Source: Pseudoxanthomonas kaohsiungensis (GTDB lineage Bacteria > Pseudomonadota > Gammaproteobacteria > Xanthomonadales > Xanthomonadaceae). Taken from it: a stretch of 64,000 bases of DNA. The stretch spans positions 62,001 through 126,000 of the forward strand of contig NZ_PDWO01000011.1 of NCBI RefSeq assembly GCF_010211765.1, in the 5' to 3' direction. A program made the position numbers and the translations under genes. The notes under the pieces are model-generated. The model did not search any database, was not told the origin of the DNA, and saw only the letters and a list, made by a program, of their open reading frames with translations. Of the stretch, positions 1 to 64,000 are shown piece after piece (the stretch's first letter is position 1; each line of letters begins with the position of its first letter).

Positions 1-119
1 CGCTGGAGAAGATCATCGCCGAGATGCTGGTGGCCACCAGTTCCGAGCGCCAGGGCCGGGTCATCGACCAGGACCCGACCGCCTCGATGGAAAAGAAGAA
101 GCTGGAGGGATACTTCTGA
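1..119 (+). CDS. cysD: CysD C-terminus, sulfate adenylyltransferase subunit 2 (partial)
   Basis: Only the last 38 codons and the TGA stop (117-119) are in the window; the gene begins upstream. The tail reads [11 protein letters not shown], then [11 protein letters not shown], which is the typical CysD carboxy end. CysD is the catalytic ATP sulfurylase subunit that makes adenosine 5'-phosphosulfate from sulfate and ATP, working with the CysN GTPase. The stop overlaps the start of the next gene (TGATG), so the two are translationally coupled as in other cysDN operons. Confidence 0.9.
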
Positions 120-2044
120 TGGCCGCCGACGCGACCGGCGCGACCAGCGCCGACATCAGCACCTACCTGCGCCAGCACGAGGACAAGCCGCTGCTGCGCT
201 TCATCACCTGCGGCAGCGTGGACGACGGCAAGAGCACCCTGATCGGCCGCCTGCTGTACGAAAGCAAGCGCCTGTTCGACGACCAGCTATCCGCGCTGGA
301 GGCCGACAGCCGCCGCCACGGCACCCAGGGCGAGCGGATCGACTACGCGCTGCTGATGGACGGCCTGGCGGCCGAGCGCGAGCAGGGCATCACCATCGAC
401 GTGGCCTACCGCTACTTCGACACCGACAAGCGCAAGTTCATCGTCGCCGACTGCCCGGGCCACGAGCAGTACACCCGCAACATGGCCACCGGCGCCTCGA
501 CCGCCGACCTGGCCGTGGTCCTGGTCGACGCGCGCAAGGGACTGCTGGCGCAGACCCGCCGGCACAGCTACATCGTCTCGCTGCTGGGTATCCGCCATGT
601 CGTGCTGGCGGTGAACAAGATGGACCTGGTCGGCTACGACCGGGCGGTGTTCGACGGGATCGTCGAGGGCTACCGGGCGCTGGCCACGCAACTGGGCATC
701 GCCGACGTCCAGGCGATCCCGTTGTCGGCCCTGGAAGGCGACAACCTGCTGCAGCGCTCGGACAAGACGCGCTGGTACGAGGGCCCGGCCCTGCTCGAAC
801 ATCTGGAAACAGTGGTCCTGGATGGTGGTGATGCCGGCGGTGGGTTGCGCCTGCCGGTGCAGTGGGTCAACCGGCCCAACCAGGATTTCCGCGGCTTCGC
901 CGGCACGATCGCCGCTGGCGAGGTGGCCCCGGGCGATGCGGTGGTGGTGCTGCCTTCGGCGCGCCGTTCGTCCGTGGCCCAGGTGCTGGGCCCCGATGGC
1001 CCGGTCCAGCGCGCCTTTGCCGGCCAGGCGGTGACCCTGACCCTGGCCGACGAGGTGGACGTCAGCCGCGGCGACGTGATCGCCGCGGCCGGCGATCCGC
1101 CGGCGGTGGCCGACCAGTTCGCCGCGCACGTGCTGTGGATGAGCGACTCGCCGCTGCTGCCGGGCCGGCCGTACTGGCTGAAGATCGGTGCCCGTACCGT
1201 GTCGGCCAGCATCAGCGAGATCAAGCACCGGGTCGACGTGAACACCCAGGAGCACCTGGCGGCCAAGCGCCTGGAGCTGAACGAGGTCGGCTACTGCAAC
1301 CTGAGCCTCGAGGAGCCGGTCGCTTTCGCTCCGTACGCGGAGAACCACGCGTTGGGCGGCTTCATCCTGATCGACCGCCAGAACAACGACACCGTCGCCG
1401 CCGGCACCCTGGATTTCGCCCTGCGCCGCGCCGACAACGTGCACTGGCAGCACCTGGACGTGGACCGGGCCGCGCGCGCGCGGATCAAGGGCCAGGTGCC
1501 GAAGGTGCTGTGGTTCACCGGCCTGTCCGGCGCCGGCAAGTCGACCGTGGCCAACCTGGTCGACAAGCGCCTGCACGCGCTCGGGTACCACACCTTCGTC
1601 CTGGACGGCGACAACGTCCGCCACGGGCTCAACCGCGACCTGGGCTTCACCGACGAGGACCGGGTGGAGAACATCCGCCGGGTGGCCGAGGTGGCCCGGT
1701 TGATGGCCGACGCCGGCCTGATCGTGCTGGTCAGCTTCATCTCGCCGTTCCGCGCCGAGCGGCGCATGGCCCGCGAGCGCTTCGCCGACGGCGAGTTCGT
1801 CGAGGTGTTCGTCGACGTGCCGCTGGAGGTGGCCGAGGCCCGCGACGTGAAGGGCCTGTACCGCAAGGCGCGCGCCGGCCTGATCCCCAACTTCACCGGC
1901 ATCGATTCGCCCTACGAGGCGCCCGAGCACGCGGAGGTCCACCTGCACGCGGCGACCAGCACGCCCGAGGCGATGGTGGCGCAGGTGCTGCAGGCCATGC
2001 ACGCGCTGGACCCGGACTGGAGCGGCGGCACGTCCTGGCTGTAG
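119..2044 (+). CDS. cysNC: CysN-CysC fusion: sulfate adenylyltransferase GTPase subunit and APS kinase
   Basis: 641 aa bifunctional enzyme of assimilatory sulfate activation. The N-terminal CysN GTPase shows G1 GSVDDGKST (residues 32-40), G3 DCPGH (111-115) and G4 NKMD (166-169), followed by EF-Tu-like beta-barrel domains. From about residue 455 an APS kinase domain follows, with its own P-loop GLSGAGKS (468-475), the DNVRHGLN segment and SFISPFR around the conserved serine. The GTPase drives APS synthesis with CysD; the kinase then makes PAPS. It starts on the ATG overlapping the cysD stop. Fused CysNC is common in Xanthomonadaceae. A GC-rich 7-bp inverted repeat just after the stop lacks a T-run, so termination there is uncertain. 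Confidence 0.96.
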
Positions 2045-2144
2045 CCGGCCGCGCGGACCACCCGCGGCCGCTCGTTCACGCGCCGTGTCAACCAACGGCA
2101 CATACAGGCGTTAACACCCGCTCGCTACACTCGGCGGTTTGTGA

Positions 2145-3251
2145 ATGAACGCAGCGAGGCGGTCGATGGTGTCACGATTCCTGGCCAGGGGACTGGTCCT
2201 GGCGGGTGTACTGGGGTCGACGGTGGCCTGTGGCCGCGACCCGGCCGCCGCGACTTCAGCACCGGCTGCGATCCCGGTCACCACCACCACCGTCCAGCCG
2301 GTCGCCTGGAGCGATACGGTCCAGGCCCTGGGCACCGCGCAGGCACGCGAATCGGTGACCCTGACCGCCAAGGTCAGCGAGATCGTCGACCAGGTCCATT
2401 TCGAGAGCGGGCAGCAGGTGGAAGCCGGCCAGCCACTGGTGACCCTGCGCGTGGACGCGCAGGAGGCGGCGCTGGGCGAAGCCGAGTCGACGCTGGCCGA
2501 GGCCGACCAGCAGTACCGGCGCCTGCAGGGCCTGGCCGACCAGCAGCTGGTCGCCCGCTCGACCCTGGACGCACAGCGCGCGTTGCGCGACGTCGCCGCC
2601 GCGCGCGTGCGGCAGATGAAGTCCGACATCCGCGACCGCCACGTGCGCGCACCGTTCGCCGGCGTGCTCGGCATCCGCCAGGTCAGCCCGGGCGCGCTGC
2701 TCACGCCCAACGCGGTGATCGCCACGCTCGACGACATCTCGCGCATGTACGTCGATTTCCAGGTGCCCGAGGCGACCCTGTCGGCGATGGTGCCGGGTGC
2801 GCGCGTCAGCGCGACCACCGCGGCCTGGCCGGGCAAGCGGTTCGAGGGCGAGGTGCAGACCGCCGATGCGCGGATCGATGCCGGTACCCGCGCGGTGACC
2901 GTGCGCGCGGTGTTCGACAATCCCGAACGCCTGCTGCGCCCGGGCATGCTGCTGGACGTAAGCCTGTTCCGCCCGGAACGCCAGGCGCTGGTGGTGCCGG
3001 AGATCGCGGTGGTGCAGGTCGGGCGCGACTCGTTCGTGTACCGCGTCGCCCAGGACGGCAAGGTCGAGCAGGCGGCGGTGCGGGTCGGCGTGCGCCGCGA
3101 CGGCAAGGCCGAGATCATCGAGGGCCTGGAGGCGGGCGACCGGATCGTCGTCGACGGCACCGGCAAGCTGCGGCCGGGCGTGGTCGTGGCCGAGGCGGCG
3201 CCGGCCGGGCCCGAACCGGCGGCCGCGGCGACGATTCCGGACGGGAACTGA
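2145..3251 (+). CDS. RND efflux periplasmic adaptor (membrane fusion protein, HlyD/AcrA type)
   Basis: 368 aa. The N-terminus is hydrophobic and ends in a lipobox-like STVAC, so it is probably an inner-membrane-anchored lipoprotein. It has the usual lipoyl/biotinyl half-motifs, an alpha-hairpin rich in Ala/Glu/Gln (about residues 85-150, for example STLAEADQQYRRLQGL), and beta-barrel and membrane-proximal domains. The adaptor links the inner-membrane pump to an outer-membrane channel. A second in-frame ATG at 2166 has a better ribosome-binding site (GCGAGGCGG) and may be the true start. The pump gene follows 4 bp after the stop; no outer-membrane factor gene is seen nearby. The upstream gap holds GTGTCAAC and GTTAACAC as an imperfect inverted pair, a possible operator. 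Confidence 0.9.
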   Translation: MNAARRSMVSRFLARGLVLAGVLGSTVACGRDPAAATSAPAAIPVTTTTVQPVAWSDTVQALGTAQARESVTLTAKVSEIVDQVHFESGQQVEAGQPLVTLRVDAQEAALGEAESTLAEADQQYRRLQGLADQQLVARSTLDAQRALRDVAAARVRQMKSDIRDRHVRAPFAGVLGIRQVSPGALLTPNAVIATLDDISRMYVDFQVPEATLSAMVPGARVSATTAAWPGKRFEGEVQTADARIDAGTRAVTVRAVFDNPERLLRPGMLLDVSLFRPERQALVVPEIAVVQVGRDSFVYRVAQDGKVEQAAVRVGVRRDGKAEIIEGLEAGDRIVVDGTGKLRPGVVVAEAAPAGPEPAAAATIPDGN

Positions 3252-3255
3252 GCCG

Positions 3256-6200
3256 ATGAACCTCTCCGACCTGTCGATCAAGCGCCCGGTGTTCGCCGCG
3301 GTGGTGAGCCTGCTGCTGGTGGTGCTGGGCGTGATGTCGTTCATGCGCCTGACCCTGCGCGAGCTGCCCAACATCGATCCACCCATCGTGTCGGTCGAGG
3401 TCAACTACCCGGGCGCCTCCGCGGCGGTGGTCGAAACCCGCATCACCCAGATCCTCGAGGACGGGCTGGCCGGCATCGAGGGCATCAACACCATCCAGTC
3501 CCAGAGCCGCAGCGGGCGCTCCGACGTCACCATCGAGTTCAACCTGACCCGCGACATCGAGGCGGCCGCCAACGACGTGCGCGACCGCGTCAGCCGGGTG
3601 ATGGACCGCCTGCCGGACGAGGCCGATCCGCCGGAGATCTCCAAGGTCGAGGCCGACGCGGATGTCATCGTCTGGCTCAACATGCGCTCCACCGCGATGG
3701 ACACGATGGAGCTGACCGACTACGCCGACCGCTACGTCGTCGACCGGCTGTCCTCGCTCGATGGTGTCGCCCGCGTCCAGCTCGGCGGCGGCCAGCGCTA
3801 CGCGATGCGCATCTGGCTGGACCGCGAGGCAATGGCCGCGCGCGGCATCACCACCTCCGACGTGGAGAACGCACTGCGCGCGCAGAACGTGGAGCTTCCG
3901 GCCGGCCGCATCGAGTCGCTCGACCGTGATTTCACCCTGCGCGTGGAACGCGGCTACCGCGAGCCCGCGCAGTTCGCCCAGCTGCCGCTGCGCAAGGGCG
4001 TCGACGGCTACGTCGTGCGCCTGGGCGACGTGGCCGAGGTCGAGCTGGGCCCGGAGGAGCGGCGCGCGTACCTGCGCAGCAATGGCGTGCCGAACGTCGG
4101 CCTGGGCATCGTGCGCACCTCCACCGCCAATGCGCTCGACGTGGCCCGGGCCGCGCGTGCGGAAGCCGAGACCATCCAGAAGACCCTGCCCGAAGGCACC
4201 GACATCTTCGTCGCCTACGACAGCACCACCTTCATCGAGGCCTCCATCGAGCGCGTGTACTGGACCCTGGCCGAGGCCATGGCGCTGGTGTTCCTGGTGA
4301 TCTGGCTGTTCCTGGGCAGCCTGCGCGCGGCGCTGATCCCGGCGGTGACGGTGCCGGTGTGCCTGGTGTCGGCATTCATCGCCCTGTACGCCTTCGGGTT
4401 CTCCATCAACCTGCTGACGCTGCTGGCGCTGGTGCTGTGCATCGGCCTGGTGGTCGACGACGCGATCGTGGTGCTGGAGAACATCCAGCGCCGCGCCGAC
4501 CTGGGCGAGCCACCGCTGGTGGCGGCGCGCCGCGGCACGCGCCAGGTCGCCTTCGCGGTGATCGCCACCACCGCGGTGCTGGTGGCGGTATTCCTGCCGG
4601 TCGGTTTCATGGAGGGCAACACCGGGCGCCTGTTCCGCGAGCTGTCGGTGGCGCTGGCGGCGGCGGTGGCGATCTCGGCGTTCGTCGCCCTCACCCTGAC
4701 CCCGATGATGTCGTCCAAGCTGGTCCGCCCGCACGGCACCCCGCGCGGCCTGCATGCCTGGATCCAGCGCAACCTCAACCGCATCGGCGAAGGCTATGGC
4801 AGGCAGGTCGGGCGCCTGGTCGCGGTGCCCGGGCGGCGCCTGCTGGCGCTGCTGGCGGTGGCGATGGGGCTGTGCGCGGTGGCGATCGTGGTGCTCGGCG
4901 TCCGCGTGCCCAGCGAACTGGCGCCGGCGGAGGACCGTGGCCGTTTCTTCGTGATGGTCGACGGCCCCGAGGGCGCGGGCTTCGACTACACCGTCGGCCA
5001 GATGCAGCAGGTGGAGAAGATCGTGCTGGCCGAGGTCGGCGACGGCAAGCCGGTGCAGCGCGCCAACTCGCGCGTGCCGCGCGGCTGGGGCGGTGGCGAG
5101 GACATGCATACCGGCCAGGTGATCGTGTTCCTGGACGACTGGCACGAACGCGACGTGCCCACCGACGAGGTCGTGCGCAAGCTGCGCGCCCAGTTCGCCG
5201 AGCTGCCCGGCGTGCAGGCGCGCGCCAACGTGCCCGGCGGCCTGGTGGGCAGCCGCGGCCAGCGCTACCAGCTGGTGCTGGGCGGCCCCGACTATGCCGA
5301 GCTGGCCCAGTGGCGCGACCGCGTGATGCAGCGGATGGAGGCCAACCCCGGCATCCAGGACCCGGACTCGGACTACAAGGAAACGCGGCCGCAGATGCGC
5401 GTGGAGATCGACCGCAACCGCGCCGCCGACCTGGGCGTGCCGGTGCAGGAGATCGGCCGCACGCTGGAAACCATGATGGGCTCGCGCCAGGTGACCACCT
5501 ACGTGGACAACGGCGAGGAGTACGACGTGATCCTGCAGGCCGGCCGCGAGAAGCGGGTGGATCCCTCCGACCTGGCCCAGACCTACGTGCGTGGCGGCAG
5601 CGGCGAGCTGGTGCCGCTGTCCAACCTGGTGACCCTCTCCGAGCTGGCCGAGCCGGGCAGCTTCAACCGCTTCAACCGCCTGCGCGCGATCACGATCAGC
5701 GCGGGCCTGGCGCCCGGCTACAGCATGGGCGAGGCGCTGGAGTGGACGGGCCAGGTGGTCGCCGAGGAGTTGCCCGATTACGCGCAGGTCGACTGGAAGG
5801 GCGAATCGCGCGAGTACCAGGAGGCCGGCGGCGCGATCCTCCTCACCTTCACCCTGGCGCTGCTGATCGTCTACCTGGTGCTGGCCGCGCAGTTCGAGAG
5901 CTTCCTGCATCCGCTGGTGATCATGCTAACCGTGCCGCTGGCGGTGCTCGGCGCACTGATCGGACTGTGGGTGACCGGCGGCACGCTCAACCTGTTCAGC
6001 CAGATCGGCATCGTCATGCTGATCGGCCTGGCGGCGAAGAACGGCATCCTGATCGTGGAGTTCGCCAACCAGCTGCGCGACGACGGGGCGGACGTGCACG
6101 GCGCCATCGCCGAGGCGGCCAAGGTGCGCCTGCGGCCGATCCTGATGACCTCGGTGGCCACGGTCATGGGCGCGGTGCCGCTGGTACTGGCCGGCGGGCC

Positions 6201-6390
6201 CGGGTCGGCCAGCCGCGCGACCATCGGCATCGTGGTCATCTTCGGCGTGACCTTCTCCACGCTGCTGTCGCTGTACGTGGTACCGGCGTTCTACTCGCTG
6301 CTGGCGCCGTACACGCGTTCGCCCGATGCGCTGGCGCACCGGCTGGAGAAGCTGGAGGCCGACACGCCGCCGGTCGGGGGCCATGGCTGA
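3256..6390 (+). CDS. RND efflux pump, HAE-1 family inner-membrane permease
   Basis: 1044 aa, the full length of AcrB/MexB/MexF-like proton-driven exporters. The N-terminus NLSDLSIKRPVFAAVVSLLL is the usual first cytoplasmic turn and TM1. The proton-relay aspartates are present in TM4 (GLVVDDAIVVLEN; D401 and D402), and the matching TM10 lysine is in LAAKNGILIVEF (K928). Large periplasmic porter loops lie after TM1 and TM7. It works as a trimer with the adaptor just upstream, exporting hydrophobic drugs, dyes or other small amphiphiles; the substrate cannot be read from sequence. The next gene starts inside its last codons. Confidence 0.95.
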   Translation: MNLSDLSIKRPVFAAVVSLLLVVLGVMSFMRLTLRELPNIDPPIVSVEVNYPGASAAVVETRITQILEDGLAGIEGINTIQSQSRSGRSDVTIEFNLTRDIEAAANDVRDRVSRVMDRLPDEADPPEISKVEADADVIVWLNMRSTAMDTMELTDYADRYVVDRLSSLDGVARVQLGGGQRYAMRIWLDREAMAARGITTSDVENALRAQNVELPAGRIESLDRDFTLRVERGYREPAQFAQLPLRKGVDGYVVRLGDVAEVELGPEERRAYLRSNGVPNVGLGIVRTSTANALDVARAARAEAETIQKTLPEGTDIFVAYDSTTFIEASIERVYWTLAEAMALVFLVIWLFLGSLRAALIPAVTVPVCLVSAFIALYAFGFSINLLTLLALVLCIGLVVDDAIVVLENIQRRADLGEPPLVAARRGTRQVAFAVIATTAVLVAVFLPVGFMEGNTGRLFRELSVALAAAVAISAFVALTLTPMMSSKLVRPHGTPRGLHAWIQRNLNRIGEGYGRQVGRLVAVPGRRLLALLAVAMGLCAVAIVVLGVRVPSELAPAEDRGRFFVMVDGPEGAGFDYTVGQMQQVEKIVLAEVGDGKPVQRANSRVPRGWGGGEDMHTGQVIVFLDDWHERDVPTDEVVRKLRAQFAELPGVQARANVPGGLVGSRGQRYQLVLGGPDYAELAQWRDRVMQRMEANPGIQDPDSDYKETRPQMRVEIDRNRAADLGVPVQEIGRTLETMMGSRQVTTYVDNGEEYDVILQAGREKRVDPSDLAQTYVRGGSGELVPLSNLVTLSELAEPGSFNRFNRLRAITISAGLAPGYSMGEALEWTGQVVAEELPDYAQVDWKGESREYQEAGGAILLTFTLALLIVYLVLAAQFESFLHPLVIMLTVPLAVLGALIGLWVTGGTLNLFSQIGIVMLIGLAAKNGILIVEFANQLRDDGADVHGAIAEAAKVRLRPILMTSVATVMGAVPLVLAGGPGSASRATIGIVVIFGVTFSTLLSLYVVPAFYSLLAPYTRSPDALAHRLEKLEADTPPVGGHG

Positions 6391-6934
6391 GGCGGGCTCG
6401 CGGCCGTATGCCGGCGTGCGCGTCCCGGGCGAGGGTTTCATCCTGCGCGCATGGAGCGCCGATGACCTCGGCGCGTTGCTCCGGCATGCCGACGATCCGC
6501 AGGTGCCGCGCGGCCTGAGCGAGCGCTTCCCGCATCCCTACACGCGCGCCGACGGCGAAGCCTTCCTGGCCGGGCGCGTGGTCGACCTGGACGGCCCGGT
6601 GCTGGCGATCGAGATCGCCGGCGAGGCCTGCGGCAGCGTCGCCGTGCGGCCCGGGCAGGGCGAGCGCGCGCACGGCGCCGAACTGGGCTACTGGCTGGGC
6701 CGGCGCCACTGGGGGCAGGGACACATGACCCGGATCGTCGCCGCCTACCTGGACTGGGTGGTGCCGGCGCTGCGACTGCAACGGATCGAGGCCAGCGTGC
6801 TGGACGGCAACCCCGCATCGGCGCGGGTGCTGGAGAAGAACGGCTTCCAGGAGGAAGGGCGGCGCCGCGCTGCGGTCCTCAAGGCCGACGGTTTCCATGA
6901 CCTGCGGCTGTTCGGGCGGCTCTGGTCGCGCTGA
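6383..6934 (+). CDS. GNAT family N-acetyltransferase, RimJ/RimL-like
   Basis: 183 aa from ATG 6383, which overlaps the last codons of the RND pump gene and is in a different frame. The fold is typical of RimJ/RimL acetyltransferases: FILRAWSADDLGALLRHADD at the N-terminus, the middle strand LGYWLGRRHWGQGHMTRIVA (acetyl-CoA loop region), RIEASVLDGNPASARVLEKNGF, and a hydrophobic end. It probably acetylates a small molecule or a protein N-terminus with acetyl-CoA. An upstream in-frame start at 6326 would run deep into the pump gene and adds basic shadow sequence, so I did not use it. Substrate unknown. Confidence 0.85.
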   Translation: MAEAGSRPYAGVRVPGEGFILRAWSADDLGALLRHADDPQVPRGLSERFPHPYTRADGEAFLAGRVVDLDGPVLAIEIAGEACGSVAVRPGQGERAHGAELGYWLGRRHWGQGHMTRIVAAYLDWVVPALRLQRIEASVLDGNPASARVLEKNGFQEEGRRRAAVLKADGFHDLRLFGRLWSR

Positions 6935-7046
6935 CGCGTCGCACGGGGACTGCGCAGCGGCGCAGGTTACGGGTATCTTTCAGGCACTGGACGGCGACCG
7001 CCGCCCCATCCCTTACCCGCGACACGACGGCCGGAGACCCATCCCC

Positions 7047-8546
7047 GTGGAAGCCTTTTTTGCCTGGATCAACGGCATCATCTGGAGCAACGCCCTGATC
7101 GCGTTGTGCCTGGGTGCCGGCTTGTGGTTCTCGTTCCGCACCCGGTTCATGCAGGTGCGCGGATTCGCCGAGATGTGCCGGCTCACCGTGACCGGCCAGA
7201 AGTCCGACGCCGGCGTCTCCTCGTTCCAGGCCCTGGCGATCTCGATGGCCGGGCGCATGGGTATCGGCAACATCGCCGGCGTGGCAACGGCCATCGCCTA
7301 CGGCGGCCCGGGCGCGGTGTTCTGGATGTGGGTGATGGGCTTCCTCGGCGCCTCGACCTCGTACATCGAATGCACCCTGGCGCAGATCTACAAGGAGAAG
7401 GACGCGGAGGGCCGCTACCGCGGCGGTCCGGCGTACTACATCGAGAAGGCGATGGGCCTGAAGTGGTACGCGGTGGCCTTCGCCGTGGCCACGGTCGTCG
7501 CCACCGGCCTGCTGCTGCCGGGCGTGCAGGCCAACGCGATCGCCGACAGCGCGACCAACGTCCTGTGCGGGGCCGGTGCCTGCGAGGCGGTCGGCGGTGC
7601 CGGCGCGTTGAAGCTGTGGATCGGGCTGGGCGTGGCCGCGGTGCTGGCGCTGATCATCTTCGGCGGCATCAAGCGCATCGCCACCTTCGCCGAGGTGGTG
7701 GTGCCGTTCATGGCGCTGGCCTTCATCCTGATGGCGGTGATCGTGATGATCGCCAATGCCGGCAAGGTGCCGGCGATGTTCGCCGACATCTTCTCCAGCG
7801 CATTCGGGGCGCATGCGGCGTTCGGCGCGATCATCGGCCAGGCCGTCGCCTGGGGCGTCAAGCGCGGCATCTACGCCAACGAGGCCGGCCAGGGCACCGG
7901 CCCGCACGCCGCGGCGGCGGCGGAAGTCTCGCACCCGGCCAAGCAGGGCTACGTGCAGGCGTTCGCGATCTACTTCGACACCATGCTGGTCTGCACCTCG
8001 ACCGCGTTCCTGCTGCTGTCCACCGGCATGTACAACACGTTCAAGGCCGTGACGGAGAACGGCCAGCAGGCGCTGGTGGCGATCGTCGAGGGCGTGCCCG
8101 GCGTGCAGCCTTCGGAAGGCGCCCAGTTCACCCAGGCGGCGGTGGAGTCGGTGCTGCCGGGCTGGGGTGCGGGGTTCGTGGCGCTGGCGCTGTTCTTCTT
8201 CGCCTTCACCACGATCATGGCGTACTACTACATGGCCGAGACCAACCTCACCTACCTGGCCGGGGTGAAGAAGACCCACCCGCTGGCCACGTTGCTGCTG
8301 CGGCTGGGCATCATCGGCATGGTGGTGTTCGGCGCCTACCACAACGCCGCGATGGCCTGGACCCTGGGCGACATCGGCGTCGGCCTGATGGCGTGGCTGA
8401 ACGTCATCGCCATCCTGATCCTGCAGAAGCCGGCCCTGCTGGCGCTGCGCGACTACGAGCGCCAGAAGAAGCTGGGCCTGGACCCGGTGTTCGACCCGGA
8501 GGCGCTGGGCATCCGCAACGCCGACTTCTGGAAGGCGCGCGGCTGA
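7047..8546 (+). CDS. Sodium/alanine (AGCS family) amino-acid symporter
   Basis: 499 aa integral membrane carrier importing alanine, glycine or related amino acids with sodium. Family segments: FRTRFMQVRGFAEM near the start, SISMAGRMGIGNIAGVATA-like region with GIGNIAGV, GGPAYYIEKAMGLKWYA, and the signature NEAGQGTGPHAAAAAEV before residue 300. About ten hydrophobic spans. I use the GTG at 7047 (VEAFFAWINGIIW) with CGGAGAC about 10 bases upstream; the open frame extends to 6897 but that part overlaps the previous gene and has no family similarity. It ends one base before the next gene. Confidence 0.92.
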   Translation: MEAFFAWINGIIWSNALIALCLGAGLWFSFRTRFMQVRGFAEMCRLTVTGQKSDAGVSSFQALAISMAGRMGIGNIAGVATAIAYGGPGAVFWMWVMGFLGASTSYIECTLAQIYKEKDAEGRYRGGPAYYIEKAMGLKWYAVAFAVATVVATGLLLPGVQANAIADSATNVLCGAGACEAVGGAGALKLWIGLGVAAVLALIIFGGIKRIATFAEVVVPFMALAFILMAVIVMIANAGKVPAMFADIFSSAFGAHAAFGAIIGQAVAWGVKRGIYANEAGQGTGPHAAAAAEVSHPAKQGYVQAFAIYFDTMLVCTSTAFLLLSTGMYNTFKAVTENGQQALVAIVEGVPGVQPSEGAQFTQAAVESVLPGWGAGFVALALFFFAFTTIMAYYYMAETNLTYLAGVKKTHPLATLLLRLGIIGMVVFGAYHNAAMAWTLGDIGVGLMAWLNVIAILILQKPALLALRDYERQKKLGLDPVFDPEALGIRNADFWKARG

Positions 8547-8547
8547 G

Positions 8548-9405
8548 ATGGCCGGACCCTGGGACAAGCGACCACCGCGCGCCCAGCCCCCGAGCGGTCC
8601 GCGCCCCGGCGCCGACCGCCCGCGCCGGCATCCGGCGGCGTCGCGCGATCCGCAGCCGGCGGTGCCGGCCACCGCGCGCAGCGAAGTGCGGCTGTACGGC
8701 CTCAATGCGGTCGATGCGGTGTTCCGTCGCCGGCCCGACGCGATCCGCAAGCTCTACCTGGTCGAATCCCGCATCCCCGCGCTGAAGCCGTTGCTGGCCT
8801 GGTGCGTCAAGCACCGGGTCGGCTACCGCGTGGTCGAGGAAAGCGACCTGGAGCGGCTGGCCGCCAGTTCGCACCATGAGGGCGTGGTGGCCGACGTGCT
8901 GCGGGTGGAGCCGCAACCGCTGGACGGCTGGCTGCACGGGCTGGACCCGGCGGCGCTGGCGCTATGGCTCGATGGCGTCGGCAACCCGCACAACTTCGGC
9001 GCGATCCTGCGCACCGCCGCGCATTTCGGCGCCTCGGTGCTGCTGCCCGCCGGCTCGCCGCTGGCGCTCTCCGGCGCGGCCGCGCGCGTGGCCGAAGGCG
9101 GCGCCGAAGCCGTGACGCTGGTGCGGCTGCCACCGCCGGTCGAGGCGATCGACACGTTGCGCAGGGCAGGCTTCCAGCTCGCCGCCACGGTCGTGCGTGG
9201 CGGCGAGGACCTGTTCGCGGTGGAGCTTCCGGCGCGCCTGGTCCTGGTGATGGGCGCCGAGGGCGAGGGCATGGATGCGGCCCTGGCCGCCGCCTGCGAC
9301 CGCCGCCTGTCGATTCCGGGCAGCGGCGCGGTGGAAAGCCTCAACGTGGCGGCGGCGACCGCGGTGTTCCTGTCGCGCTGGGCGGCGCGCAATTTCACAG
9401 TGTAG
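8548..9405 (+). CDS. SPOUT (TrmH/SpoU) family RNA 2'-O-methyltransferase
   Basis: 285 aa. A proline/arginine-rich disordered tail (about 1-45) precedes a substrate-binding domain (VRLYGLNAVDAVFRRRPDAI) and the SPOUT methyltransferase domain. Motif 1 is NPHNFGAILRTA (from N146), motif 2 VMGAEGEGM, motif 3 SIPGSGAVESLNVAAATAV, with SAM bound in the trefoil knot. The layout resembles E. coli YfiF more than RlmB or TrmH, so the rRNA/tRNA target is not certain. One base after the symporter stop, so probably co-transcribed. Its TAG stop lies inside a repeat unit beginning TGTAGGAGCC. Confidence 0.88.
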   Translation: MAGPWDKRPPRAQPPSGPRPGADRPRRHPAASRDPQPAVPATARSEVRLYGLNAVDAVFRRRPDAIRKLYLVESRIPALKPLLAWCVKHRVGYRVVEESDLERLAASSHHEGVVADVLRVEPQPLDGWLHGLDPAALALWLDGVGNPHNFGAILRTAAHFGASVLLPAGSPLALSGAAARVAEGGAEAVTLVRLPPPVEAIDTLRRAGFQLAATVVRGGEDLFAVELPARLVLVMGAEGEGMDAALAAACDRRLSIPGSGAVESLNVAAATAVFLSRWAARNFTV

Positions 9406-9520
9406 GAGCCGGGGAGACCGGACATGCGCCGTGGAAGAGCGCCCGCGACGCGATGGCAACGGCCCAGGCGAAGGACTCGCAATTCCGGCGCTGGTGTCGC
9501 CAGCGAGCTGTGATCCTACA
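9401..9520. repeat. Inverted pair of REP-like units (TGTAGGA family)
   Basis: A unit beginning TGTAGGAGCCGGGGAGACC at 9401 and an inverted unit ending in GATCCTACA at 9520 flank about 60 bp of GC-rich sequence. TGTAGGAGC is the conserved head of REP elements in many Pseudomonas and Xanthomonadaceae genomes; the downstream stems are decayed here. The two convergent genes end inside the units: the TAG of TGTAGG stops the methyltransferase (9403-9405), and the mirrored TAG stops the glycosidase (9518-9516). Confidence 0.65.
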
Positions 9521-11540
9521 AGCCTGCGGCGATGCGGGGCGACGGCGGCGCCAGGTGCACCGCCGCGCCGCCGCCGCCGGACAGCTCGAGCGTCAGCGTC
9601 CGGTGCCTGGCGTCGATCCGCTTCTCCTCGCGGCGCACGTCCGTCGGCGAGGCGCCATCGCGCCACAGCGTGGCCTGGTAGTCCGCGGCGGCCAGGAAGT
9701 CCAGCGGCACCTCCAGCGTGCGCGGCTGCTCGTTGGTCATCGCGCCGATGTACCAGTCGCGGCCGCTGCGCCGGGCGACCACGATGTACTCGCCGATCTC
9801 GCCGGCCAGCACGCGGGTCTCGTCCCAGGTCGCCGGCACGATCGACAGGAAGTCGGCGCCGGGCGCCAGGCCGCCCTCCTTGCCGACGTAGACGTCCGGG
9901 CTGTCGGCCACCATCTGCAGCGCGCTTTCGTAGACGACGAACATCGCCAGCTGGTGGGCGCGCGTGCCCATCACCTTCGGTCCGGTGAAGGAATGCTGGA
10001 ACTGTTCCGGCGTCACGTTGCGGAAGCCTCCCGGCGTGTAGTCCATCGGTCCCAGCAGCATGCGGGTGAACGGCAGGGTCACGTTGTGGGTCGGGGTGAT
10101 CCGCCGGCTCCACTTGTTGTACTCGGCGCCGAGCACGCCCTCCTGGGTGAGGAAGTTCGGCCAGGTGCGGTTGAGGCCGGTGGGGCGGTAGGCGCCATGC
10201 AGGTCGAGCATCAGCCGGTGCTCGGCGGCGCTGGCCATCATGCGGTGGAAGAAGGCGACCATTTCCTGGTCGTCGCGGTCCATGAAGTCGACCTTGACGC
10301 CATGGATGCCCATGTCGCGATACCGCGCGAAGACTTCGTCCATGCGCGGTTCCAGCGACTTCCAGTGCGCCCACACCCAGATGCCGACGCCGCGCTGGCG
10401 CGCGTATTCGACCACCGCGGGCAGGTCCAGCTCCGGTACCGCGCGCAGGATGTCGGCCTCCGGGTTGTACAGGCCGTTGCCGAGGCTGCCCACGTACCAG
10501 CCGTCGTCGATCAGCATGTACTCCAGCTTCAGCGCCGCGGCGTGGTCGATGTAGCGCTTGATCGTCGCGGTGTTCATGCCCGCGTCCGCCACGTCCGGAG
10601 CCAGGCCACCCGACCACCAGTCCCAGGCGGTCTTGCCGGGGCGGATCCAGGACGTGTCCTGGATCGGGGTGGGTGGGTTGAGGCTGGAGATCAGGTTGGA
10701 TTCGACCAGCGCGCCGGGACTGTCGCCGAGCATCAGCACGCGCCAGGGGGTCAGGTGGCCGCCGGCGGCGACCTGGGCACGCGGCAGGCGCACCGCGATG
10801 CCGCGTTCGTCCAGGCGCGGCGACAGGCGCGCTTCCACGCCCAGGCGTCCGTCGCCGCGGCCGCTCAGGTACAGGCCGGCGAACCGGTCCAGGTCCGCTT
10901 CGGCGATGGCGAAGCTGGCGTCGCCGTCGCCGGTGCGGCAGACCAGCGGCAGCTCGATCAGGTGCATCGGCCGCAGCTTCGAGGCCGCGAACCGGTCGTA
11001 CTCGCCTTCGTGGCTGGTGCCGAAGGTGCCGAGGTTGAGCATCCAGCAGGCGTAGTCGCGCGGGAACAGGAAGCCGGTCAGGTCCTCCTTCACCACCAGG
11101 TCGCCGCGCGCGGGCAGCGGCACGCGGTAGCGCAGCGCGACGCCGTCGTCGTAGGCGCGCAGGACCACGCCCAGGGTGCGGCCGTCGGCGTCGGCCAGGT
11201 CCACTTCGAGCTGGCGGTAGTGGTCGCGCGCGCGGCTGGCCTTGCCGGCCACCAGTTCGTAGGTGCTGTCGTTGCCGCCGCGGCGCGCGTCGACCACGCG
11301 CAGCCCGCGATCCAGCCGGTCATCCGGCCCCAGCTGCACGCCCAGCGGCGAGGGCAGCAGCACCGGCTTGCCGTTCCATTCCACCGCGTACGACGGGCGG
11401 CCTTCGCCATCCAGTGACAGTACGACCTTCGCCTGGCCGCCGGGCGACTGCAGCTGCAGCGGCGTGGCGGGAGCGGTTTCGCCCCGCGGAGCAAAACCCA
11501 GCAGGGCGATGGTCAGGAGCAGGGCGCGACTCGCAGGCAT
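9516..11540 (-). CDS. Glycoside hydrolase family 97 (alpha-glucosidase/alpha-galactosidase type)
   Basis: 674 aa secreted enzyme. Signal peptide MPASRALLLTIALLGFA, then an N-terminal beta-sandwich (LQLQSPGGQAKVVLSLDGEG, WNGKPVLLPSPLGVQLG), then a (beta/alpha)8 barrel with LEYMLIDDGWY, HGVKVDFMDRDDQEMV and LMLDLHGAYRPTGLNRTWPN, and a C-terminal beta domain. This order is that of GH97, e.g. SusB. In retaining members an Asp at about the VKVDFMD position is the nucleophile; I infer, but cannot prove, that class here. The start was set by the signal peptide; longer frames run into the peptidase gene. It likely trims alpha-linked oligosaccharides in the periplasm. Confidence 0.9.
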   Translation of the reverse strand: MPASRALLLTIALLGFAPRGETAPATPLQLQSPGGQAKVVLSLDGEGRPSYAVEWNGKPVLLPSPLGVQLGPDDRLDRGLRVVDARRGGNDSTYELVAGKASRARDHYRQLEVDLADADGRTLGVVLRAYDDGVALRYRVPLPARGDLVVKEDLTGFLFPRDYACWMLNLGTFGTSHEGEYDRFAASKLRPMHLIELPLVCRTGDGDASFAIAEADLDRFAGLYLSGRGDGRLGVEARLSPRLDERGIAVRLPRAQVAAGGHLTPWRVLMLGDSPGALVESNLISSLNPPTPIQDTSWIRPGKTAWDWWSGGLAPDVADAGMNTATIKRYIDHAAALKLEYMLIDDGWYVGSLGNGLYNPEADILRAVPELDLPAVVEYARQRGVGIWVWAHWKSLEPRMDEVFARYRDMGIHGVKVDFMDRDDQEMVAFFHRMMASAAEHRLMLDLHGAYRPTGLNRTWPNFLTQEGVLGAEYNKWSRRITPTHNVTLPFTRMLLGPMDYTPGGFRNVTPEQFQHSFTGPKVMGTRAHQLAMFVVYESALQMVADSPDVYVGKEGGLAPGADFLSIVPATWDETRVLAGEIGEYIVVARRSGRDWYIGAMTNEQPRTLEVPLDFLAAADYQATLWRDGASPTDVRREEKRIDARHRTLTLELSGGGGAAVHLAPPSPRIAAGL

Positions 11541-11649
11541 TCCGGTATCCCTCCAGGGCACGCCCGGCAGGGTAAGCCGCAAGTCCGCGTCGTGTCTGGA
11601 ATACCCTATGGCGCAGGCGGCATACGCCGCCTGCAGCGGCGTCGCGGGC

Positions 11650-13065
11650 TCAGGGCGCGGCGTCGCCGGACTTCGCGCTGCTGCCGAAATCGCCATCGGC
11701 CTCGGCGGCGAGGTAGGCGAACACGGCGTAGGCGGCCACGTTCTGCGCCAGCGCCGCCGGATCGATCTTGTCCAGCGTGTCGTCGGCGGTGTGGTGCAGG
11801 TCGAAATAGTCGGTACCGTCCTGGGCCAGCCAGGCCCAGGTCGCGCCCTGGGCGGCCAGGGGACCGATGTCGGGCCCGGGGCCACCCTTGTCCGGCGCGT
11901 ACTCGATGCCCAGCGGCGCCAGCGCCCGCGCGATCTGCGCGGTGGCCGCGCGCGCATGCTCCGGCGCGCCGGTGTTGAACGCGTAGATGCGGCCGGCGCC
12001 GAAGTCGCTCTCGGCCGACAGCTGGTGCCTGGCCACATCGGCGGCATGCGCCTTGGCGTACGCCTTGCCGCCGTGCAAGCCCTGCTCCTCGTTGGCGAAC
12101 GCGGCCACGCGGATGCTGCGCGCGGGGCGCCGGGGCAGCTGCGCGATCAGCTTCGCCGCGGCCATGGTGATGCCGATGCCGGCCGCATCGTCGACCGCGC
12201 CGGTGCCCAGATCCCACGAGTCCAGGTGGCCGCCGATCAGCACGATCTCCTTCGGCCTGCTGCGCCCGGTGATCTCGCCGATCACGTTCTGCGAGGTGTA
12301 CTGGCCATCCCAGCCGGCGTCCACGGCCAGGCGTACGCTGACCGGCCCGCGTGCAAGCAGCCGCGCGAGCTGGTCGGCATCGGGAATGCTCAGCGCCGCC
12401 GACGGTACCGGGGTGAGTCCTTCGTCGTAGCGGGTAATGCCGGTGTGCGGCACGCGGTGGTTGTCGGTGCCGGCCGAGCGCATCAGGAAGCCGCTGGCGC
12501 CCTTGCGGATCGCCGCCGACGGGCCCTTCGAGCGCACCGCGCTGCCCTTGCCGTAGCCGTTGCCGTCGCGCGCGGCCGGCATCTGGTAGTCGACGAAGGC
12601 GATCTTCCCGGCCAGCGAACCGTCCGGCGCCGCTTCCAGCGCGGCCAGGTCGGCGAAGCGCACGACCTGCGCTTCGACCGTGCCGGCCGGGCTGCCGCCC
12701 AGCGCGGTGATCTGCAGCGGCTGCGCATGCGCGCCGACCACCGCCGCGCTCTCGCTGCGGCGCACCCACTTCGGGAACGTCACCGGCTCGGTCCAGACGC
12801 GGTCGAAGCCCAGCTCCTGGAACTTGGCCTTGGCCCAGGCGACCGCGCGCGCATCGGCCTCGCTGCCGGCCAGGCGCGGTCCGACCTCGGTGGTCAGCGA
12901 TTCGGTGACCTTCCAGCCGGTGTCGTCGGCCAGCGCGCGTTCGCGCAGCTGTTCGGCCTGGGCCAGGGCCCGTTGGGGAATGCGTGTTTCGGCGGCGGTC
13001 GCCGGGGTGGCGAACCCGAGCAGTATCGAAACGATCGGGGCGGCGGCAAGCAGGGCGAGGCGCAT
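11650..13065 (-). CDS. M28 family zinc metallopeptidase with PA domain
   Basis: 471 aa. Signal peptide MRLALLAAAPIVSILLGFATPATA. A protease-associated insert lies around residues 130-250. The M28 catalytic part shows IVLIGGHLDSWDLGTGAVDD (His and Asp zinc ligands), VAAFANEEQGLHGGKAYAKA (general base Glu and Glu ligand) and a late YFDLHHTADDTLDKI (His ligand). Similar to secreted plasma glutamate carboxypeptidase-like aminopeptidases, which remove amino acids from peptides in the periplasm. The stop is followed by a perfect 9-bp GCAGGCGGC/GCCGCCTGC hairpin without T-run. The longer frame to 13134 adds no signal-peptide-like sequence and was not used. Confidence 0.92.
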   Translation of the reverse strand: MRLALLAAAPIVSILLGFATPATAAETRIPQRALAQAEQLRERALADDTGWKVTESLTTEVGPRLAGSEADARAVAWAKAKFQELGFDRVWTEPVTFPKWVRRSESAAVVGAHAQPLQITALGGSPAGTVEAQVVRFADLAALEAAPDGSLAGKIAFVDYQMPAARDGNGYGKGSAVRSKGPSAAIRKGASGFLMRSAGTDNHRVPHTGITRYDEGLTPVPSAALSIPDADQLARLLARGPVSVRLAVDAGWDGQYTSQNVIGEITGRSRPKEIVLIGGHLDSWDLGTGAVDDAAGIGITMAAAKLIAQLPRRPARSIRVAAFANEEQGLHGGKAYAKAHAADVARHQLSAESDFGAGRIYAFNTGAPEHARAATAQIARALAPLGIEYAPDKGGPGPDIGPLAAQGATWAWLAQDGTDYFDLHHTADDTLDKIDPAALAQNVAAYAVFAYLAAEADGDFGSSAKSGDAAP

Positions 13066-13156
13066 CACGGACTCCGGCAGGCAATCCGTCGAGCCTAGCA
13101 AACGCCACCATCCCGCTCCCGTGCGCATGGTCACGGGAGCGGCGGGCGACGGTGGC

Positions 13157-13561
13157 TCAGCGCTTGAGCGAGTCGCGGATCTCGCGCAGCAGCAGCACTT
13201 CCTCGGTCGGGCCGGGCGGCGGCGGCGCCTCGCGGCGCGAGATGCGGTTGATCGCCTTGACCAGCATGAAGATGGCGAAGGCCACGATCACGAACTGGAC
13301 GATCGCATTGAGGAACTCGCCCACGCCAATGCCCACGGCCGGCACCGGGTTGCCGGCGGCGTCCACGCTGGCTTCCTTGAGCACCCACACCCATTTGGAG
13401 AAGTCGACGCCGCCCAGCAGCAGGCCGATCGGCGGCATGATCACCTTCTCCACCAGCGCGGTGACGATCTTGCCGAAGGCGGCGCCGATGACCACGCCCA
13501 CGGCGAGGTCGATCACGTTGCCGCGCATCGCGAATTCCTTGAACTCGCTGATCATGCCCAT
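13157..13561 (-). CDS. mscL: Large-conductance mechanosensitive channel MscL
   Basis: 134 aa, normal for MscL (about 136 in E. coli). N-terminal amphipathic segment [20 protein letters not shown], pore-lining TM1 [20 protein letters not shown] with the conserved glycine/alanine pattern, periplasmic loop, TM2 [20 protein letters not shown], and the charged C-terminal bundle [14 protein letters not shown]. It is a homopentameric inner-membrane valve that opens under hypo-osmotic membrane tension. Monocistronic, with about 70 bp to the neighbour upstream, which contains a GGCCCCG/CGGGGCC hairpin. Confidence 0.97.
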
Positions 13562-13630
13562 GCGTGTCTCCTTGATGTCGGCCCCGGTGCGGGGCCCGCC
13601 TAGCCTAACCCGGGGCGGATCGCCGGCGGA

Positions 13631-14377
13631 TCACGCCTCGATGCGTCCCGGCAGGCGCGCGATACCCTCGAGGCTCGCCTCGTAGCGGTCACCGGGCTGC
13701 AGCGCGGCGACGCCGGCCGGCGTGCCCATGAACACCAGGTCGCCGGCACGCAGTGCGTACAGTTTCGACAGTTCGTGCAGGATTTCCGGGACGTCCCAGA
13801 TCAGGTCCGACAGCGGCGCCTGCTGACGCGGCTGGCCATTGACCTGCAGGGAGAGCACCCGCGCGCCCAGCTGGCCGGCGTCGGCCACCGGCACCAGCTC
13901 GCCGATCGGAGCGGACTGGTCGAAGCCCTTGGCGGTATCCCAGGGCAGGCCCTTGGCCTTGGCCGCGGCCTGCAGGTCGCGGCGGGTCAGGTCCAGCCCG
14001 ACCGTGTAGCCGAACACCAGCGCCTGGGCCTGTTCCACCGGCAGCACCCCGGGCGGAGCGTCGTGGCCGACGGCCACCACCAGCTCGACTTCGTGGTGCA
14101 GGTCGGCGGTGCCCGGCGGATAGGCGACCGCCTCGCCGGTGACGATCGCATCGGCCGGCTTCATGAAGAACACCGGCGTGCCGCGCTCGGCTTTCGACGC
14201 CGGCGCGACCGCCCCCATCTCGCGGGCGTGGTCGGCGAAGTTGCGGCCGACGCAGTAGATGCGGTGTACCGGGAAACGGCCGCCGCCGCGCACGTCCACG
14301 CGCGGCACGACGGGAACGGGAATCACGTCCGCCCGGGGGGCGGCGGGGCTGGCCTCGTGGGCGCGTGCGTCACTCAT
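13631..14377 (-). CDS. Fumarylacetoacetate hydrolase (FAH) family protein
   Basis: 248 aa. After a proline-rich leader the FAH fold begins at VHRIYCVGRNFADHAREM, with PVFFMKPADAIV, the metal-binding DLHHEVELVVAVG (acidic residues), GYTVGLDLTRRDLQAAAK, PWDTAKGFDQSAPIG and LVFMGTPAGVAAL. This pattern fits fumarylpyruvate or acylpyruvate hydrolases and the oxaloacetate tautomerases of the same family; the substrate is not decidable here. Cytosolic and metal dependent. No aromatic-degradation genes adjoin it, so a housekeeping role such as oxaloacetate tautomerisation is possible. Confidence 0.88.
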   Translation of the reverse strand: MSDARAHEASPAAPRADVIPVPVVPRVDVRGGGRFPVHRIYCVGRNFADHAREMGAVAPASKAERGTPVFFMKPADAIVTGEAVAYPPGTADLHHEVELVVAVGHDAPPGVLPVEQAQALVFGYTVGLDLTRRDLQAAAKAKGLPWDTAKGFDQSAPIGELVPVADAGQLGARVLSLQVNGQPRQQAPLSDLIWDVPEILHELSKLYALRAGDLVFMGTPAGVAALQPGDRYEASLEGIARLPGRIEA

Positions 14378-14432
14378 CGATCGGTCCGGCGACGGGGGCC
14401 GGACAGTCTACGCGCAGCGGCCGGGCGGGCGC

Positions 14433-14717
14433 TCAGCGCGGGGTCGGCAGTTCCGGCTTGCGCACTACGCGGTATTCGGCATCGACCACCTGGCCGGCCG
14501 CCTGCTTGCGCGCCTGCGGCCTGCGCAGCAGGCGCCAGGCCATTCCCGCGGCCAGCATCGCCGCACCGATGAACACCCCGAAGAACACGAGCACGGCCAG
14601 CAGCGCGAGCCCGAGCAGGCCCAGCGCAACGCGCAGGAGCGGCATCCGCGGCTTGCGCGGCGCGGCGAACAGGCCATGGAGCTGGGCGGTATCGAAACGG
14701 AAGGAACGGGCGTGCAT
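14433..14717 (-). CDS. Small single-pass membrane protein of unknown function
   Basis: 94 aa from ATG 14717. Cytoplasmic basic N-terminus (FAAPRKPRMPLL), one long or two closely spaced hydrophobic helices (VALGLLGLALLAVLVFFGVF, then IGAAMLAAGMAW), and a basic C-terminal tail ending in VVDAEYRVVRKPELPTPR. I do not recognise a named family. It is divergent from the Rieske-type gene, with start codons only 65 bp apart. The longer frame reaching 14924 overlaps that gene and is less likely. Confidence 0.65.
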   Translation of the reverse strand: MHARSFRFDTAQLHGLFAAPRKPRMPLLRVALGLLGLALLAVLVFFGVFIGAAMLAAGMAWRLLRRPQARKQAAGQVVDAEYRVVRKPELPTPR

Positions 14718-14781
14718 TTGAGTCCACGTGCCAGAATGGCGAACGGTTGCCAGTATCGGCGCCCGCGCCGGCGAGGTTGTG

Positions 14782-15135
14782 ATGGGATCGTTAAACGCTG
14801 AACCACTGCTCAGTCTGGAGTCGATCCCGGAGGGCGCGCTGGCCGAGGTCGAGGTGCGCCTGGGCGAGGACGCGGAATCGCTGATCCTGTACCGCCAGGC
14901 CGGCGCGGTGCGCGCCTGGCTCAACGTCTGCCCGCACGCCGGCCGCCGCCTGGACTGGGCGCCGGGGCAGTTCCTGAAAAGTCGCGAGGGCCTGCTGGTC
15001 TGCGCGGCGCATGGGGCGTCGTTCGAGCTGGATGGCGGACTGTGCGTGGCCGGCCCCTGCCGCGGTGACGCGCTGCGCCCGGTCGCGGTGGAAGTGCGCG
15101 ACGGCCAGGTCTGGCTGTCGCCCTCGCCCTTGTAG
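14782..15135 (+). CDS. Rieske [2Fe-2S] ferredoxin-like protein
   Basis: 117 aa from ATG 14782, preceded by GGCGAGG; an in-frame ATG at 14728 would give 135 aa but overlaps the divergent promoter zone. The two cluster-binding boxes are VCPHAGRRL (Cys-x-His) and CAAHGASF (Cys-x2-His), in the order and spacing of Rieske domains. The second box has Ala-Ala where most have Pro-x, though ligands are intact. No membrane anchor, so probably a small soluble electron carrier like those of dioxygenase or nitrite reductase systems; no oxygenase is next to it. The stop TAG lies in a TGTAGGAGCC repeat head. Confidence 0.87.
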   Translation: MGSLNAEPLLSLESIPEGALAEVEVRLGEDAESLILYRQAGAVRAWLNVCPHAGRRLDWAPGQFLKSREGLLVCAAHGASFELDGGLCVAGPCRGDALRPVAVEVRDGQVWLSPSPL

Positions 15136-15214
15136 GAGCCGATTCATCGGGGACCCGAATACCATCTAGGTGCGCGCGATCCCGCGTCGGCTCGCCGATA
15201 GATCGGCGTACACG
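15131..15214. repeat. REP-like unit pair (TGTAGGAGCC head) after the Rieske gene
   Basis: TGTAGGAGCCGATTCATCGG starts at 15131 and a partly inverted copy ends in GATCGGCGTACA at 15212. The inner hairpins CCGAT-TC-ATCGG and CGCCGAT-CT-ATCGGCG are self-complementary but unlike in sequence. As at 9401, the head supplies the stop codon of the preceding gene. The remaining bases to 15293 show nothing else I can name. Confidence 0.55.
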
Positions 15215-15293
15215 CAGTGGCAGGCCGCGGATTCATGGGCACGGGGATTCGACCGCCGACACGTTCGCCTGCGTCCGAGCCTGGCGAATGCGC

Positions 15294-17153
15294 CTAGCGG
15301 CCGCCCCAGAACATCAGGTTGACCACGCCCACCGCGACCACGGTGTAGACCAGCGCCAGGGGCCCGCCCACGCGCCACAGGTCGCGCGCGGAATAGTTGG
15401 CGGGGCCGGTGATCATCGACATCACCGGGTTGGACGCGGTCATCAGGTTGTTGGAGGCCGACAGCGCGGCGATCAGCGCGAACGCGGTCGGGTCGCCGCC
15501 CACCGCCAGCGCCAGGTTGATCGCGATCGGCACCATCACGATGGTCGCGCCGACGTGGCTGATCACCAGCGAGAACCCGGTGGTCAGCAGCGCCACCACG
15601 ATCTGCAGCGCCCACGGCGGGGTGCCGTCGGGCAGCTTGTCCAGGGTGTGGCCGGCGACCCAGGCCGCCGCGCCGCTGCTGTCCATCGCCCAGCCCAGCG
15701 GGATCAGGCCGGCGGTGAGGAATACCGTCTTCCAGTTGATCGCCGCGTAGGCCTCGTCCATTTTCAGCACCCCGGCCAGCAGCATGCCGACGACGCCGGT
15801 CATCAGGGTCAGGGCCACCGGCAACTTGCCGAACAGGGCGATGAGGATGGTGACGGCGAAGATCGCCATGGCGATCTTGAACTTGTGCGGCCGCTGCTCG
15901 CCCTTGGGGTAGTCGGTGACCACGGCGAAGTCGCGGCTCTCCGCCGCGCGCGCCAGGTCCTGCCAGATGCCGTGGAAGACCAGCATGTCGCCGGCGCGCA
16001 GCGGCACCGAGCGCACCTCCTCGCGGATCACCTGCTTGTCGCGGTTGATCGCCAGCAGGCTGATCCCGGCCTGCTGGCGCAGGCGCAGCTCGCGCGCGGT
16101 CTTGCCGATGAAGCGCGAGGTCGGCGGCACCACCGCCTCGGAGATGCCCGCGCGCGCCGGGTTGAACAGGTCGCCCAGGTTGCGCAGCCGCGAGGACATG
16201 CGCAGGAAGTGGTTCTGGGCGAAATCGTGGACCTGCTGGCGCGGCCCCATCACGCCGAGCACGCTGCCGACCCAGATGCGCATGTCCGCCGGCGGCGCCA
16301 GCCGGGTGTCGTTGCCGGACTTGAGCGCCAGCAGCAGCGGCGCATCGTGCATCGACTCGGCCTCGGCCACCGACATGCCCACCAGCGGGCTTTCGGCGCT
16401 GACCGCCAGCTCGAACACGTCGCCCTCGATGCCGTAGGTCCGGGCGAAGTAGCTCTCGGTGCGGGCCGGGGTGACGTTCTCGCCGCCGCCGTCCTCGAGC
16501 GCGGCCAGCTTGCGGTTGCCGTAGAAGCGGAAGTACAGCAGCGAAGCCGCCAGCAGCACCACGCCCACCGGCGCGGGCGCGAACATCGGCAGCTGCTCCA
16601 GCGTGGCCATGCCCGAGGGTAGGTTGTTGTTGGCCGACACCAGCAGGTCGTTGAGCAGGATCAGCGGCGAGTTGCCGACCATGGTCAGCGCCGCGCCCAT
16701 CACGATCGCCGCCGCCAGCGGCAGCAGCAGGCGCGACATCGCCAGGCCGCTGCGTCCGGACAGCCGCGCGGCCACCGGCAGGTACAGCGCCATCACCGAC
16801 GGGTTCTGCATGAAGGAGGAGTTGAGGCCGGCCACCAGCGAGGTCATCGCCAGCAGGCGCTGCTCCTTGCCGTGGCCGCGGCGCAGCAGCCAGCCGGCCA
16901 GGCGGTTGAGCGCGCCGGTGCGGTCCAGGCCCGCGCCGAGCACCATGGTGGCGATGATGCTCATCACCGCGTTGCCGGAGAAGCCGCTGAAGATCTCCTC
17001 CGGCGCGATCAGCCCGGTGATGCCCAGCACCACGAGCACCGACAGCGCCACCAGGTCGGCGCGGATGCGCTCGAACAGGAACATGGCCATCGTGAACCCG
17101 ACCAACCCGAGCACCAGGCGCATGTCGTTGGTCAGGGTCAGGCCGGATTCCAT
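15294..17153 (-). CDS. SLC13/DASS-type anion transporter with two RCK-C (TrkA-C) domains
   Basis: 619 aa. Hydrophobic spans at both ends bracket a soluble middle region (about residues 215-385) containing two TrkA-C-like modules (LVGMSVAEAESMHDAPLLLA and IGKTARELRLRQQAGISLLA). Transport motifs include NAVMSIIATMVLGAGLDRTG, LNSSFMQNPSVMALYLPVA, TMVGNSPLILLNDLL and NLALAVGGDPTAFALIAAL with SASNNLMTASNPV, typical of the SLC13/ArsB-NhaD superfamily. It likely moves sulfate, thiosulfate or dicarboxylates across the inner membrane; the substrate is unproven. Family members with RCK-C modules are often annotated as sodium:sulfate symporters. Confidence 0.88.
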   Translation of the reverse strand: MESGLTLTNDMRLVLGLVGFTMAMFLFERIRADLVALSVLVVLGITGLIAPEEIFSGFSGNAVMSIIATMVLGAGLDRTGALNRLAGWLLRRGHGKEQRLLAMTSLVAGLNSSFMQNPSVMALYLPVAARLSGRSGLAMSRLLLPLAAAIVMGAALTMVGNSPLILLNDLLVSANNNLPSGMATLEQLPMFAPAPVGVVLLAASLLYFRFYGNRKLAALEDGGGENVTPARTESYFARTYGIEGDVFELAVSAESPLVGMSVAEAESMHDAPLLLALKSGNDTRLAPPADMRIWVGSVLGVMGPRQQVHDFAQNHFLRMSSRLRNLGDLFNPARAGISEAVVPPTSRFIGKTARELRLRQQAGISLLAINRDKQVIREEVRSVPLRAGDMLVFHGIWQDLARAAESRDFAVVTDYPKGEQRPHKFKIAMAIFAVTILIALFGKLPVALTLMTGVVGMLLAGVLKMDEAYAAINWKTVFLTAGLIPLGWAMDSSGAAAWVAGHTLDKLPDGTPPWALQIVVALLTTGFSLVISHVGATIVMVPIAINLALAVGGDPTAFALIAALSASNNLMTASNPVMSMITGPANYSARDLWRVGGPLALVYTVVAVGVVNLMFWGGR

Positions 17154-17248
17154 TGCGCGCCGGGGTCCTTATGGCGTGGCGGAGGCGGCGCGCCGGGCGC
17201 GACCGGGGCAGGCGGTCCGGGCTGTGTCCGGGTCGGGCGGGGCGTGGC

Positions 17249-18013
17249 TCATGCTGGGGGCGAGTTTAGCGCCGCCGCGTCGGTGCGGTCATACAGCAGG
17301 TCCCACACGCCATGGCCCAGGCGCACGCCGCGCCGCTCGAAGTGTGTCTCCGGTCGCCATTCCGGGCGCGGCACGTGGCCGCGCGGCCCGGCGCGGTTGG
17401 CCAGTCCGGGCGTGGACTCGAGCACGTCCCACATGTGCTCCGCATACGGCTCCCAGTCGGTGGCCAGGTGCAGGCGCCCGCCCGGGCGCAGCTTGCGCAC
17501 CAGCAGGGCGGCGAATTCCGGCTGCACCAGCCGGCGCTTGTTGTGGCGCTTCTTGTGCCAGGGGTCCGGGAAGTAGATGCGGATCTCGTCCAGGGCGCCG
17601 TCGGCGATCTCGTTGCGCAGCACTTCCACCGCATCATGGTGGTAGACGCGCACGTGGTCGCTGCCGTCTTCGGCCAGCGCGTTGAGCAGGCGGCCCACTC
17701 CCGGCGCATGGACCTCCAGGCCGATGTAGTCGCGGGCGGGATCCTGGCGGGCGGCGAAGCGCAGTGCCTCGCCGTTGCCGAACCCGATCTCCAGCACCTT
17801 GGGCGCGGGGCGGCCGAAGGCGGCGTCCAGGTCGCGCGGGGTGCCGGTGTAGTCGAGCCCGAAGCGCGGCCAGGCATCGTCGAACGCGCGCTGCTGGGCC
17901 GGGGTGAAGCGGCCCTGGCGCAGCACGAAGCTGCGGATCTCGCGGCGGCCTTCGCCGGCGGTGTAGGGCTTCGGCGGAGCCTTGGCGCCTTCGCTTTCGA
18001 ACGGGTTGGTCAT
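17249..18013 (-). CDS. trmB: tRNA (guanine-N7)-methyltransferase TrmB
   Basis: 254 aa (E. coli 239). Class I SAM-dependent methyltransferase: motif [17 protein letters not shown], then [19 protein letters not shown], and the TrmB-specific [20 protein letters not shown]. It methylates G46 of tRNA variable loops. The start lies 2 bp after the thiG stop, so thiS, thiG and trmB probably form one transcription unit. Confidence 0.96.
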
Positions 18014-18015
18014 CG

Positions 18016-18810
18016 TCAGGCGATCAGGCCGTCCACCGGCGAGGATGCGCTGGCGTAGCGCTTGCGCGGGATGCGCCCGGCCAGGAACGCTTCGCGCCCG
18101 GCCTCCACCGCCTTGCGCATCGCGCTGGCCATCAGCACCGGATCCTTCGCCGAGGCGATGGCCGTGTTCATCAGCACGCCGTCGCAGCCCAGCTCCATGG
18201 CGATGGCCGCGTCGGAAGCGGTGCCGACGCCGGCGTCGACGATGATCGGCACCTTGGCGTTCTCGATGATCTCCAGCAGCGTGTAGCGGTTCTGGATGCC
18301 CAGGCCGGAACCAATCGGCGCGGCGAGCGGCATCACCGCGCAGCAGCCGATCTGCTCGAGCTGGCGGGCCAGGATCGGGTCGTCGCTGGTGTAGACCATC
18401 ACGTCGAAGCCGTCGGCGACCAGCAGCTCGGCGGCCTTGAGCGTCTGCACCACGTCCGGGTAGAGCGTGCGCTGGTCGCCGAGCACCTCGAGCTTGACCA
18501 GGTTGTGGCCGTCGAGCAGTTCGCGCGCCAGGCGGCAGGTGCGCACCGCGTCCTCGGCGGTGTAGCAGCCGGCGGTGTTGGGCAGGATGGTGTAGCGCTC
18601 CGGCGGCAGGACATCGAGCAAGTTCGGTTCGCCGGGGTTCTGGCCGATGTTCGTCCGCCGGATGGCGACGGTGACGATCTGCGCGCCGGCGGCCTCGGTG
18701 GCGCGGCGGGTCTCGTCCAGGTCCTTGAACTTGCCGGTGCCGGTCAGCAGGCGCGAGTGGAAGGTCCGGCCGGCGATGGCCAGCGGATCACGTGCGGGGG
18801 TGTTGTCCAT
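18016..18810 (-). CDS. thiG: Thiazole synthase ThiG
   Basis: 264 aa from ATG 18810 ([20 protein letters not shown]). TIM-barrel enzyme that forms the thiazole ring of thiamine from 1-deoxyxylulose 5-phosphate, dehydroglycine and ThiS thiocarboxylate. Seen: [40 protein letters not shown], the Schiff-base lysine in [16 protein letters not shown], and phosphate-binding [20 protein letters not shown] followed by [13 protein letters not shown] frame extending to 18897 adds only low-complexity residues. ThiS lies 159 bp upstream on the same strand. Confidence 0.97.
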
Positions 18811-18969
18811 CGGAGGATTATGGCCCGCGGCGCCGGGGGCGTGAACCGTCGCCGTTGCCGGCGCGCGCGGATCGCACCCCAATGGCGCGCCGGGCACCGG
18901 CCAGCGGCTTCCACCAGGCTGCCGTTTACTCCGGTACGAGTTCCCGGACCTGTACCCCGGCCGTGCGCG

Positions 18970-19170
18970 CTAACCGCCGCCCAGCGCGTGCACGATCTCG
19001 ACCCGGTCGCCCGCCTGCAGCGCGAGGCTGTCATGCGCGGCGCGGGCGACGATCTCGCCGTTGACCTCGACCGCCACCCGGCGCCCGGCCAGGCCCTCGG
19101 CCTGCAGCAGGCCGGCGATGGTGGTGCCGCCCGGCAGGGTGCGCGGCTCCCCGTTCAATGCGATGTCCAT
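18970..19170 (-). CDS. thiS: Sulfur carrier protein ThiS
   Basis: 66 aa ubiquitin-fold protein, MDIALNGEPRTLPGGTTIAG at the start, RRVAVEVNGEIVAR in the middle and RVEIVHALGGG at the end. ThiS is adenylylated and thiocarboxylated on its terminal glycine by ThiF and the sulfur relay and hands sulfur to ThiG. The tail reads Gly-Gly-Gly, one glycine more than the common Gly-Gly end, still compatible with function. Short size and gene context (thiG downstream) support the call. The longer open frame to 19500 runs into the divergent esterase gene. Confidence 0.92.
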   Translation of the reverse strand: MDIALNGEPRTLPGGTTIAGLLQAEGLAGRRVAVEVNGEIVARAAHDSLALQAGDRVEIVHALGGG

Positions 19171-19251
19171 GGGCGCATTGTCGCATCGCCGCCCCGCTTG
19201 CCGCAGCGCAGCGTGAGTGCTGCCGGCCTTTGGGCGGACCATGGCGACCAT

Positions 19252-19272
19252 GCGCATCCGTACGTGATGCGC
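19252..19272. promoter_or_regulatory. Near-perfect palindrome upstream of the autotransporter esterase
   Basis: GCGCATC and GATGCGC arms (7 bp, perfect) flank CGTACGT, making an almost symmetric 21-bp site. It sits 46 bp upstream of the esterase ATG and 82 bp from the divergent thiS start, where a dimeric regulator could act. No known consensus recognised. Confidence 0.4.
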
Positions 19273-19318
19273 CGACCGTCCTGCCGGACCCTCAGGCAAG
19301 AACCCACCAGGAGATTCC

Positions 19319-21115
19319 ATGTCCGCTTCCCGTCCGCTCCGCTCGGCGCTCGCCGTTGCCCTGGCCCTCGCCGCCGCACCGGCCCTCGCGGGCGAGTTCG
19401 AAGGCGCCGTCTTCTTCGGCGACAGCCTCACCGATTCCGGGCACTTCCAGAACCAGCTGCCGCCCAGCGTGCGGCCGGTCACCGGCAAGTTCACCACCAA
19501 CCCGGCCTGGGTCTGGGCCGAGTACCTGGCCGAGCGCTACGACGGCAACGGCTTCACCGACAACCAGGGCGGCGACAACTACGCCCAGGGCGGTTCGCGG
19601 GTGACGGTGCAGAACGGCGCTGCCGAATCCACGGTGTCGCAGGTCGGCCGCTACCTGGCCGCCAACGGCGGCAAGGCCAATCCCGACACCCTGTACACGG
19701 TATGGACGGGCGCCAACGACCTGTTCGCGGTCGCCGCCGGCGCGCCGCCGCAGGAGACCCTCGCCACCGCCGTCGGCGGCGTCGTCCAGATCGTTGGCAC
19801 GCTCGATGCGGCCGGCGCGCGCTACATCCTGGTGCCGAGCCTGCCGGACATGGGCATCACCCCGAATGCGATCGCCGCCGGCCCGGTGGCGCAGGCGACG
19901 CTGACCCAGCTGGCCACGACCTACAACACGTCGATGTACGGCGCGCTGGCCCAGGCCGGCTACCGGGTGATCCCGCTGGACACTTTCAGCATGCTGCGCG
20001 AAGTGGTGGCCAGCCCAGGCACCTACGGCATGCGCAACGTCACCCAGACCGCCTGCCTGCCGCCCAGCGGCAGCTCGCTGACCTGCAATCCGTCGTCGCT
20101 GGTGGCGCCGGACGCCGCCACGACCTACCTGTTCGCCGATGGCGTGCATCCCAGCGGCGGCGCGCACGCGATCCTGGCCGACTACGCCATCTCCGTGCTC
20201 GAGGGACCGCAGCTGATCGGGATCCTGCCGCATTCGGCCCAGGTGATCGGCCGCAGCCGCGCCGACCAGGTCGCCTGGCACCTTCCGCAGGTGCCGGAAG
20301 CCGCCGGCCTGAGCTGGTGGGGCGGGCTGCGCGCGGACACCCAGCGCTACGACCATGCCGACCTTTACGACGGCATGGCCCCGGCCGGCCTGTTCGGCCT
20401 CGACTGGGCGAATGGCAACGGCCTGGTCGCCGGCGGCTTCCTGGGCTACGGCCGCATGGATGCCGACTTCGGCGGCAATCGCGGCGACTTCCAGCAGGCC
20501 GATGCGACCTTCGGCGGCTTCCTCGGCTGGTATGGCGAGCGCAGCTGGGTCAATGCGCAGGCCAGCTACACCAGCCTCGACTACGACGTGACCCGCGACG
20601 TGCGCATGGGGCCGGCGATGCGCCGCCATGCCGGGTCCACCGACGGCAGCAACACCGCTTTCGGCATCAACGGCGGCTACGGGTTCGGCGAGGGCGCGTT
20701 CCGCCACGGGCCGATCGCCGGCCTGCTGTGGCAGGCCATCGACGTCGACGGCTACAGCGAGGGCAATCCCGCGTCCACCGCGCTGGCCTATTCGGACCAG
20801 TCGGTGGATTCGCTGGTCGGCAGCCTGGGCTGGCAGGCCAGCTACGACGCCGGCGGCTGGTCGCCGTACCTGCGCGCCACCTGGGACCACGAGTTCGAGG
20901 ACGGGCAGGAGGAGGTTTTCGCCCGCCTGCAGACCATGCCGGGCCAGGAATACGCGGTCCCGGCCGTGGAGTTCGACGGCGACTACGGCACCGTGGTGCT
21001 GGGTGCGCGCTTCGACGCGTTCGGCCTGTCGGCCGATGTCGGCGCGCGTGCCAGTGCGGGCCAGGACGGTGGCAGCGATACCGGCTTGTTCCTCAGCCTG
21101 GGCGGCACGTTCTGA
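19319..21115 (+). CDS. GDSL (SGNH) esterase/lipase autotransporter, EstA type
   Basis: 598 aa. Signal peptide ending APALA, then the SGNH hydrolase: block I FFGDSLTDSGHF (nucleophile S36), GGDNYAQGGSR, WTGANDLF (block III Asn) and block V DGVHPSGGAH (D274, H277). From about residue 320 a type V autotransporter beta-barrel follows, with alternating aromatic strands and terminal residues LFLSLGGTF ending in Phe, the outer-membrane insertion signal. The esterase is therefore displayed on the cell surface and cleaves short- to medium-chain esters or lipids, as EstA of Pseudomonas does. RBS AGGAGA lies just before the ATG. Confidence 0.95.
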   Translation: MSASRPLRSALAVALALAAAPALAGEFEGAVFFGDSLTDSGHFQNQLPPSVRPVTGKFTTNPAWVWAEYLAERYDGNGFTDNQGGDNYAQGGSRVTVQNGAAESTVSQVGRYLAANGGKANPDTLYTVWTGANDLFAVAAGAPPQETLATAVGGVVQIVGTLDAAGARYILVPSLPDMGITPNAIAAGPVAQATLTQLATTYNTSMYGALAQAGYRVIPLDTFSMLREVVASPGTYGMRNVTQTACLPPSGSSLTCNPSSLVAPDAATTYLFADGVHPSGGAHAILADYAISVLEGPQLIGILPHSAQVIGRSRADQVAWHLPQVPEAAGLSWWGGLRADTQRYDHADLYDGMAPAGLFGLDWANGNGLVAGGFLGYGRMDADFGGNRGDFQQADATFGGFLGWYGERSWVNAQASYTSLDYDVTRDVRMGPAMRRHAGSTDGSNTAFGINGGYGFGEGAFRHGPIAGLLWQAIDVDGYSEGNPASTALAYSDQSVDSLVGSLGWQASYDAGGWSPYLRATWDHEFEDGQEEVFARLQTMPGQEYAVPAVEFDGDYGTVVLGARFDAFGLSADVGARASAGQDGGSDTGLFLSLGGTF

Positions 21116-21191
21116 CCCCCGGGCGGGGCCGGTAGGACGCACCGGGCCGGCGTTGCGCGGCCCGGTGCGGGCGCATAGACTTCCGGACCTC

Positions 21192-21265
21192 GCGGGTGTA
21201 GTTCAATGGTAGAACTGCAGCTTCCCAAGCTGCTAACGTGGGTTCGATTCCCATCACCCGCTCCA
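21192..21265 (+). tRNA. tRNA-Gly (anticodon CCC)
   Basis: 74 nt including an encoded CCA end (21263-21265). Acceptor GCGGGTG pairs with CACCCGC, discriminator U. D arm region TAGTTCAATGGTAGAAC, anticodon stem GCAGC/GCTGC closing the loop TTCCCAA with anticodon CCC at 21224-21226, and T arm GTGGGTTCGATTCCCATC. It reads GGG. The discriminator U and D-loop pattern fit bacterial glycine isoacceptors. Confidence 0.96.
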
Positions 21266-21276
21266 AGCCTCGCCTG

Positions 21277-21300
21277 ACGCCGCGGAGTCCCGCGGCGTTT
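21277..21300 (+). terminator. Intrinsic terminator after tRNA-Gly
   Basis: Perfect 9-bp stem ACGCCGCGG/CCGCGGCGT with a 4-nt loop, beginning 12 bases after the tRNA CCA. The T-run is short (TTT), so strength is uncertain. Confidence 0.6.
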
Positions 21301-21337
21301 CGCGTTCAAGGCCTCCGTGGCCACCGGTGGCGTACCG

Positions 21338-22216
21338 ATGAAGCTGGCGATCCTCTCCCGCAACGCCTCGCTGTATTCCACCCGCCGGCTGGTCGAGGCC
21401 GCGCGCGCGCGCGGCCACAGCGTGCGCGTGCTGGACCCGCTGCGCTGCTACATGCGCATCGCGCCCGACGGCTTCTCGATGCGCTACAAGGGCAAGCCGG
21501 TGCACGGCTACGACGTGGTGATCCCGCGGATCGGCACCTCGATCACCCGCTATGCCACCGCGGTGCTGCGCCAGTTCGAGCTGATGGGCAGCTACACGCC
21601 CAATCCCTCCGACGCGATCCTGCGCGCCCGCGACAAGCTGCGCGCGCACCAGTTGCTGGCCGCGCAGGGCATCGGGCTGCCGTCGACCGCGTTCGGGGAC
21701 AACCCGGACGACACCGACGACCTGCTGTCCCTGCTCGGCCCGCCGCCCCACGTGATCAAGCTCAACGAGGGCACCCAGGGTGCGGGGGTGATGCTGACCG
21801 AGAAGGTCTCGGCGTCGCGGGCGGTGGTCGAGACGCTGCGCGGGCTCTATGCCAGCTTCGTGGTCCAGGAGTTCGTTGCCGAGGCCGGCGGCGCGGACCT
21901 GCGCTGCTTCGTGGTCGGCGACCGGGTCGTGGCGGCTATGCGCCGGCAGGCGGCGGAGGGCGAGTTCCGCTCCAACCTGCACCGCGGCGGCGAAGCCTCC
22001 CCCGCCGAGGCCTCGGCCGAGGAGCAGGCCGTGGCGGTGCGCTCGGCGCGGGCGCTGGGCCTGGGCGTGGCCGGTGTCGACCTCATCCGCTCGCAGCGCG
22101 GTCCGCTGGTGCTGGAGGTGAACTCGACCCCCGGCCTGGAGGGCGTCGAAGGCGCCTGCCGGGTGGACGTGGCGGGGGCGATCATCGACTTCGTATCAAA
22201 AAAAATATCAATATGA
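21338..22216 (+). CDS. rimK: ATP-grasp ligase RimK (ribosomal protein S6 glutamylation type)
   Basis: 292 aa (E. coli RimK 300). N-terminal [39 protein letters not shown], then the ATP-grasp core [17 protein letters not shown] (glycine-rich loop), [32 protein letters not shown] and the metal-binding [17 protein letters not shown]. It adds glutamate residues to the C-terminus of S6 or, in some bacteria, makes other peptide tails. Start chosen at 21338, where similarity begins; seven further codons are open upstream. The last seven codons are strikingly AT-rich compared with the rest of the gene. About 72 bp after the tRNA. Confidence 0.93.
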
Positions 22217-22266
22217 ATCATATATTTGCGTCGAACTTGCTGGCGTCTCAGGGGGGCTCGAAACGC

Positions 22267-22418
22267 CCGGTTTAACACCCCTTTAATCGAAACCGGCTTA
22301 GGCTCCGTCGGACCGCAGCTCCATCGTCAGGCGGGGATCCTCGTCCCCGCCGTGATACGAGATACGGTAATCGGGGCAATCCTTTGGCCCAGGCGGTTTC
22401 CACGGCCTGGGCCTTTTT
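22267..22418 (+). ncRNA. Candidate small RNA or 3'UTR-derived RNA with intrinsic terminator
   Basis: Three successive stems on the + strand (7-bp CCGGTTT/AAACCGG, 7-bp GCGGGGA/TCCCCGC, and the terminator) with no reading frame, downstream of an AT-rich block. The 5' end is a guess: a TTAGGCT at about 22297 could serve as a -10, giving an RNA of about 110 nt, but I see no clear -35. I recognise no Rfam family. Confidence 0.35.
22386..22418 (+). terminator. Rho-independent terminator
   Basis: Perfect 9-bp stem GGCCCAGGC/GCCTGGGCC, 10-nt loop, followed directly by TTTTT. It ends transcription from rimK or from the candidate small RNA before the next gene. Confidence 0.85.
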
Positions 22419-22527
22419 GTATCCGCAATCCGGCGTTTGCCCGGTCTTCGGCGGGCAGGCAGAATCGGACGACGCCCTGCGCATGCGCGGGGTACTCCTA
22501 CCATCACGTCACCTAGCTGAGGTCTCG

Positions 22528-23025
22528 ATGTACAAGCTGCTCATGCTTTCCGTCCTTGCCCTGGCGCCGCTGGCCGCCAATGCCAACATTCCGTCCGACG
22601 GCAGCGCGTTCTCTCCCGAGAAGGGTCTGGACCTGAGCGGCTCGTTCGAGGCCCAGCGCGATGCGATCATCACCGCGCTCGCCGACGGCAAGACCTACGC
22701 CGAGATCTCGGTCCAGGATCGCCAGAAGGTGACCGGCTCGCTGAACCGCATCTCCGGTCTGCTCGGCGACGCGCAGAGCGTGGACCAGCTGCCGCAGGCG
22801 ACCAAGGTCGAAGTGTTCAACGAGCAGGAACTGATCAACACGGTGCTGACCCAGGCCCGCGAGGACAGCCGCCTGGTCTGCACTCGCGAGAAGAAGGTCG
22901 GTTCGCACCGCACGACCAACACCTGCAAGACGGTGGCCGAACGTCGCCGCGACCAGGAAGAAAGCCAGAACGCGCTGCGCCGGAACATGCGGGTTGCCTG
23001 CGTGCCGGGCGTAAGCTGCTCCTGA
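22528..23025 (+). CDS. Small secreted protein of unknown function next to a two-component system
   Basis: 165 aa, ATG 22528 preceded by GAGG. Signal peptide MYKLLMLSVLALAPLAANA with a likely Ala-x-Ala cut before NIPSDG. The mature part is polar, with LDLSGSFEAQRDAIITALAD, ISVQDRQKVTGSLNRISGLL and a basic, Cys-containing C-terminus (LVCTREKKVGSHRTTNTC, then VACVPGVSCS), suggesting two disulfides in the periplasm. I do not recognise the family. The response regulator begins 12 bp downstream, so it is probably in the same operon and may be a sensor partner or a target of the kinase. Confidence 0.8.
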   Translation: MYKLLMLSVLALAPLAANANIPSDGSAFSPEKGLDLSGSFEAQRDAIITALADGKTYAEISVQDRQKVTGSLNRISGLLGDAQSVDQLPQATKVEVFNEQELINTVLTQAREDSRLVCTREKKVGSHRTTNTCKTVAERRRDQEESQNALRRNMRVACVPGVSCS

Positions 23026-23037
23026 CCCAGGACTCCC

Positions 23038-23721
23038 ATGCGCATCCTCGTCATCGAAGACAACAGCGACATCGCGGCCAACCTCGGGGACTACCTCGAG
23101 GACCGCGGCCATACCGTGGATTTCGCCGCCGACGGCGTGACCGGCCTGCACCTGGCCGTGGTCCACGACTTCGACGCCATCGTGCTCGACCTGAACCTGC
23201 CGGGCATGGACGGGATCGAGGTGTGCCGCAAGCTGCGCAACGAGGCGCGCAAGCAGACCCCGGTGCTGATGCTCACCGCCCGCGACAGCCTGGAGAACAA
23301 GCTGGCCGGCTTCGACTCCGGCGCCGACGACTACCTGATCAAGCCGTTCGCGCTGCAGGAAGTCGAGGTGCGGCTCAACGCGCTGTCGCGCCGCGGCAAG
23401 GGCGTGCAGACCCGGGTGCTGAACACCGGGGACCTCGAGTACAACCTCGACACCCTTGAGGTGCGGCGCGAAGGGCGGCTGCTGCAGCTCAACCCGACCG
23501 CGCTCAAGATCCTGCAGGCGCTGATGGAAGCGTCCCCGGCGGTGGTCACGCGCCAGGAACTGGAAACCCGGGTCTGGGGCGAGGAGCTGCCCGATTCCGA
23601 CTCCCTGCGCGTGCACATCCATGGACTGCGCGCGGTGGTCGACAAGCCGTTCCCCGTTCCCTACATCCAGACCCGGCACGGCATCGGCTACCGCATCGCG
23701 GCGCCCGACGTTGGCAACTGA
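23038..23721 (+). CDS. OmpR/PhoP-family response regulator
   Basis: 227 aa. Receiver domain MRILVIEDNSDIAANLGDYL with acidic pocket, phospho-acceptor D51 in IVLDLNLPGMDG, Thr/Lys switch residues in LMLTARDS and YLIKPFALQE. C-terminal winged helix: LNTGDLEYNLDTLEVRREGR, LKILQALMEASPAVVTRQEL and SLRVHIHGLRAVVDKPF. It binds DNA as a dimer when phosphorylated by the kinase whose gene overlaps its 3' end by 11 bp. Confidence 0.95.
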   Translation: MRILVIEDNSDIAANLGDYLEDRGHTVDFAADGVTGLHLAVVHDFDAIVLDLNLPGMDGIEVCRKLRNEARKQTPVLMLTARDSLENKLAGFDSGADDYLIKPFALQEVEVRLNALSRRGKGVQTRVLNTGDLEYNLDTLEVRREGRLLQLNPTALKILQALMEASPAVVTRQELETRVWGEELPDSDSLRVHIHGLRAVVDKPFPVPYIQTRHGIGYRIAAPDVGN

Positions 23722-25093
23722 CGGCGCGGCGGCCGACGGCGCCGGTCACCCGGCGCGCAACCCACGGCGTTTCCGCCGCCGGCTGCGCACCCGCATCATC
23801 CTCTCGTTCCTGCTGCTGGGCACCGGCCTGACGGCCCTGTTCGCGTTCCTGACCGACTACTCGCGCCAGCGGGTGGAGAACCAGCTGGTCGAGGACGTGC
23901 TGAACAGCAACATCGACGAGTTCGCGCGCCGCTTCTACGTCGATCCCAGCCGCAATCCCGACCTGCCGGTGCAGCAGATGCGCGGGCGGGTGGTGAAGCG
24001 CGAGGACTTCGAGCTGCTGCGGGTGATGGAGCCGGACTGGTACGAACTTCCGGACGGCATCCACAACATCACCGGCCGCGACGAGAACGGCGAGCAGTTC
24101 GCCTACAAGCTGGCGGTGCGCAAGACCCCCGAGGAGTGGTTCTTCCTCGCCTACGACATGACCCAGACGCTGCGCGGCGAGTCCCAGCTCAAGCGCGCGC
24201 TGTACGTCTCCATCCTGATCTTCAGCGCGCTGTCGCTGGTGATCGGCTGGTGGTCGGCCTCGCGGGTGATGCGGCCGGTGACCGAGCTGGCCGCGCGCCT
24301 GCGCGCCTACCGTGGCAGCAGCCAGCCGCGGAAGCTGGCACCGCATTTCCCGGAAGATGAGGTCGGCCAGCTGGCCGAGGCGCTCGACGACTACTCCGAG
24401 CGGCTGACCGAAGTGGTCCAGCGCGACCGCGAGTTCAACGCCGACGTGAGCCATGAGCTGCGCACGCCGCTGGCGGTGATCAAGGGCGCCGTCGAGCTGC
24501 TGCTGTCACGCCCGGAACTGGACGAGCGCACGCGGGCGCGGTTGCTGCGGATCCAGCGTGCCGAACAGCAATGCAGCGACCTGATCGGCTCCCTGCTGCT
24601 GCTCTCGCGCAACGAGCGCGGGCAGGGCCGCAGCGACGTGGCCAGGGTCGCCGAACAGCTGCTCGAATCGCACCGCGCCCAGCTCGGCGGCAAGCCGCTG
24701 GAACTGCGGATGGAGGGCGAACCGGGGCTGGTGGTCGATGCCCCGGAAGCGGCGTTGTCGGTGGCGCTCGGCAACCTGGTCGGCAACGCGGTCAAGTACA
24801 CGCCGCAGGGCGAGGTCCTGCTGCGCCTGCTGGCCGATGCGGTCGAAGTCGTGGACACCGGCCCGGGCTTGAGCGAGGAGGACGCGGCCCGGCTGTTCCA
24901 GCGCGGCTACCGCGGCACCCATGCCGGCCACTCGCAGGGCGCGGGCATCGGCCTGTCGATCGTCGGCCGGCTGTGCGACCTCTATGGCTGGGACGTCAGC
25001 GTGCGTCCGCGGCAGGACGGCGAGCAGGGCGTGGTGGCGACGCTGTCGTTCGGAGGCGGCAGGCCGCCGGCCACCGCGGGTGGAGCCGGCTGA
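23711..25093 (+). CDS. Sensor histidine kinase of the adjacent response regulator
   Basis: 460 aa if the TTG at 23711 is used; no ATG or GTG is well placed, and this start overlaps the regulator by 11 bp. TM1 about 28-47 (RIILSFLLLGTGLTALFAFL), a periplasmic domain of roughly 110 residues, TM2 (LYVSILIFSALSLVIGWWSA), a HAMP linker, HisKA with H248 in DVSHELRTPLAVIKG, and HATPase_c boxes GNLVGNAVKYTP (N), DTGPGLS (G1) and GAGIGLSIV (G2). It phosphorylates the regulator in response to an unknown periplasmic signal. Confidence 0.92.
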   Translation: MATDGAAADGAGHPARNPRRFRRRLRTRIILSFLLLGTGLTALFAFLTDYSRQRVENQLVEDVLNSNIDEFARRFYVDPSRNPDLPVQQMRGRVVKREDFELLRVMEPDWYELPDGIHNITGRDENGEQFAYKLAVRKTPEEWFFLAYDMTQTLRGESQLKRALYVSILIFSALSLVIGWWSASRVMRPVTELAARLRAYRGSSQPRKLAPHFPEDEVGQLAEALDDYSERLTEVVQRDREFNADVSHELRTPLAVIKGAVELLLSRPELDERTRARLLRIQRAEQQCSDLIGSLLLLSRNERGQGRSDVARVAEQLLESHRAQLGGKPLELRMEGEPGLVVDAPEAALSVALGNLVGNAVKYTPQGEVLLRLLADAVEVVDTGPGLSEEDAARLFQRGYRGTHAGHSQGAGIGLSIVGRLCDLYGWDVSVRPRQDGEQGVVATLSFGGGRPPATAGGAG

Positions 25094-25133
25094 AGCCCGC
25101 CGCTGCCTGCAGCGCGCGTGTCGCCGCCGCACC

Positions 25134-26045
25134 TCAGATGTAGTCGAGCCAGCCGCGCGTGTCCGGCGTGGTGCCGTCGAACAGGCCGAAGAACAGCTGC
25201 TGCAGCCGCCGCGTCACCGGCCCGGGACTGCCGTCGCCGACCGGCTTGCCATCCACCGAGCGCAGCGGGGTGATCTCGGCGGCGGTGCCGCACATCAGCA
25301 ACTCGTCGCACAGGTAGAGGTACTCGCGCGGAATGTCGCGTTCGACCACCTCGATCCCGGCATCGCGCGCGAGCCGGATGATCGAGTCGCGGGTGATGCC
25401 GGTCAGGATCGAGGCGCTGGCCGGGGTGGTGTGCAGCACGCCATCGAACACCAGGAACAGGTTTTCGCCGGCGCCTTCGCTCAGCAACCCGGTGGAGGCC
25501 AGGGCGATGCCTTCGCCATAGCCGTGGCGGCGCGCCTCGCGCGTGACCAGCTGTCCGGACAGGTAGTTGCCGCCGGCCTTGGCGCCGGCGGGCACGGTGT
25601 TGGGCGCGAACCGCTGCCAGCTGGACACGCAGGCGTCGATGCCCTGCTCCAGCGCCTCCGCGCCGAGGTAGCGGCCGAAATCCAGCGCCGCCACGGCGAC
25701 GTCGATCGGGGTGTCGGCGGCGATGCCGACGCTGCCCACGCCGCGGAACGCGACCGGCCGCAGGTACGCGGCGCGCAGGCCGTTGGCGCTGACGATGTCG
25801 CGGCAGGCCGCGTTGATCTGCTCCAGCGTGTACGGGATGGCGATGTCGTAGATCTTCGCCGAGTTGAACAGGCGCCGGTTGTGGTCGGCCAGGCGGAAGA
25901 TCGCCGTGCCCTGCGGGGTGTCGTATGCGCGGATGCCTTCGAACACCGAGGAGCCGTAGTGGATCGCGTGCGCCATCACGTGGGTGGTGGCCTCGGCCCA
26001 GGGCTTGATCGCGCCGTTGTGCCAGATCTTCTCGGGGAACTGCAT
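25134..26045 (-). CDS. ilvE: Branched-chain amino acid aminotransferase
   Basis: 303 aa class IV PLP aminotransferase that makes Leu, Ile and Val from their 2-oxo acids with glutamate. Seen: MQFPEKIWHNGAIKPWAEAT, HVMAHAIHYGSSVFEGIRAY, RPVAFRGVGSVG, the PLP-lysine region AKAGGNYLSGQLVTREARRHG, ASTGLLSEGAGENLFLV and LLMCGTAAEITPLRSVDG. Start set at MQFPEK (26045), the usual family N-terminus; the longer frame overlaps the next gene. It ends 40 bp from the convergent histidine kinase gene. Confidence 0.95.
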   Translation of the reverse strand: MQFPEKIWHNGAIKPWAEATTHVMAHAIHYGSSVFEGIRAYDTPQGTAIFRLADHNRRLFNSAKIYDIAIPYTLEQINAACRDIVSANGLRAAYLRPVAFRGVGSVGIAADTPIDVAVAALDFGRYLGAEALEQGIDACVSSWQRFAPNTVPAGAKAGGNYLSGQLVTREARRHGYGEGIALASTGLLSEGAGENLFLVFDGVLHTTPASASILTGITRDSIIRLARDAGIEVVERDIPREYLYLCDELLMCGTAAEITPLRSVDGKPVGDGSPGPVTRRLQQLFFGLFDGTTPDTRGWLDYI

Positions 26046-26142
26046 CGGCCTGCTCCGCGCGGGGGAGGGGTCCATTCTGCCGCAAGGGCAGGGCGCGGGC
26101 AGCGCCGGGTCCATCCCGACCCGGCACGCCATCGGACGGCGC

Positions 26143-26832
26143 CTACAGGGTGATCCAGAAGCAGCCGTAGTTCCTGCGCAGTCCGAAGACCGTGCGGACC
26201 GGGGTGGCGCTGCCGGACAGCGTCTGCTCGACGCGCAGGGCGACCGGTCGCGACCGGGCGGGTGCCGGCGCAGCCGCCGCAACGGGCGCCTGGACGGAGG
26301 CGGCTTCGGTCGGCGGAGTGGCGCCGGCGCCTTCACTGCTGTTCCAGCTCGGCATCCACGCCGCCGGACCGCTCGAGGGCGTCGTCGTGGGCTCCTGCGC
26401 ATCCGCCGGGACTTCCGGCGGCGGCGCAGGCAAGACCGGCGCGTCGTTGCCCGCGTAAACCGGCGCGATGTCCACCAGCGGCCGTTCGACCACGCCTTCG
26501 AGGCGGTCGAGCAGCCGCGCGGCCGACGCGTCGGACACCCCGCTCCAGTCGTAGACGCTGGCCAGGCGGTTGATGTCCTGGCCCTGGATCGCCGCGCCGA
26601 TCTCACCGACCAGCTGGCTCAGCCGGCGCGGGCACCCGCCCCGGAACAGGCGCGGCCCTTCTCCCGCCGCGGCCGGTGGCAGGCGCGATACCGCGCCGAG
26701 GTCGTCGCAGCGCCGGTCGGTGTAGACCGCCTGTCCATCCGCGCCGATGCAGCGCTGCACCTGCTGGGTGCGCGCCTTCGCCGGCGCCGCGGCGAGGACC
26801 ACGCACGCGAACAGGAGCAGGAGCCGTTCCAT
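26143..26832 (-). CDS. Secreted protein with DUF4124-like N-terminus
   Basis: 229 aa. Signal peptide MERLLLLFACVVLAAAPAKA, then QRCIGADGQAVYTDRRCDD, a cysteine-flanked strand pair resembling DUF4124 (a small domain common in Xanthomonadaceae envelope proteins). The middle, DINRLASVYDWSGVSDASAA, looks helical; the region from about 125 to 200 is Pro/Ala-rich and disordered, and the end VFGLRRNYGCFWITL is hydrophobic with a Cys. Function unknown. It sits between ilvE and metF on the same strand with about 45-100 bp gaps. Confidence 0.75.
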   Translation of the reverse strand: MERLLLLFACVVLAAAPAKARTQQVQRCIGADGQAVYTDRRCDDLGAVSRLPPAAAGEGPRLFRGGCPRRLSQLVGEIGAAIQGQDINRLASVYDWSGVSDASAARLLDRLEGVVERPLVDIAPVYAGNDAPVLPAPPPEVPADAQEPTTTPSSGPAAWMPSWNSSEGAGATPPTEAASVQAPVAAAAPAPARSRPVALRVEQTLSGSATPVRTVFGLRRNYGCFWITL

Positions 26833-26876
26833 GCCGCCAGCCTAGCCGCGGCCTGCATCCGCGGAAAGCACGCCGG

Positions 26877-27701
26877 TCACAGGCGCGCGAGCACGGCCTC
26901 GGTGGGCCTGGCCAGGTTCAACGTGTAGAAGTGCAGGCCGGGGGCGCCGCCGGCGACCAGGCGCCGGCACAGGCCGGCGACCAGGTCGGCGCCGAATTCG
27001 CGGATCGCCTCGGCGTCGTCGCCGAAGGCCTGCATCCGCTTGCCGATCCAGCGCGGGATCTCCGCGCCGCAGGCTTCGGAGAAGCGTCGCAGCTGGGTGA
27101 AGTTGGACACCGGCATGATTCCCGGGACGATCGGCACCTCCACGCCCAGCCGGCGCGCGTCGTCGACGAAACGGAAGTACGCGTCGGCGTTGTAGAAGTA
27201 CTGGGTGATCGCCGCATCGGCGCCGGCATCGACCTTGGCCTTGAAGTGGCGCAGGTCGGCCAGCGCATCCTCGGCCTGGGGGTGGGTCTCGGGGTAGGCG
27301 GCCACTTCGATCCGGAAGCGGTCGCCGTGTTCGGCGCGGATCAGCTGCACCAGCTCGGCCGCGTAGCGCAGGTCGCCGGGAAAGCCCATGCCCGACGGCA
27401 GGTCGCCGCGCAGGGCGACGATGCGGCGGCAGCCGATCGCCCGGTAGAGCTTGAGCAGCTCGCGGATCTCCTCGCGGTTGCCGCCCACGCAGGACAGGTG
27501 CGGCGCGGCCTCGAAGCCGTGGTGCTGGTTGAGGTGGCGCACGGTCTCGGAGGTGTAGCTGAGCGTGGAGCCGCCGGCGCCGAAGGTGCAGGACACGTAT
27601 TCGGGTGCGTGCGCCTTCAGCCTGGCCGCGGCGCGGTCGAGCTGGGTGCGCTGCTCGTCGGTCTTGGGTGGGTAGAACTCGAAGCTGACGTGGGCGGTCA
27701 T
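26877..27701 (-). CDS. metF: 5,10-methylenetetrahydrofolate reductase
   Basis: 274 aa FAD-dependent TIM barrel that makes 5-methyl-THF for methionine synthesis. Starts MTAHVSFEFYPPKTDEQ, with the catalytic Glu in SFEFYPPK. Further family segments: EYVSCTFGAGGSTLSYT, PHLSCVGGNREEI, RIVALRGDLPSGMGFPG, VAAYPETHPQAED, GADAAITQYFYNADAY, PIVPGIMPVSNF. A longer open frame to 28067 would cover the divergent gene and was rejected. metF, ahcY and metK lie within 9 kb, all on this strand, so the methyl cycle is clustered though not in one operon. Confidence 0.96.
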   Translation of the reverse strand: MTAHVSFEFYPPKTDEQRTQLDRAAARLKAHAPEYVSCTFGAGGSTLSYTSETVRHLNQHHGFEAAPHLSCVGGNREEIRELLKLYRAIGCRRIVALRGDLPSGMGFPGDLRYAAELVQLIRAEHGDRFRIEVAAYPETHPQAEDALADLRHFKAKVDAGADAAITQYFYNADAYFRFVDDARRLGVEVPIVPGIMPVSNFTQLRRFSEACGAEIPRWIGKRMQAFGDDAEAIREFGADLVAGLCRRLVAGGAPGLHFYTLNLARPTEAVLARL

Positions 27702-27726
27702 CGCAGGGGTCCGGCGGGTCGCCCCG

Positions 27727-27743
27727 GATAATATCTCTTTATC
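27727..27743. promoter_or_regulatory. AT-rich imperfect palindrome upstream of metF (candidate operator)
   Basis: GATAATATCTCTTTATC: arms GATAA/TTATC separated by 7 bp, 26 bp upstream of the metF ATG in an otherwise GC-rich region. On the metF strand it reads GATAAAGAGATA, close to GATGAAAAGATG at 35832-35843 upstream of metK. Overlap with a metF -10 (TATTAT-like) is plausible. The regulator is unknown. Confidence 0.45.
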
Positions 27744-27842
27744 GCGATGGATGTGAAGCATTGCTGGGCGGTCGCGGTCGCGGTCGCGGCAGCACCGGTC
27801 GCTGGCGCGTTTACCCTGTCGCCCCCACCGCCGGACTGCCGC

Positions 27843-28400
27843 ATGTCGATCTTCCTCACCGATTTCGCCCGCGCCCGCCTGTTCCCGCGCACGCCGCGCG
27901 GCAATGCGATCCAGGACTGCACGCCCGAGCAGTTCGAGCGCCATCTCAACGAGCACGCGCCCCTGAAAGTGCTGGAGGGCTACGCGCCGTTCTGCAAGTT
28001 GCACGTGCACCGCAACTGGACCTCGACCCGCTGCCTGACCGTGCCGGTGACGGCGCAGAACCGGCACCTGCTGCGTTCGGCCTACGAGGCGCGCAGCCGC
28101 GAGGAGCTGCCGATGCTGGTGCGCTGGTTCGAGGGCGTGGAGCCACCGGTGGCCGAGTACCTGGTCGTGATCCTCTACAGCCGCGAGCAGCTGGCACGGG
28201 AGGGGACGCCGATCGAAGCCGACTGGGGCGTGGTCGGCTGCCTCTACACCCTGCAGCCGGAGGAGATCCCGATGGCACCGGTGACCATGATGCGCAATGC
28301 GCTGGGCGTGGACGAGGGCGGGTCGGGCGTGCCGCTGGACCGCGAGGCCTATCGGCGCAGCGTCGAGTTCTGGGACGCCAACGCCAACTGGCGTCTCTGA
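27843..28400 (+). CDS. DUF3228 family protein
   Basis: 185 aa from ATG 27843 (MSIFLTDFARARLFPRTPRG). The sequence resembles the DUF3228 family: FERHLNEHAPLKVLEGYAPF, CKLHVHRNWTSTRCLTVPVT, LPMLVRWFEGVEPPVAEYLV, EADWGVVGCLYTLQPEEIPM and PVTMMRNALGVDEGGSGVPL. Function unknown; a small cytosolic fold. An upstream in-frame ATG at 27747 would add a hydrophobic Ala/Val leader encoded partly by a GGTCGC tandem repeat (about 27770-27788); I prefer the inner start, where family similarity begins. Divergent from metF. Confidence 0.8.
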   Translation: MSIFLTDFARARLFPRTPRGNAIQDCTPEQFERHLNEHAPLKVLEGYAPFCKLHVHRNWTSTRCLTVPVTAQNRHLLRSAYEARSREELPMLVRWFEGVEPPVAEYLVVILYSREQLAREGTPIEADWGVVGCLYTLQPEEIPMAPVTMMRNALGVDEGGSGVPLDREAYRRSVEFWDANANWRL

Positions 28401-28564
28401 GCGGCCGGCCTCGAGCCTTGCCGTGTTCCCGGGTCCGGCAGGCCTTCAGGATCCGGCGTCGGCTGCCGATGTAGGTCAGGTCCCCCTCCCTCCGGGTGGT
28501 CGCGTCGCCGCGAGCGTGTGGCAGCGCGGGGACCAATCCTCGTCGGCCATTCCCTTAGGTGCGC

Positions 28565-29353
28565 ATGGGCACGTTCCCGATCATCCTCATGACTGTCCTC
28601 GGTGGCTGGGCGATGCTGGCGACGGTCCTTGCCCTGGTCTGGGGCGGCCGCCTGCGCCGCGAGCGCCTGGACCACGAGGCCGCGCAGCAGCACAACGCCC
28701 GCTATCGCGCCGCCGTGCGCAGGCTCGAGGAGCGCGCGGCCACCACCGCCGCGCAGTTCGAGGCGCTTGAACGCGACTACCTGGCCCTGAAGCGGAGCGT
28801 CGACGCGGACGCCGGTGCGCAGGCACGGGAGCAGGGCCAGCCGGCTGCGGGGCGGGCGTTCCCGATGGTGGTGGTCGACAGCCTCGACCTCTCCGCCGAG
28901 ATCGGCCTGCTGTTCGAGCACGTGGCCCGCGTGGCCGCGGCGATCCGCGGCTACAGCGCGTTCACCCGCGGGCACCACGGCCCCGAACCCGCGAAGGCCC
29001 GCTATGACCTGCTTTGGCTGTCCGATTGCCTGCATACCTTCGACCGGGTCGGCCGCGCGCTGGCCGGCGGCAACCAGCAGGCGCTCGCGGCGGCCTGCGA
29101 GGAGCTGCTGTCGATGTACGACATGTATCCGCGCGATGGCTCCGGCTACGACAGCCGCGACACGTTCCGGCGACTGGCCGAGCGGGTGCCGCTGGGCGCG
29201 GTGACCGAGGCGATGCGCTCGATCGCGCTGAAGGTCGCCTCGGCGCCCGACGCCGGGGCGACCGGCATACGCCATGTGGAACCGGAGCGTCCCCAAGCCG
29301 CCGCCCCGGTGCCACCCGCGACAGCGGTTCCGGTTGCGGCCGGCGCCGCCTGA
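28565..29353 (+). CDS. Membrane-anchored coiled-coil protein of unknown function
   Basis: 262 aa from ATG 28565 (a GTG two codons earlier is also possible). One N-terminal TM helix (FPIILMTVLGGWAMLATVLA), then a coiled coil of about 60 residues rich in Arg, Glu and Ala (RLRRERLDHEAAQQHNARYR, ALERDYLALKRSV). A helical globular part follows (SAEIGLLFEHVARVAAAIRG, YDLLWLSDCLHTFDRVGRAL), and a Pro/Ala tail. Topology suggests a cytoplasmic coiled coil tethered to the inner membrane. I recognise no family. It is convergent with ahcY; the shared gap holds a bidirectional-looking terminator. Confidence 0.75.
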   Translation: MGTFPIILMTVLGGWAMLATVLALVWGGRLRRERLDHEAAQQHNARYRAAVRRLEERAATTAAQFEALERDYLALKRSVDADAGAQAREQGQPAAGRAFPMVVVDSLDLSAEIGLLFEHVARVAAAIRGYSAFTRGHHGPEPAKARYDLLWLSDCLHTFDRVGRALAGGNQQALAAACEELLSMYDMYPRDGSGYDSRDTFRRLAERVPLGAVTEAMRSIALKVASAPDAGATGIRHVEPERPQAAAPVPPATAVPVAAGAA

Positions 29354-29400
29354 GCGGTCGCCTGGGGGCGGCTCCGTGCCGCCTGCACACTGCCCGGAAT

Positions 29401-29428
29401 GGAAACGGGCGCCTTGCGGCGCCCGTTC
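29401..29428 (-). terminator. Intrinsic terminator of ahcY, possibly bidirectional
   Basis: Perfect 10-bp stem AACGGGCGCC/GGCGCCCGTT with a 4-nt loop, centred in the 99-bp gap between convergent genes. On the ahcY strand TTTCC follows, on the other strand TTCC, so the T-runs are short. Confidence 0.65.
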
Positions 29429-29452
29429 CTGCAGTTCGATCGCTGTTCGCGA

Positions 29453-30895
<1,443 letters not shown>

Positions 30896-30937
30896 GTGTG
30901 CTCCGGGTCTATGGCGAGACGGGGTCTCGCTGTCGCC

Positions 30938-31046
30938 GGGCGCCGTTGTCGCGGTAATGCCATGCCGAGCCTGGCCGTGGATCGAAGCCACACGAAGTGC
31001 GGCTCTGCGGAAGATCCGCATGTCCATGGTCGCAGCGCCCCTCGGC
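30938..31046 (-). promoter_or_regulatory. SAH riboswitch upstream of ahcY
   Basis: On the minus strand the 5' part reads GCCGAGGGGCGCTGCGACC, then a variable hairpin region, the conserved GGCCAGGCTCGGCATGG, and CAACGGCGCCC at the 3' end. CCGAG pairs with CTCGG (P1), and GGGCGC pairs with GCGCCC to form the pseudoknot: the layout of the S-adenosylhomocysteine riboswitch known upstream of ahcY in beta- and gammaproteobacteria. It ends 42 bases before the ahcY start codon. Binding of SAH stabilises the pseudoknot and turns expression on. Confidence 0.9.
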
Positions 31047-31057
31047 GGGCGGCGCGC

Positions 31058-31086
31058 ATTATATCGGTCCATCGGGATCGGTGGAT
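31058..31086 (-). promoter_or_regulatory. ahcY promoter
   Basis: A perfect -10 TATAAT on the minus strand (31063-31058), with a weak -35 (TCCACC, 31086-31081) at 17-bp spacing. Predicted start near 31051, a few bases before the first stem of the SAH riboswitch, as expected. Confidence 0.7.
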
Positions 31087-31160
31087 GAACCCGGTGGCAC
31101 CTGGGGGTCGCGGCGGCGGGCCCGCCTCGGGCCGGGCCGGATCTGGTGCTGCTGAAACTT

Positions 31161-31190
31161 TTGCGGCGCCGCACAAAACGCGGCTAAGCT
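31161..31190 (+). promoter_or_regulatory. Predicted ppc promoter
   Basis: TTGCGG (31161-31166), 18-bp spacer, TAAGCT (31185-31190), 35 bp before the ppc start. The -35 overlaps a palindrome built from TTTTG, GGCGCC and CAAAA. Moderate match only. Confidence 0.45.
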
Positions 31191-31224
31191 CGGAGGTCGC
31201 CTTCCACTCCTGCCGCGCGTGTCG

Positions 31225-33936
31225 ATGAACGCTCCCCGCCAGCTCGAATTCGCCCCACCGGACCTGCCCCTGCGCGACGACGTGCGTCGCCTCGGCGCGC
31301 TGGTCGGCGACATGCTCGCCGAACAGGTCTCGCCGGCCTTCCTCGAGGAGGTCGAGCGGGTACGCACCACCGCGATCGCGCGGCGCCAGAACGGCGGGTC
31401 GATGGAATCGCTGTCGGCGCTGCTCGACGGGCTGGAGCCGGCGCACGCCGAGGCGCTGGTGCGTGCCTTCAGCACGTACTTCCAGGTGGTCAACATCGCC
31501 GAACGCGTGCATCGCATCCGCCGCCGCCGCGACTACCAGCGCGCCGATACCGGGACGCCACAGCCGGAGAGCCTGCACGATGCGTTGCTGCGCCTGAAGC
31601 GCCAGGACGTCTCGCCCGACGAGCTGCGCGACTGGCTGGAACGCATCGATATCGAGCCGGTGTTCACCGCCCACCCGACCGAGGCGGTGCGGCGCGCGCT
31701 GCTGGAGAAGGAACAGATCATGGTCGCGGCGCTGATCGACGACCTCGACGGCGCACGCACGCCCGGCGAACGCGCCGCCGACCTGGCCCGCTTCCGCATG
31801 GCCTTGACGTCGGCCTGGCAGACCGCCGATTCCTCGCCGGTGCGCCCGGGCGTGGAGGATGAACGCGAGCACGTGGGCTTCTACCTCACCGAGGTCCTGT
31901 ACCGGGTGATGCCGGTGTTCTACGAGACCCTGGACCACGCCATCGGCGAGTACTTCGGCATCGCCACCGACCTGCCGCGGCTGGTGCGCTTCGGCACCTG
32001 GGTCGGCGGCGACATGGACGGCAACCCGAATGTCGACGCGACCACCATCCGCAGCACGCTCGACGCGCAGCGCCGCGCGATCCTGGGCAGGTACCGCGCC
32101 GAGCTGCAGCAGCTGACCCACGTGCTGAGCCAGTCCACCGGCGTGGTCGGGGTCGATGCGCAGGTGCTGGCGCAGGTCGAGCGCTACCGCGGGCTGCTGC
32201 CCGAGGCCGCCGCCGCCGCCCGCCCGCGCCATGCAGACATGCCGTACCGCCTGTTGATCGACCTGATGGCCGCGCGCCTGCAGGCGACGCTGGAAGACCG
32301 CGCCGAGGGCTACGGTTCCCCGCGCGAGTTCGCCGACGACATCGACCTGATCCGGCAAAGCCTGGAGCACAACCGCGGCGTGCATGCGGGCTGGTTCTCG
32401 GTGCGCCGGCTGGTGTGGCGGCTCCGCACCTTCGGCTTCCACCTGGCGCGGCTGGACGTGCGCCAGGAATCGGGCGTGCACGCGCGCGCGGTGGCCGCGG
32501 CGCTGGAAGACGAGCAGTGGGAGTCGCGCGGACCGGTGGAGCAGGCGGCGCGGCTGGGCCCGTATGCGGGCGGAAGCCGGGTGTTGCCGGCGGTCGACGA
32601 GCCGGGCAACGCGCGCCTGGACGCGGTCTTCGCCGCGCTCAGCGACGCGCGCCGCCGGCATGGCCCCGACGCATTGGGCGCCTACATCATCAGCATGGCG
32701 CGCAGCCGTGCCGACGTGCTCACCGTGCTGGCGCTCGCCCGCCGCGGCGGCCTGGTCGAGGACGGGCAGGTGCCGCTGGACATCGCGCCGCTGTTCGAGA
32801 CCGTCGACGACCTGCGCCAGGGCCCCGACACCCTGCGCGACCTGCTCGCCGACCCGGTCTACCGCCAGCACCTGGCCGCGCGCGGCAACGTGCAGATGGT
32901 GATGCTCGGCTATTCCGACAGCGGCAAGGACGGCGGCATCGCGGCCTCGCGCTGGGGCCTGCAGCGCGCCCAGGTCGAGCTGATGCAGGCGGCCGAGGAG
33001 CTGGGCATCAAGCTGACGTTCTTCCATGGCCGCGGCGGCTCGCTCAGCCGCGGCGGCAGCAAGACCTCGCGCGCGGTGGATGCGTCGCCGCGCGGCAGCG
33101 TGGACGGCCGCCTGCGCGTGACCGAGCAGGGCGAGGCGATCCACCGCAAGTTCGGCATCCGCGCCCTGGCGCTCCGCTCGCTGGAGCAGGCCACCGGCGC
33201 GGTACTGGTGTCCAGCATCCGGCCCCGCGCGCCGGAGCCGCGCGAGGCGAAATGGCGCGAGGTGATGGACGCCGTGGCGCAGGCCAGCAGCCAGGCCTAC
33301 CGGGGCTTCGTCGGTGCGCCGCGTTTCATGGATTATTTCCGCAGCGCCACCCCGATCGACGTCATCGAGCGGATGACCCTGGGCTCGCGCCCGTCGCGCC
33401 GGCTGGGCCAGGACGCGGCGCTGTCGAACCTGCGCGCGATCCCCTGGGTGTTCGCCTGGAGCCAGGCGCGCGCGGTGATCCCCGGCTGGTACGGCGTGGG
33501 CACGGGCCTGCAGGCGGCGGTGGACCGTTTCGGCGAGGAAGCCCTGCGCGAGATGGGTCGGGACTGGCCGTTCTTCAAGACCTTCCTCGACGACGTCTCG
33601 ATGGTCCTGGCCAAGGGCGACATGGGCATCGCCGGGATGTTCTCGCGCCTGGCTGGCGAGGAACTCCACGGCGAGTTCTTCCCGCGGGTGCAGGCCGAGC
33701 ATGCGCTCACGCGGCGATGGGTCCTGGCCCTGAACGGCAACGAGTTCCTGCTGCAGCACGACCAGCGCCTGGCCCTGTCGATCCGCCTGCGCAATCCGTA
33801 CGTGGATCCGATCAGCGTGCTTCAGGCGGACCTGCTTGAGCGGTGGCGCGCCAGCGGCCGCGAGGACGATGCGCTGCTGCGCGCGTTGGTGGCCAGCGTC
33901 AATGGCGTCTCGCAGGGCGTTCAGAACACCGGCTGA
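31225..33936 (+). CDS. ppc: Phosphoenolpyruvate carboxylase
   Basis: 903 aa (E. coli 883), start ATG 31225; a GTG two codons upstream is also open. Carboxylates PEP with bicarbonate to oxaloacetate, refilling the TCA cycle. Active-site segments: [15 protein letters not shown] (catalytic H150), [31 protein letters not shown] (bicarbonate/PEP lysine region), [19 protein letters not shown] (glycine loop), [16 protein letters not shown] and the C-terminal end [12 protein letters not shown], which matches the conserved NGIAAGMRNTG type. Cytosolic homotetramer, normally activated by acetyl-CoA and inhibited by aspartate. Confidence 0.97.
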
Positions 33937-34098
33937 CGGCGGGTTCCGATCCGGTCCGATCCGGTCCGCCTTCGGGCCCGCGCTCCGCGCCGGGACGGAT
34001 GGAAGGCCGACGACGGCATGCCCTTGCCGAAGTCGAGCGGAAGCCGGAGCCGAAGCCGAAGCAAGAGGATCGTGTTGCGTGGGCTTCGGATGGGGCCG

Positions 34099-34200
34099 CC
34101 GCCCTGCCGCCATGGGGGTCGTCGCTCGCGCCGGCGTCCTGCCTCAGTTCGCGACCGCGGCACATCCTTGTGCCGCTCGACCCCCACGGCGACAGGGCGG
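34099..34200 (-). repeat. Palindromic element, copy 1: long stem enclosing two GGA-loop hairpins
   Basis: Outer arms 34099-34121 and 34178-34200 pair over 23 positions with two exceptions. Read on the minus strand, both exceptions become G-U pairs. Inside, on the minus strand: hairpin A with an 8-bp stem GCGGCACA/TGTGCCGC and loop AGGA (34176-34157), then hairpin B with core GGC-AGGAC-GCC (34143-34133) in a TCGCG/CGCGA stem. The ACAAGGATGT of hairpin A matches the CsrA-binding consensus core ACARGGAUGU exactly. Possible roles: mobile REP-like repeat, RsmA/CsrA-binding RNA, or transcription-end structure. Confidence 0.7.
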
Positions 34201-34389
34201 CGTCCTTCGGCGCGTTTGGGACATGGCTTCGATCATCGCCCTGCGTGGTGCGACATCCGGCGTAGCGATGCGGTTCGGCGTCCATGGCGGTATCGGTATG
34301 CCGGGATTGCTGGTCTGCGATGGCATGAAGCCGCCAGGCATGGCCTTTACGATCGGAGCCATGACCTGCACGTTGGCGGAGGTTGCCGT

Positions 34390-34483
34390 ACCCAAGGGCT
34401 ATGGCCCAAGTGGCACATGGATGTGCCACGGCCCTTCGTAAAGACAGGACGTCGTCCCGAAGGGTGGGCCATAGCCCTTGGGT
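34390..34483 (+). repeat. Palindromic element, copy 2: long stem enclosing two GGA-loop hairpins
   Basis: Outer arms ACCCAAGGGCTATGGCCCA (34390-34408) and its exact reverse complement (34465-34483), 19 bp with no mismatch. Inside on the + strand: hairpin A, 8-bp stem GTGGCACA/TGTGCCAC with loop TGGA (34410-34429), and hairpin B, CCCTTCG/CGAAGGG (34432-34464) enclosing GAC-AGGAC-GTC. Same order and spacing as copy 1 on the opposite strand, including a single A between outer arm and hairpin A, but the arm sequences are unrelated. Confidence 0.72.
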
Positions 34484-34535
34484 GCGGCGACCCCCCAAGG
34501 CGCCGGCCCTTCCGGATGCCCACGCCCCCCCAAGC

Positions 34536-34564
34536 AAAAAAAACGGGCCGCGCGAGCGGCCCGT
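34536..34564 (-). terminator. metK intrinsic terminator
   Basis: On the minus strand ACGGGCCGC/GCGGCCCGT (9 bp, 4-nt loop) is followed by a run of eight T, 26 bp after the metK stop. A strong canonical rho-independent terminator. Confidence 0.93.
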
Positions 34565-34589
34565 CTTCATAACAGCATTGCGCGGCCGG

Positions 34590-35810
34590 TTACTTCAGCT
34601 TGGCATCCGCGCGCAGGGCGTCGGCCCTGTCCGTCTTTTCCCACGAGAACGCGGTGGCGGCCTGCTTCTTGCCAGCCGCGTCGGTGTAGGTGACCTGCTG
34701 CGGCTTGCGGCCGAAGTGGCCGTACGCCGCGGTGGCCTGGTACACCGGGTGGATCAGGTCGAGCATCTTGACGATGCCGTACGGGCGCAGGTCGAAGTGC
34801 TTGCGGATCAGCTTCTCGATCTGCTCGTCGCTGATCCTGCCGGTGCCGAAGGTGGTGACCGAGATCGAGGTCGGCTCGGCCACGCCGATGGCGTAGGAGA
34901 CCTGCACCTCGCAGCGGTCGGCCAGGCCGGCGGCGACGATGTTCTTGGCCACGTAGCGCGCCGCGTACGCAGCGGAGCGATCGACCTTGGACGGATCCTT
35001 GCCCGAGAACGCGCCGCCGCCATGGCGGGCCATGCCGCCGTAGCTGTCGACGATGATCTTGCGGCCGGTCAGGCCGCAATCGCCCACCGGGCCGCCGATC
35101 ACGAAGATCCCGGTCGGGTTGATGTGGACCTTCTTCTTCGGCAGCGTTTCCAGCCACTTCTTCGGCAGCACCGGCTTGAGGATGTGCTCGTACACGCCCT
35201 CGACCAGGTCCTTCTGCTTGATGCCCGGATCGTGCTGGGTCGACAGGACCACTGCGTCCAGGCCGAGCACGTTGTGCTCGTTGTCGTAGCGCAGGGTGAC
35301 CTGCGACTTGGCGTCCGGGCGCAGCCACGGCAGCGGCGAGTTTTTCTTCTTGCGGACCTTGGCCTGCTGCTCGACCAGGCGGTGCGAGTAGTAGATCGGC
35401 GCCGGCATGAACTCCGGCGCCTCGTTGCAGGCGTAGCCGAACATCAGGCCCTGGTCGCCGGCGCCCTGTTCCTCGGGCTTCTTGCGGTCGACGCCGGCGG
35501 CGATGTCCGGCGACTGCTTGCCGAGCATGTTGATGATCGCGCAGGTGTGGCCGTCGAAGCCGACGTCGGAATTGTCGTAGCCGATCTCGTTGATCACCTT
35601 GCGCGCCAGCGACTCGATGTCGACCCACGCGGTGGTGGTGACCTCGCCGGCGACGATCGCCGCGCCGGTCTTGACCAGCGTCTCGCAGGCCACGCGGGCG
35701 CGCTTGTCCTGGGCCAGGATGGCGTCCAGCACGGCATCGGAGATCTGGTCGGCGATCTTGTCCGGGTGGCCTTCGGAGACCGACTCGGAGGTGAAGAGAT
35801 AGCTGGACAT
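34590..35810 (-). CDS. metK: S-adenosylmethionine synthetase
   Basis: 406 aa, start ATG 35810 ([20 protein letters not shown]). Makes SAM from methionine and ATP. Signatures: [19 protein letters not shown], the ATP-binding [19 protein letters not shown]-like [20 protein letters not shown], and the phosphate-binding [19 protein letters not shown]. Cytosolic homotetramer using magnesium and potassium. The frame is open upstream but that part has no family similarity. Its 5' region has a candidate operator shared with metF. Confidence 0.97.
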
Positions 35811-36189
35811 TCGGCTATATCCCTGTATTCGGATGAAAAGATGGGTGCGCATGATACACGGCCGCGCGGTGGGGTGCATGGTCGCAGGGGGCGGGTTGGT
35901 CCGCTGTTAAGGCGGCCGCGCGCTGTCACGCCACGGTCGCGGGACGGCAATGGCGCTGACGCCGGAAACGGCGACCCTTCCGGCCGGAGCGTGATCCGGA
36001 GACCCGTATGCGCCGTGTCCGATGCAATCCCGACGCCGTGGGTACCGACGCCTTCGGCGCCGCCCGACCCGTCGCCACGCGGATGCAGTCGCCGATGCGG
36101 TTGCGCCCGGCCCCCGCGGCACGCCGCCTGCGGCTGCCGATGCCGGCGGCCGCCGCCGCCGCTTTCACCGAGCCGGAAAGGACCGCGCC
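35811..36189. other. 379-bp divergent intergenic region, metK leader and unexplained sequence
   Basis: On the metK side: a -10-like TATCAT on the minus strand about 45 bp from the ATG, and GATGAAAAGATG (35832-35843), similar to the metF-side motif. The remainder toward the metallophosphatase is GC-rich without a confident gene; a 61-residue frame at 36008-36193 is Arg/Pro/Ala-rich and looks like chance. A ribosome-binding site GGAAAGGA precedes the next gene. Confidence 0.6.
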
Positions 36190-37008
36190 GTGAAGCCGGC
36201 CGCGACGATGCTGCCGCCCCGGCATCGCGCGGTCTTCATTTCCGACGTCCACCTCGGTTCGCGCCACTGCCACGCCGCCGAGCTGGCCGACTTCCTCGCC
36301 CGGCTGCGCTGCGGCCAGCTCTACCTGGTGGGCGACATCGTCGATTTCTGGTGGATGGCCCAGCGCCGCGCCGCCTGGGGCGCCGGGCAGCATCGGGTGG
36401 TGGAAGCGCTGCATGCGCTGGCCGCCGCCGGCACCGAGCTGGTCTACGTGCCCGGCAACCACGACCGGCCTGTGCGGCGCTACTGCGGCCTGGTGCTGCC
36501 GGCGATGCAGGTGCGCCGACGCGCGATCCACGAAACCGCGGACGGTCGCCGGCTGCTGGTGGTGCACGGCGACGACTACGACGCGGTGACGCACTTCGGC
36601 GGCCTCCAGGAGCGCTTCGGCGACTGGCTCTACTACCGGATCCTCACCGGCAACCGGCTGACGAACGCGGCACGGCGACGGCTCGGCCTGCGCTACTGGT
36701 CGCTGGCCGACTGGATCAAGCGCCGCAGCAGCGCCGCCGAGCGCTACATCGCCCGCTTCGTGCAGGCAGGCCTCGACGATGCCCGCCGTCGCGGGCTCGA
36801 TGGCATCGTCTGCGGGCATATCCACCGGGCCGGCCTGTTCGAGCGCGACGGCCTGGTCTATGCCAACGACGGCGACTGGGTGGAAAGCCTGACCGCGCTG
36901 GTCGAGGAATCCGATGGCGGGCTGCGCCTGCTGACCCACGGCGGCGAAGTGCTGGCGACCCTGGCGCCGCGCGAGCCATGGCGGTTGCCGATCGGCCGGG
37001 TGGCCTGA
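36190..37008 (+). CDS. UDP-2,3-diacylglucosamine diphosphatase-like metallophosphoesterase
   Basis: 272 aa from GTG 36190, 7 bases after GGAAAGGA. Calcineurin-like metal motifs in order: FISDVHLGSRHCHAAELADF (D, H), LYLVGDIVDFWWM (D), VYVPGNHDRPVRRY (NHD), VVHGDDYDAVTHFG (H) and VCGHIHRAGLFE (GHxH). The FWW and HGDDYD features match the LpxH2-like group; classical LpxH, which cleaves UDP-diacylglucosamine in lipid A synthesis, is related but shorter. Possible roles are lipid A precursor or other diphosphate hydrolysis at the inner membrane. An alternative ATG is six codons later. Confidence 0.85.
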   Translation: MKPAATMLPPRHRAVFISDVHLGSRHCHAAELADFLARLRCGQLYLVGDIVDFWWMAQRRAAWGAGQHRVVEALHALAAAGTELVYVPGNHDRPVRRYCGLVLPAMQVRRRAIHETADGRRLLVVHGDDYDAVTHFGGLQERFGDWLYYRILTGNRLTNAARRRLGLRYWSLADWIKRRSSAAERYIARFVQAGLDDARRRGLDGIVCGHIHRAGLFERDGLVYANDGDWVESLTALVEESDGGLRLLTHGGEVLATLAPREPWRLPIGRVA

Positions 37009-37072
37009 ACCCGCGCGCGCCGCCGCCCGGGATCCCGGCCGCCGCCCCCGCCGGCGCTGCTAGCATTCGCCC

Positions 37073-38122
37073 ATGGATTCCCTGACCCAGATTCTGCTCG
37101 GCGGTGCCATCGCCGCCGCCGTCGCCCCCGCCCGCCACCGCCGTGCCGCCCTGCTCGCAGGCGCCGCGCTGGGTACCCTGCCGGACCTGGATTCGCTGCC
37201 GATCATGCTCTTCAGCGACGATCCGGTGACGCTGATGACCGTGCACCGCAGTTTCAGCCACTCGCTGTTCGTTCTGCCCCTGGTGGGGTGGCTGGTGTGG
37301 TGGCTGTTCCTGCGCTTCGGCCAGGGTCGGGTGGCCGAAGCGCCGCGCCGCTGGTTCTGGGCGATCCAGCTGGCGCTGGCGACCCATCCGCTGCTGGATG
37401 CCTTCACCGTGTACGGCACGCAGCTGTGGTGGCCGCTGCCGGTCGCGCCGACGATGTGGTCGAGCGTGTTCATCATCGATCCGGGCTACACGCTGTGGTT
37501 GCTGCTTGCGTGCGTGGTGGCCTGGTTCGCGCGCGAACGCGTCCTCGCCCAGCGTGCGCTGGTGTTCGGCCTGGCGCTGAGCAGCGCGTACCTGGGCTGG
37601 TCGCTGATCGCCAAGGGCATGGTCGAGCGCGAGGCCCAGCGCAGCCTGGCGGCGCTCGGCCTGGGCGATGCGCCGCGGTTCTCGGTGCCGATGCCGTTCA
37701 ACACGTTGTTATGGCGCGTGGTGGCGATGACGCCCGACGGATTCGTCGAAGGCGAACGTTCGCTGTGGGCCGATCGCGGTCCGATGGAGTTCCGCGGCTA
37801 CGCCTCCAACACCCAGGCGCTGGCCGAGGCACGCGACCTGCCGGCCGTTCGCCGGCTGGCCTGGTTCAACCGCGGCTTCATGAAGGCCCGCGAGCGCGAT
37901 GGCCGGCTCGAACTGAGCGACCTGCGGATGGGAGCCGAACCGGACTACTCGTTCGTCTTCGTGGTCGCACGGCGCGACGCCGGCGCCTGGCAACCGGTCG
38001 CGCCCGAGCAGCTACGCCCGCCGTGGGAGGCCCGGCGCCGGCTGGGCACGATGTGGCACCGCATCTGGAACAGCCCGACCGTCGCCGTCGTGCCCGGTCC
38101 GCACGCCCGGGCCGACGACTGA
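37073..38122 (+). CDS. Membrane-bound metal-dependent hydrolase, YdjM/DUF457 family
   Basis: 349 aa. MDSLTQILLGGAIAAAVAPA, then the family metal ligands: ALLAGAALGTLPDLDSLP (Asp), VHRSFSHSLF (two His), LALATHPLLDAFTVYG (His, Asp). Four or five TM helices follow, ending near residue 190, and then a soluble C-terminal domain (MTPDGFVEGERSLWADRGPM, then DLRMGAEPDYSFVFVV) probably in the periplasm. E. coli YdjM is SOS-induced; I see no LexA box here. The enzymatic substrate is unknown. Confidence 0.88.
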   Translation: MDSLTQILLGGAIAAAVAPARHRRAALLAGAALGTLPDLDSLPIMLFSDDPVTLMTVHRSFSHSLFVLPLVGWLVWWLFLRFGQGRVAEAPRRWFWAIQLALATHPLLDAFTVYGTQLWWPLPVAPTMWSSVFIIDPGYTLWLLLACVVAWFARERVLAQRALVFGLALSSAYLGWSLIAKGMVEREAQRSLAALGLGDAPRFSVPMPFNTLLWRVVAMTPDGFVEGERSLWADRGPMEFRGYASNTQALAEARDLPAVRRLAWFNRGFMKARERDGRLELSDLRMGAEPDYSFVFVVARRDAGAWQPVAPEQLRPPWEARRRLGTMWHRIWNSPTVAVVPGPHARADD

Positions 38123-38133
38123 CGCAGGCGCAC

Positions 38134-38472
38134 TCAGCCTTCGCGCTGCCTGGCCTTTGCGGCCTCGGTGCGTGCGGCCAGCGCGGCCTGTTCGGCGACG
38201 CGGGCGCGCCGGACCTCGACGGCGGCGGCGACTTCGCCCTTCAGCAGGTACTTGTAACCATCTGCGCCGAGCGCGCTCTTGAGCTCGCGCTCCACCCGGT
38301 CGAAGACGATGCGGTACTCGGGATACGGGGTGCGGGCGCCGGCGACCATGCGGATATGGCGCTCGCTCACGCCGGTCTCGCGCGACAGGTCGGCGATGGT
38401 GGCGTCGTTGGCGAAGGCGGAAGGAGCGGCGGCCAGCGCGGCCGCGACAACGGCGATGCGTGCGAACAACAT
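38134..38472 (-). CDS. Small secreted protein with Lys/Ala/Glu-rich coiled-coil tail
   Basis: 112 aa from ATG 38472, preceded by an excellent ribosome-binding site AGGAGG. Signal peptide LFARIAVVAAALAAAPSAFA, then DATIADLSRETGVSERHIRM, a helix-turn-helix-like segment, and a C-terminal helix VRRARVAEQAALAARTEAAK. The HTH resemblance in an exported protein is odd; it may be chance. Function unknown. Convergent with the YdjM-like gene, ends 11 bp apart. Confidence 0.7.
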   Translation of the reverse strand: MLFARIAVVAAALAAAPSAFANDATIADLSRETGVSERHIRMVAGARTPYPEYRIVFDRVERELKSALGADGYKYLLKGEVAAAVEVRRARVAEQAALAARTEAAKARQREG

Positions 38473-38588
38473 GACTGCCTCCTGCGGGCGTTGGCCCATC
38501 GGGTGGCCGTGGGGTCGCCACGGGCCGGCGATTTCCGGCTCTGGCAGCGTCGCGCTACCGGCGCAAGCCGCACAGTGCCGAAGTGCAG

Positions 38589-38610
38589 GGTGACCCGAGT
38601 CACGTTTATT
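38589..38610 (-). promoter_or_regulatory. Candidate Clp/CRP box and promoter of the small secreted protein
   Basis: GGTGACCCGAGTCACG (38589-38604) keeps the perfect GTGA-N6-TCAC core of the CRP/Clp site. On the minus strand it is directly preceded by AATAAA (38610-38605), which with TTGCTT 17 bp further upstream forms a plausible promoter. The box would then overlap the transcription start, suggesting repression. The dusB stop is nearby at 38650. Confidence 0.45.
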
Positions 38611-38649
38611 CGAAGGACGGTTACATGAAGCAACCGTACGCACGCGCAA

Positions 38650-39648
38650 CTATGCGGCCGCGTGCAGCGCGGCCGGCACGCCAGCCTCGAGCGCGTCGAA
38701 GTACGCGGCCGTGAGCGCCAGTTGTTCCTGCGCTGTCTGCGCGCGATTGACCACGGCGCGGAAGGCGGCGTTCTCGGCGCGATCCCTGGCGTACCAGCCC
38801 AGGTGCTTGCGCGCGATCCGCACGCCCTGCTCCTCGCCGTAGAAGCCGTGCAGCGCCTGCAGGTGCGCGAGCAGGATGTCGCGCACCTGGCCGACGCCGG
38901 GGGGCGGCAGCAGCTGCCCCGTCGCCAGGTAATGCGCGACCTCGCCGAAGATCCACGGTCGTCCCTGCGCGGCCCGGCCGATCATCACCGCGTCGGCGCC
39001 GGTGTCCCGCAGGACCTGCGCGGCGCGCTGCGGAGAATCGATGTCGCCGTTGGCGATCACAGGCATCGATACATCGGCCTTGATCCGCGCGATAGTCGAG
39101 TACTCGGCCTGGCCGGTGTAATGCTGGTCGCGGGTACGGCCGTGCACCGTCAGTGCCTGGATGCCCGCGGCCTGCGCGATGCGCGCGATCGCCGGCGCGT
39201 TGCGGTGGTCGGCATCCCAGCCGGTGCGGATCTTCAACGTTACCGGCACGTCGACCGCGCCGACGACCGCTTCGAGGATGCGGCCCACCAGTGCCTCGTC
39301 GCGCATCAGCGCCGAGCCGGCCCAGGCGTTGCAGACCTTCTTCGCCGGGCATCCCATGTTGATGTCGACGATCTGCGCGCCATGGTCGACGTTGTAGCGC
39401 GCCGCCTCGGCCAGCAGTCTTGGCTCGGTGCCTGCGATCTGCACGCTGACCGGATCCGGTTCGCCGACATGGTCCATGCGCCGCAGCGACTTGGGCGTGT
39501 TCCAGAAGCGCGGATCGCTGATCGTCATTTCCGACACCGCCAGCCCGGCCCCCATCCGCTTGCACAGCAACCGGAACGGCTTGTCGGTGACCCCGGCCAT
39601 GGGCGCCAGGACCACGCGCGGTTCGATGCGGTAGGGACCGATCTGCAT
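38650..39648 (-). CDS. dusB: tRNA-dihydrouridine synthase B
   Basis: 332 aa FMN enzyme that reduces U17 in tRNA. Seen: IEPRVVLAPMAGVTDKPFRL, the catalytic cysteine in NMGCPAKKVCNAWAGSALM, VTLKIRTGWDADHRNAPAIA, LTVHGRTRDQHYTGQAEY, PVIANGDIDSPQRA, ADAVMIGRAAQGRPWIF. Start MQIGPYRIEP (39648) chosen by family length; the frame upstream overlaps the kinase gene. In enteric bacteria fis follows dusB; here no fis-like gene follows. Confidence 0.95.
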   Translation of the reverse strand: MQIGPYRIEPRVVLAPMAGVTDKPFRLLCKRMGAGLAVSEMTISDPRFWNTPKSLRRMDHVGEPDPVSVQIAGTEPRLLAEAARYNVDHGAQIVDINMGCPAKKVCNAWAGSALMRDEALVGRILEAVVGAVDVPVTLKIRTGWDADHRNAPAIARIAQAAGIQALTVHGRTRDQHYTGQAEYSTIARIKADVSMPVIANGDIDSPQRAAQVLRDTGADAVMIGRAAQGRPWIFGEVAHYLATGQLLPPPGVGQVRDILLAHLQALHGFYGEEQGVRIARKHLGWYARDRAENAAFRAVVNRAQTAQEQLALTAAYFDALEAGVPAALHAAA

Positions 39649-39664
39649 GGCGGCCGCGGTCCGG

Positions 39665-40630
39665 TCAGGCGCCGAAGCGCGCGGCGACCTCGTCATGCCG
39701 GGGCATCGCCGCGGCCGCGCCGGGATGCTCGGTGGACAGGGCGGCGAACCGGTTCGCGTAGCGCACGTGCACCGAGAAGGGCTCCGCCGGCGCGCGGGCC
39801 AGCGCGGTCGCCAGGGCGCCATTGAAGGCGTCGCCGGCGCCGGTGGTGTCGATCGCGGACACGCTTTCGGCGCCGATCCGGTAGTAGGGCTGGGCATCGC
39901 CGCGCAGCTGTTCCTCGGCGTGCGAGACGAACACGCCGACCGAGCCCAGCGTGATCACCACCGTGCCGTGCGGCAGCAGCTTGCGGCTCAGGCCATGGAG
40001 GGTGGCGCCGTCCAGCGTGGCCACCGCCTCGGGGTCGACGCGTTCGCCGACATGCCGTGCCAGCAGGGCGGCGAACTCGGTCTCGTTCGGGGTGAGCACG
40101 TCGGCGAGGCGCAGCAGGCCGATGCCGCTGGCCGCATTGGCCGGCGCCGGGTTGAGCACGGTGGTCACCCCCGCCTGGCGGGCCATCGCCAGTGCGGCCT
40201 CGATCGTCTCCACCGGCGATTCCAGCTGGGCCAGCAGGACCCGTGCGCCTTCCAGCAGCGCGGGATCGCCGGTGACGTGTTCGGCGCCCAGGGTGCCGTT
40301 GGCGCCGGCGCCGACCACGATGCTGTTGCGGCCGCGGGCATCGACATAGATGCCCGCCGTTCCGGTCGGCTGGTCGCTGGCCTCGGCGCGCAGGTCGATG
40401 CCGTCGGCCCGTGCGAGCTGGCGCGCCAGCGCGCCGCCGGCATCGTCGCCGAGCGCGCAGACGAAGGCGGTGGCGGCACCGGCGCGCGCCGCCGCCACGG
40501 CCTGGTTGAAGCCCTTGCCGCCCGGCCCGGTGCTGTACTGGCCGGCGATGGTCGCGCCCATCGCCGGCAGCTCGGCGCAGCGCCAGACATGGTCGACGTT
40601 GAAGGAGCCGACGACGATGACCGAATTCAT
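39665..40630 (-). CDS. rbsK: Ribokinase-like PfkB-family sugar kinase
   Basis: 321 aa. N-terminal MNSVIVVGSFNVDHVWRCAE, GGKGFNQAVAAARAGAATAF (substrate loop NQA), LNPAPANAASGIG, DVLTPNETEFAALL, and the PfkB signature DTTGAGDAFNGALATAL with catalytic Asp. The domain set is that of ribokinase, though other pentose or nucleoside kinases of the family cannot be excluded. Its position between dusB (16 bp away) and a nucleoside transporter supports a role in using the ribose of nucleosides. Confidence 0.88.
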   Translation of the reverse strand: MNSVIVVGSFNVDHVWRCAELPAMGATIAGQYSTGPGGKGFNQAVAAARAGAATAFVCALGDDAGGALARQLARADGIDLRAEASDQPTGTAGIYVDARGRNSIVVGAGANGTLGAEHVTGDPALLEGARVLLAQLESPVETIEAALAMARQAGVTTVLNPAPANAASGIGLLRLADVLTPNETEFAALLARHVGERVDPEAVATLDGATLHGLSRKLLPHGTVVITLGSVGVFVSHAEEQLRGDAQPYYRIGAESVSAIDTTGAGDAFNGALATALARAPAEPFSVHVRYANRFAALSTEHPGAAAAMPRHDEVAARFGA

Positions 40631-40714
40631 GGGACCTCGAGCGATGGGGATCAGAACGGGAAACGGAAATGGCGGGCCGGGTGGGCCCGGCGGAGGGCGC
40701 GGTGGGGCGACGGC

Positions 40715-42013
40715 TCAGCTGAAGTGGGTCAGCACGCCTGCGATCGTCGCGGTCATGAACGTGGCCACCGATCCGCCCAGCACCGCGCGCAGCCCGAAGC
40801 GCGCCAGGTCCTGGCGCCGTTCCGGGGCCAGGCCGCCGATGCCGCCGATCTGGATCGCGATGGAGCTGAAGTTGGCGAACCCGCACAGCGCGTAGGTCGC
40901 GATCAGGGTGGCTTCCGGGCCCAGCGCCACGCCCGGTACCTGGCCGTTGATGATGCTCGACAGCTGGCTGTAGGCGATGAACTCGTTGAGCACGATCTTC
41001 TGCCCGATCAGCGCGCCGACCGTGGTCGCGTCCGCCCACGGCGTGCCGATCACCCAGGCGATCGGCGCCAGCAGGTAACCGAGGATCGTCGACAGGCTGG
41101 TCGGCTGGCCGAGCGCGGCCGCCAGCCCGGTGACCTCGCCGAACCACTTGAGCGGCGCGTCGACCAGGGCGATCAGGGCGATGAAGGCCAGCAGCATCGC
41201 GCCGATGTTCAGGGCCAGGCGCAGGCCGTCGCCGGCGCCGGCGGCAGCGGCGTCGATCACGTTGGCGGTGGTCTTCTCGACCTCCATCTTCACCGTGCCC
41301 CGGGTCAGCGGCTCGCCGGTCTCCGGCACCAGGATCTTGGCGATCACCAGGGTAGCCGGCGCGGCCATGATGCTGGCCGCGAGCAGGTGCTTGGCGAAGA
41401 ACGCCTGCTGCTCCGGGTCGCCGCCGCCGAGCATGCCGACGTAGGCGGCCAGCACGCCGCCGGCGATGTGGGCCATGCCGCCGATCATCATGGTCAGCAG
41501 CTCGGACTGGGTCATCTTGGCGATATAGGGGCGCACGGTCAGCGGCGCCTCGGTCTGGCCGATGAACACGCTGGCGCAGACGCTGGTGGTCTCGGCACCG
41601 GACACCCGCATCACCTTGGTGATCGCCCAGGCCATGCCGCGCACGATCGCCTGCATCACCCCCAGGTGGTAGAGCACGCCCATCAGCGCCGAGAAGAAGA
41701 TGATCGTCGGCAACACCTGGAAGGCGAAGATGAAGCCGTTCTTCTCCAGGTCCATCAGGCTGCCGAAGATGAAGTTCGAGCCTTCGGCGACGAAGCCCAG
41801 GATGCGGACGAAGCCGTGGCTGAGCCAGTCGAAGACCTCGCGCCCGCCCGGCACCAGCAGCACGACCGCCGCGAAGGCGATCTGCAGGACCAGCCCGGTG
41901 GCGACCAGCTTCCAGTCCACCGCACGGCGGTTGTTCGAGAACAGCCAGACGATGCCGATGAGCACGGCCAACCCGAACAGGCCGAAACCGATCCGACCCA
42001 GTGCCTCGAACAT
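40715..42013 (-). CDS. NupC-type concentrative nucleoside transporter (CNT family)
   Basis: 432 aa, about ten hydrophobic spans. Family segments: FQVLPTIIFFSALMGVLYHL, ICASVFIGQTEAPL-like VCASVFIGQTEAPLTVRPYI, GGMAHIAGGVLAAYVGMLG, AASIMAAPATLVIAKIL and the C-terminal YALCGFANFSSIAIQIGGIG. The GQTEAPL and GFANFSS boxes are the nucleoside- and cation-binding hairpins. It imports nucleosides with sodium or protons. Downstream ribokinase-like gene is 84 bp away on the same strand. An AT-rich patch (TTAAATAATT) 15 bp upstream of the ATG is unusual for this GC-rich region and may hold the promoter. Confidence 0.95.
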   Translation of the reverse strand: MFEALGRIGFGLFGLAVLIGIVWLFSNNRRAVDWKLVATGLVLQIAFAAVVLLVPGGREVFDWLSHGFVRILGFVAEGSNFIFGSLMDLEKNGFIFAFQVLPTIIFFSALMGVLYHLGVMQAIVRGMAWAITKVMRVSGAETTSVCASVFIGQTEAPLTVRPYIAKMTQSELLTMMIGGMAHIAGGVLAAYVGMLGGGDPEQQAFFAKHLLAASIMAAPATLVIAKILVPETGEPLTRGTVKMEVEKTTANVIDAAAAGAGDGLRLALNIGAMLLAFIALIALVDAPLKWFGEVTGLAAALGQPTSLSTILGYLLAPIAWVIGTPWADATTVGALIGQKIVLNEFIAYSQLSSIINGQVPGVALGPEATLIATYALCGFANFSSIAIQIGGIGGLAPERRQDLARFGLRAVLGGSVATFMTATIAGVLTHFS

Positions 42014-42140
42014 GGAATTCCCTGCGGATGTTAAATAATTGCGAAAGCCTAGCAGGTCGGAAGCGACGACGCCCGGCGCCGCGGTCGCCTGAACCGGATT
42101 CAGACTCCGGCTCGGTCGATGACGGGCGATCGCGCGGCCA

Positions 42141-42165
42141 GTCCCCGGTCCGCGTGGCCGGGGAC
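42141..42165. promoter_or_regulatory. Perfect inverted repeat between the nucleoside transporter and aldo/keto reductase
   Basis: GTCCCCGG and CCGGGGAC, 8-bp perfect arms with a 9-bp spacer, 49 bp upstream of the reductase start. No T-run, so not a standard terminator; could be an operator. A TACACT (42181-42186) downstream may be the -10. Confidence 0.35.
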
Positions 42166-42213
42166 CGCCGGGCCGGCGCTTACACTGGCTCCCTTCCTTC
42201 CGGAGATCCGTCC

Positions 42214-43188
42214 ATGCAATACCGCCGCCTCGGCGCCTCGGGCCTGCAGCTGTCGGCCCTGTCCTTCGGCGCCTGGATGACCTTCGGCCGCCAGGTCGGG
42301 CGTGGCCAGGCGCGGGAGCTCATCGCCGCCGCCTGGGACCACGGGATCAACTTCTTCGACAATGCCGAGGCCTATGCCAATGGCGAGGCTGAACGCGTGA
42401 TGGGCGACGTGATCGCCGACCTGCGCCTGCCGCGCGATGGTTTCTGCGTGTCCAGCAAGGTGTTCTTCGGCGCGGTGGAGGATCCCCGCCCCACCCAGCG
42501 CGGCCTGTCGCGCAAGCACGTGGTCGAGGCCTGCCATGCCGCGCTCCGGCGCCTGCGGGTCGAGCACCTGGACCTCTATTACTGCCATCGCCCCGATCCG
42601 GACACGCCGGTGGAAGAGACCGTCGCGGCGATGGACCTGCTCGTCCGCCAGGGCAAGGTCCTGTACTGGGGCACGTCGGAATGGCCGGAAGCGCTGATCC
42701 GCGATGCCGCCCGGTTCGCACGCGCCAACCAGCTGGCCGGCCCGAGCATGGAGCAGCCGCAGTACAACCTGCTGCACCGCGAACGGGTCGAGCTCGAGTA
42801 CGCCTCTCTCTACTCCGAACTCGGGCTGGGCACGACCACCTGGTCGCCACTGGCATCGGGTCTGCTCACCGGGAAGTACGCCAGCGGCATCGAGCGGGAA
42901 GGCCGGCTGGCCCAGGCCGACGCCGGATGGCTGCAGCGGCTGGTCGTCGGGCACAGTGAGGAACGCCGGCTGGATCGCGCGCAGCGCTTCGTGGAGGTCG
43001 CCGCCGAACTCGGCGAACGGCCGGCACCGCTGGCGATCGCCTGGTGCCTGCGCAATCCGCACGTGAGCAGCGTGATCCTGGGCGCGAGCACCACGGCACA
43101 GCTGCTGGAGAACCTCCGCGCGCTGGAGCTGGCAGGCAAGTACGACGAACCGGTCTGGCGACGGCTGGAGGTCGCTGCGGCGGTGTGA
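42214..43188 (+). CDS. Aldo/keto reductase, Kv-beta/YghZ-like
   Basis: 324 aa NADPH-dependent TIM barrel, start ATG 42214 with CGGAG upstream. MQYRRLGASGLQLSALSFGA; the catalytic tetrad is visible as D and Y in FFDNAEAYANGEAERVMGDV, K in VSSKVFFG and H in LYYCHRPDPDTPVEET. Further SMEQPQYNLLHRERVE, TTWSPLASGLLTGKYASG, and the cofactor phosphate site SSVILGASTTAQLLENL. This resembles the potassium-channel beta subunit group, which reduces aldehydes such as methylglyoxal. An upstream frame to 42001 shows no similarity. Physiological substrate not known. Confidence 0.93.
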   Translation: MQYRRLGASGLQLSALSFGAWMTFGRQVGRGQARELIAAAWDHGINFFDNAEAYANGEAERVMGDVIADLRLPRDGFCVSSKVFFGAVEDPRPTQRGLSRKHVVEACHAALRRLRVEHLDLYYCHRPDPDTPVEETVAAMDLLVRQGKVLYWGTSEWPEALIRDAARFARANQLAGPSMEQPQYNLLHRERVELEYASLYSELGLGTTTWSPLASGLLTGKYASGIEREGRLAQADAGWLQRLVVGHSEERRLDRAQRFVEVAAELGERPAPLAIAWCLRNPHVSSVILGASTTAQLLENLRALELAGKYDEPVWRRLEVAAAV

Positions 43189-43273
43189 ACGCAGGCCGCC
43201 GCGGCGGCCGGGCGTGTCGGCCGGCGGCGCCGACCAGCGCTCGCGGGAGGGCAGGCGTCCGCTGTCGTGCCGC

Positions 43274-43302
43274 TTGACACGTGAATGCGAATAATTATCA
43301 TT
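43274..43302 (+). promoter_or_regulatory. Fur-regulated hemP promoter
   Basis: A consensus -35 TTGACA (43274-43279), 16-bp spacer and -10 TATCAT (43296-43301). Overlapping it, AATGCGAATAATTATCATT (43284-43302) is a 19-bp inverted repeat very close to the Fur box. Iron-loaded Fur should block RNA polymerase here, so hemP is expected to be induced under iron limitation. Confidence 0.85.
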
Positions 43303-43338
43303 AACCGTGTTCCACGTCCCTTACCGCTGGAGCCCGCC

Positions 43339-43530
43339 ATGAACGTGCATCGCCTGACCCTGTCGCGTGTCGAACCCGCCCGCACCCCCGCGCCGGCGCT
43401 CTACCCCAATGAGGTCGTGCTGGGCAGCGAAGAGTTGCTCAACGGCCGCCGCGAAATCCTGATCCGCCATGGCGACAAGCTCTACCGCCTGCGCCACACC
43501 AGCAACGACAAGCTGATCCTGACGAAGTAG
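43339..43530 (+). CDS. hemP: Hemin uptake protein HemP
   Basis: 63 aa from ATG 43339, with CTGGAG 6-8 bases upstream. Family core: VVLGSEELLNGRREILIRHG and DKLYRLRHTSNDKLILTK. HemP is a small cytosolic beta-sheet protein that accompanies haem uptake genes and in some bacteria acts as a transcriptional activator of hmuR. Here no haem receptor gene follows; the next gene is an SPFH protein 234 bp on. The Fur box upstream agrees with an iron role. The frame could begin at 43285 but that start lies inside the promoter. Confidence 0.92.
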   Translation: MNVHRLTLSRVEPARTPAPALYPNEVVLGSEELLNGRREILIRHGDKLYRLRHTSNDKLILTK

Positions 43531-43691
43531 CGCAGCCGGCTTCCGGAAGCGCGCGCTGCGGGTTTGGACGCACCTGCCAGCGCCGCTGGCCCGGATCGCG
43601 CACGGGCACGCCCGCGACCGACGTCGCGGGCGCTAGCGCAGCGACGATGTCGCAGCCGCTGCCTCCTGCATGCGCGCGCTGGCGGACCGCG

Positions 43692-43719
43692 TTGTCCGGC
43701 CCTGCAACGTGCCTATACT
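43692..43719 (+). promoter_or_regulatory. Promoter of the SPFH-NfeD operon
   Basis: TTGTCC (43692-43697), 16-bp spacer, TATACT (43714-43719). Start expected near 43726, about 40 bases before the SPFH start codon and its GGGAG. The rest of the 234-bp gap after hemP shows only GC-rich inverted repeats such as CCCGCGAC/GTCGCGGG around 43610. Confidence 0.65.
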
Positions 43720-43764
43720 GGTCTCCGGACTTGGGAGAGGCCGCGCGCGGCCGGGAGCAGGGGG

Positions 43765-44730
43765 ATGATGTCATCGGGTTTTCTGGCGATGGTGCTGCTG
43801 GTCGCCGGCGTGATCGTGCTGTTCAAGACGGTGCGCATGGTGCCGCAGGGCTACGAATGGACCGTCGAGCGGTTCGGCAAGTACACCCATACCCTCGATC
43901 CGGGCCTGCACTTCCTGATCCCGATCATCTACGGCGTCGGCCGCAAGGTGAACATGATGGAGCAGGTGCTGGACGTGCCCAGCCAGGAAGTCATCACCAA
44001 GGACAACGCGGTGGTCCGCGTGGACGGGGTGGTGTTCTTCCAGGTGCTGGACGCGGCCAAGGCCGCCTACGAAGTCGCCACCCTGGAAGTGGCGATGATC
44101 GCCCTGGTGCAGACCAACATCCGCACCGTGATCGGTTCGATGGACCTGGACGAGTCGCTGTCCAACCGCGAGCGGATCAACGCCCAGCTGCTCAACGTGG
44201 TCGACCATGCGACCAATCCGTGGGGCATCAAGGTCACCCGGATCGAGATCCGCGACATCCAGCCGCCGCGCGACCTGGTCGACTCGATGGCCCGGCAGAT
44301 GAAGGCCGAGCGCGATCGCCGCGCGGTGATCTTGGAGGCCGAGGGCCACCGCTCCTCGGAGATCCTGCGCGCCGAGGGCGACAAGCAGGCCGCGATCCTG
44401 CAGGCCGAGGGCCAGAAGGAGGCCGCATTCCGCGAAGCAGAGGCCCGCGAGCGCCTGGCCGAGGCCGAAGCCAAGGCGACGCAGATGGTGTCCGAGGCGA
44501 TCGCCAACGGCGACGTCCAGGCCATCAACTACTTCGTCGCCCAGAAGTACGTGGAGGCGTTCAAGGAACTGGCCACCGCGCCGAACCAGAAGTTCGTGCT
44601 GATGCCGATGGAGGCCAGCGGCGTGATCGGTTCGATCGCCGGCATCGCCGAGCTGGCGCGCGAGGCGCTGTCCGACCAACAGCGCAAGGCGGGGGTCCCG
44701 CGCCAGCCGCCGCCGAAGCTGGGAGCCTGA
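43765..44730 (+). CDS. SPFH/band-7 membrane protein (stomatin/QmcA type)
   Basis: 321 aa from ATG 43765 (or the next codon, 43768). One N-terminal TM (SGFLAMVLLVAGVIVLFKTV), then the SPFH domain: RMVPQGYEWTVERFGKYTHT, LDPGLHFLIPIIYGVGRKVN, MEQVLDVPSQEVITKDNAVV, IGSMDLDESLSNRERINAQL, VTRIEIRDIQPPRDLVDSMA. A long Ala/Glu/Gln-rich coiled coil (about 215-275) and a conserved end PNQKFVLMPMEASGVIGSI follow. These proteins form membrane microdomain cages with proteases or NfeD partners. The NfeD-like gene starts 3 bp after its stop. Confidence 0.93.
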   Translation: MMSSGFLAMVLLVAGVIVLFKTVRMVPQGYEWTVERFGKYTHTLDPGLHFLIPIIYGVGRKVNMMEQVLDVPSQEVITKDNAVVRVDGVVFFQVLDAAKAAYEVATLEVAMIALVQTNIRTVIGSMDLDESLSNRERINAQLLNVVDHATNPWGIKVTRIEIRDIQPPRDLVDSMARQMKAERDRRAVILEAEGHRSSEILRAEGDKQAAILQAEGQKEAAFREAEARERLAEAEAKATQMVSEAIANGDVQAINYFVAQKYVEAFKELATAPNQKFVLMPMEASGVIGSIAGIAELAREALSDQQRKAGVPRQPPPKLGA

Positions 44731-44733
44731 GCC

Positions 44734-45165
44734 ATGCGCGTCGACGTGGTGGGATGGGCGGCGCTGGCGCTGCTGCTGATCGCGGCCGAGACCCTGGCGC
44801 CCGGCGCCTTCATGCTGTGGATGGGCTTCGCCGCGGTTGCGGTTTTCGTGGCGGTGCTGCTGGTGCCGGGCATCCCGGTGCTGGCGCAGGTGGCCGCGTT
44901 CGTGGTGCTCAGCTTCGTCTCGATCCAGGTCTACCGGAAGTGGTTCCGCAAGGCCGCGCGCGCGAGCGACCAGCCGCTGCTCAACCGCCGGGCCGAACAG
45001 GCCATCGGCCTGGTCGCGCCACTGGAACAGGCCATCGTCGGCGGGCGCGGGCGGATCAAGCTGGGCGACGCTTTCTGGGTGGTGGAAGGCCCGGAGCTGC
45101 CCGCCGGCACCGCGGTGCGCGTCGTCGCGGTCAACGGCATGGTGCTGAAGGTCCAGGAAGCCTGA
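44734..45165 (+). CDS. NfeD family membrane protein
   Basis: 143 aa. Two or three TM helices in the first 75 residues (WAALALLLIAAETLAPGAFM, AVAVFVAVLLVPGIPVLAQV) and a C-terminal OB-fold NfeD-C domain (AIGLVAPLEQAIVGGRGRIK, LPAGTAVRVVAVNGMVLKV). This is the short NfeD form without the serine protease domain. The pairing with an SPFH gene is conserved across bacteria and implies a complex in membrane quality control. Confidence 0.92.
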   Translation: MRVDVVGWAALALLLIAAETLAPGAFMLWMGFAAVAVFVAVLLVPGIPVLAQVAAFVVLSFVSIQVYRKWFRKAARASDQPLLNRRAEQAIGLVAPLEQAIVGGRGRIKLGDAFWVVEGPELPAGTAVRVVAVNGMVLKVQEA

Positions 45166-45232
45166 TCGCGGCACGCCGGCCGGGAGCCAGCCCGCCGCGC
45201 CCGGCATTTGGTTCCGGGTGAAAGGACTCTGG

Positions 45233-45267
45233 GATAATGGCGGTCTTTCCTCCGGTGCGAGACCGCC
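45233..45267 (+). promoter_or_regulatory. gcvT -10 box and inverted repeat abutting the start codon
   Basis: GATAAT (45233-45238) is a good -10; no clear -35 precedes it. Directly after it, GGCGGTCT (45239-45246) and AGACCGCC (45260-45267) form a perfect 8-bp inverted repeat with a 13-bp spacer that ends at the base before the gcvT ATG. The predicted transcription start (about 45245) falls inside the left arm, so a DNA operator is more likely than an RNA hairpin. No good Shine-Dalgarno is visible. Confidence 0.5.
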
Positions 45268-46389
45268 ATGACCCGCAAGACCGTCCTCAACGATACCCAC
45301 CGCGCGCTCGGCGCCAAGATGGTCGACTTCGGCGGCTGGGACATGCCGATCCACTACGGGTCGCAGCTCGACGAGCACCATCTGGTCCGGCGCGCGGCCG
45401 GCATGTTCGACGTCAGCCACATGACCGTGGTCGACCTGCGCGGCCCCCGCGTGCGCGAGTTCCTGCGGCACCTGCTGGCCAACTCGGTCGACAAGCTCAA
45501 GGTCCCGGGCAAGGCGCTGTACTCGTGCATGCTGGACGAGCGCGGCGGCGTGATCGACGACCTGATCACTTATTACATGGACGAGGCGTTCTTCCGCCTG
45601 GTGGTCAACGCCGCCACCCGCGACAAGGACCTGGCCTGGATCGGCCGCCAGGCCCAGGCGTTCGGCGTGGAGGTCATCGAGCGCCCCGATTTCGCCATGG
45701 TCGCCGTGCAGGGCCCGCAGGCGCGCGAGAGCGTGATAGGCCTGTTGCGCGAATCCGACCGCGCCGCCGCCGCCAAGCTCGGCCGCTTCGCCGCGCTCGA
45801 AGCGCAGTCGGCCGCCGGCGTGCCGCTGTTCCTGGCGCGCACCGGATACACCGGCGAGGATGGATTCGAGATCGTGCTGCCCGAGGGCGACGCCGTCGCC
45901 TTCTGGAACGCGTTGCTGGAGGCGGGCGTGAAGCCGGCCGGCCTGGGCGCGCGCGACACCCTGCGCCTGGAGGCGGGCATGAACCTCTATGGCCAGGACA
46001 TGGACGAGGGCACCACGCCCTGGGAGGCCGCGCTTGCGTGGACGGTGGCGCTCGACGATGCCGCGCCCGGCCAGCCGCGCGACTTCATCGGCCGTGCGGT
46101 CCTGGAGGCGCAGAAGGCGGCTGGCGCCCCGCGGCAGATGATCGGCCTGGTGATGGACGAGAAGGGCGTGCTGCGCCACGGGCAGAAGGTGCTCACCGCG
46201 CAGGGCGAGGGCGAGATCCTCTCCGGCACCTTCTCGCCCACGCTCGGCAAGGCGATCGCGTTCGCGCGCGTTCCGGCCGGCGACCCGGGCCAGGTGCGCG
46301 TGGACATCCGCGGCCGCGAGGTGCCGGTGCGCGTGGTGAAGTTCCCGTTCGTGCGCGAAGGCCAGGCGCAACCGGGCGTGCTCGGCTGA
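45268..46389 (+). CDS. gcvT: Glycine cleavage system T protein (aminomethyltransferase)
   Basis: 373 aa. Transfers the methylene of the lipoyl-bound aminomethyl group to THF, releasing ammonia. [60 protein letters not shown] (folate-site Asp), [54 protein letters not shown]. gcvH follows 103 bp downstream and has its own -10-like TAAACT (46445-46450); gcvP is not in the window. Confidence 0.97.
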
Positions 46390-46492
46390 CGGGCAGGCGG
46401 TGCGGTGCGCCGCCGCCGTTGTTCCTGCCCGGCGGAGTCCTCCGCTAAACTAGCCGCCCCATCCAGACCCATCGCGTGACCGGAGCAGCCCC

Positions 46493-46888
46493 ATGAGCGA
46501 GATCCCCGGCGACCTCAAGTTCCTCAAGTCCCACGAGTGGGCGCGCGTCGAAGGCAACGGCCGCGTCACCGTTGGTATTTCCGACCACGCCCAGGGCCTG
46601 CTCGGCGACCTGGTCTACGTCGAGCTGCCCAACGTCGGCGACAGCGTCGAAGCCGGCAACGCGGTGGCCGTGGTCGAGTCGGTCAAGGCCGCCTCGGACG
46701 TCTACAGCCCGCTCAGTGGCAAGGTGGTCGAGGTCAACTCGGCCCTGGCCGACAAGCCGGAGACGATCAACGAGGACGCCTACGGCGAAGGCTGGCTGTT
46801 CGTGCTCGAGTCCAGCGACGCCGACCAGCTGGCCGAGCTGCTCTCCCCCGACGACTACGCCGAGCTGATCGAGGGCGAGGACGACTGA
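46493..46888 (+). CDS. gcvH: Glycine cleavage system H protein
   Basis: 131 aa lipoyl carrier. [40 protein letters not shown], and the lipoylation site [18 protein letters not shown] with K65 as attachment residue; end [15 protein letters not shown]. It shuttles aminomethyl between the P, T and L proteins. GGAGCAG lies before the ATG. Followed by a clear intrinsic terminator. Confidence 0.97.
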
Positions 46889-46915
46889 GCGTCGGCCGCC
46901 ACCCTTCGTCCGGAG

Positions 46916-46944
46916 ACGCCCGCCCAGTGCGGGCGTTTTCTTTT
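46916..46944 (+). terminator. gcvH intrinsic terminator
   Basis: Perfect 8-bp stem ACGCCCGC/GCGGGCGT, 5-nt loop, then TTTTCTTTT. Starts 28 bp after the gcvH stop. Confidence 0.92.
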
Positions 46945-47415
46945 CCAGGATCGCGCCGGCCGTGGTCGGGGTGGTGGAAGCACGGGTGCGTGCGATGGGC
47001 ATCGTGGTTCGTCGCGCCGGATGCCCGACCCGGGATGGAGCACGAAGCGCACCGTTGTTCGCGACCGCGATGTTCGCTCCGGCAGGTGTGCAGGCGACGC
47101 GAAACCCGTCGTTCGGGTTCGCGCAGTTCTGCGCAAATCGGCTTGTGCGGCGCGAAAGCGGACCGCTTCCGGTGATTTTTTTTTGCCTCCGCGAAAGCCG
47201 CCCTGAGCGCCCCGTTGGCGCCGGCGTCGACCATCAGCGCGACACGCCCGTTGCGACGCCGTCCCGATCGCATCGAAGAAAAGCGCTTGTTTTCCGCATC
47301 CGTTTGAAATGCATCCCGGACCGCGGCGGCGGCGGGCGCGACGCGCCGCCGCCGCCGCCGCGCGCGGCGGGGCGAAGGACGGGCGGCGCGGGCGGAAGAT
47401 TTTTTCGTGCGGGTG
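46945..47415. other. 470-bp intergenic stretch of unexplained content
   Basis: No believable gene on either strand. Noted: a long imperfect hairpin CGCGAAACCCG/CGGGTTCGCG near 47099-47124, the palindrome AAGCGGACCGCTT (about 47157-47169) followed by a run of nine T, and a large GC-only inverted repeat of CGG/CCG triplets around 47322-47370. Base composition alternates between AT-rich patches and pure GC blocks, unlike the coding neighbours. It could hold an unrecognised RNA or the upstream control region of the histone-like gene. Confidence 0.6.
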
Positions 47416-47444
47416 TTGACAGTGAAAAAAAGCGTGATTAGGTT
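47416..47444 (+). promoter_or_regulatory. Strong sigma-70-like promoter of the histone-like gene
   Basis: Consensus -35 TTGACA (47416-47421), exactly 17-bp spacer containing an A-tract (AAAAAAA), and TAGGTT (47439-47444). The nearest downstream gene starts at 47732, which predicts an untranslated leader of about 280 nt. Confidence 0.8.
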
Positions 47445-47450
47445 TCGCCC

Positions 47451-47731
47451 CAGCAGACGCTGCCTGCCGAAGCGAGTGAGTCGAATCAACACCACAACGC
47501 GAAGCACAACTCGGGCATCCGCCAGGAACCTTCAGACGGTGGAGCAGGCCCGCTTCCCTCAAAGAAAAGCAGCGAACCCCCGATCTACCGCCCGCGCCGC
47601 CGCACCGCGCGGGATTTCCCGTATCCGTATCGACGTGCGTATCGCGCCGACGGAACTCCCCCCGGCGGTCACCGCCGCGGGTTTTCGCACTGGGCGTTAC
47701 CCATCCGTAGTTCACTGACGAGGAGCCAACC
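47451..47731 (+). other. Long 5' leader of the histone-like gene
   Basis: About 280 nt between the predicted transcription start and the ATG, with no convincing reading frame, ending in the ribosome-binding site GAGGAG. A CCGCGCGGG-type palindrome near 47605 and GGCGGTCACCGCCG near 47663 could form stems. Such a long leader for an abundant DNA-binding protein suggests post-transcriptional control, but no known riboswitch is recognised. Confidence 0.5.
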
Positions 47732-48175
47732 ATGGCAACGAAGAAAGCTGCGAAGAAGAAACCGGCCGCCAAGAAGGCGGTGAAGAAGGTCGCCAAGAAG
47801 GCCGCCGCCAAGAAGACCGTGAAGAAGGCCGCCAAGAAGACCGCCGCCAAGAAGACGGCGAAGAAGGCTGCCAAGAAGGTCGCCCGCAAGCCGGCGAAGA
47901 AGGCCGCCAAGAAGGCAACCAAGAAGACCGCCAAGAAGGCCGTGAAGAAGGCCGCCAAGAAGGCGACCAAGAAGACCGCCAAGAAGGCGGTGAAGAAGGC
48001 CGCCGCCAAGAAGCCGGCCAAGAAGACCGCCAAGAAGGCTGCGAAGAAGGCTGCCAAGAAGCCGGCCAAGAAGGCTGCTGCCAAGAAGCCGGCCAAGAAG
48101 GCCGCCAAGAAGAAGGTCGCCAAGAAGAAGGCGGCCCCGGTCGCGCTGCCGGCAACCCCGGCTCCGCTGATCTAA
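47732..48175 (+). CDS. Histone H1-like lysine/alanine-repeat DNA-binding protein
   Basis: 147 aa of extreme composition, almost only Lys, Ala, Thr, Val and Pro, built of degenerate repeats of the type KKAAKK, KKTAKKA and AKKPAKKA. It ends with a neutral tail AAPVALPATPAPLI. The repeats match the C-terminal tail of histone H1 and bacterial HctB/AlgP-like proteins, which bind and compact DNA without sequence specificity. No globular domain. Strong RBS GAGGAG before the ATG. The repetitive DNA makes copy-number variation between strains likely, as known for AlgP. Confidence 0.9.
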   Translation: MATKKAAKKKPAAKKAVKKVAKKAAAKKTVKKAAKKTAAKKTAKKAAKKVARKPAKKAAKKATKKTAKKAVKKAAKKATKKTAKKAVKKAAAKKPAKKTAKKAAKKAAKKPAKKAAAKKPAKKAAKKKVAKKKAAPVALPATPAPLI

Positions 48176-48202
48176 AAAAACCCCGATAGCCGTACCAGAA
48201 TG

Positions 48203-48240
48203 ACTCCCTCCCCGAAGCCCAGCGGGGGGGGAGTTTTTTT
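48203..48240 (+). terminator. Intrinsic terminator of the histone-like gene
   Basis: 11-bp stem ACTCCCTCCCC paired with a G-run ending GGGAGT (one G-T pair), then TTTTTTT. Starts 27 bp after the stop codon. Confidence 0.93.
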
Positions 48241-48375
48241 ATGCGCGTTGCACCCCCGTCGCCGGGATGGCACGCGTGGGCCCCGGACGCGTGCGGACCA
48301 CCCGCGGGAGGCGGGTGGGGTAGGCGCGGAGGGAGGCGAACGCGCGGGCGGCGGTGTGCTGCCGCTGGCGGGCCG

Positions 48376-49770
48376 TCAGTGCGGCGAGGCGGCCGAGGTG
48401 GAGGACGAGGTGCCCTGCCCGCGTGGAGCGGTCGTGGGCTCGACGCCGTCCGCCATCAGGTTGTCGGCACCGAAGTCGACGTCCACGTCCAGCCACCGCT
48501 CGGCCGGCAGGCCGATGGCCCGGTCGATGATGGTGGGCAGCAGGCCGCTCGGCAGCGAGCTCTCGCTGTTCCAGAGGATGGCGATCCCCAGGTCGCGGCC
48601 GGGCAGCAGCGCGGTCAGGCCGCGGTAGCCCTGCACGGCGCCGGCGTGGAAGACCACCTCTTCGCCGGCATAGTCGAACACCCGCCAGCCCAGCGCGTAG
48701 CTGGCGGCATTGAGCCGATCGCGGCGCCAGCCCGAGCGCATCTCGCCGGGGGTGGACACGACCGGCGCATGCAGCGTCGCCAGCAGCGGCGCGGGCAGCA
48801 CGTCGGGGCGATGGCCGGTGTGGGCAAGCAGCCATTGCGCCATGTCGCTGATGCTGGCGTTGACGCCGGCGGCGGGGGGCAGGCGGTAGTAGGTCGGCTT
48901 CGGGTTGACCGAGACCCAGCCGTTGCGGCTGCGCACATGCGGGCGCGCCCAGTGCGGACTCGACTCGATGCCCGCCAGGCCCAGGCTGGCGTCGTTCATG
49001 CCCAGCGGCTTGAACAGGCGGCGCTGCACTTCCTGTTCGTAGAAGCTGCCGGAGGCGGCGAAGACCACGTCGCCGACCAGGCTGAAGGCCACGTTCTGGT
49101 AGGCATAGCACTGGCCGGGGGCGCAGGTGAGCGGAGCCGAGCCGAGCTTCTGCGCGACCTGGTAGTACTCGGCGTTGCCTTCGATGTCGCGGTCGAAGGC
49201 GTTGTGGGCCTTCAGGCCGACCCGGTGGCTGAGCAGGTCGGCCACGGTGACCTGCGAGGTGTAGGCCGGCTCCACCAGATGGAAGCCGGGGACGTAGTCG
49301 ATGACCTTGCTGTCCCAGCGCAGGCTGCCGTCGTTGACCAGGAGCCCGGCCATGGTGCCGGCGAAGGCCTTGGACAGCGACGCCAGGCGGAACACGGTGT
49401 GGGAGTCGATGGCCTGCGGGCGCACGACATCGGTGACGCCGTAACCGCGGGCGCTGAGGATCCGTCCGTCCTGCACGATCGCCATGGCCAGGCCCGGCAC
49501 GCGCTGGCCCTGGACCAGTTGCTCCGCCAGCGCCTCGAAGCGGGCGACATCGAATCCGGGGGCCACCGGTTGCGCGTCGGTGCGGACGTAGGTGCGGTAG
49601 GGCAACGGCTGGGTCGGTGGCGGCAGCGCACCGGTGGCCAGTGTCGGGGTCTGCGCGGTCGAGGGCAGGGCCATCGCCAGCAGCAGGGCCAGCGCACCGC
49701 TGGTTGCCGCGCGGATAGCCAGTGGTCGGATTGCCGGTGGCCTGCTCGTCCGGACTCGCCCGTCTTTCAT
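48376..49770 (-). CDS. Serine hydrolase of the class C beta-lactamase/penicillin-binding fold
   Basis: 464 aa, signal peptide around residues 18-40 (IRAATSGALALLLAMALPST). Active-site motifs: S131-L-S-K134 in FRLASLSKAFAGT, Y224-Q-N in CYAYQNVAF, and HAGAVQGYRG in place of the KTG box. The set is that of family S12 esterases, D-aminopeptidases and AmpC-like proteins; the HAG variant is commoner in esterase/peptidase members than in true beta-lactamases. Likely periplasmic. C-terminal about 60 residues are low complexity (TTAPRGQGTSSSTSAA). 48241-48375 before it holds nothing recognised. Confidence 0.88.
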   Translation of the reverse strand: MKDGRVRTSRPPAIRPLAIRAATSGALALLLAMALPSTAQTPTLATGALPPPTQPLPYRTYVRTDAQPVAPGFDVARFEALAEQLVQGQRVPGLAMAIVQDGRILSARGYGVTDVVRPQAIDSHTVFRLASLSKAFAGTMAGLLVNDGSLRWDSKVIDYVPGFHLVEPAYTSQVTVADLLSHRVGLKAHNAFDRDIEGNAEYYQVAQKLGSAPLTCAPGQCYAYQNVAFSLVGDVVFAASGSFYEQEVQRRLFKPLGMNDASLGLAGIESSPHWARPHVRSRNGWVSVNPKPTYYRLPPAAGVNASISDMAQWLLAHTGHRPDVLPAPLLATLHAPVVSTPGEMRSGWRRDRLNAASYALGWRVFDYAGEEVVFHAGAVQGYRGLTALLPGRDLGIAILWNSESSLPSGLLPTIIDRAIGLPAERWLDVDVDFGADNLMADGVEPTTAPRGQGTSSSTSAASPH

Positions 49771-49848
49771 GGTTTTGATGCCTGTAAGCTACCGCTGCGG
49801 CCGATTCTAGCGCCGGATTTCGCGTGTGCACAAACCAGGAGAAGATGA

Positions 49849-50451
49849 ATGGGCAGTTTGTTGATCCTGTTGGTGTTTTTGGCGCTGGTCGTGGGTCTGG
49901 CCTTGTGGGCGGTGGGCATCTACAACGGCCTGGTGACCAGCCGCAACGCCTGGAAGAACGCCTTCGCCCAGATCGACGTGCAGCTGCAGCGCCGCTACGA
50001 CCTGATCCCGAACCTGGTGGAGACGGCCAAGGCCTACATGGGCCACGAGCGCGAGACGCTGGAAGCGGTCATCGCCGCCCGTTCGGCGGCGCAGTCCGGC
50101 CTGGCCGCCGCCAAGGCCCATCCCGGCGACGAGGCGGCGATGGCGCAGCTGGCCGCCAGCCAGGGCCAGCTCAACGGCGTGCTCGGCCGGCTGATGGCGG
50201 TGGCCGAGGCCTATCCGGACCTGAAGGCCAACCAGAACATGATGCAGCTCAGCGAGGAGCTGACGTCCACCGAGAACCGCGTCGCGTTCGCGCGGCAGGC
50301 CTACAACGACGCGGTGATGGGCTACAACAACAAGCGCGAGACTTTCCCGTCCAGCGTGGTGGCCGGCATGTTCAATTTCGCGCACGCCGCACTGCTGGAC
50401 ATCCCCGCCGACAAGGCCCAGGTGCGCGAGGCGCCGAAGGTCCAGTTCTGA
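49849..50451 (+). CDS. lemA: LemA family protein
   Basis: 200 aa. N-terminal TM (LLILLVFLALVVGLALWAVG), then helical bundle YNGLVTSRNAWKNAFAQIDV, QLQRRYDLIPNLVETAKAYM, YPDLKANQNMMQLSEELTST, ENRVAFARQAYNDAVMGYNN. These are the conserved LemA segments. The N-terminus is outside and the helical domain faces the envelope. RBS AGGAGAAG precedes the ATG. The M48 peptidase gene 37 bp downstream is a frequent partner. Confidence 0.95.
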   Translation: MGSLLILLVFLALVVGLALWAVGIYNGLVTSRNAWKNAFAQIDVQLQRRYDLIPNLVETAKAYMGHERETLEAVIAARSAAQSGLAAAKAHPGDEAAMAQLAASQGQLNGVLGRLMAVAEAYPDLKANQNMMQLSEELTSTENRVAFARQAYNDAVMGYNNKRETFPSSVVAGMFNFAHAALLDIPADKAQVREAPKVQF

Positions 50452-50488
50452 GCCCGGGCCGGGCGCGACGGACGGGGAGCCGGGGCGG

Positions 50489-52390
50489 ATGAACTTCTTC
50501 GAGCACCAGGCTGCCGCACGCCGCGGCTCGGGCCGGCTGGTACTGCTGTTCCTGCTGGCAGTGGCCGGGATCGTGCTGGCGGTCGACCTGGCCACGCTGC
50601 TGTTCACCGGCAGCTGGGGCGCGACCGCGGCGGCGACGGTCGCCACCCTGCTGGTGATCGCGCTGGGCTCGCTCTACCGGATCGCCTCGCTGCGTGGCGG
50701 CGGGGCGGTGGTGGCCGCGCAGATGGGCGGCACCCTCGTTCCCGAGGACACCCGCGAGCCCTCGCTGCGGCGGCTGCGCAACGTGGTCGAGGAGATCGCC
50801 ATCGCTTCCGGCGTGCCGGTGCCCCGGCTGTTCGTGATGGAGCAGGAGGCGGGGATCAACGCCTTCGCCGCCGGCTACAGCCCGTCCGACGCGGCCATCG
50901 CGGTGACCCGGGGGGCGCTGGACCGGCTCAACCGCGACGAGCTGCAGGGCGTGATCGCGCACGAGTTCGCGCACGTGCTCAACGGCGACATGCGCCTGAA
51001 CATCCGCCTGATCGGGCTGCTGTTCGGGATCCTGATGCTGAGCCTGATCGGCCAGCGCATCCTCATCTATGGCCGGCTCGGGCGCAGCCGCGACGGCACG
51101 CCGATCCTGGTTGCCGCGCTGGTGGCGATGGCGGTGGGCGCGATCGGCGTGTTCTTCGGCCGCATGATCAAGGCGGGCGTCAGCCGCCAGCGCGAGTTGC
51201 TGGCCGATGCATCGGCGGTGCAGTTCACCCGGCAGACCCGCGGGCTGGCCGGCGCGCTGAAGAAGATCGGCGGCCTGGACGCGGGCTCGAAGCTGCAGGA
51301 CAAGGCCGACGCGGAGGAAGTGAGCCACATGCTGTTCGGCCCGGGCGCGGCGCTGTCGGGCCTGTTCGCCACGCACCCGCCACTGGTGGAGCGTATCCGC
51401 CGGCTGGAGCCGACCTTCGACGCACGCCAGCTGCAGCAGCTCGAAGCCCGCTGGCGCACCGCGCCACCCGATGGCCTGGCCGAGGACCTGGCGCTGGGCC
51501 TGGCCGGGCGCGACGTGGTGGCGGGCGGGCCACCGCCGTTGCCGTCCGCCGGCGCGCAGCTGGCGGTCACGCCGCCGATGGTAGCGGGCCAGGTCGCCGC
51601 CCCGGGCGACGATGACTACCGTCGCGCCCACGACCTGGTCGAAAGCCTTGGCCCGGACCTGCGCACGCTGGCGCGCCAGCGCGAGGCGGTGATGCCGCTG
51701 CTGCTGGGCCTGTTGCTGGATACCGACGCGGTGGTCGCGGCGCGGCAGCGCAGCGAGATCGTCGCCCGCTGCGGCGAGGCGCTCGCGCAGCAGGCCTTCG
51801 ACCTGCGGCGGCAGGAGCTGGAGGCGCTGCATCCGGCGCTGCGGCTGCCGCTGGCCTCGCTGGCCTTCCCGGTCCTGCGCCAGCGCCCGCGTCCCGAGCT
51901 CGAGCGCTTCCTCGACACCATCGACGCGATGGTCCACACCGACGGCCGGGTCTCGGTGTTCGAGTACTGCCTGTCGAAGCTCCTGCAGGTCCAGGTGCGC
52001 GAGGCGCTGGATCCGTCGCGGCACGCGCGCTTCGGCCGCAACAAGGCCGCCGGCGTGCGCCAGGAGTTCGCCACGCTGCTGGCGGTGCTGGCCCAGGCCG
52101 GACATCCCGATGCGCCGGCGCAGGCCCAGCGCGCCTACCTGGCCGGCCTGCAGCGCGTGCTGCCGCGCGACCACCTGCCGTACTCGCCGCCAGCCGAAGG
52201 CGTGCAGGCGCTGGACGCCGTCTGGGAGCCGCTGGATGCGCTGGTGCCGGCCGCCAAGGAGATGCTGGTCGAGGCGCTGGTCGATGCGGTATCGCAGGAC
52301 CAGCGCGTCAATGTCGCCGAGGCCGAGTTGCTGCGCACGGTATGCGCGGTCCTGCATTGCCCGCTGCCGGCGCTGCTGGAGCGGGCGTAG
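50489..52390 (+). CDS. M48 membrane metallopeptidase with TerB-like C-terminal extension
   Basis: 633 aa. Two TM helices (about 15-65), the zinc motif H158-E-F-A-H162 in GVIAHEFAHVLNGDMRLNIR, two further TMs (about 175-235), and the third ligand region QRELLADASAVQFTRQTRGL. This front half is HtpX/YcaL-like. The last 300 residues are an addition: a linker, then a helical part with VHTDGRVSVFEYCLSKLL and VSQDQRVNVAEAELLRTVCA, two acidic loops of the kind seen in TerB-like domains. With LemA it probably forms an envelope protein-quality module. Confidence 0.9.
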   Translation: MNFFEHQAAARRGSGRLVLLFLLAVAGIVLAVDLATLLFTGSWGATAAATVATLLVIALGSLYRIASLRGGGAVVAAQMGGTLVPEDTREPSLRRLRNVVEEIAIASGVPVPRLFVMEQEAGINAFAAGYSPSDAAIAVTRGALDRLNRDELQGVIAHEFAHVLNGDMRLNIRLIGLLFGILMLSLIGQRILIYGRLGRSRDGTPILVAALVAMAVGAIGVFFGRMIKAGVSRQRELLADASAVQFTRQTRGLAGALKKIGGLDAGSKLQDKADAEEVSHMLFGPGAALSGLFATHPPLVERIRRLEPTFDARQLQQLEARWRTAPPDGLAEDLALGLAGRDVVAGGPPPLPSAGAQLAVTPPMVAGQVAAPGDDDYRRAHDLVESLGPDLRTLARQREAVMPLLLGLLLDTDAVVAARQRSEIVARCGEALAQQAFDLRRQELEALHPALRLPLASLAFPVLRQRPRPELERFLDTIDAMVHTDGRVSVFEYCLSKLLQVQVREALDPSRHARFGRNKAAGVRQEFATLLAVLAQAGHPDAPAQAQRAYLAGLQRVLPRDHLPYSPPAEGVQALDAVWEPLDALVPAAKEMLVEALVDAVSQDQRVNVAEAELLRTVCAVLHCPLPALLERA

Positions 52391-52473
52391 GCGCCGGCTG
52401 GTGCGCGCGTGTCGGCGTCGGCACGGGCGCCGCCGGCTTCGTCCCGGCGCTGTGCAGCCAGCGAGCCGGGCGG

Positions 52474-54063
52474 CTACAGGGCGATGCGACCGCGGACCAG
52501 GTCGGCTGCACGCTCGGCGACCGCGATGACCGGCGCGTTGGTGTTGCCGCCGACCAGGGTCGGCATCACCGAGGCGTCCACCACGCGCAGCCGCTCGATG
52601 CCGCGCACGCGCAACTGCGGGTCGACTACCGCGCCCTCGTCGGTGCCCATGCGGCAGGTGCCGACCGGGTGGTAGATGGTTTCGGCCTTGGCGCGCACGA
52701 ACTGCGCCAGCTCCGCGTCGGACAGGTCCACGCGTGGCGGGAAGATCGGCGCGCCGCGCCAGCGGTCCAACGCGGGCTGGGCCAGCAGCCGGCGCGAAAG
52801 CTGCGCGCATTCGACCATCATCCGGAGGTCGAAGCCGTCGGGATCGGACAGGTAGCCCGCCTCGATCAGCGGCGGCGTGTCGGTGCCGGCATCGCGCAGG
52901 CGGATACGGCCGCGGCTCCGGGGGCGCAGGAAGCAGGCATGCACGGTGAAGCCGTCGCCGTCCAGCCGGTGGCGACCATGGTCGTCGAGCATCGCCGGGA
53001 CGAAATGGAACTGAACGTCGGGCCGTTCGTCAGGGGCCAGCGACGAGCGCACGAAGCCGCCGGCCTCGGCGATGTTGCTGCTGCCGGCACCGTGGCGGCC
53101 GCGCAGGAACCAGTCGAACGCGATCTTCAGCTCGCTGGCGCGGTCGTAGCTGACCCCGGGCGGGCAGTGGTGCAGGGTGCAGATGTCCAGGTGGTCCTGC
53201 AGGTTGGCGCCCACGCCGGGCAGGTCGGCGGCCACGGCGATGCGGTGGCGTCCCAGCTCGGCGGCCGGCCCGATGCCGGACAGCATCAGCAGCTGCGGTG
53301 AGTTGACCGCACCGCCGCACAGCAGCACCTCGGCCTCGGCGACGGCGCGATGGATCCGGCCGCGCCGGCGGTACTCCACGCCGGTGGCGCGCCCGCGCTC
53401 GATCACGATGCGCCGCACCTGCGCGCCGGTGACCACCTGGAGGTTCGGCCGGCCACGCACCGGCGCCAGATAGGCGGCCGCGGCCGAGCAGCGCGCGCCG
53501 TCGCGCTGGGTCACCTGGTACAGGCCGATGCCGGCCTGCGCCGGGCCGTTGAAGTCGTCGTTGCGCGGCCAGCCGGCCTGGATGCCAGCGTCGACGAAGG
53601 CCCGTGAAAGCGGATTGACGTGGCGCAGGTCGGACACGCGCAGCGGGCCCTGGCCGCCATGCAGCGGCCCGGCGCCGCGGGCGTTGCCCTCGGCGCGCAG
53701 GAAGTACGGCAGGATCGAGGCCCAGCTCCAGCCCGCGGCGCCACCCTGCTCCCACTCGTCGTAATCGCGCGGCGCGCCACGGGTGTAGCACATCGCATTG
53801 ATCGAACTGGAGCCGCCCAGGACCTTGCCGCGGGGCCACCACAGACGGCGCCCGTCCAGCTGCGACTCCGGCTCGGTGCTGTAGTCCCAGTTGATGGTGC
53901 GGTTGTTGACCAGCCGGCCCAGGCCGGCGGGCATGTGGATCAGCGGATTCCAGTCCCGCGGCCCGGCTTCGAGCAGCAGCACGCGGCAGGCCGGGTCCTC
54001 GCTGAGGCGGGCGGCCAGCACGCAACCGGCCGAACCGGCGCCGATGACGATGTAGTCGTACAC
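52474..54063 (-). CDS. GMC-family FAD oxidoreductase (choline/alcohol dehydrogenase type)
   Basis: 529 aa from GTG 54063, shortly after GGGGAAG. FAD site YDYIVIGAGSAGCVLAARLS; GMC signature 1 RGKVLGGSSSINAMCYTRGA; signature 2 GGAVNSPQLLMLSGIGPAAE; catalytic His in TIYHPVGTCRMGTDEGAVVD and C-terminal MPTLVGGNTNAPVIAVAERA. Oxidises primary or long-chain alcohols to aldehydes; choline is possible but no betaine genes adjoin. The frame is open to 54234 but the extra residues are low complexity. The 221 bp to the divergent transporter start show no obvious promoter. Confidence 0.92.
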   Translation of the reverse strand: MYDYIVIGAGSAGCVLAARLSEDPACRVLLLEAGPRDWNPLIHMPAGLGRLVNNRTINWDYSTEPESQLDGRRLWWPRGKVLGGSSSINAMCYTRGAPRDYDEWEQGGAAGWSWASILPYFLRAEGNARGAGPLHGGQGPLRVSDLRHVNPLSRAFVDAGIQAGWPRNDDFNGPAQAGIGLYQVTQRDGARCSAAAAYLAPVRGRPNLQVVTGAQVRRIVIERGRATGVEYRRRGRIHRAVAEAEVLLCGGAVNSPQLLMLSGIGPAAELGRHRIAVAADLPGVGANLQDHLDICTLHHCPPGVSYDRASELKIAFDWFLRGRHGAGSSNIAEAGGFVRSSLAPDERPDVQFHFVPAMLDDHGRHRLDGDGFTVHACFLRPRSRGRIRLRDAGTDTPPLIEAGYLSDPDGFDLRMMVECAQLSRRLLAQPALDRWRGAPIFPPRVDLSDAELAQFVRAKAETIYHPVGTCRMGTDEGAVVDPQLRVRGIERLRVVDASVMPTLVGGNTNAPVIAVAERAADLVRGRIAL

Positions 54064-54284
54064 GTCTTCCCCGAAGCCGCCGCCAGAGGCGCGGACCTGG
54101 GCGATGCTCTCCAAGGCGTGGCATCCGGCGCAAGTCCCGCGGGTCTGCTGGCCGCCTGCCCGCGGCGGTGCGAAGCCCGCGGCCGGCTGCCGACGCTGGC
54201 GATGTTGCAGTGCATCGGATACCGTGCGCGCCAAAGGCCGGGCCCTCGCCCCGGGCCGGTGCGACCTCCAGGACTGCCTCGCCC

Positions 54285-55649
54285 ATGACTGCTGCAGACA
54301 CGGCCTCCACCCGGCTTGGCCGGCTCCGCTCGGCGCTGGCCGAATCGCCGCCGCTGCTGTGGTCGTTCGCGTACTTCTTCTGCCTGCTCAGCGGCTATTA
54401 CGTGCTGCGGCCGGTGCGCGAGGCGATGTCCGCCTCCCGCGACGTCGAGGCGATATTCCCGCCGGCGCTGATCACGTTCTTCGCCGATCGTGGCGTAGCC
54501 CTGGGCGAGTTCACCCTGCAGTTCATCTTCACCGCGGTGTTCGTGATCATGCTGCTGCTGCAGCCGGTGTACGGCTGGCTGGTCAGCCGTTTCCCGCGGC
54601 GGGTATTCCTGCCGGCGATCTACGTGTTCTTCATCGTCACGCTGCTGCTGTTCTACGCGATGTTCGACAGCGGCGTGGCGGGGCGCGGGCTGGCCTTCAT
54701 CCTCTGGATCACCGTGTTCAACCTGTTCGCGGTCGCCGTGTTCTGGAGTTTCATGGCCGACATCTACAGCAACGCCGAGGCCAGGCGCTACTACGGCTAC
54801 ATCGGTGCGGCAGGCACCTTGGGCGCGTTCCTGGGGCCGGTGCTGACCCACACCCTGGTCGAGCGGGTCGGCATTGCCAACATCATGCTGGTGTCGGCGG
54901 CGCTGCTGACGGTGTGCGTGGTGTGCATCGCGCGCCTGCGCCAGTACGCGGTGGCGCGCGAGGCCGAGCGCGGCCTGGCCAGCGGCGAGAAGCCGATGGG
55001 CGGGCAGATACTGGCGGGACTGAAGCTGGTGGCCAGCGAGCCGCTGCTGCGCTGGCTGGCGCTGCTGGTGGTGCTGGGCGTGGGCATCGGCACCCTGCTA
55101 TACAACGAACAGAACCGGATCGCGCGCATCGCGTTCGCCACCGACGAGGAGCGCGCCAAGTTCTTCTCGGCCCTGGACCTGGCGGTCAACTCGCTCACCC
55201 TGGTGGTGCAGCTGCTCGTCACCCGCGCGCTGATGTCGCGCTTCGGCATCGCCCCGGCGCTGCTGATCCCCGGCGTGGCGATCATCCTGGGCTTCTCGAT
55301 CCTGGCCGCCTCGCCGTTGCCGATGCTGGTCGCGGTGGTGCAGGTGTTCACCCGCGCCAGCGAGTTCTCGCTGGCCAAGCCGGCGCGCGAGACGATCTAC
55401 ACCCGGGTCGGGCGCGAATGGCGCTACAAGGCCGGGGCGGCGATCGACACCGTGATCTACCGCGGCGCCGACCTCACCTTCGTCTGGCTGCACAAGTTCC
55501 TGTCGGCGTTCGGCTCCAGCGCGGTGTTCGGCTTCGGCGTGCTGGTCGCCGGCATGATGACGTTCTCGGCGCTGCAGCTGCTGCGCCAGGAAAAGAAGTT
55601 GCCGGGGACGCGCGAAGCGGCCCCGGTCGCGGGTGCGGAGCCGGCCTGA
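54285..55649 (+). CDS. MFS/nucleotide exchange-like membrane transporter
   Basis: 454 aa from ATG 54285 (MTAADTASTRLGRLRSALAE), about twelve TM helices. The N-terminal SFAYFFCLLSGYYVLRPVRE is typical of proteins annotated as NTP/NDP exchange or MFS transporters in Xanthomonadaceae (relatives of the ADP/ATP carriers of obligate intracellular bacteria, but in free-living species of unknown substrate). Other segments: VFWSFMADIYSNAEARRYYG, IGAAGTLGAFLGPVLT, RASEFSLAKPARETIYTRVG, IDTVIYRGADLTFVWLHKFL. The frame to 54168 has no family similarity. Confidence 0.82.
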   Translation: MTAADTASTRLGRLRSALAESPPLLWSFAYFFCLLSGYYVLRPVREAMSASRDVEAIFPPALITFFADRGVALGEFTLQFIFTAVFVIMLLLQPVYGWLVSRFPRRVFLPAIYVFFIVTLLLFYAMFDSGVAGRGLAFILWITVFNLFAVAVFWSFMADIYSNAEARRYYGYIGAAGTLGAFLGPVLTHTLVERVGIANIMLVSAALLTVCVVCIARLRQYAVAREAERGLASGEKPMGGQILAGLKLVASEPLLRWLALLVVLGVGIGTLLYNEQNRIARIAFATDEERAKFFSALDLAVNSLTLVVQLLVTRALMSRFGIAPALLIPGVAIILGFSILAASPLPMLVAVVQVFTRASEFSLAKPARETIYTRVGREWRYKAGAAIDTVIYRGADLTFVWLHKFLSAFGSSAVFGFGVLVAGMMTFSALQLLRQEKKLPGTREAAPVAGAEPA

Positions 55650-55655
55650 GGCGCC

Positions 55656-56036
55656 TCAGGTCGACAGCAGCGGCAGCGCGAACAGCACGGCGCCGAGCAC
55701 GAAAAGCACGGTCAGCGCATGCACCAGCGCATGGTTGAGGCGCAGGAACATGGCTTGCTCGATCGTCCGGCCGATCCAGAAGACCACCATGAACCACAAC
55801 AGCGCCCGGCCCAGGGCGGTGCCGCGAAGCTCGACGGGGAACAGCAGGCAGGCCGTGCCGATGCCCATGAAGACATAGACCAGCCGCAGGTTGAGGATCT
55901 GGACGATCGCGCGGGTCGCCAGGCCGACCTTGGCCAACTCGCGTTTCCAGCCGAACAGGCGCCAGAACGCCAGGTGGAAGGCGGCGAAGGCGAAGCTGTG
56001 CAGGGCACAAAGCAGGAGCGGAAGGTCCTGGGTCAT
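55656..56036 (-). CDS. Small four-TM membrane protein of unknown function
   Basis: 126 aa. Four predicted helices: LLLCALHSFAFAAFHLAFWR, LRLVYVFMGIGTACLLFPVE, ALLWFMVVFWIGRTIEQAMF and ALTVLFVLGAVLFALPLLST. Conserved-looking FWRLFGWKREL and His/Arg pairs in the loops. I do not recognise a named family. It is convergent with the MFS gene, ends only 6 bp apart. Confidence 0.78.
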   Translation of the reverse strand: MTQDLPLLLCALHSFAFAAFHLAFWRLFGWKRELAKVGLATRAIVQILNLRLVYVFMGIGTACLLFPVELRGTALGRALLWFMVVFWIGRTIEQAMFLRLNHALVHALTVLFVLGAVLFALPLLST

Positions 56037-56123
56037 CGTGTCCTCGGTAGCGGCATCGGCTCGGGGAGGTGGCTGCGTCGGCGTCGGACGGATTCTTCGA
56101 TCGTGCCGGCGCGGCGGCCCGGT

Positions 56124-56603
56124 TCAGCCCTGCCGTGCCGGCCTGGGCGACACCCACATCGCGATGCGCGCGCGGAATACCGCCTCGCCGTCGCGGTCGC
56201 GCACCACCACCCCGACCGGCAGGTCGTAGCCTTCGGACGCTTCGACCAGCGGCACGTCGGGCGTGGCCACCGCGTGCATGGGTCCGTTGGCCTTCTTCAG
56301 GTACTCCACGGTCATGCCGCGCGGGATCCAGCGCATCGAGCCTGGCAGGCTGGCGTCGGTCATCACCCCGGCGACCAGCTCGGCCAGGTTGCACAACGCG
56401 ATCGCGTGGACCGTGCCGATGTGGTTGGTCACCTTGCGGCGGTGGCGGATGCGCGCCTCGCAGCGGCCCGGTTCGAGCCGGGTGATGCGCGGGGCGATGG
56501 TGGCGAAATACGGCGCCTTGAAGCACACCGCGCGCGAGAACAGCCAATCGCCGGCGGGCCAGCGCTGCAGGCGGTGCCAGGTGTCGAGCAGCCGGTTGGC
56601 CAT
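56124..56603 (-). CDS. Hotdog-fold acyl-CoA thioesterase-like protein (DUF4442)
   Basis: 159 aa from ATG 56603 (MANRLLDTWHRLQRWPAGDW). Hotdog strands: GRCEARIRHRRKVTNHIGTV, HAIALCNLAELVAGVMTDAS, LPGSMRWIPRGMTVEYLKKA, with the central helix NLAELVAGV. This matches the DUF4442/PaaI-like group, which often adjoins fatty-acid genes; fadE lies about 200 bp upstream on the same strand. A role in cleaving acyl-CoA intermediates is an inference. Confidence 0.82.
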   Translation of the reverse strand: MANRLLDTWHRLQRWPAGDWLFSRAVCFKAPYFATIAPRITRLEPGRCEARIRHRRKVTNHIGTVHAIALCNLAELVAGVMTDASLPGSMRWIPRGMTVEYLKKANGPMHAVATPDVPLVEASEGYDLPVGVVVRDRDGEAVFRARIAMWVSPRPARQG

Positions 56604-56644
56604 GGGAGCGTCCTGTGGTGGCGGTGGTGGATGCTGCGTGGAAC

Positions 56645-56720
56645 AGCAGCGGGGCAAGCCCCGCTCTACGACTCGGGGGGCCGCTCGCCGTCGATGCGTA
56701 GAGCCGGGCTTGCCCGGCTG
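56645..56720. repeat. Inverted REP pair (AGCGGGGC-type)
   Basis: Unit 1 (56645-56670) has AGCGGGGC-AA-GCCCCGCT; unit 2 (56698-56720), facing the other way, GTAGAGCCGGGCTTGCCCGG with a variant stem AGCCGGGC/GCCCGGCT. Both carry the GTAG/CTAC tail of the family. A second pair with the same core lies at 61026-61128. Confidence 0.8.
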
Positions 56721-56736
56721 CCACGCCATCGACATG

Positions 56737-56761
56737 AAAACGGCGGGCCGAAGCCCGCCGT
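56737..56761 (-). terminator. fadE intrinsic terminator
   Basis: On the minus strand ACGGCGGGC/GCCCGCCGT (9 bp, 4-nt loop) followed by TTTTC, 49 bp after the fadE stop. Confidence 0.85.
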
Positions 56762-56809
56762 CGAATTGTTGAAATGCCGTTCGCGGCGCGCGTGGCCCGG
56801 GCCGGTGGC

Positions 56810-59281
56810 TCAGGCCGCTTCGCGCGCGCCCGGGCGCGGCTGGTCGTAGTAGCTGGCCGCGCGCAGTTCGTGCGCGTCGAAGTCGTCGACGGTGATCGTC
56901 TCCAGGGTCAGCGCGCGCAGCTCTTCCAGCAGTTTGCGCTCCTCGGCGGTGATCACGCCCTCGGCCACGGCCTCGTCAAGCTGCGCGGGGAACTCGAGCG
57001 CCTCGATGCCCTTGGTCTTGAGCGCCTTGAGGAACTTGCGCTCGACCGGCTCGGCCTGCACGGCCTTGGCCAGGTAGCTGTCGATGCGGCCGCCCGGGTT
57101 GTTCGGGCACGGGGTCAGGAACACGCCCACGCCCAGGCGGTCGCGCGCCTCGTTGGGCGCCATCAGCAGCGAGGCCACGCGGTGGTTGAGGCGGTCGCCC
57201 GGGGCCTCGGCGCGACGGCCGAGCGGGAACACCAGCGCCCACAGCGCCCAGCCGACCGGCCGGATCGGGAAGTTGCGCAGCGCGTCGGACAGCGCGGTCT
57301 CGATCACGTGGAAGCTGTTGTACATGCTCCACGCCAGCAGCGGCTTGTCCGCTTCCGGCGCGCCTTCGTCGTGGTGGCGCTTGAGCACCGCACCGGCCAT
57401 GTACAGGTGGCTGAGCACGTCGCCCAGGCGGCCGGACAGCGATTCCTTGAACTTGAGCTTGCCGCCCAGCAGCAGCATGGACACGTCGGCCATCAGCGCC
57501 AGGTTGGCGGCGTAGCGGTCGAGCTTGCGGAAGAACGGACGGGTGTAGTCGTCGCCCGGGGCGCCGCCGAGCTTCGAACCGGTGATGCCGAACCAGAACG
57601 AACGGAACGCGTTGGAGATGCCGTAGCGCACGTGCCCGGACAGGCTCTCGTCGAAGCTGTCCAGCGCCGCGGCGCGGTCGGGTTCCTGCGCGGCCTTCAT
57701 CTCCTTCATCACCCACGGATGGCACAGGATAGCGCCCTGGCCGAAGATCAGCAGGCTGCGGGTCATGATGTTGGCGCCTTCCACGGTCACGCCGATCGGC
57801 GCAGCCTGCCAGGCGCGGCCGGCGAAGTTGCGCGGGCCGAGGATGATGCCCTTGCCGCCGATCACGTCCATCACGTCGGAGATGACTTCGCGGCCCATGT
57901 TGTTGCAGTGGTACTTGGCGATCGCCGACGGCACCGACGGCACGTCGCCGCGGTCCACCGCCGCGGCGGTGGCCTGCGACAGCGCGCTGATCGTATAGGC
58001 CTTGCCGCCGATCCGGGCCAGCGCTTCCTCCACGCCCTCGAAGCGGCCGATCGACAGGCCGAACTGCTTGCGGATGCGGGCATAGGCGCCGGTCACGCGG
58101 GCGCCGAACTTGGCGCCGCCCGAGGCGGTGGAGGGCAGGGTGATCGAGCGGCCCACGGCCAGGCACTCGTTGAGCATGTTCCAGCCCTTGCCGGCCAGTT
58201 CGGCGCCGCCGATCAGCTGGCTCAGCGGGATGAACACGTCGCGGCCGCGGATCGGGCCGTTCTGGAACGGCGAGTTCAGCGGGAAGTGGCGGCGTCCGAT
58301 CTCCACGCCGGCGGTATCCCGCGGCAGCAGCGCCAGGGTGATGCCGATGTCCTTGGTGTCGCCGATCAGCCCGTCCGGGTCGTACATGCGGAACGCCAGG
58401 CCGACCAGCGTGGCCACCGGGGCCAGGGTGATGTAGCGCTTGTCGAAGGTCAGCTTCACGCCCAGCACGTTGGCGCCGTTCCACTCTCCCTTGCAGACGA
58501 TGCCGAAGTCCGGGATCGAGGTGGCGTCGGAGCCGGCGAACGGGCCGGTCAGGCCGAAACACGGCACTTCCTGGCCGATCGCCAGGCGCGGCAGGTAGTA
58601 ATCCTTCTGTTCCTGGGTGCCGTAGTGGTTGAGCAGCTCGCCCGGGCCCAGCGAGTTGGGCACGCCCACGGTCGAGCTGACCACGCTGGAGACCGAGGCG
58701 ATCTTCTGGATCACCTTGTGGTGGGCCAGCGCCGAGAAGCCCAGGCCACCGTACTGCTTGGGGATGATCATGCCGAAGAACTTGTTCTTCTTGATGAAGT
58801 CCCACAGCTCCGGCGGCAGGTCGGCGTGGACGTGGGTGATTTCCCAGTCGTTGATCATCCTGCACAGCTCTTCGACCGGGCCATCGAGGAAGGCCTGCTC
58901 CTCGGCGGTGAGGCGCGGCTTGGGGTAGTTGAGCAGCATGTTCCAGTCCGGGTCGCCGGTGAACAGCTCGCCTTCGAAGCCCACCGAACCGGTTTCCAGC
59001 GCGATGCGCTCGGTCTGCGACAGCGGCGGCAGGATCCGGCGGAAGACATTGAGCAGCGGGGCGACGATCAGCGGCTTGCGGATCGCCGGGATCAGCAGCG
59101 GTACGGCGATGAGCGCCGACAGGATGCCGATCACCGCCACCGTCGGGCGATGGGCGCCCAGCAGCCAGCAGGCGACCAGGGCGACGGCCAGCAGCGCGGC
59201 CCAGCTGGCCAGCCGCAGCCGGTGGTAGGCGGCGAACCCGCCGATCAACAGGAAGGCCAGGATGGGCGCGGCAATGCTCAT
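56810..59281 (-). CDS. fadE: Acyl-CoA dehydrogenase FadE
   Basis: 823 aa (E. coli FadE 814), first step of fatty-acid beta-oxidation. Two N-terminal TM helices (APILAFLLIGGFAAYHRLRL, then WAALLAVALVACWLLGAHRP), then the dehydrogenase: FFGMIIPKQYGGLGFSALAH, VPCFGLTGPFAGSDATSIPD (FAD/substrate strand), GGKGIILGPRNFAGRAWQAA and PIGVTVEGANIMTRSLLIFG (catalytic region), plus a long C-terminal helical extension. Start MSIAAPILAF at 59281 shares ATGA with the hydrolase stop, so the two are coupled. Likely repressed by the divergent TetR protein. Confidence 0.96.
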   Translation of the reverse strand: MSIAAPILAFLLIGGFAAYHRLRLASWAALLAVALVACWLLGAHRPTVAVIGILSALIAVPLLIPAIRKPLIVAPLLNVFRRILPPLSQTERIALETGSVGFEGELFTGDPDWNMLLNYPKPRLTAEEQAFLDGPVEELCRMINDWEITHVHADLPPELWDFIKKNKFFGMIIPKQYGGLGFSALAHHKVIQKIASVSSVVSSTVGVPNSLGPGELLNHYGTQEQKDYYLPRLAIGQEVPCFGLTGPFAGSDATSIPDFGIVCKGEWNGANVLGVKLTFDKRYITLAPVATLVGLAFRMYDPDGLIGDTKDIGITLALLPRDTAGVEIGRRHFPLNSPFQNGPIRGRDVFIPLSQLIGGAELAGKGWNMLNECLAVGRSITLPSTASGGAKFGARVTGAYARIRKQFGLSIGRFEGVEEALARIGGKAYTISALSQATAAAVDRGDVPSVPSAIAKYHCNNMGREVISDVMDVIGGKGIILGPRNFAGRAWQAAPIGVTVEGANIMTRSLLIFGQGAILCHPWVMKEMKAAQEPDRAAALDSFDESLSGHVRYGISNAFRSFWFGITGSKLGGAPGDDYTRPFFRKLDRYAANLALMADVSMLLLGGKLKFKESLSGRLGDVLSHLYMAGAVLKRHHDEGAPEADKPLLAWSMYNSFHVIETALSDALRNFPIRPVGWALWALVFPLGRRAEAPGDRLNHRVASLLMAPNEARDRLGVGVFLTPCPNNPGGRIDSYLAKAVQAEPVERKFLKALKTKGIEALEFPAQLDEAVAEGVITAEERKLLEELRALTLETITVDDFDAHELRAASYYDQPRPGAREAA

Positions 59282-60231
59282 GGGTTTGCTCCGGTGACGG
59301 GCGCGTGCGCCCTTTGCACGGCGGAACTGCCGGTCCCCTCGGTCCGGTCCAGTTCCGCCAGGTATTCCAGCACGGTGGCGGTAAAGCGGTCGTTGTCGTC
59401 CCCGGCCAGCATATGCGTGGCGTCGGCCAGCTGCACGTGGCGGGCGTGCGGCGCCAGTTCGAGGAAATCGGCGACGGTGCGTTCGGACACCAGGTCGCTG
59501 CGGCCACCGCTGATCAGCAGGAGCGGGCAGCGCACCGCGCGGGTGGCCTGCGCGATGCCGTCCTGGTGCTGCTCGCTGTCGCGCGCCAGTTCGTCGACCA
59601 AGCGCGGATCCCAGTGCCAGCGCCAGCGGCCGTCGGACCCTTCGCGCAGCATCTCGCGCAGCGAACCGGGCGACCTGGCCGTGCCTGGTTCGCGGCGCCG
59701 GTGCGGCAGGTAGGCGGCGATGCGCTCGGCGGCGTGCTCCAGCGATTCGAAGCCTTCCGGGAAAGCGGTCATGAAGCCGAGGATCCGCTCCAGGCCGGCG
59801 CTTTCCCAGCGTGGGGTGATGTCGACCAGGACCATCGCACGGAACAGCCCCGGCCAGCGCGATTCGGCCAGCAGGCCGAACAGGCCACCCATCGAGGCGG
59901 CGACCAGCACCGGTGGCCGCGCCATCTCGCCGGCCAGCACGATCGTGTCGTCGGTGAACTGGTGCCCGGTGTAGGGATCGTCGCCCTTGTTGCGATCCGA
60001 GGCGCCGTGGCCGCGGGCGTCGAACGCCAGGCCGGCGTAGCCACGCGCGGCAAGGATGCCGGCGGTCGCCGACCAGGCCCGGCGGGTCTGGCCGAAGCCG
60101 TGGGCGTAGAGGATCGCGGGCGCTTGGCCGGGCATCGTCGCGCACGCATGCAGGCTTGCGGCCAGGCTCAATTCCGCGCCGGGCAGGCGAAGGTCGGTGA
60201 CCGACGGGCGATGGGAGGCGGCCAAGTCCAT
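59278..60231 (-). CDS. Alpha/beta hydrolase
   Basis: 317 aa from ATG 60231. Oxyanion loop AILYAHGFGQTRRAWSAT, then LAFDARGHGASDRNKGDDPY, nucleophile elbow VLVAASMGGLFGLLAES (A-S-M-G-G with catalytic Ser), late Asp in CPLLLISGGRSDLVSERTVA and His in LADATHMLAGDDNDR: a complete Ser-Asp-His triad. Probably an esterase or thioesterase, co-transcribed with fadE through the 4-bp overlap. The start codon lies inside the first TetR-type palindrome. Confidence 0.9.
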   Translation of the reverse strand: MDLAASHRPSVTDLRLPGAELSLAASLHACATMPGQAPAILYAHGFGQTRRAWSATAGILAARGYAGLAFDARGHGASDRNKGDDPYTGHQFTDDTIVLAGEMARPPVLVAASMGGLFGLLAESRWPGLFRAMVLVDITPRWESAGLERILGFMTAFPEGFESLEHAAERIAAYLPHRRREPGTARSPGSLREMLREGSDGRWRWHWDPRLVDELARDSEQHQDGIAQATRAVRCPLLLISGGRSDLVSERTVADFLELAPHARHVQLADATHMLAGDDNDRFTATVLEYLAELDRTEGTGSSAVQRAHAPVTGANP

Positions 60232-60281
60232 ACGAGATGGTATGGACGTCGCTTCCACAAAGTCAATACGAAGGCGTATGG
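60226..60281. promoter_or_regulatory. Two palindromic operators for the TetR-family regulator
   Basis: Site 1: GTCCATAC-GAGATG-GTATGGAC (perfect 8-bp arms, 60226-60247). Site 2: CAATAC-GAAGGC-GTATGG (60264-60281). Both follow CMATAC-N6-GTATGG, 36 bp apart centre to centre, between the fadE-hydrolase operon and tetR. A further half site GTATGG at 60367-60372 is 13 bp before the tetR start. Confidence 0.75.
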
Positions 60282-60384
60282 CGGTGCAGCATGAGGCCCA
60301 GTTTCGGCCCAAGCCGCTGACCGGTCACGGTTTCGCCGGCAACGGCGTACTGCAACGCACTGCGCCGTATGGTTAAATCCGGGC

Positions 60385-60978
60385 ATGACCACGACACCCG
60401 CTGTTCCGCCCACCCCCGCCCCCGCCCGCAGCGCGCGCCTGAGCGCTGCCGACTGGGCCCAGACCGCCCTGGACGTGATCGCCGAGCAAGGCGTGGCCGC
60501 GGTGGCGGTCGAGCCGCTGGCGCGCCGGCTGGGCGTCACCAAGGGCAGCTTCTACTGGCACTTCCCCTCGCGCGATGCGCTGCTGCAGGCGGCACTGGAA
60601 CGCTGGGAGGAGGTGGAGCAGGAGCAGGTGTTCGGCAGCCTGGAAGAAGTGCCGGATCCGCGCGAGCGCCTGCGCATGCTGTTCCAGCTGGTCGGCCACG
60701 AGACCAAGCCGCACGCGATCTACAGCGAGCTGCTCAAGGCCCTGGACCATCCTGCGGTCGGTCCGGTGATCCAGCGGGTGTCACAGCGGCGCCTGGAATA
60801 CCTGACCGCCTCGTTCCGCCAGGCCGGACTGGGCCGCAACGAGGCGCAGAACCGCGCGCGCCTGACCTACGCGGCCTATGTCGGGTTCCTGCAGTTGCGA
60901 CCGCACCAGCCGAAGATGACCCACGAAGAGTTCGAGGAGTACCTCGAGCACGTGATCAACACGCTGATCCCGGTCTGA
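60385..60978 (+). CDS. TetR-family transcriptional regulator
   Basis: 197 aa. N-terminal HTH: ARLSAADWAQTALDVIAEQG, VAAVAVEPLARRLGVTKGSF, YWHFPSRDALLQAALERWEE, the standard TetR recognition helix followed by the KGSFYWHF motif. Ligand domain is all-helical with hydrophobic pocket residues. It faces the hydrolase-fadE operon with paired palindromes between, so it is the likely local repressor, with an acyl-CoA or ester-derived ligand as possible inducer. Confidence 0.93.
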   Translation: MTTTPAVPPTPAPARSARLSAADWAQTALDVIAEQGVAAVAVEPLARRLGVTKGSFYWHFPSRDALLQAALERWEEVEQEQVFGSLEEVPDPRERLRMLFQLVGHETKPHAIYSELLKALDHPAVGPVIQRVSQRRLEYLTASFRQAGLGRNEAQNRARLTYAAYVGFLQLRPHQPKMTHEEFEEYLEHVINTLIPV

Positions 60979-61025
60979 GCCGCACGGCCCGACCGTAGGA
61001 GTCGGGCAGCCCACCGGCGGCGGCC

Positions 61026-61128
61026 GTAGAGCGGGGCTTGCCCCGCTGCTCTTCCCACCGATGCCGGTCGGCGGTTCTTCCGCCGGTTCCAGGCGTCGTG
61101 GAAAGCAGCGGGGCAAGCCCCGCTCTAC
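61026..61128. repeat. Inverted REP pair (AGCGGGGC-type), second copy
   Basis: GTAGAGCGGGGCTTGCCCCG (61026 on) and its inverted copy ending GCCCCGCTCTAC (61128), about 53 bp apart. The two units are exact reverse complements over 25 bases. Core identical to unit 1 at 56645. It lies between tetR and the convergent dipeptidase, in the usual intergenic position of such repeats. Confidence 0.85.
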
Positions 61129-61134
61129 GTGGGA

Positions 61135-62454
61135 TCAGGCGAACGCCGGGCGGGTCAGGTTGTCGGCCGCGCCGTCGGTGCAGAGCACCTCGTCCTCGAT
61201 GCGGATGCCGCCGTAGGGCCGGAATTCGTCCACGCGCGCCCAGTCGACGCTGGCGGCGTGGCCGTTCTTCCTGACCTCGTCGAGCAGCATGTCGATGAAG
61301 TACAGGCCCGGCTCGATGGTCACGACCATCCCCGGCTCGAGCACGCGGGTCATGCGCAGGTAGGGGTGGCCCTCCGGCCGGGCGATCGTGCCGCCGCGGT
61401 CGCTCGCGGCGAAGCCGGCCACGTCGTGCACCTGCAGGCCGATCGGGTGGCCCAGGCCGTGCGGGAAGAAGGCCGCGCTCACGCCGGTGGCCAGCGCCGC
61501 TTCCGGCGAGGCCTTGAGCACGCCGAAGTCCTTCAGGATGCCCATCAGCGACAGGTGCGCGTCCACGTGCAGCTGCCGGTAGTCGACCCCGGCGCGCACG
61601 CCGGCGCACATCGCCTGCTGCGCGGCATCGACCGCGTCGATCATCGCCTGGAACTCGCTGCCGCGGTCGGCCGCGTAGGTCCGGGTGATGTCGGCGGCGT
61701 AGCCGCAATGGCTGGCGCCGGCATCGATCAGGAAGCTCAGCGAGTGCGCCGGCGGGTCGCGGTCCAGCTCGGTGTAGTGCAGCACGGCGCCGTGCGTGTT
61801 GAGCGCGACGATGTTCTGGTAGGGCACCTCGGTGGCGTCCTGGCGCGCGGCCTCGCAGTACGCCATGTGGATGTCGAACTCGCCGGCGCCGGCGCGGAAC
61901 GCGCGCTCGGCGGCGCGGTGCGCATGCGCGGCCTTGCGCTGGGCCACGCGCATCAGCGCGATCTCGTAGGGGGTCTTGTACGAGCGCTGGTAGTGCAGGT
62001 AATCCAGCGCGGCAGCCGGGTTGTTCGGCACGTAGTCGCCCAGCGCGCTGTTGGCCTCGCCCAGGATCGCGCAGCGCGCGGCGGGGCCGGGCAGCAGCGG
62101 CAGCGCCTCTTCCGGGGTGCGGATCACGTGCACGTCCACGTGCTCGACCCACCAGCCCGACGGCGCGTCCGGCACCACGTGCCAGTAATCGAACGGCTGC
62201 AGGTAGACCAGCTTCGGCCGCTGCCCCGGCGTGTAGGCCAGCCAGCTGTCGGTGACGCGGGTCAGCGGCAGCCAGTGCTTGAAGTGCGGATTGACCGCGA
62301 ACGGATAGTCGCGGTCGTCGAACAGCTGGTAGTGCCGGCGGCCGCTGGGAATGAGCAGGTGGTCGTGCCCGCTGCGCGCCAGCGCCTCGTCGGCGCGCGC
62401 GCGCAGCGTGGCCAGGTGGTGCGGGTAGAGCGGGGCGGGGTCGACGATATGCAT
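61135..62454 (-). CDS. pepQ: Xaa-Pro dipeptidase (M24B)
   Basis: 439 aa (E. coli PepQ 443), start MHIVDPAPLYPHHLATLRAR. Creatinase/pita-bread fold with five metal ligands: two Asp in FLIDAGASHCGYAADITRTY, His in FPHGLGHPIGLQVHDVAG, Glu in VVTIEPGLYFID, Glu in YGGIRIEDEVLCT. Cleaves dipeptides with C-terminal proline; PepQ also hydrolyses some organophosphate esters. The longer frame to 62604 lacks similarity. A REP pair follows the stop. Confidence 0.95.
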   Translation of the reverse strand: MHIVDPAPLYPHHLATLRARADEALARSGHDHLLIPSGRRHYQLFDDRDYPFAVNPHFKHWLPLTRVTDSWLAYTPGQRPKLVYLQPFDYWHVVPDAPSGWWVEHVDVHVIRTPEEALPLLPGPAARCAILGEANSALGDYVPNNPAAALDYLHYQRSYKTPYEIALMRVAQRKAAHAHRAAERAFRAGAGEFDIHMAYCEAARQDATEVPYQNIVALNTHGAVLHYTELDRDPPAHSLSFLIDAGASHCGYAADITRTYAADRGSEFQAMIDAVDAAQQAMCAGVRAGVDYRQLHVDAHLSLMGILKDFGVLKASPEAALATGVSAAFFPHGLGHPIGLQVHDVAGFAASDRGGTIARPEGHPYLRMTRVLEPGMVVTIEPGLYFIDMLLDEVRKNGHAASVDWARVDEFRPYGGIRIEDEVLCTDGAADNLTRPAFA

Positions 62455-62542
62455 CAGCGGGTCCGGGAACGGAAACCGCGGATTCTGCCCGATCCGGCTC
62501 CAACCCGTGCTGAAAAACGCCCGCCCGCCCGCGCCGCTGGCG

Positions 62543-62893
62543 TCAGCCGGCGGCGGCTTCTTCCCCGGCGCGGACCCAGTCGCGGATATGCCCGCGCTGG
62601 TCATCGGAGATGGTGAGGAAACGGAACCCGCACCAGCTCTGCCCGGGGGTGTTGGCGTCGACCGACCACAACAGGTGCACGCCGACGTTCACCGGCGCGC
62701 CCATGCCGCGGGCGCCGAGGTGGAAACGCAGCTGGTAGAGCGCATCCTCGACCAGCGGCGCGGATGCGATCAGCAGCATGCCGCTCTCCGACAGGTTGCC
62801 GAGCTGGCCGATGATCTCGTCGGTCATCGTGTCGATCACCGGGATGCTCTCGGTGACGTGGCGGCGCGGCGCGCGGCGGGAATCGTGGATCAT
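62543..62893 (-). CDS. PilZ domain protein
   Basis: 116 aa. The c-di-GMP-binding arginines are in the opening segment DSRRAPRRHVTESIPVID, and the second box GNLSESGMLLIAS fits the D/N-x-S-x-x-G motif. The rest is a compact beta barrel (VNVGVHLLWSVDANTPGQSW, CGFRFLTISDDQRGHIRDWV). Its ATG overlaps the stop of the DUF1631 gene by 4 bp (ATGA), so both are made from one message and probably act together in c-di-GMP-linked control. Confidence 0.9.
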   Translation of the reverse strand: MIHDSRRAPRRHVTESIPVIDTMTDEIIGQLGNLSESGMLLIASAPLVEDALYQLRFHLGARGMGAPVNVGVHLLWSVDANTPGQSWCGFRFLTISDDQRGHIRDWVRAGEEAAAG

Positions 62894-64000
62894 GCGCTGG
62901 CCGCTCCCAGTGCGCCGTCGGCGGGCTTGCCGGCCAGTCCGCGCAGGGCGCGCAGGGTGGCCTGCCAGGCGCGGTCGATCAGGCGGCCCTTGTCCTCGGT
63001 GACGATCCGCGCCTGGCCGTGCGCCATGAGCCGGGCCAGGCTGTCGAGCGACTGCTCGCCGACCTTGTGGCCACGCGCGTTGACGAACAGCGCGTTGTCG
63101 GTGACCGGGCTGTACCACGACAGGCGCTGGCGGCGCACGTCGCCCTGCTGGTTCTGCACGAACTCGAACCAGGTGCCGAAAGGCAGCGTGCGCAGGTGCT
63201 CATAGCAGCCCTGCTCGGCGGCGGTGCGCGGCGGCGGCTTGACCTTGCGGGCCTCGGCCTGTTCGCCCTCGCCCAGCCGCGCGCGCGCCTTGAGCTTGGC
63301 GGTCAGCTCGGTGCGCGAGGTGTTCTCGTCCTCGTCGCTGCGCGAGAGCCGGCGCGCGATCGCGCTGGCTTCGTCCTCGTGGTACCCCACCTGGCGCAGG
63401 GCGGTGTCGATCTGGGCGGCCAGCTCCGGATCCGGCGCCGCATCGGCGGCGCAGGTGATGTCGATGATGCGTTCGGTGGCCTTCTCGCGCTCCTGCCATT
63501 CCGGCGACTCCTCGCCATGGCGCAGCGCGGTGAGGGTCAGCACGTCGGCCCAGGCCTGGTTGATCAGCGCCTGCACGAACTGCGGCGGCTTGCGCCCGCC
63601 GAGGCGCGCGGCGATCGCCACCGCGGCACTCTGCTTGGCCGTCTCCAGGCGGTCGCGGCCGCGCGCGGCCTCGATCTGCCGGCGCTCGCTGACCTCGGCC
63701 TTGTGCGCCTGCGCGCGGTAGTGCTCCTGGACTTCGCGGTTGGCGCGCTCGAACACCGTCTCGTCGCCGTCGTACTCCTCCACCACCTTGTCCACCGCCT
63801 GTTCCAGGCGCAGGACAAGTTGCGGGTCGGCATCGTCGTCGGCCAGCCAGGTGGCGCCGGATTCGGCCACCGAATTGAGCAGCTCGCGCGCCGGATGCTG
63901 GTCGCGGACGAAGAAGCTGCGGTCCTGGACCGCGGCGCGCACCACCGGTACCTGCAGCTTCTCGAGCAGGTCCTGGGCCGGCGCGTCCACGTGCACCTCG
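62890..64000 (-). CDS. DUF1631 family protein (partial; N-terminus beyond the window)
   Basis: The last about 370 codons; the gene continues past base 64000. Seen: VVRAAVQDRSFFVRDQHPAR, ELLNSVAESGATWLADDDAD, VVEEYDGDETVFERANREVQ (acidic helix), FVQALINQAWADVLTLTALR, LPFGTWFEFVQNQQGDVRRQ, RLSWYSPVTDNALFVNARGH. The last two resemble a PilZ-like barrel found at the end of DUF1631 proteins, which are sometimes misannotated as thymidine phosphorylase. Function unknown; common in Xanthomonadaceae and Pseudomonas, next to PilZ genes as here. Confidence 0.88.
   Translation of the reverse strand, partial: EVHVDAPAQDLLEKLQVPVVRAAVQDRSFFVRDQHPARELLNSVAESGATWLADDDADPQLVLRLEQAVDKVVEEYDGDETVFERANREVQEHYRAQAHKAEVSERRQIEAARGRDRLETAKQSAAVAIAARLGGRKPPQFVQALINQAWADVLTLTALRHGEESPEWQEREKATERIIDITCAADAAPDPELAAQIDTALRQVGYHEDEASAIARRLSRSDEDENTSRTELTAKLKARARLGEGEQAEARKVKPPPRTAAEQGCYEHLRTLPFGTWFEFVQNQQGDVRRQRLSWYSPVTDNALFVNARGHKVGEQSLDSLARLMAHGQARIVTEDKGRLIDRAWQATLRALRGLAGKPADGALGAASA

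Follow-up and report, generated by a model that had tools for sequence, protein, structure and literature searches.

Background

CsrB/CsrC and RsmX/RsmY/RsmZ are dedicated genes, each with more hairpins than the elements described below. For a second kind of RNA, the TwoAYGGAY class, CsrA binding was reportedly proposed by Gardner and Eldai. Published descriptions treat TwoAYGGAY as an RNA class of unknown function (PMC4333381, PMC2864571), enter it in the discovery table as "Human gut, gamma-Proteobacteria, Clostridiales" (PMC2864571), and mention two tandem GA in one of its stems as well as a proposal of CsrA binding drawn from motif matches (PMC4333381). The SELEX consensus for CsrA is given as RUACARGGAUGU, with an ANGGAN hexaloop, and most of the SELEX ligands have stems of four or fewer pairs (PMC7652899); one CsrA dimer is said to bridge sites that lie 10–63 nt apart (PMC4066749). 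For Xanthomonas, a passage of PMC3937308 reports that rsmB homologues were not found and states as open what opposes RsmA there. RsmU of X. campestris is an RsmA-binding RNA processed from a 3' UTR at one locus (comEA); its description assigns it to no known family and reports that RsmU with its four GGA changed still bound RsmA efficiently in vitro, with a remark on the position of the band (PMC7694677).

The element doublet between ppc and metK

The window (the whole stretch of 64,000 nt that was analysed) contains two convergent open reading frames, at 31225..33936 on the (+) strand (also found by a home-made gene caller) and at 34590..35810 on the (-) strand, which we take, in line with the preliminary description, to be ppc (phosphoenolpyruvate carboxylase) and metK (S-adenosylmethionine synthetase); the latter was matched in 16 of 17 genomes of the genus. 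The preliminary description placed two inverted copies of one structured element in the 653-nt gap between them, and sequence, inverted repeats and folds agree with it. Copy 1 occupies 34086..34209 with its GGA-bearing strand on (-), and copy 2 occupies 34377..34500 with that strand on (+), so that the doublet starts 150 nt past the end of ppc and stops 89 nt short of metK. They match the covariance model R1 (made from 51 copies) with 115.7 and 131.4 bits, respectively, scores to be read with the fact that both were among the sequences that built it. The homology is thus 124 nt long in each case, wider than the 102 and 94 nt first given, and the architecture proposed with those lengths stands.

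On the GGA strand both copies are predicted to fold into a three-way junction made of a long outer stem, hairpin A and hairpin B. The inverted-repeat arms lie at 34094–34121/34178–34205 in copy 1 and 34378–34408/34465–34495 in copy 2. Hairpin A of copy 1 (34157..34176, (-) strand) has an 8-bp stem and the loop AGGA in the context ACAAGGATGT, and the hairpin B core GGC-AGGAC-GCC is at 34133..34143 (-); in copy 2, hairpin A (34410..34429, (+) strand) has an 8-bp stem and the loop TGGA in the context ACATGGATGT, and the hairpin B core GAC-AGGAC-GTC is at 34443..34453 (+). These contexts and cores are present in the sequence just as first claimed; the single A said to precede hairpin A fails for copy 2, which has two unpaired A in the predicted fold. 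The hairpin A regions of the two copies are mutually complementary (34155–34177 versus 34409–34431, 87%). Copy 2 (+) folds at -77.5 kcal/mol (z -12.8) and copy 1 (-) at -80.9 kcal/mol (z -8.7), none of 200 shuffles folded as well as the window copies, and the opposite strand folds worse in both (-71.8 and -72.3). BLAST of the copy 2 stretch against the genome returned 43 hits with E<=0.001 (two being the arms of this stretch itself on the opposite strand), and the resemblance within the window is therefore not due to chance.

The spacer between the copies (34210..34376, no strand assigned) has inverted inner ends at 34223–34234 and 34351–34366 (ATGGCTTCGATC / GATCGGAGCCAT) and a middle that is unlike that of most other doublets. 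An inverted repeat at 34540..34567 forms a terminator-like hairpin adjoining metK; a similar hairpin is found by eye at the same place in relatives that have no doublet, and two weak Rfam matches to sRNA models (E<=5) fall on it. Elsewhere in the window, an SAH riboswitch (RF01057, 48.2 bits) at 30931–31049 (-) lies just upstream of the gene at 29453–30895, presumably that for adenosylhomocysteinase.

Copy number and arrangement

The preliminary description had staked its reading on the existence of further copies, and covariance-model and BLAST matches supply them in the genome and in relatives. In the parts of this genome that were examined R1 matches at least 80 sense copies, a lower bound because 150 of 4473 candidates were scored over the whole genome. 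Removal of duplicate loci (L036, L085, L102) and of overlapping opposite-strand matches had reduced the matches from 91 to 80 in the genome and from 77 to 61 in relatives; other genera contribute seven of these 61. Of the neighbouring copies that lie within 600 bp of one another in this genome, 31 pairs are ordered -+, two -- and none +- (24, 1 and 0 at the relatives' loci), and in the -+ order the 5' ends of the two elements face each other. Doublets repeatedly have inner ends like GGCTTCGATC...GATCGAAGCC, and the spacer middles are unrelated between most of them. By eye and BLAST, GTAG-type REP doublets are inserted in the spacers at L022, L023, L037, L116, L118 and L120–L125. Short tandem arrays such as (CGCAAC)n, (AGGAGCAACTGC)n and (AACGGC)n directly adjoin doublets in the left flanks of L017 and L018 and at L149, and copies of the outer end (TCCGAAGCCGACGCTTC-like) are repeated past the 3' end of the element in the downstream flanks of L027, L187 and L189. 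An RNase P RNA gene (RF00010; L034:2025–2377 (-), G000:C33) lies about 120 nt from one doublet.

By the genes that flank them (home-made gene caller), 23 of 46 clusters in this genome are in convergent, 21 in tandem and two in divergent gaps, while the corresponding numbers for the 124 gaps in these stretches that hold no element are 15, 73 and 36 (Fisher p 0.0003 for divergent against all others); in relatives, ten convergent and 23 tandem clusters were counted among the 33 (of 36) with both flanking genes. This placement in the genome favours a 3'-end RNA element that acts in cis, RsmA or another GGA-binding protein altering mRNA decay or processing while the summed titration is negligible, and the origin of RsmU from a 3' UTR (PMC7694677) speaks for it too. 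We consider such a purely local role quite improbable: the positions of elements differ between species at many loci, few being clearly shared, and a T run near the stem end is present in only one of 80 copies, which rules out an intrinsic terminator.

Signs of movement are found at the window locus and elsewhere. All five genomes of the genus in which the metK locus includes ppc lack the doublet there (gaps of 58, 83, 188, 317 and 844 nt, the last holding other sequence). Near-identical copies occupy different sites in P. koreensis, several of whose contigs end in or beside copies; in L172 (P. koreensis NZ_PDWM01000001) a copy is broken inside hairpin B by an apparent insertion-sequence end. 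Single copies sometimes retain a fragment of a second one (L014), and no target-site duplications are evident by eye in the flanks examined. Three positions are shared by two species, L040/L105 (111/124 identical), L037/L124 (94/122 and 93/123) and L023/L079 (100/123 and 86/122), with two to nine compensatory double changes and one to six lost pairs each; these sites are older. Some of the 12 syntenic copy pairs compared differ in subtype, or the doublet seems reversed (L041/L103, L017/L125), and these may be independent insertions.

The main rival to an RNA function is a purely mobile, REPIN-like DNA element, whose hairpins in single-stranded DNA would be recognised by a trans-acting transposase with the GGA loops as its recognition letters, RsmA being uninvolved. 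It draws on the inverted order of the doublets here and in relatives, the near-identical P. koreensis copies and the contigs that end at them, the ppc-metK gaps that lack the doublet and the second-copy fragments, and REPINs are described as sharing the doublet logic (PMC3116915). We think it unlikely. The ends of a doublet carry GGA on opposite strands, which leaves one GGA element on each single strand; and the three Y1_Tnp places of the genome, two among GTAG-type repeats (C33 and C14) and one adjoining what by eye is an apparent IS (C8), have no R1 match, the matches to a core model (R2, below) reaching only 15.6 and 11.3 bits.

Distribution and relation to TwoAYGGAY

R1 finds matches at E<=0.01 in 22 of 60 genomes, this one included. 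The family is patchy in Pseudoxanthomonas, two of whose 17 genomes have no match at the thresholds used, and the element is thus dispensable. NCBI places Pseudoxanthomonas in the family Lysobacteraceae, to which we take Xanthomonas to belong as well. Within this taxonomic family, the core model R2 has a match in 100 of 198 genomes and in 38 of 54 genera (E<=0.001, 24 candidates scored per genome); of 274 genomes sampled from the class it matches 19, and 16 of these belong to other taxonomic families. The E-values are approximate, and an isolated weak match may be due to chance. Among 20 places inspected outside the taxonomic family the three-way junction with its GGA loops is seen again, and nine of these loci have a neighbour within 600 bp, six ordered -+ and three +-, doublets that the REPIN-like alternative can also claim. 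GGA is kept in loop A of 30/30 and loop B of 24/30 elements of other taxonomic families (lost from loop B in six), and in loop A of 49/49 and loop B of 45/49 matches mostly from other genera of the family, a set that includes eight from Pseudoxanthomonas and one duplicate (L092/L208). Cargo of plasmids or phages was considered and rejected, as plasmids had no match for two queries and viral contigs gave zero and one stretches for two patterns. The one viral stretch, in contig IMGVR_UViG_3300026519_000253 (L223), is an exact hairpin A pattern, which may belong to a full element or to host DNA.

An existing relative, the TwoAYGGAY class of Rfam (RF01731), was overlooked in the preliminary description. 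Neither window copy matches RF01731 at its gathering score or at E<=5, and Rfam as a whole gave nothing for these copies at E<=5 except a plant miRNA model far below its cut-off. One copy elsewhere in this genome, C1:28879–28990 (L114), scores 43.3 bits against the RF01731 gathering score of 43 and is also an R1 match (64.7 bits), and five more places score 30.7–42.1 bits with RF01731. Elements of other taxonomic families reach 48.7–57.2 bits. Among nine loci of this and other families, three exceed 43 bits (L232, L236, L242), one has 39.7 bits, and for the remaining five nothing is found at E<=1; in a further 20 loci, all of other genera within the family, no RF01731 match reaches threshold. 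A scan of the 198 genomes of the taxonomic family (13 candidates scored in each) passed the RF01731 cut-off in five and gave nothing for this genome at E<=0.001; this figure and the 100 of 198 for R2 come from thresholds that are not one measure. We read the window elements as a divergent, high-copy branch of the TwoAYGGAY class and not as a new class.

Pairing and strand asymmetry

In 80 aligned copies (78 distinct), 98.5% of the cells are paired versus 72.3% after shuffling, and 661 cells are changed on both sides versus a shuffled mean of 176.7, a value reached by none of 500 shuffles; sliding the alignment by one to three columns drops pairing to 33.9–48.9%. Double changes occur in all 23 pairs of the outer stem, whose per-position diversity has a mean of 0.447. 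By a simple letter pattern, GA is present on both sides of the closing arm of hairpin B in 38 of the 80 copies, TTCG..CGAA in 14 and neither in 28. Window copy 1 has the GA letters, which are paired otherwise in its lowest-energy fold, and copy 2 is of the TTCG..CGAA form.

The mismatches tolerated in the outer stem depend on the strand. With strand-symmetric scoring, the ratio of G.T to A.C on the GGA strand is 85:8 in this genome (71 distinct outer stems), 49:13 in other Pseudoxanthomonas (42 distinct stems) and 45:4 in other genera (32 distinct stems); the 4:2 in other taxonomic families comes from 10 usable stems of 30, with 20 dropped, and is too small to inform. Stems with low scores were dropped (3/80, 4/54, 8/40 and 20/30), identical ones were merged, and the duplicate locus L092 was excluded. 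Counts on the model alignments are 117:5 and 82:7; forcing the alignments onto the shorter core model gives noisier counts of 39:19 and, contrary to the others, 16:33. A structure without a preferred strand is expected to give about 1:1, and the ratios lie so far from it that the GGA strand must matter as a single strand. That strand is most simply RNA, because G.U is a good RNA pair; single-stranded DNA is also possible. The excess of G.T over A.C supports a constraint that would act on the element at the level of RNA.

The same counts bear on the simplest alternative, an ordinary decaying repeat with no selected function in which palindrome correction between the arms keeps the pairing. High copy number, intergenic location and variable stems are all that one would expect of such a repeat; palindrome correction, however, would erase G.T and A.C alike, GGA is invariant beside a free N, and other genera and families keep the loops despite different stems. 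This explanation is already disfavoured, and we regard it as highly improbable. For the REPIN-like alternative the 85:8 ratio is awkward, as tolerated G.T with rare A.C suits RNA better than DNA. The hairpins of GTAG-type REPs, taken as a control for the asymmetry in DNA-recognised hairpins, gave 12 distinct ones with three A.C and no G.T, too few to serve.

The 56 copies that are read in sense by a neighbouring gene have a ratio of 82:3 and the 22 not so read one of 32:2 (78 of the 80 copies compared; one of 47 clusters, which had no right-hand gene, was left out). Since the asymmetry is equal without read-in from a neighbour, the constraint may come from a promoter of the element itself or from a step of its mobility, and this independence of neighbouring transcription is a point in favour of the REPIN-like alternative. 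That unread copies are equally kept counts against simple read-through at 3' ends as the only source of the constraint, and so against the cis-acting alternative.

The GGA loops and RsmA

The consensus of loop A is C A N G G A Y G: its C, its first A, both G of GGA and the closing G do not vary (diversity 0), whereas the last A has a diversity of 0.025 and N one of 0.52. For loop B the consensus is C A (N) G G A Y G; here the diversity at C, A, G, G and A is 0 in the 80 copies, 50 of which lack the N. The N of loop A is T or C in 48 copies and G or A in 32. The AYGGAY pattern is present in loop A of window copy 2 and absent from that of copy 1 (AAGGAT). The GGA loops are conserved among the genome copies, as the earlier reading needed (loop A 79/80, loop B 80/80, the N position being free), and in loop A of 58 of the 61 matches from relatives' loci. 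A nearly invariant CA, GGA and closing G around a variable N is, at the level of sequence, the CsrA/RsmA loop signature, and its agreement with the CsrA consensus and the ANGGAN hexaloop (PMC7652899) is a further point against loops that serve only a transposase. The distance between the two GGA is 25 nt in 76, and 23–27 nt in 127, of the 128 copies (out of 141) in which both motifs were found. The spacing suits one dimer, as first suggested, given the published range (PMC4066749); the elements thus have both sequence features of CsrA/RsmA-binding RNA, A(N)GGA in hairpin loops and two sites 10–63 nt apart. Two features count against the fit: the 8-bp GC-rich stem of hairpin A exceeds the stems described for most SELEX ligands (PMC7652899), and most copies lack the N of loop B. 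We judge it likely that the elements bind RsmA; a decoy role for them is possible, just short of an even chance.

CsrA was found in 17 of 17 genomes of the genus, and that of this genome has the usual VHREEIYQRI segment. CsrB (RF00018), the one model among those for CsrB/Rsm sRNAs that was run genome-wide, had no match at E<=1 in any of the 17; in 14 control genomes (E. coli first) it matched five, one above the cut-off. Fifteen of the 17 genomes have one CsrA match, the low-completeness genome G014 has two pieces of one CsrA, and this genome has three matches. Extra CsrA genes as the driver of element copy number are not supported, given the single match in 15 of 17. The two extra CsrA-domain matches lie on one contig (L046, G000:C77:40009–40161; L047, G000:C77:5027–5185). 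The first is in a reading frame of 76 aa, counted from the first usual start, and the second in one of 183 aa that has a long C-terminal part; the other genomes among the 17 have no extra matches.

We mildly favour the reading that the window doublet belongs to a dispersed, mobile-looking RNA family, a branch of TwoAYGGAY, that acts as scattered RsmA decoys. Its observed basis is the structure, covariation, loop conservation, strand asymmetry, copy number, doublet order, distribution and kinship with RF01731. The GGA strand of each element, read as RNA, would form the three-way junction and present two CANGGAYG-type hairpins about 25 nt apart, fitting one RsmA/CsrA dimer, and with the -+ order a transcript from either side would end with one sense element. 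The many copies, most of them behind gene 3' ends, could then take the place of one CsrB/RsmZ gene as decoys for RsmA, besides possibly marking the 3' ends at which they lie. Transcription, RsmA binding, titration and the mobility mechanism are what we infer in this scheme. A bolder version, which we hold to be rather unlikely, is that the missing RsmA antagonist of this bacterial family is, instead of a gene, a crowd of transposable RNA domains, inverted doublets at scores of gene ends that would each offer one dimer-sized RsmA trap whichever the direction of transcription, with gain and loss of copies tuning a global regulator.

The TwoAYGGAY class becomes testable through Pseudoxanthomonas strains from culture collections that have many copies, set against species of the genus without a match at the thresholds used, and through a strand-specific evolutionary signal. 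If RsmA does bind, the elements would help to answer what opposes it without an rsmB gene, as in Xanthomonas (PMC3937308), and a global regulator would be tuned by a mobile repeat.

Comparison with known systems

Like CsrB/CsrC and RsmX/RsmY/RsmZ, the elements have GGA hairpins of the CsrA-binding type and would work by sequestration; they differ in having two hairpins each and in being dispersed. RsmU, likened to them by its description, is an RsmA-binding RNA that comes from a 3' UTR of a member of this bacterial family, and differs in having one locus (comEA). With REPs, BIMEs and REPINs, as these are outlined in PMC3116915, the elements share dispersed extragenic inverted doublets, compensatory changes and less conserved spacers, whereas their units are three-way junctions of about 120 nt instead of short GTAG-tagged palindromes and have no adjacent Y1 (RAYT) transposase. 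None of the papers listed by literature searches describes, by its title or the start of its abstract, a multi-copy inverted-doublet GGA element. TwoAYGGAY (RF01731, clan CL00106) is the closest relative, with the same closing stem, ACAUGGAUGU-type loop hairpin, second GGA hairpin and outer stem. Here, in contrast, any base may stand at N, loop B often takes the form of a pentaloop, and about 80 copies lie in the genome in inverted doublets; among loci with RF01731 matches, two (L232, L236) were also seen to hold doublets. Several things about the elements described here are new: their copy number is high, their inverted doublets bear signs of mobility, their stems are under a strand-specific constraint, and they abound in a family in one genus of which, Xanthomonas, rsmB-type decoys are reported not to have been found (PMC3937308).
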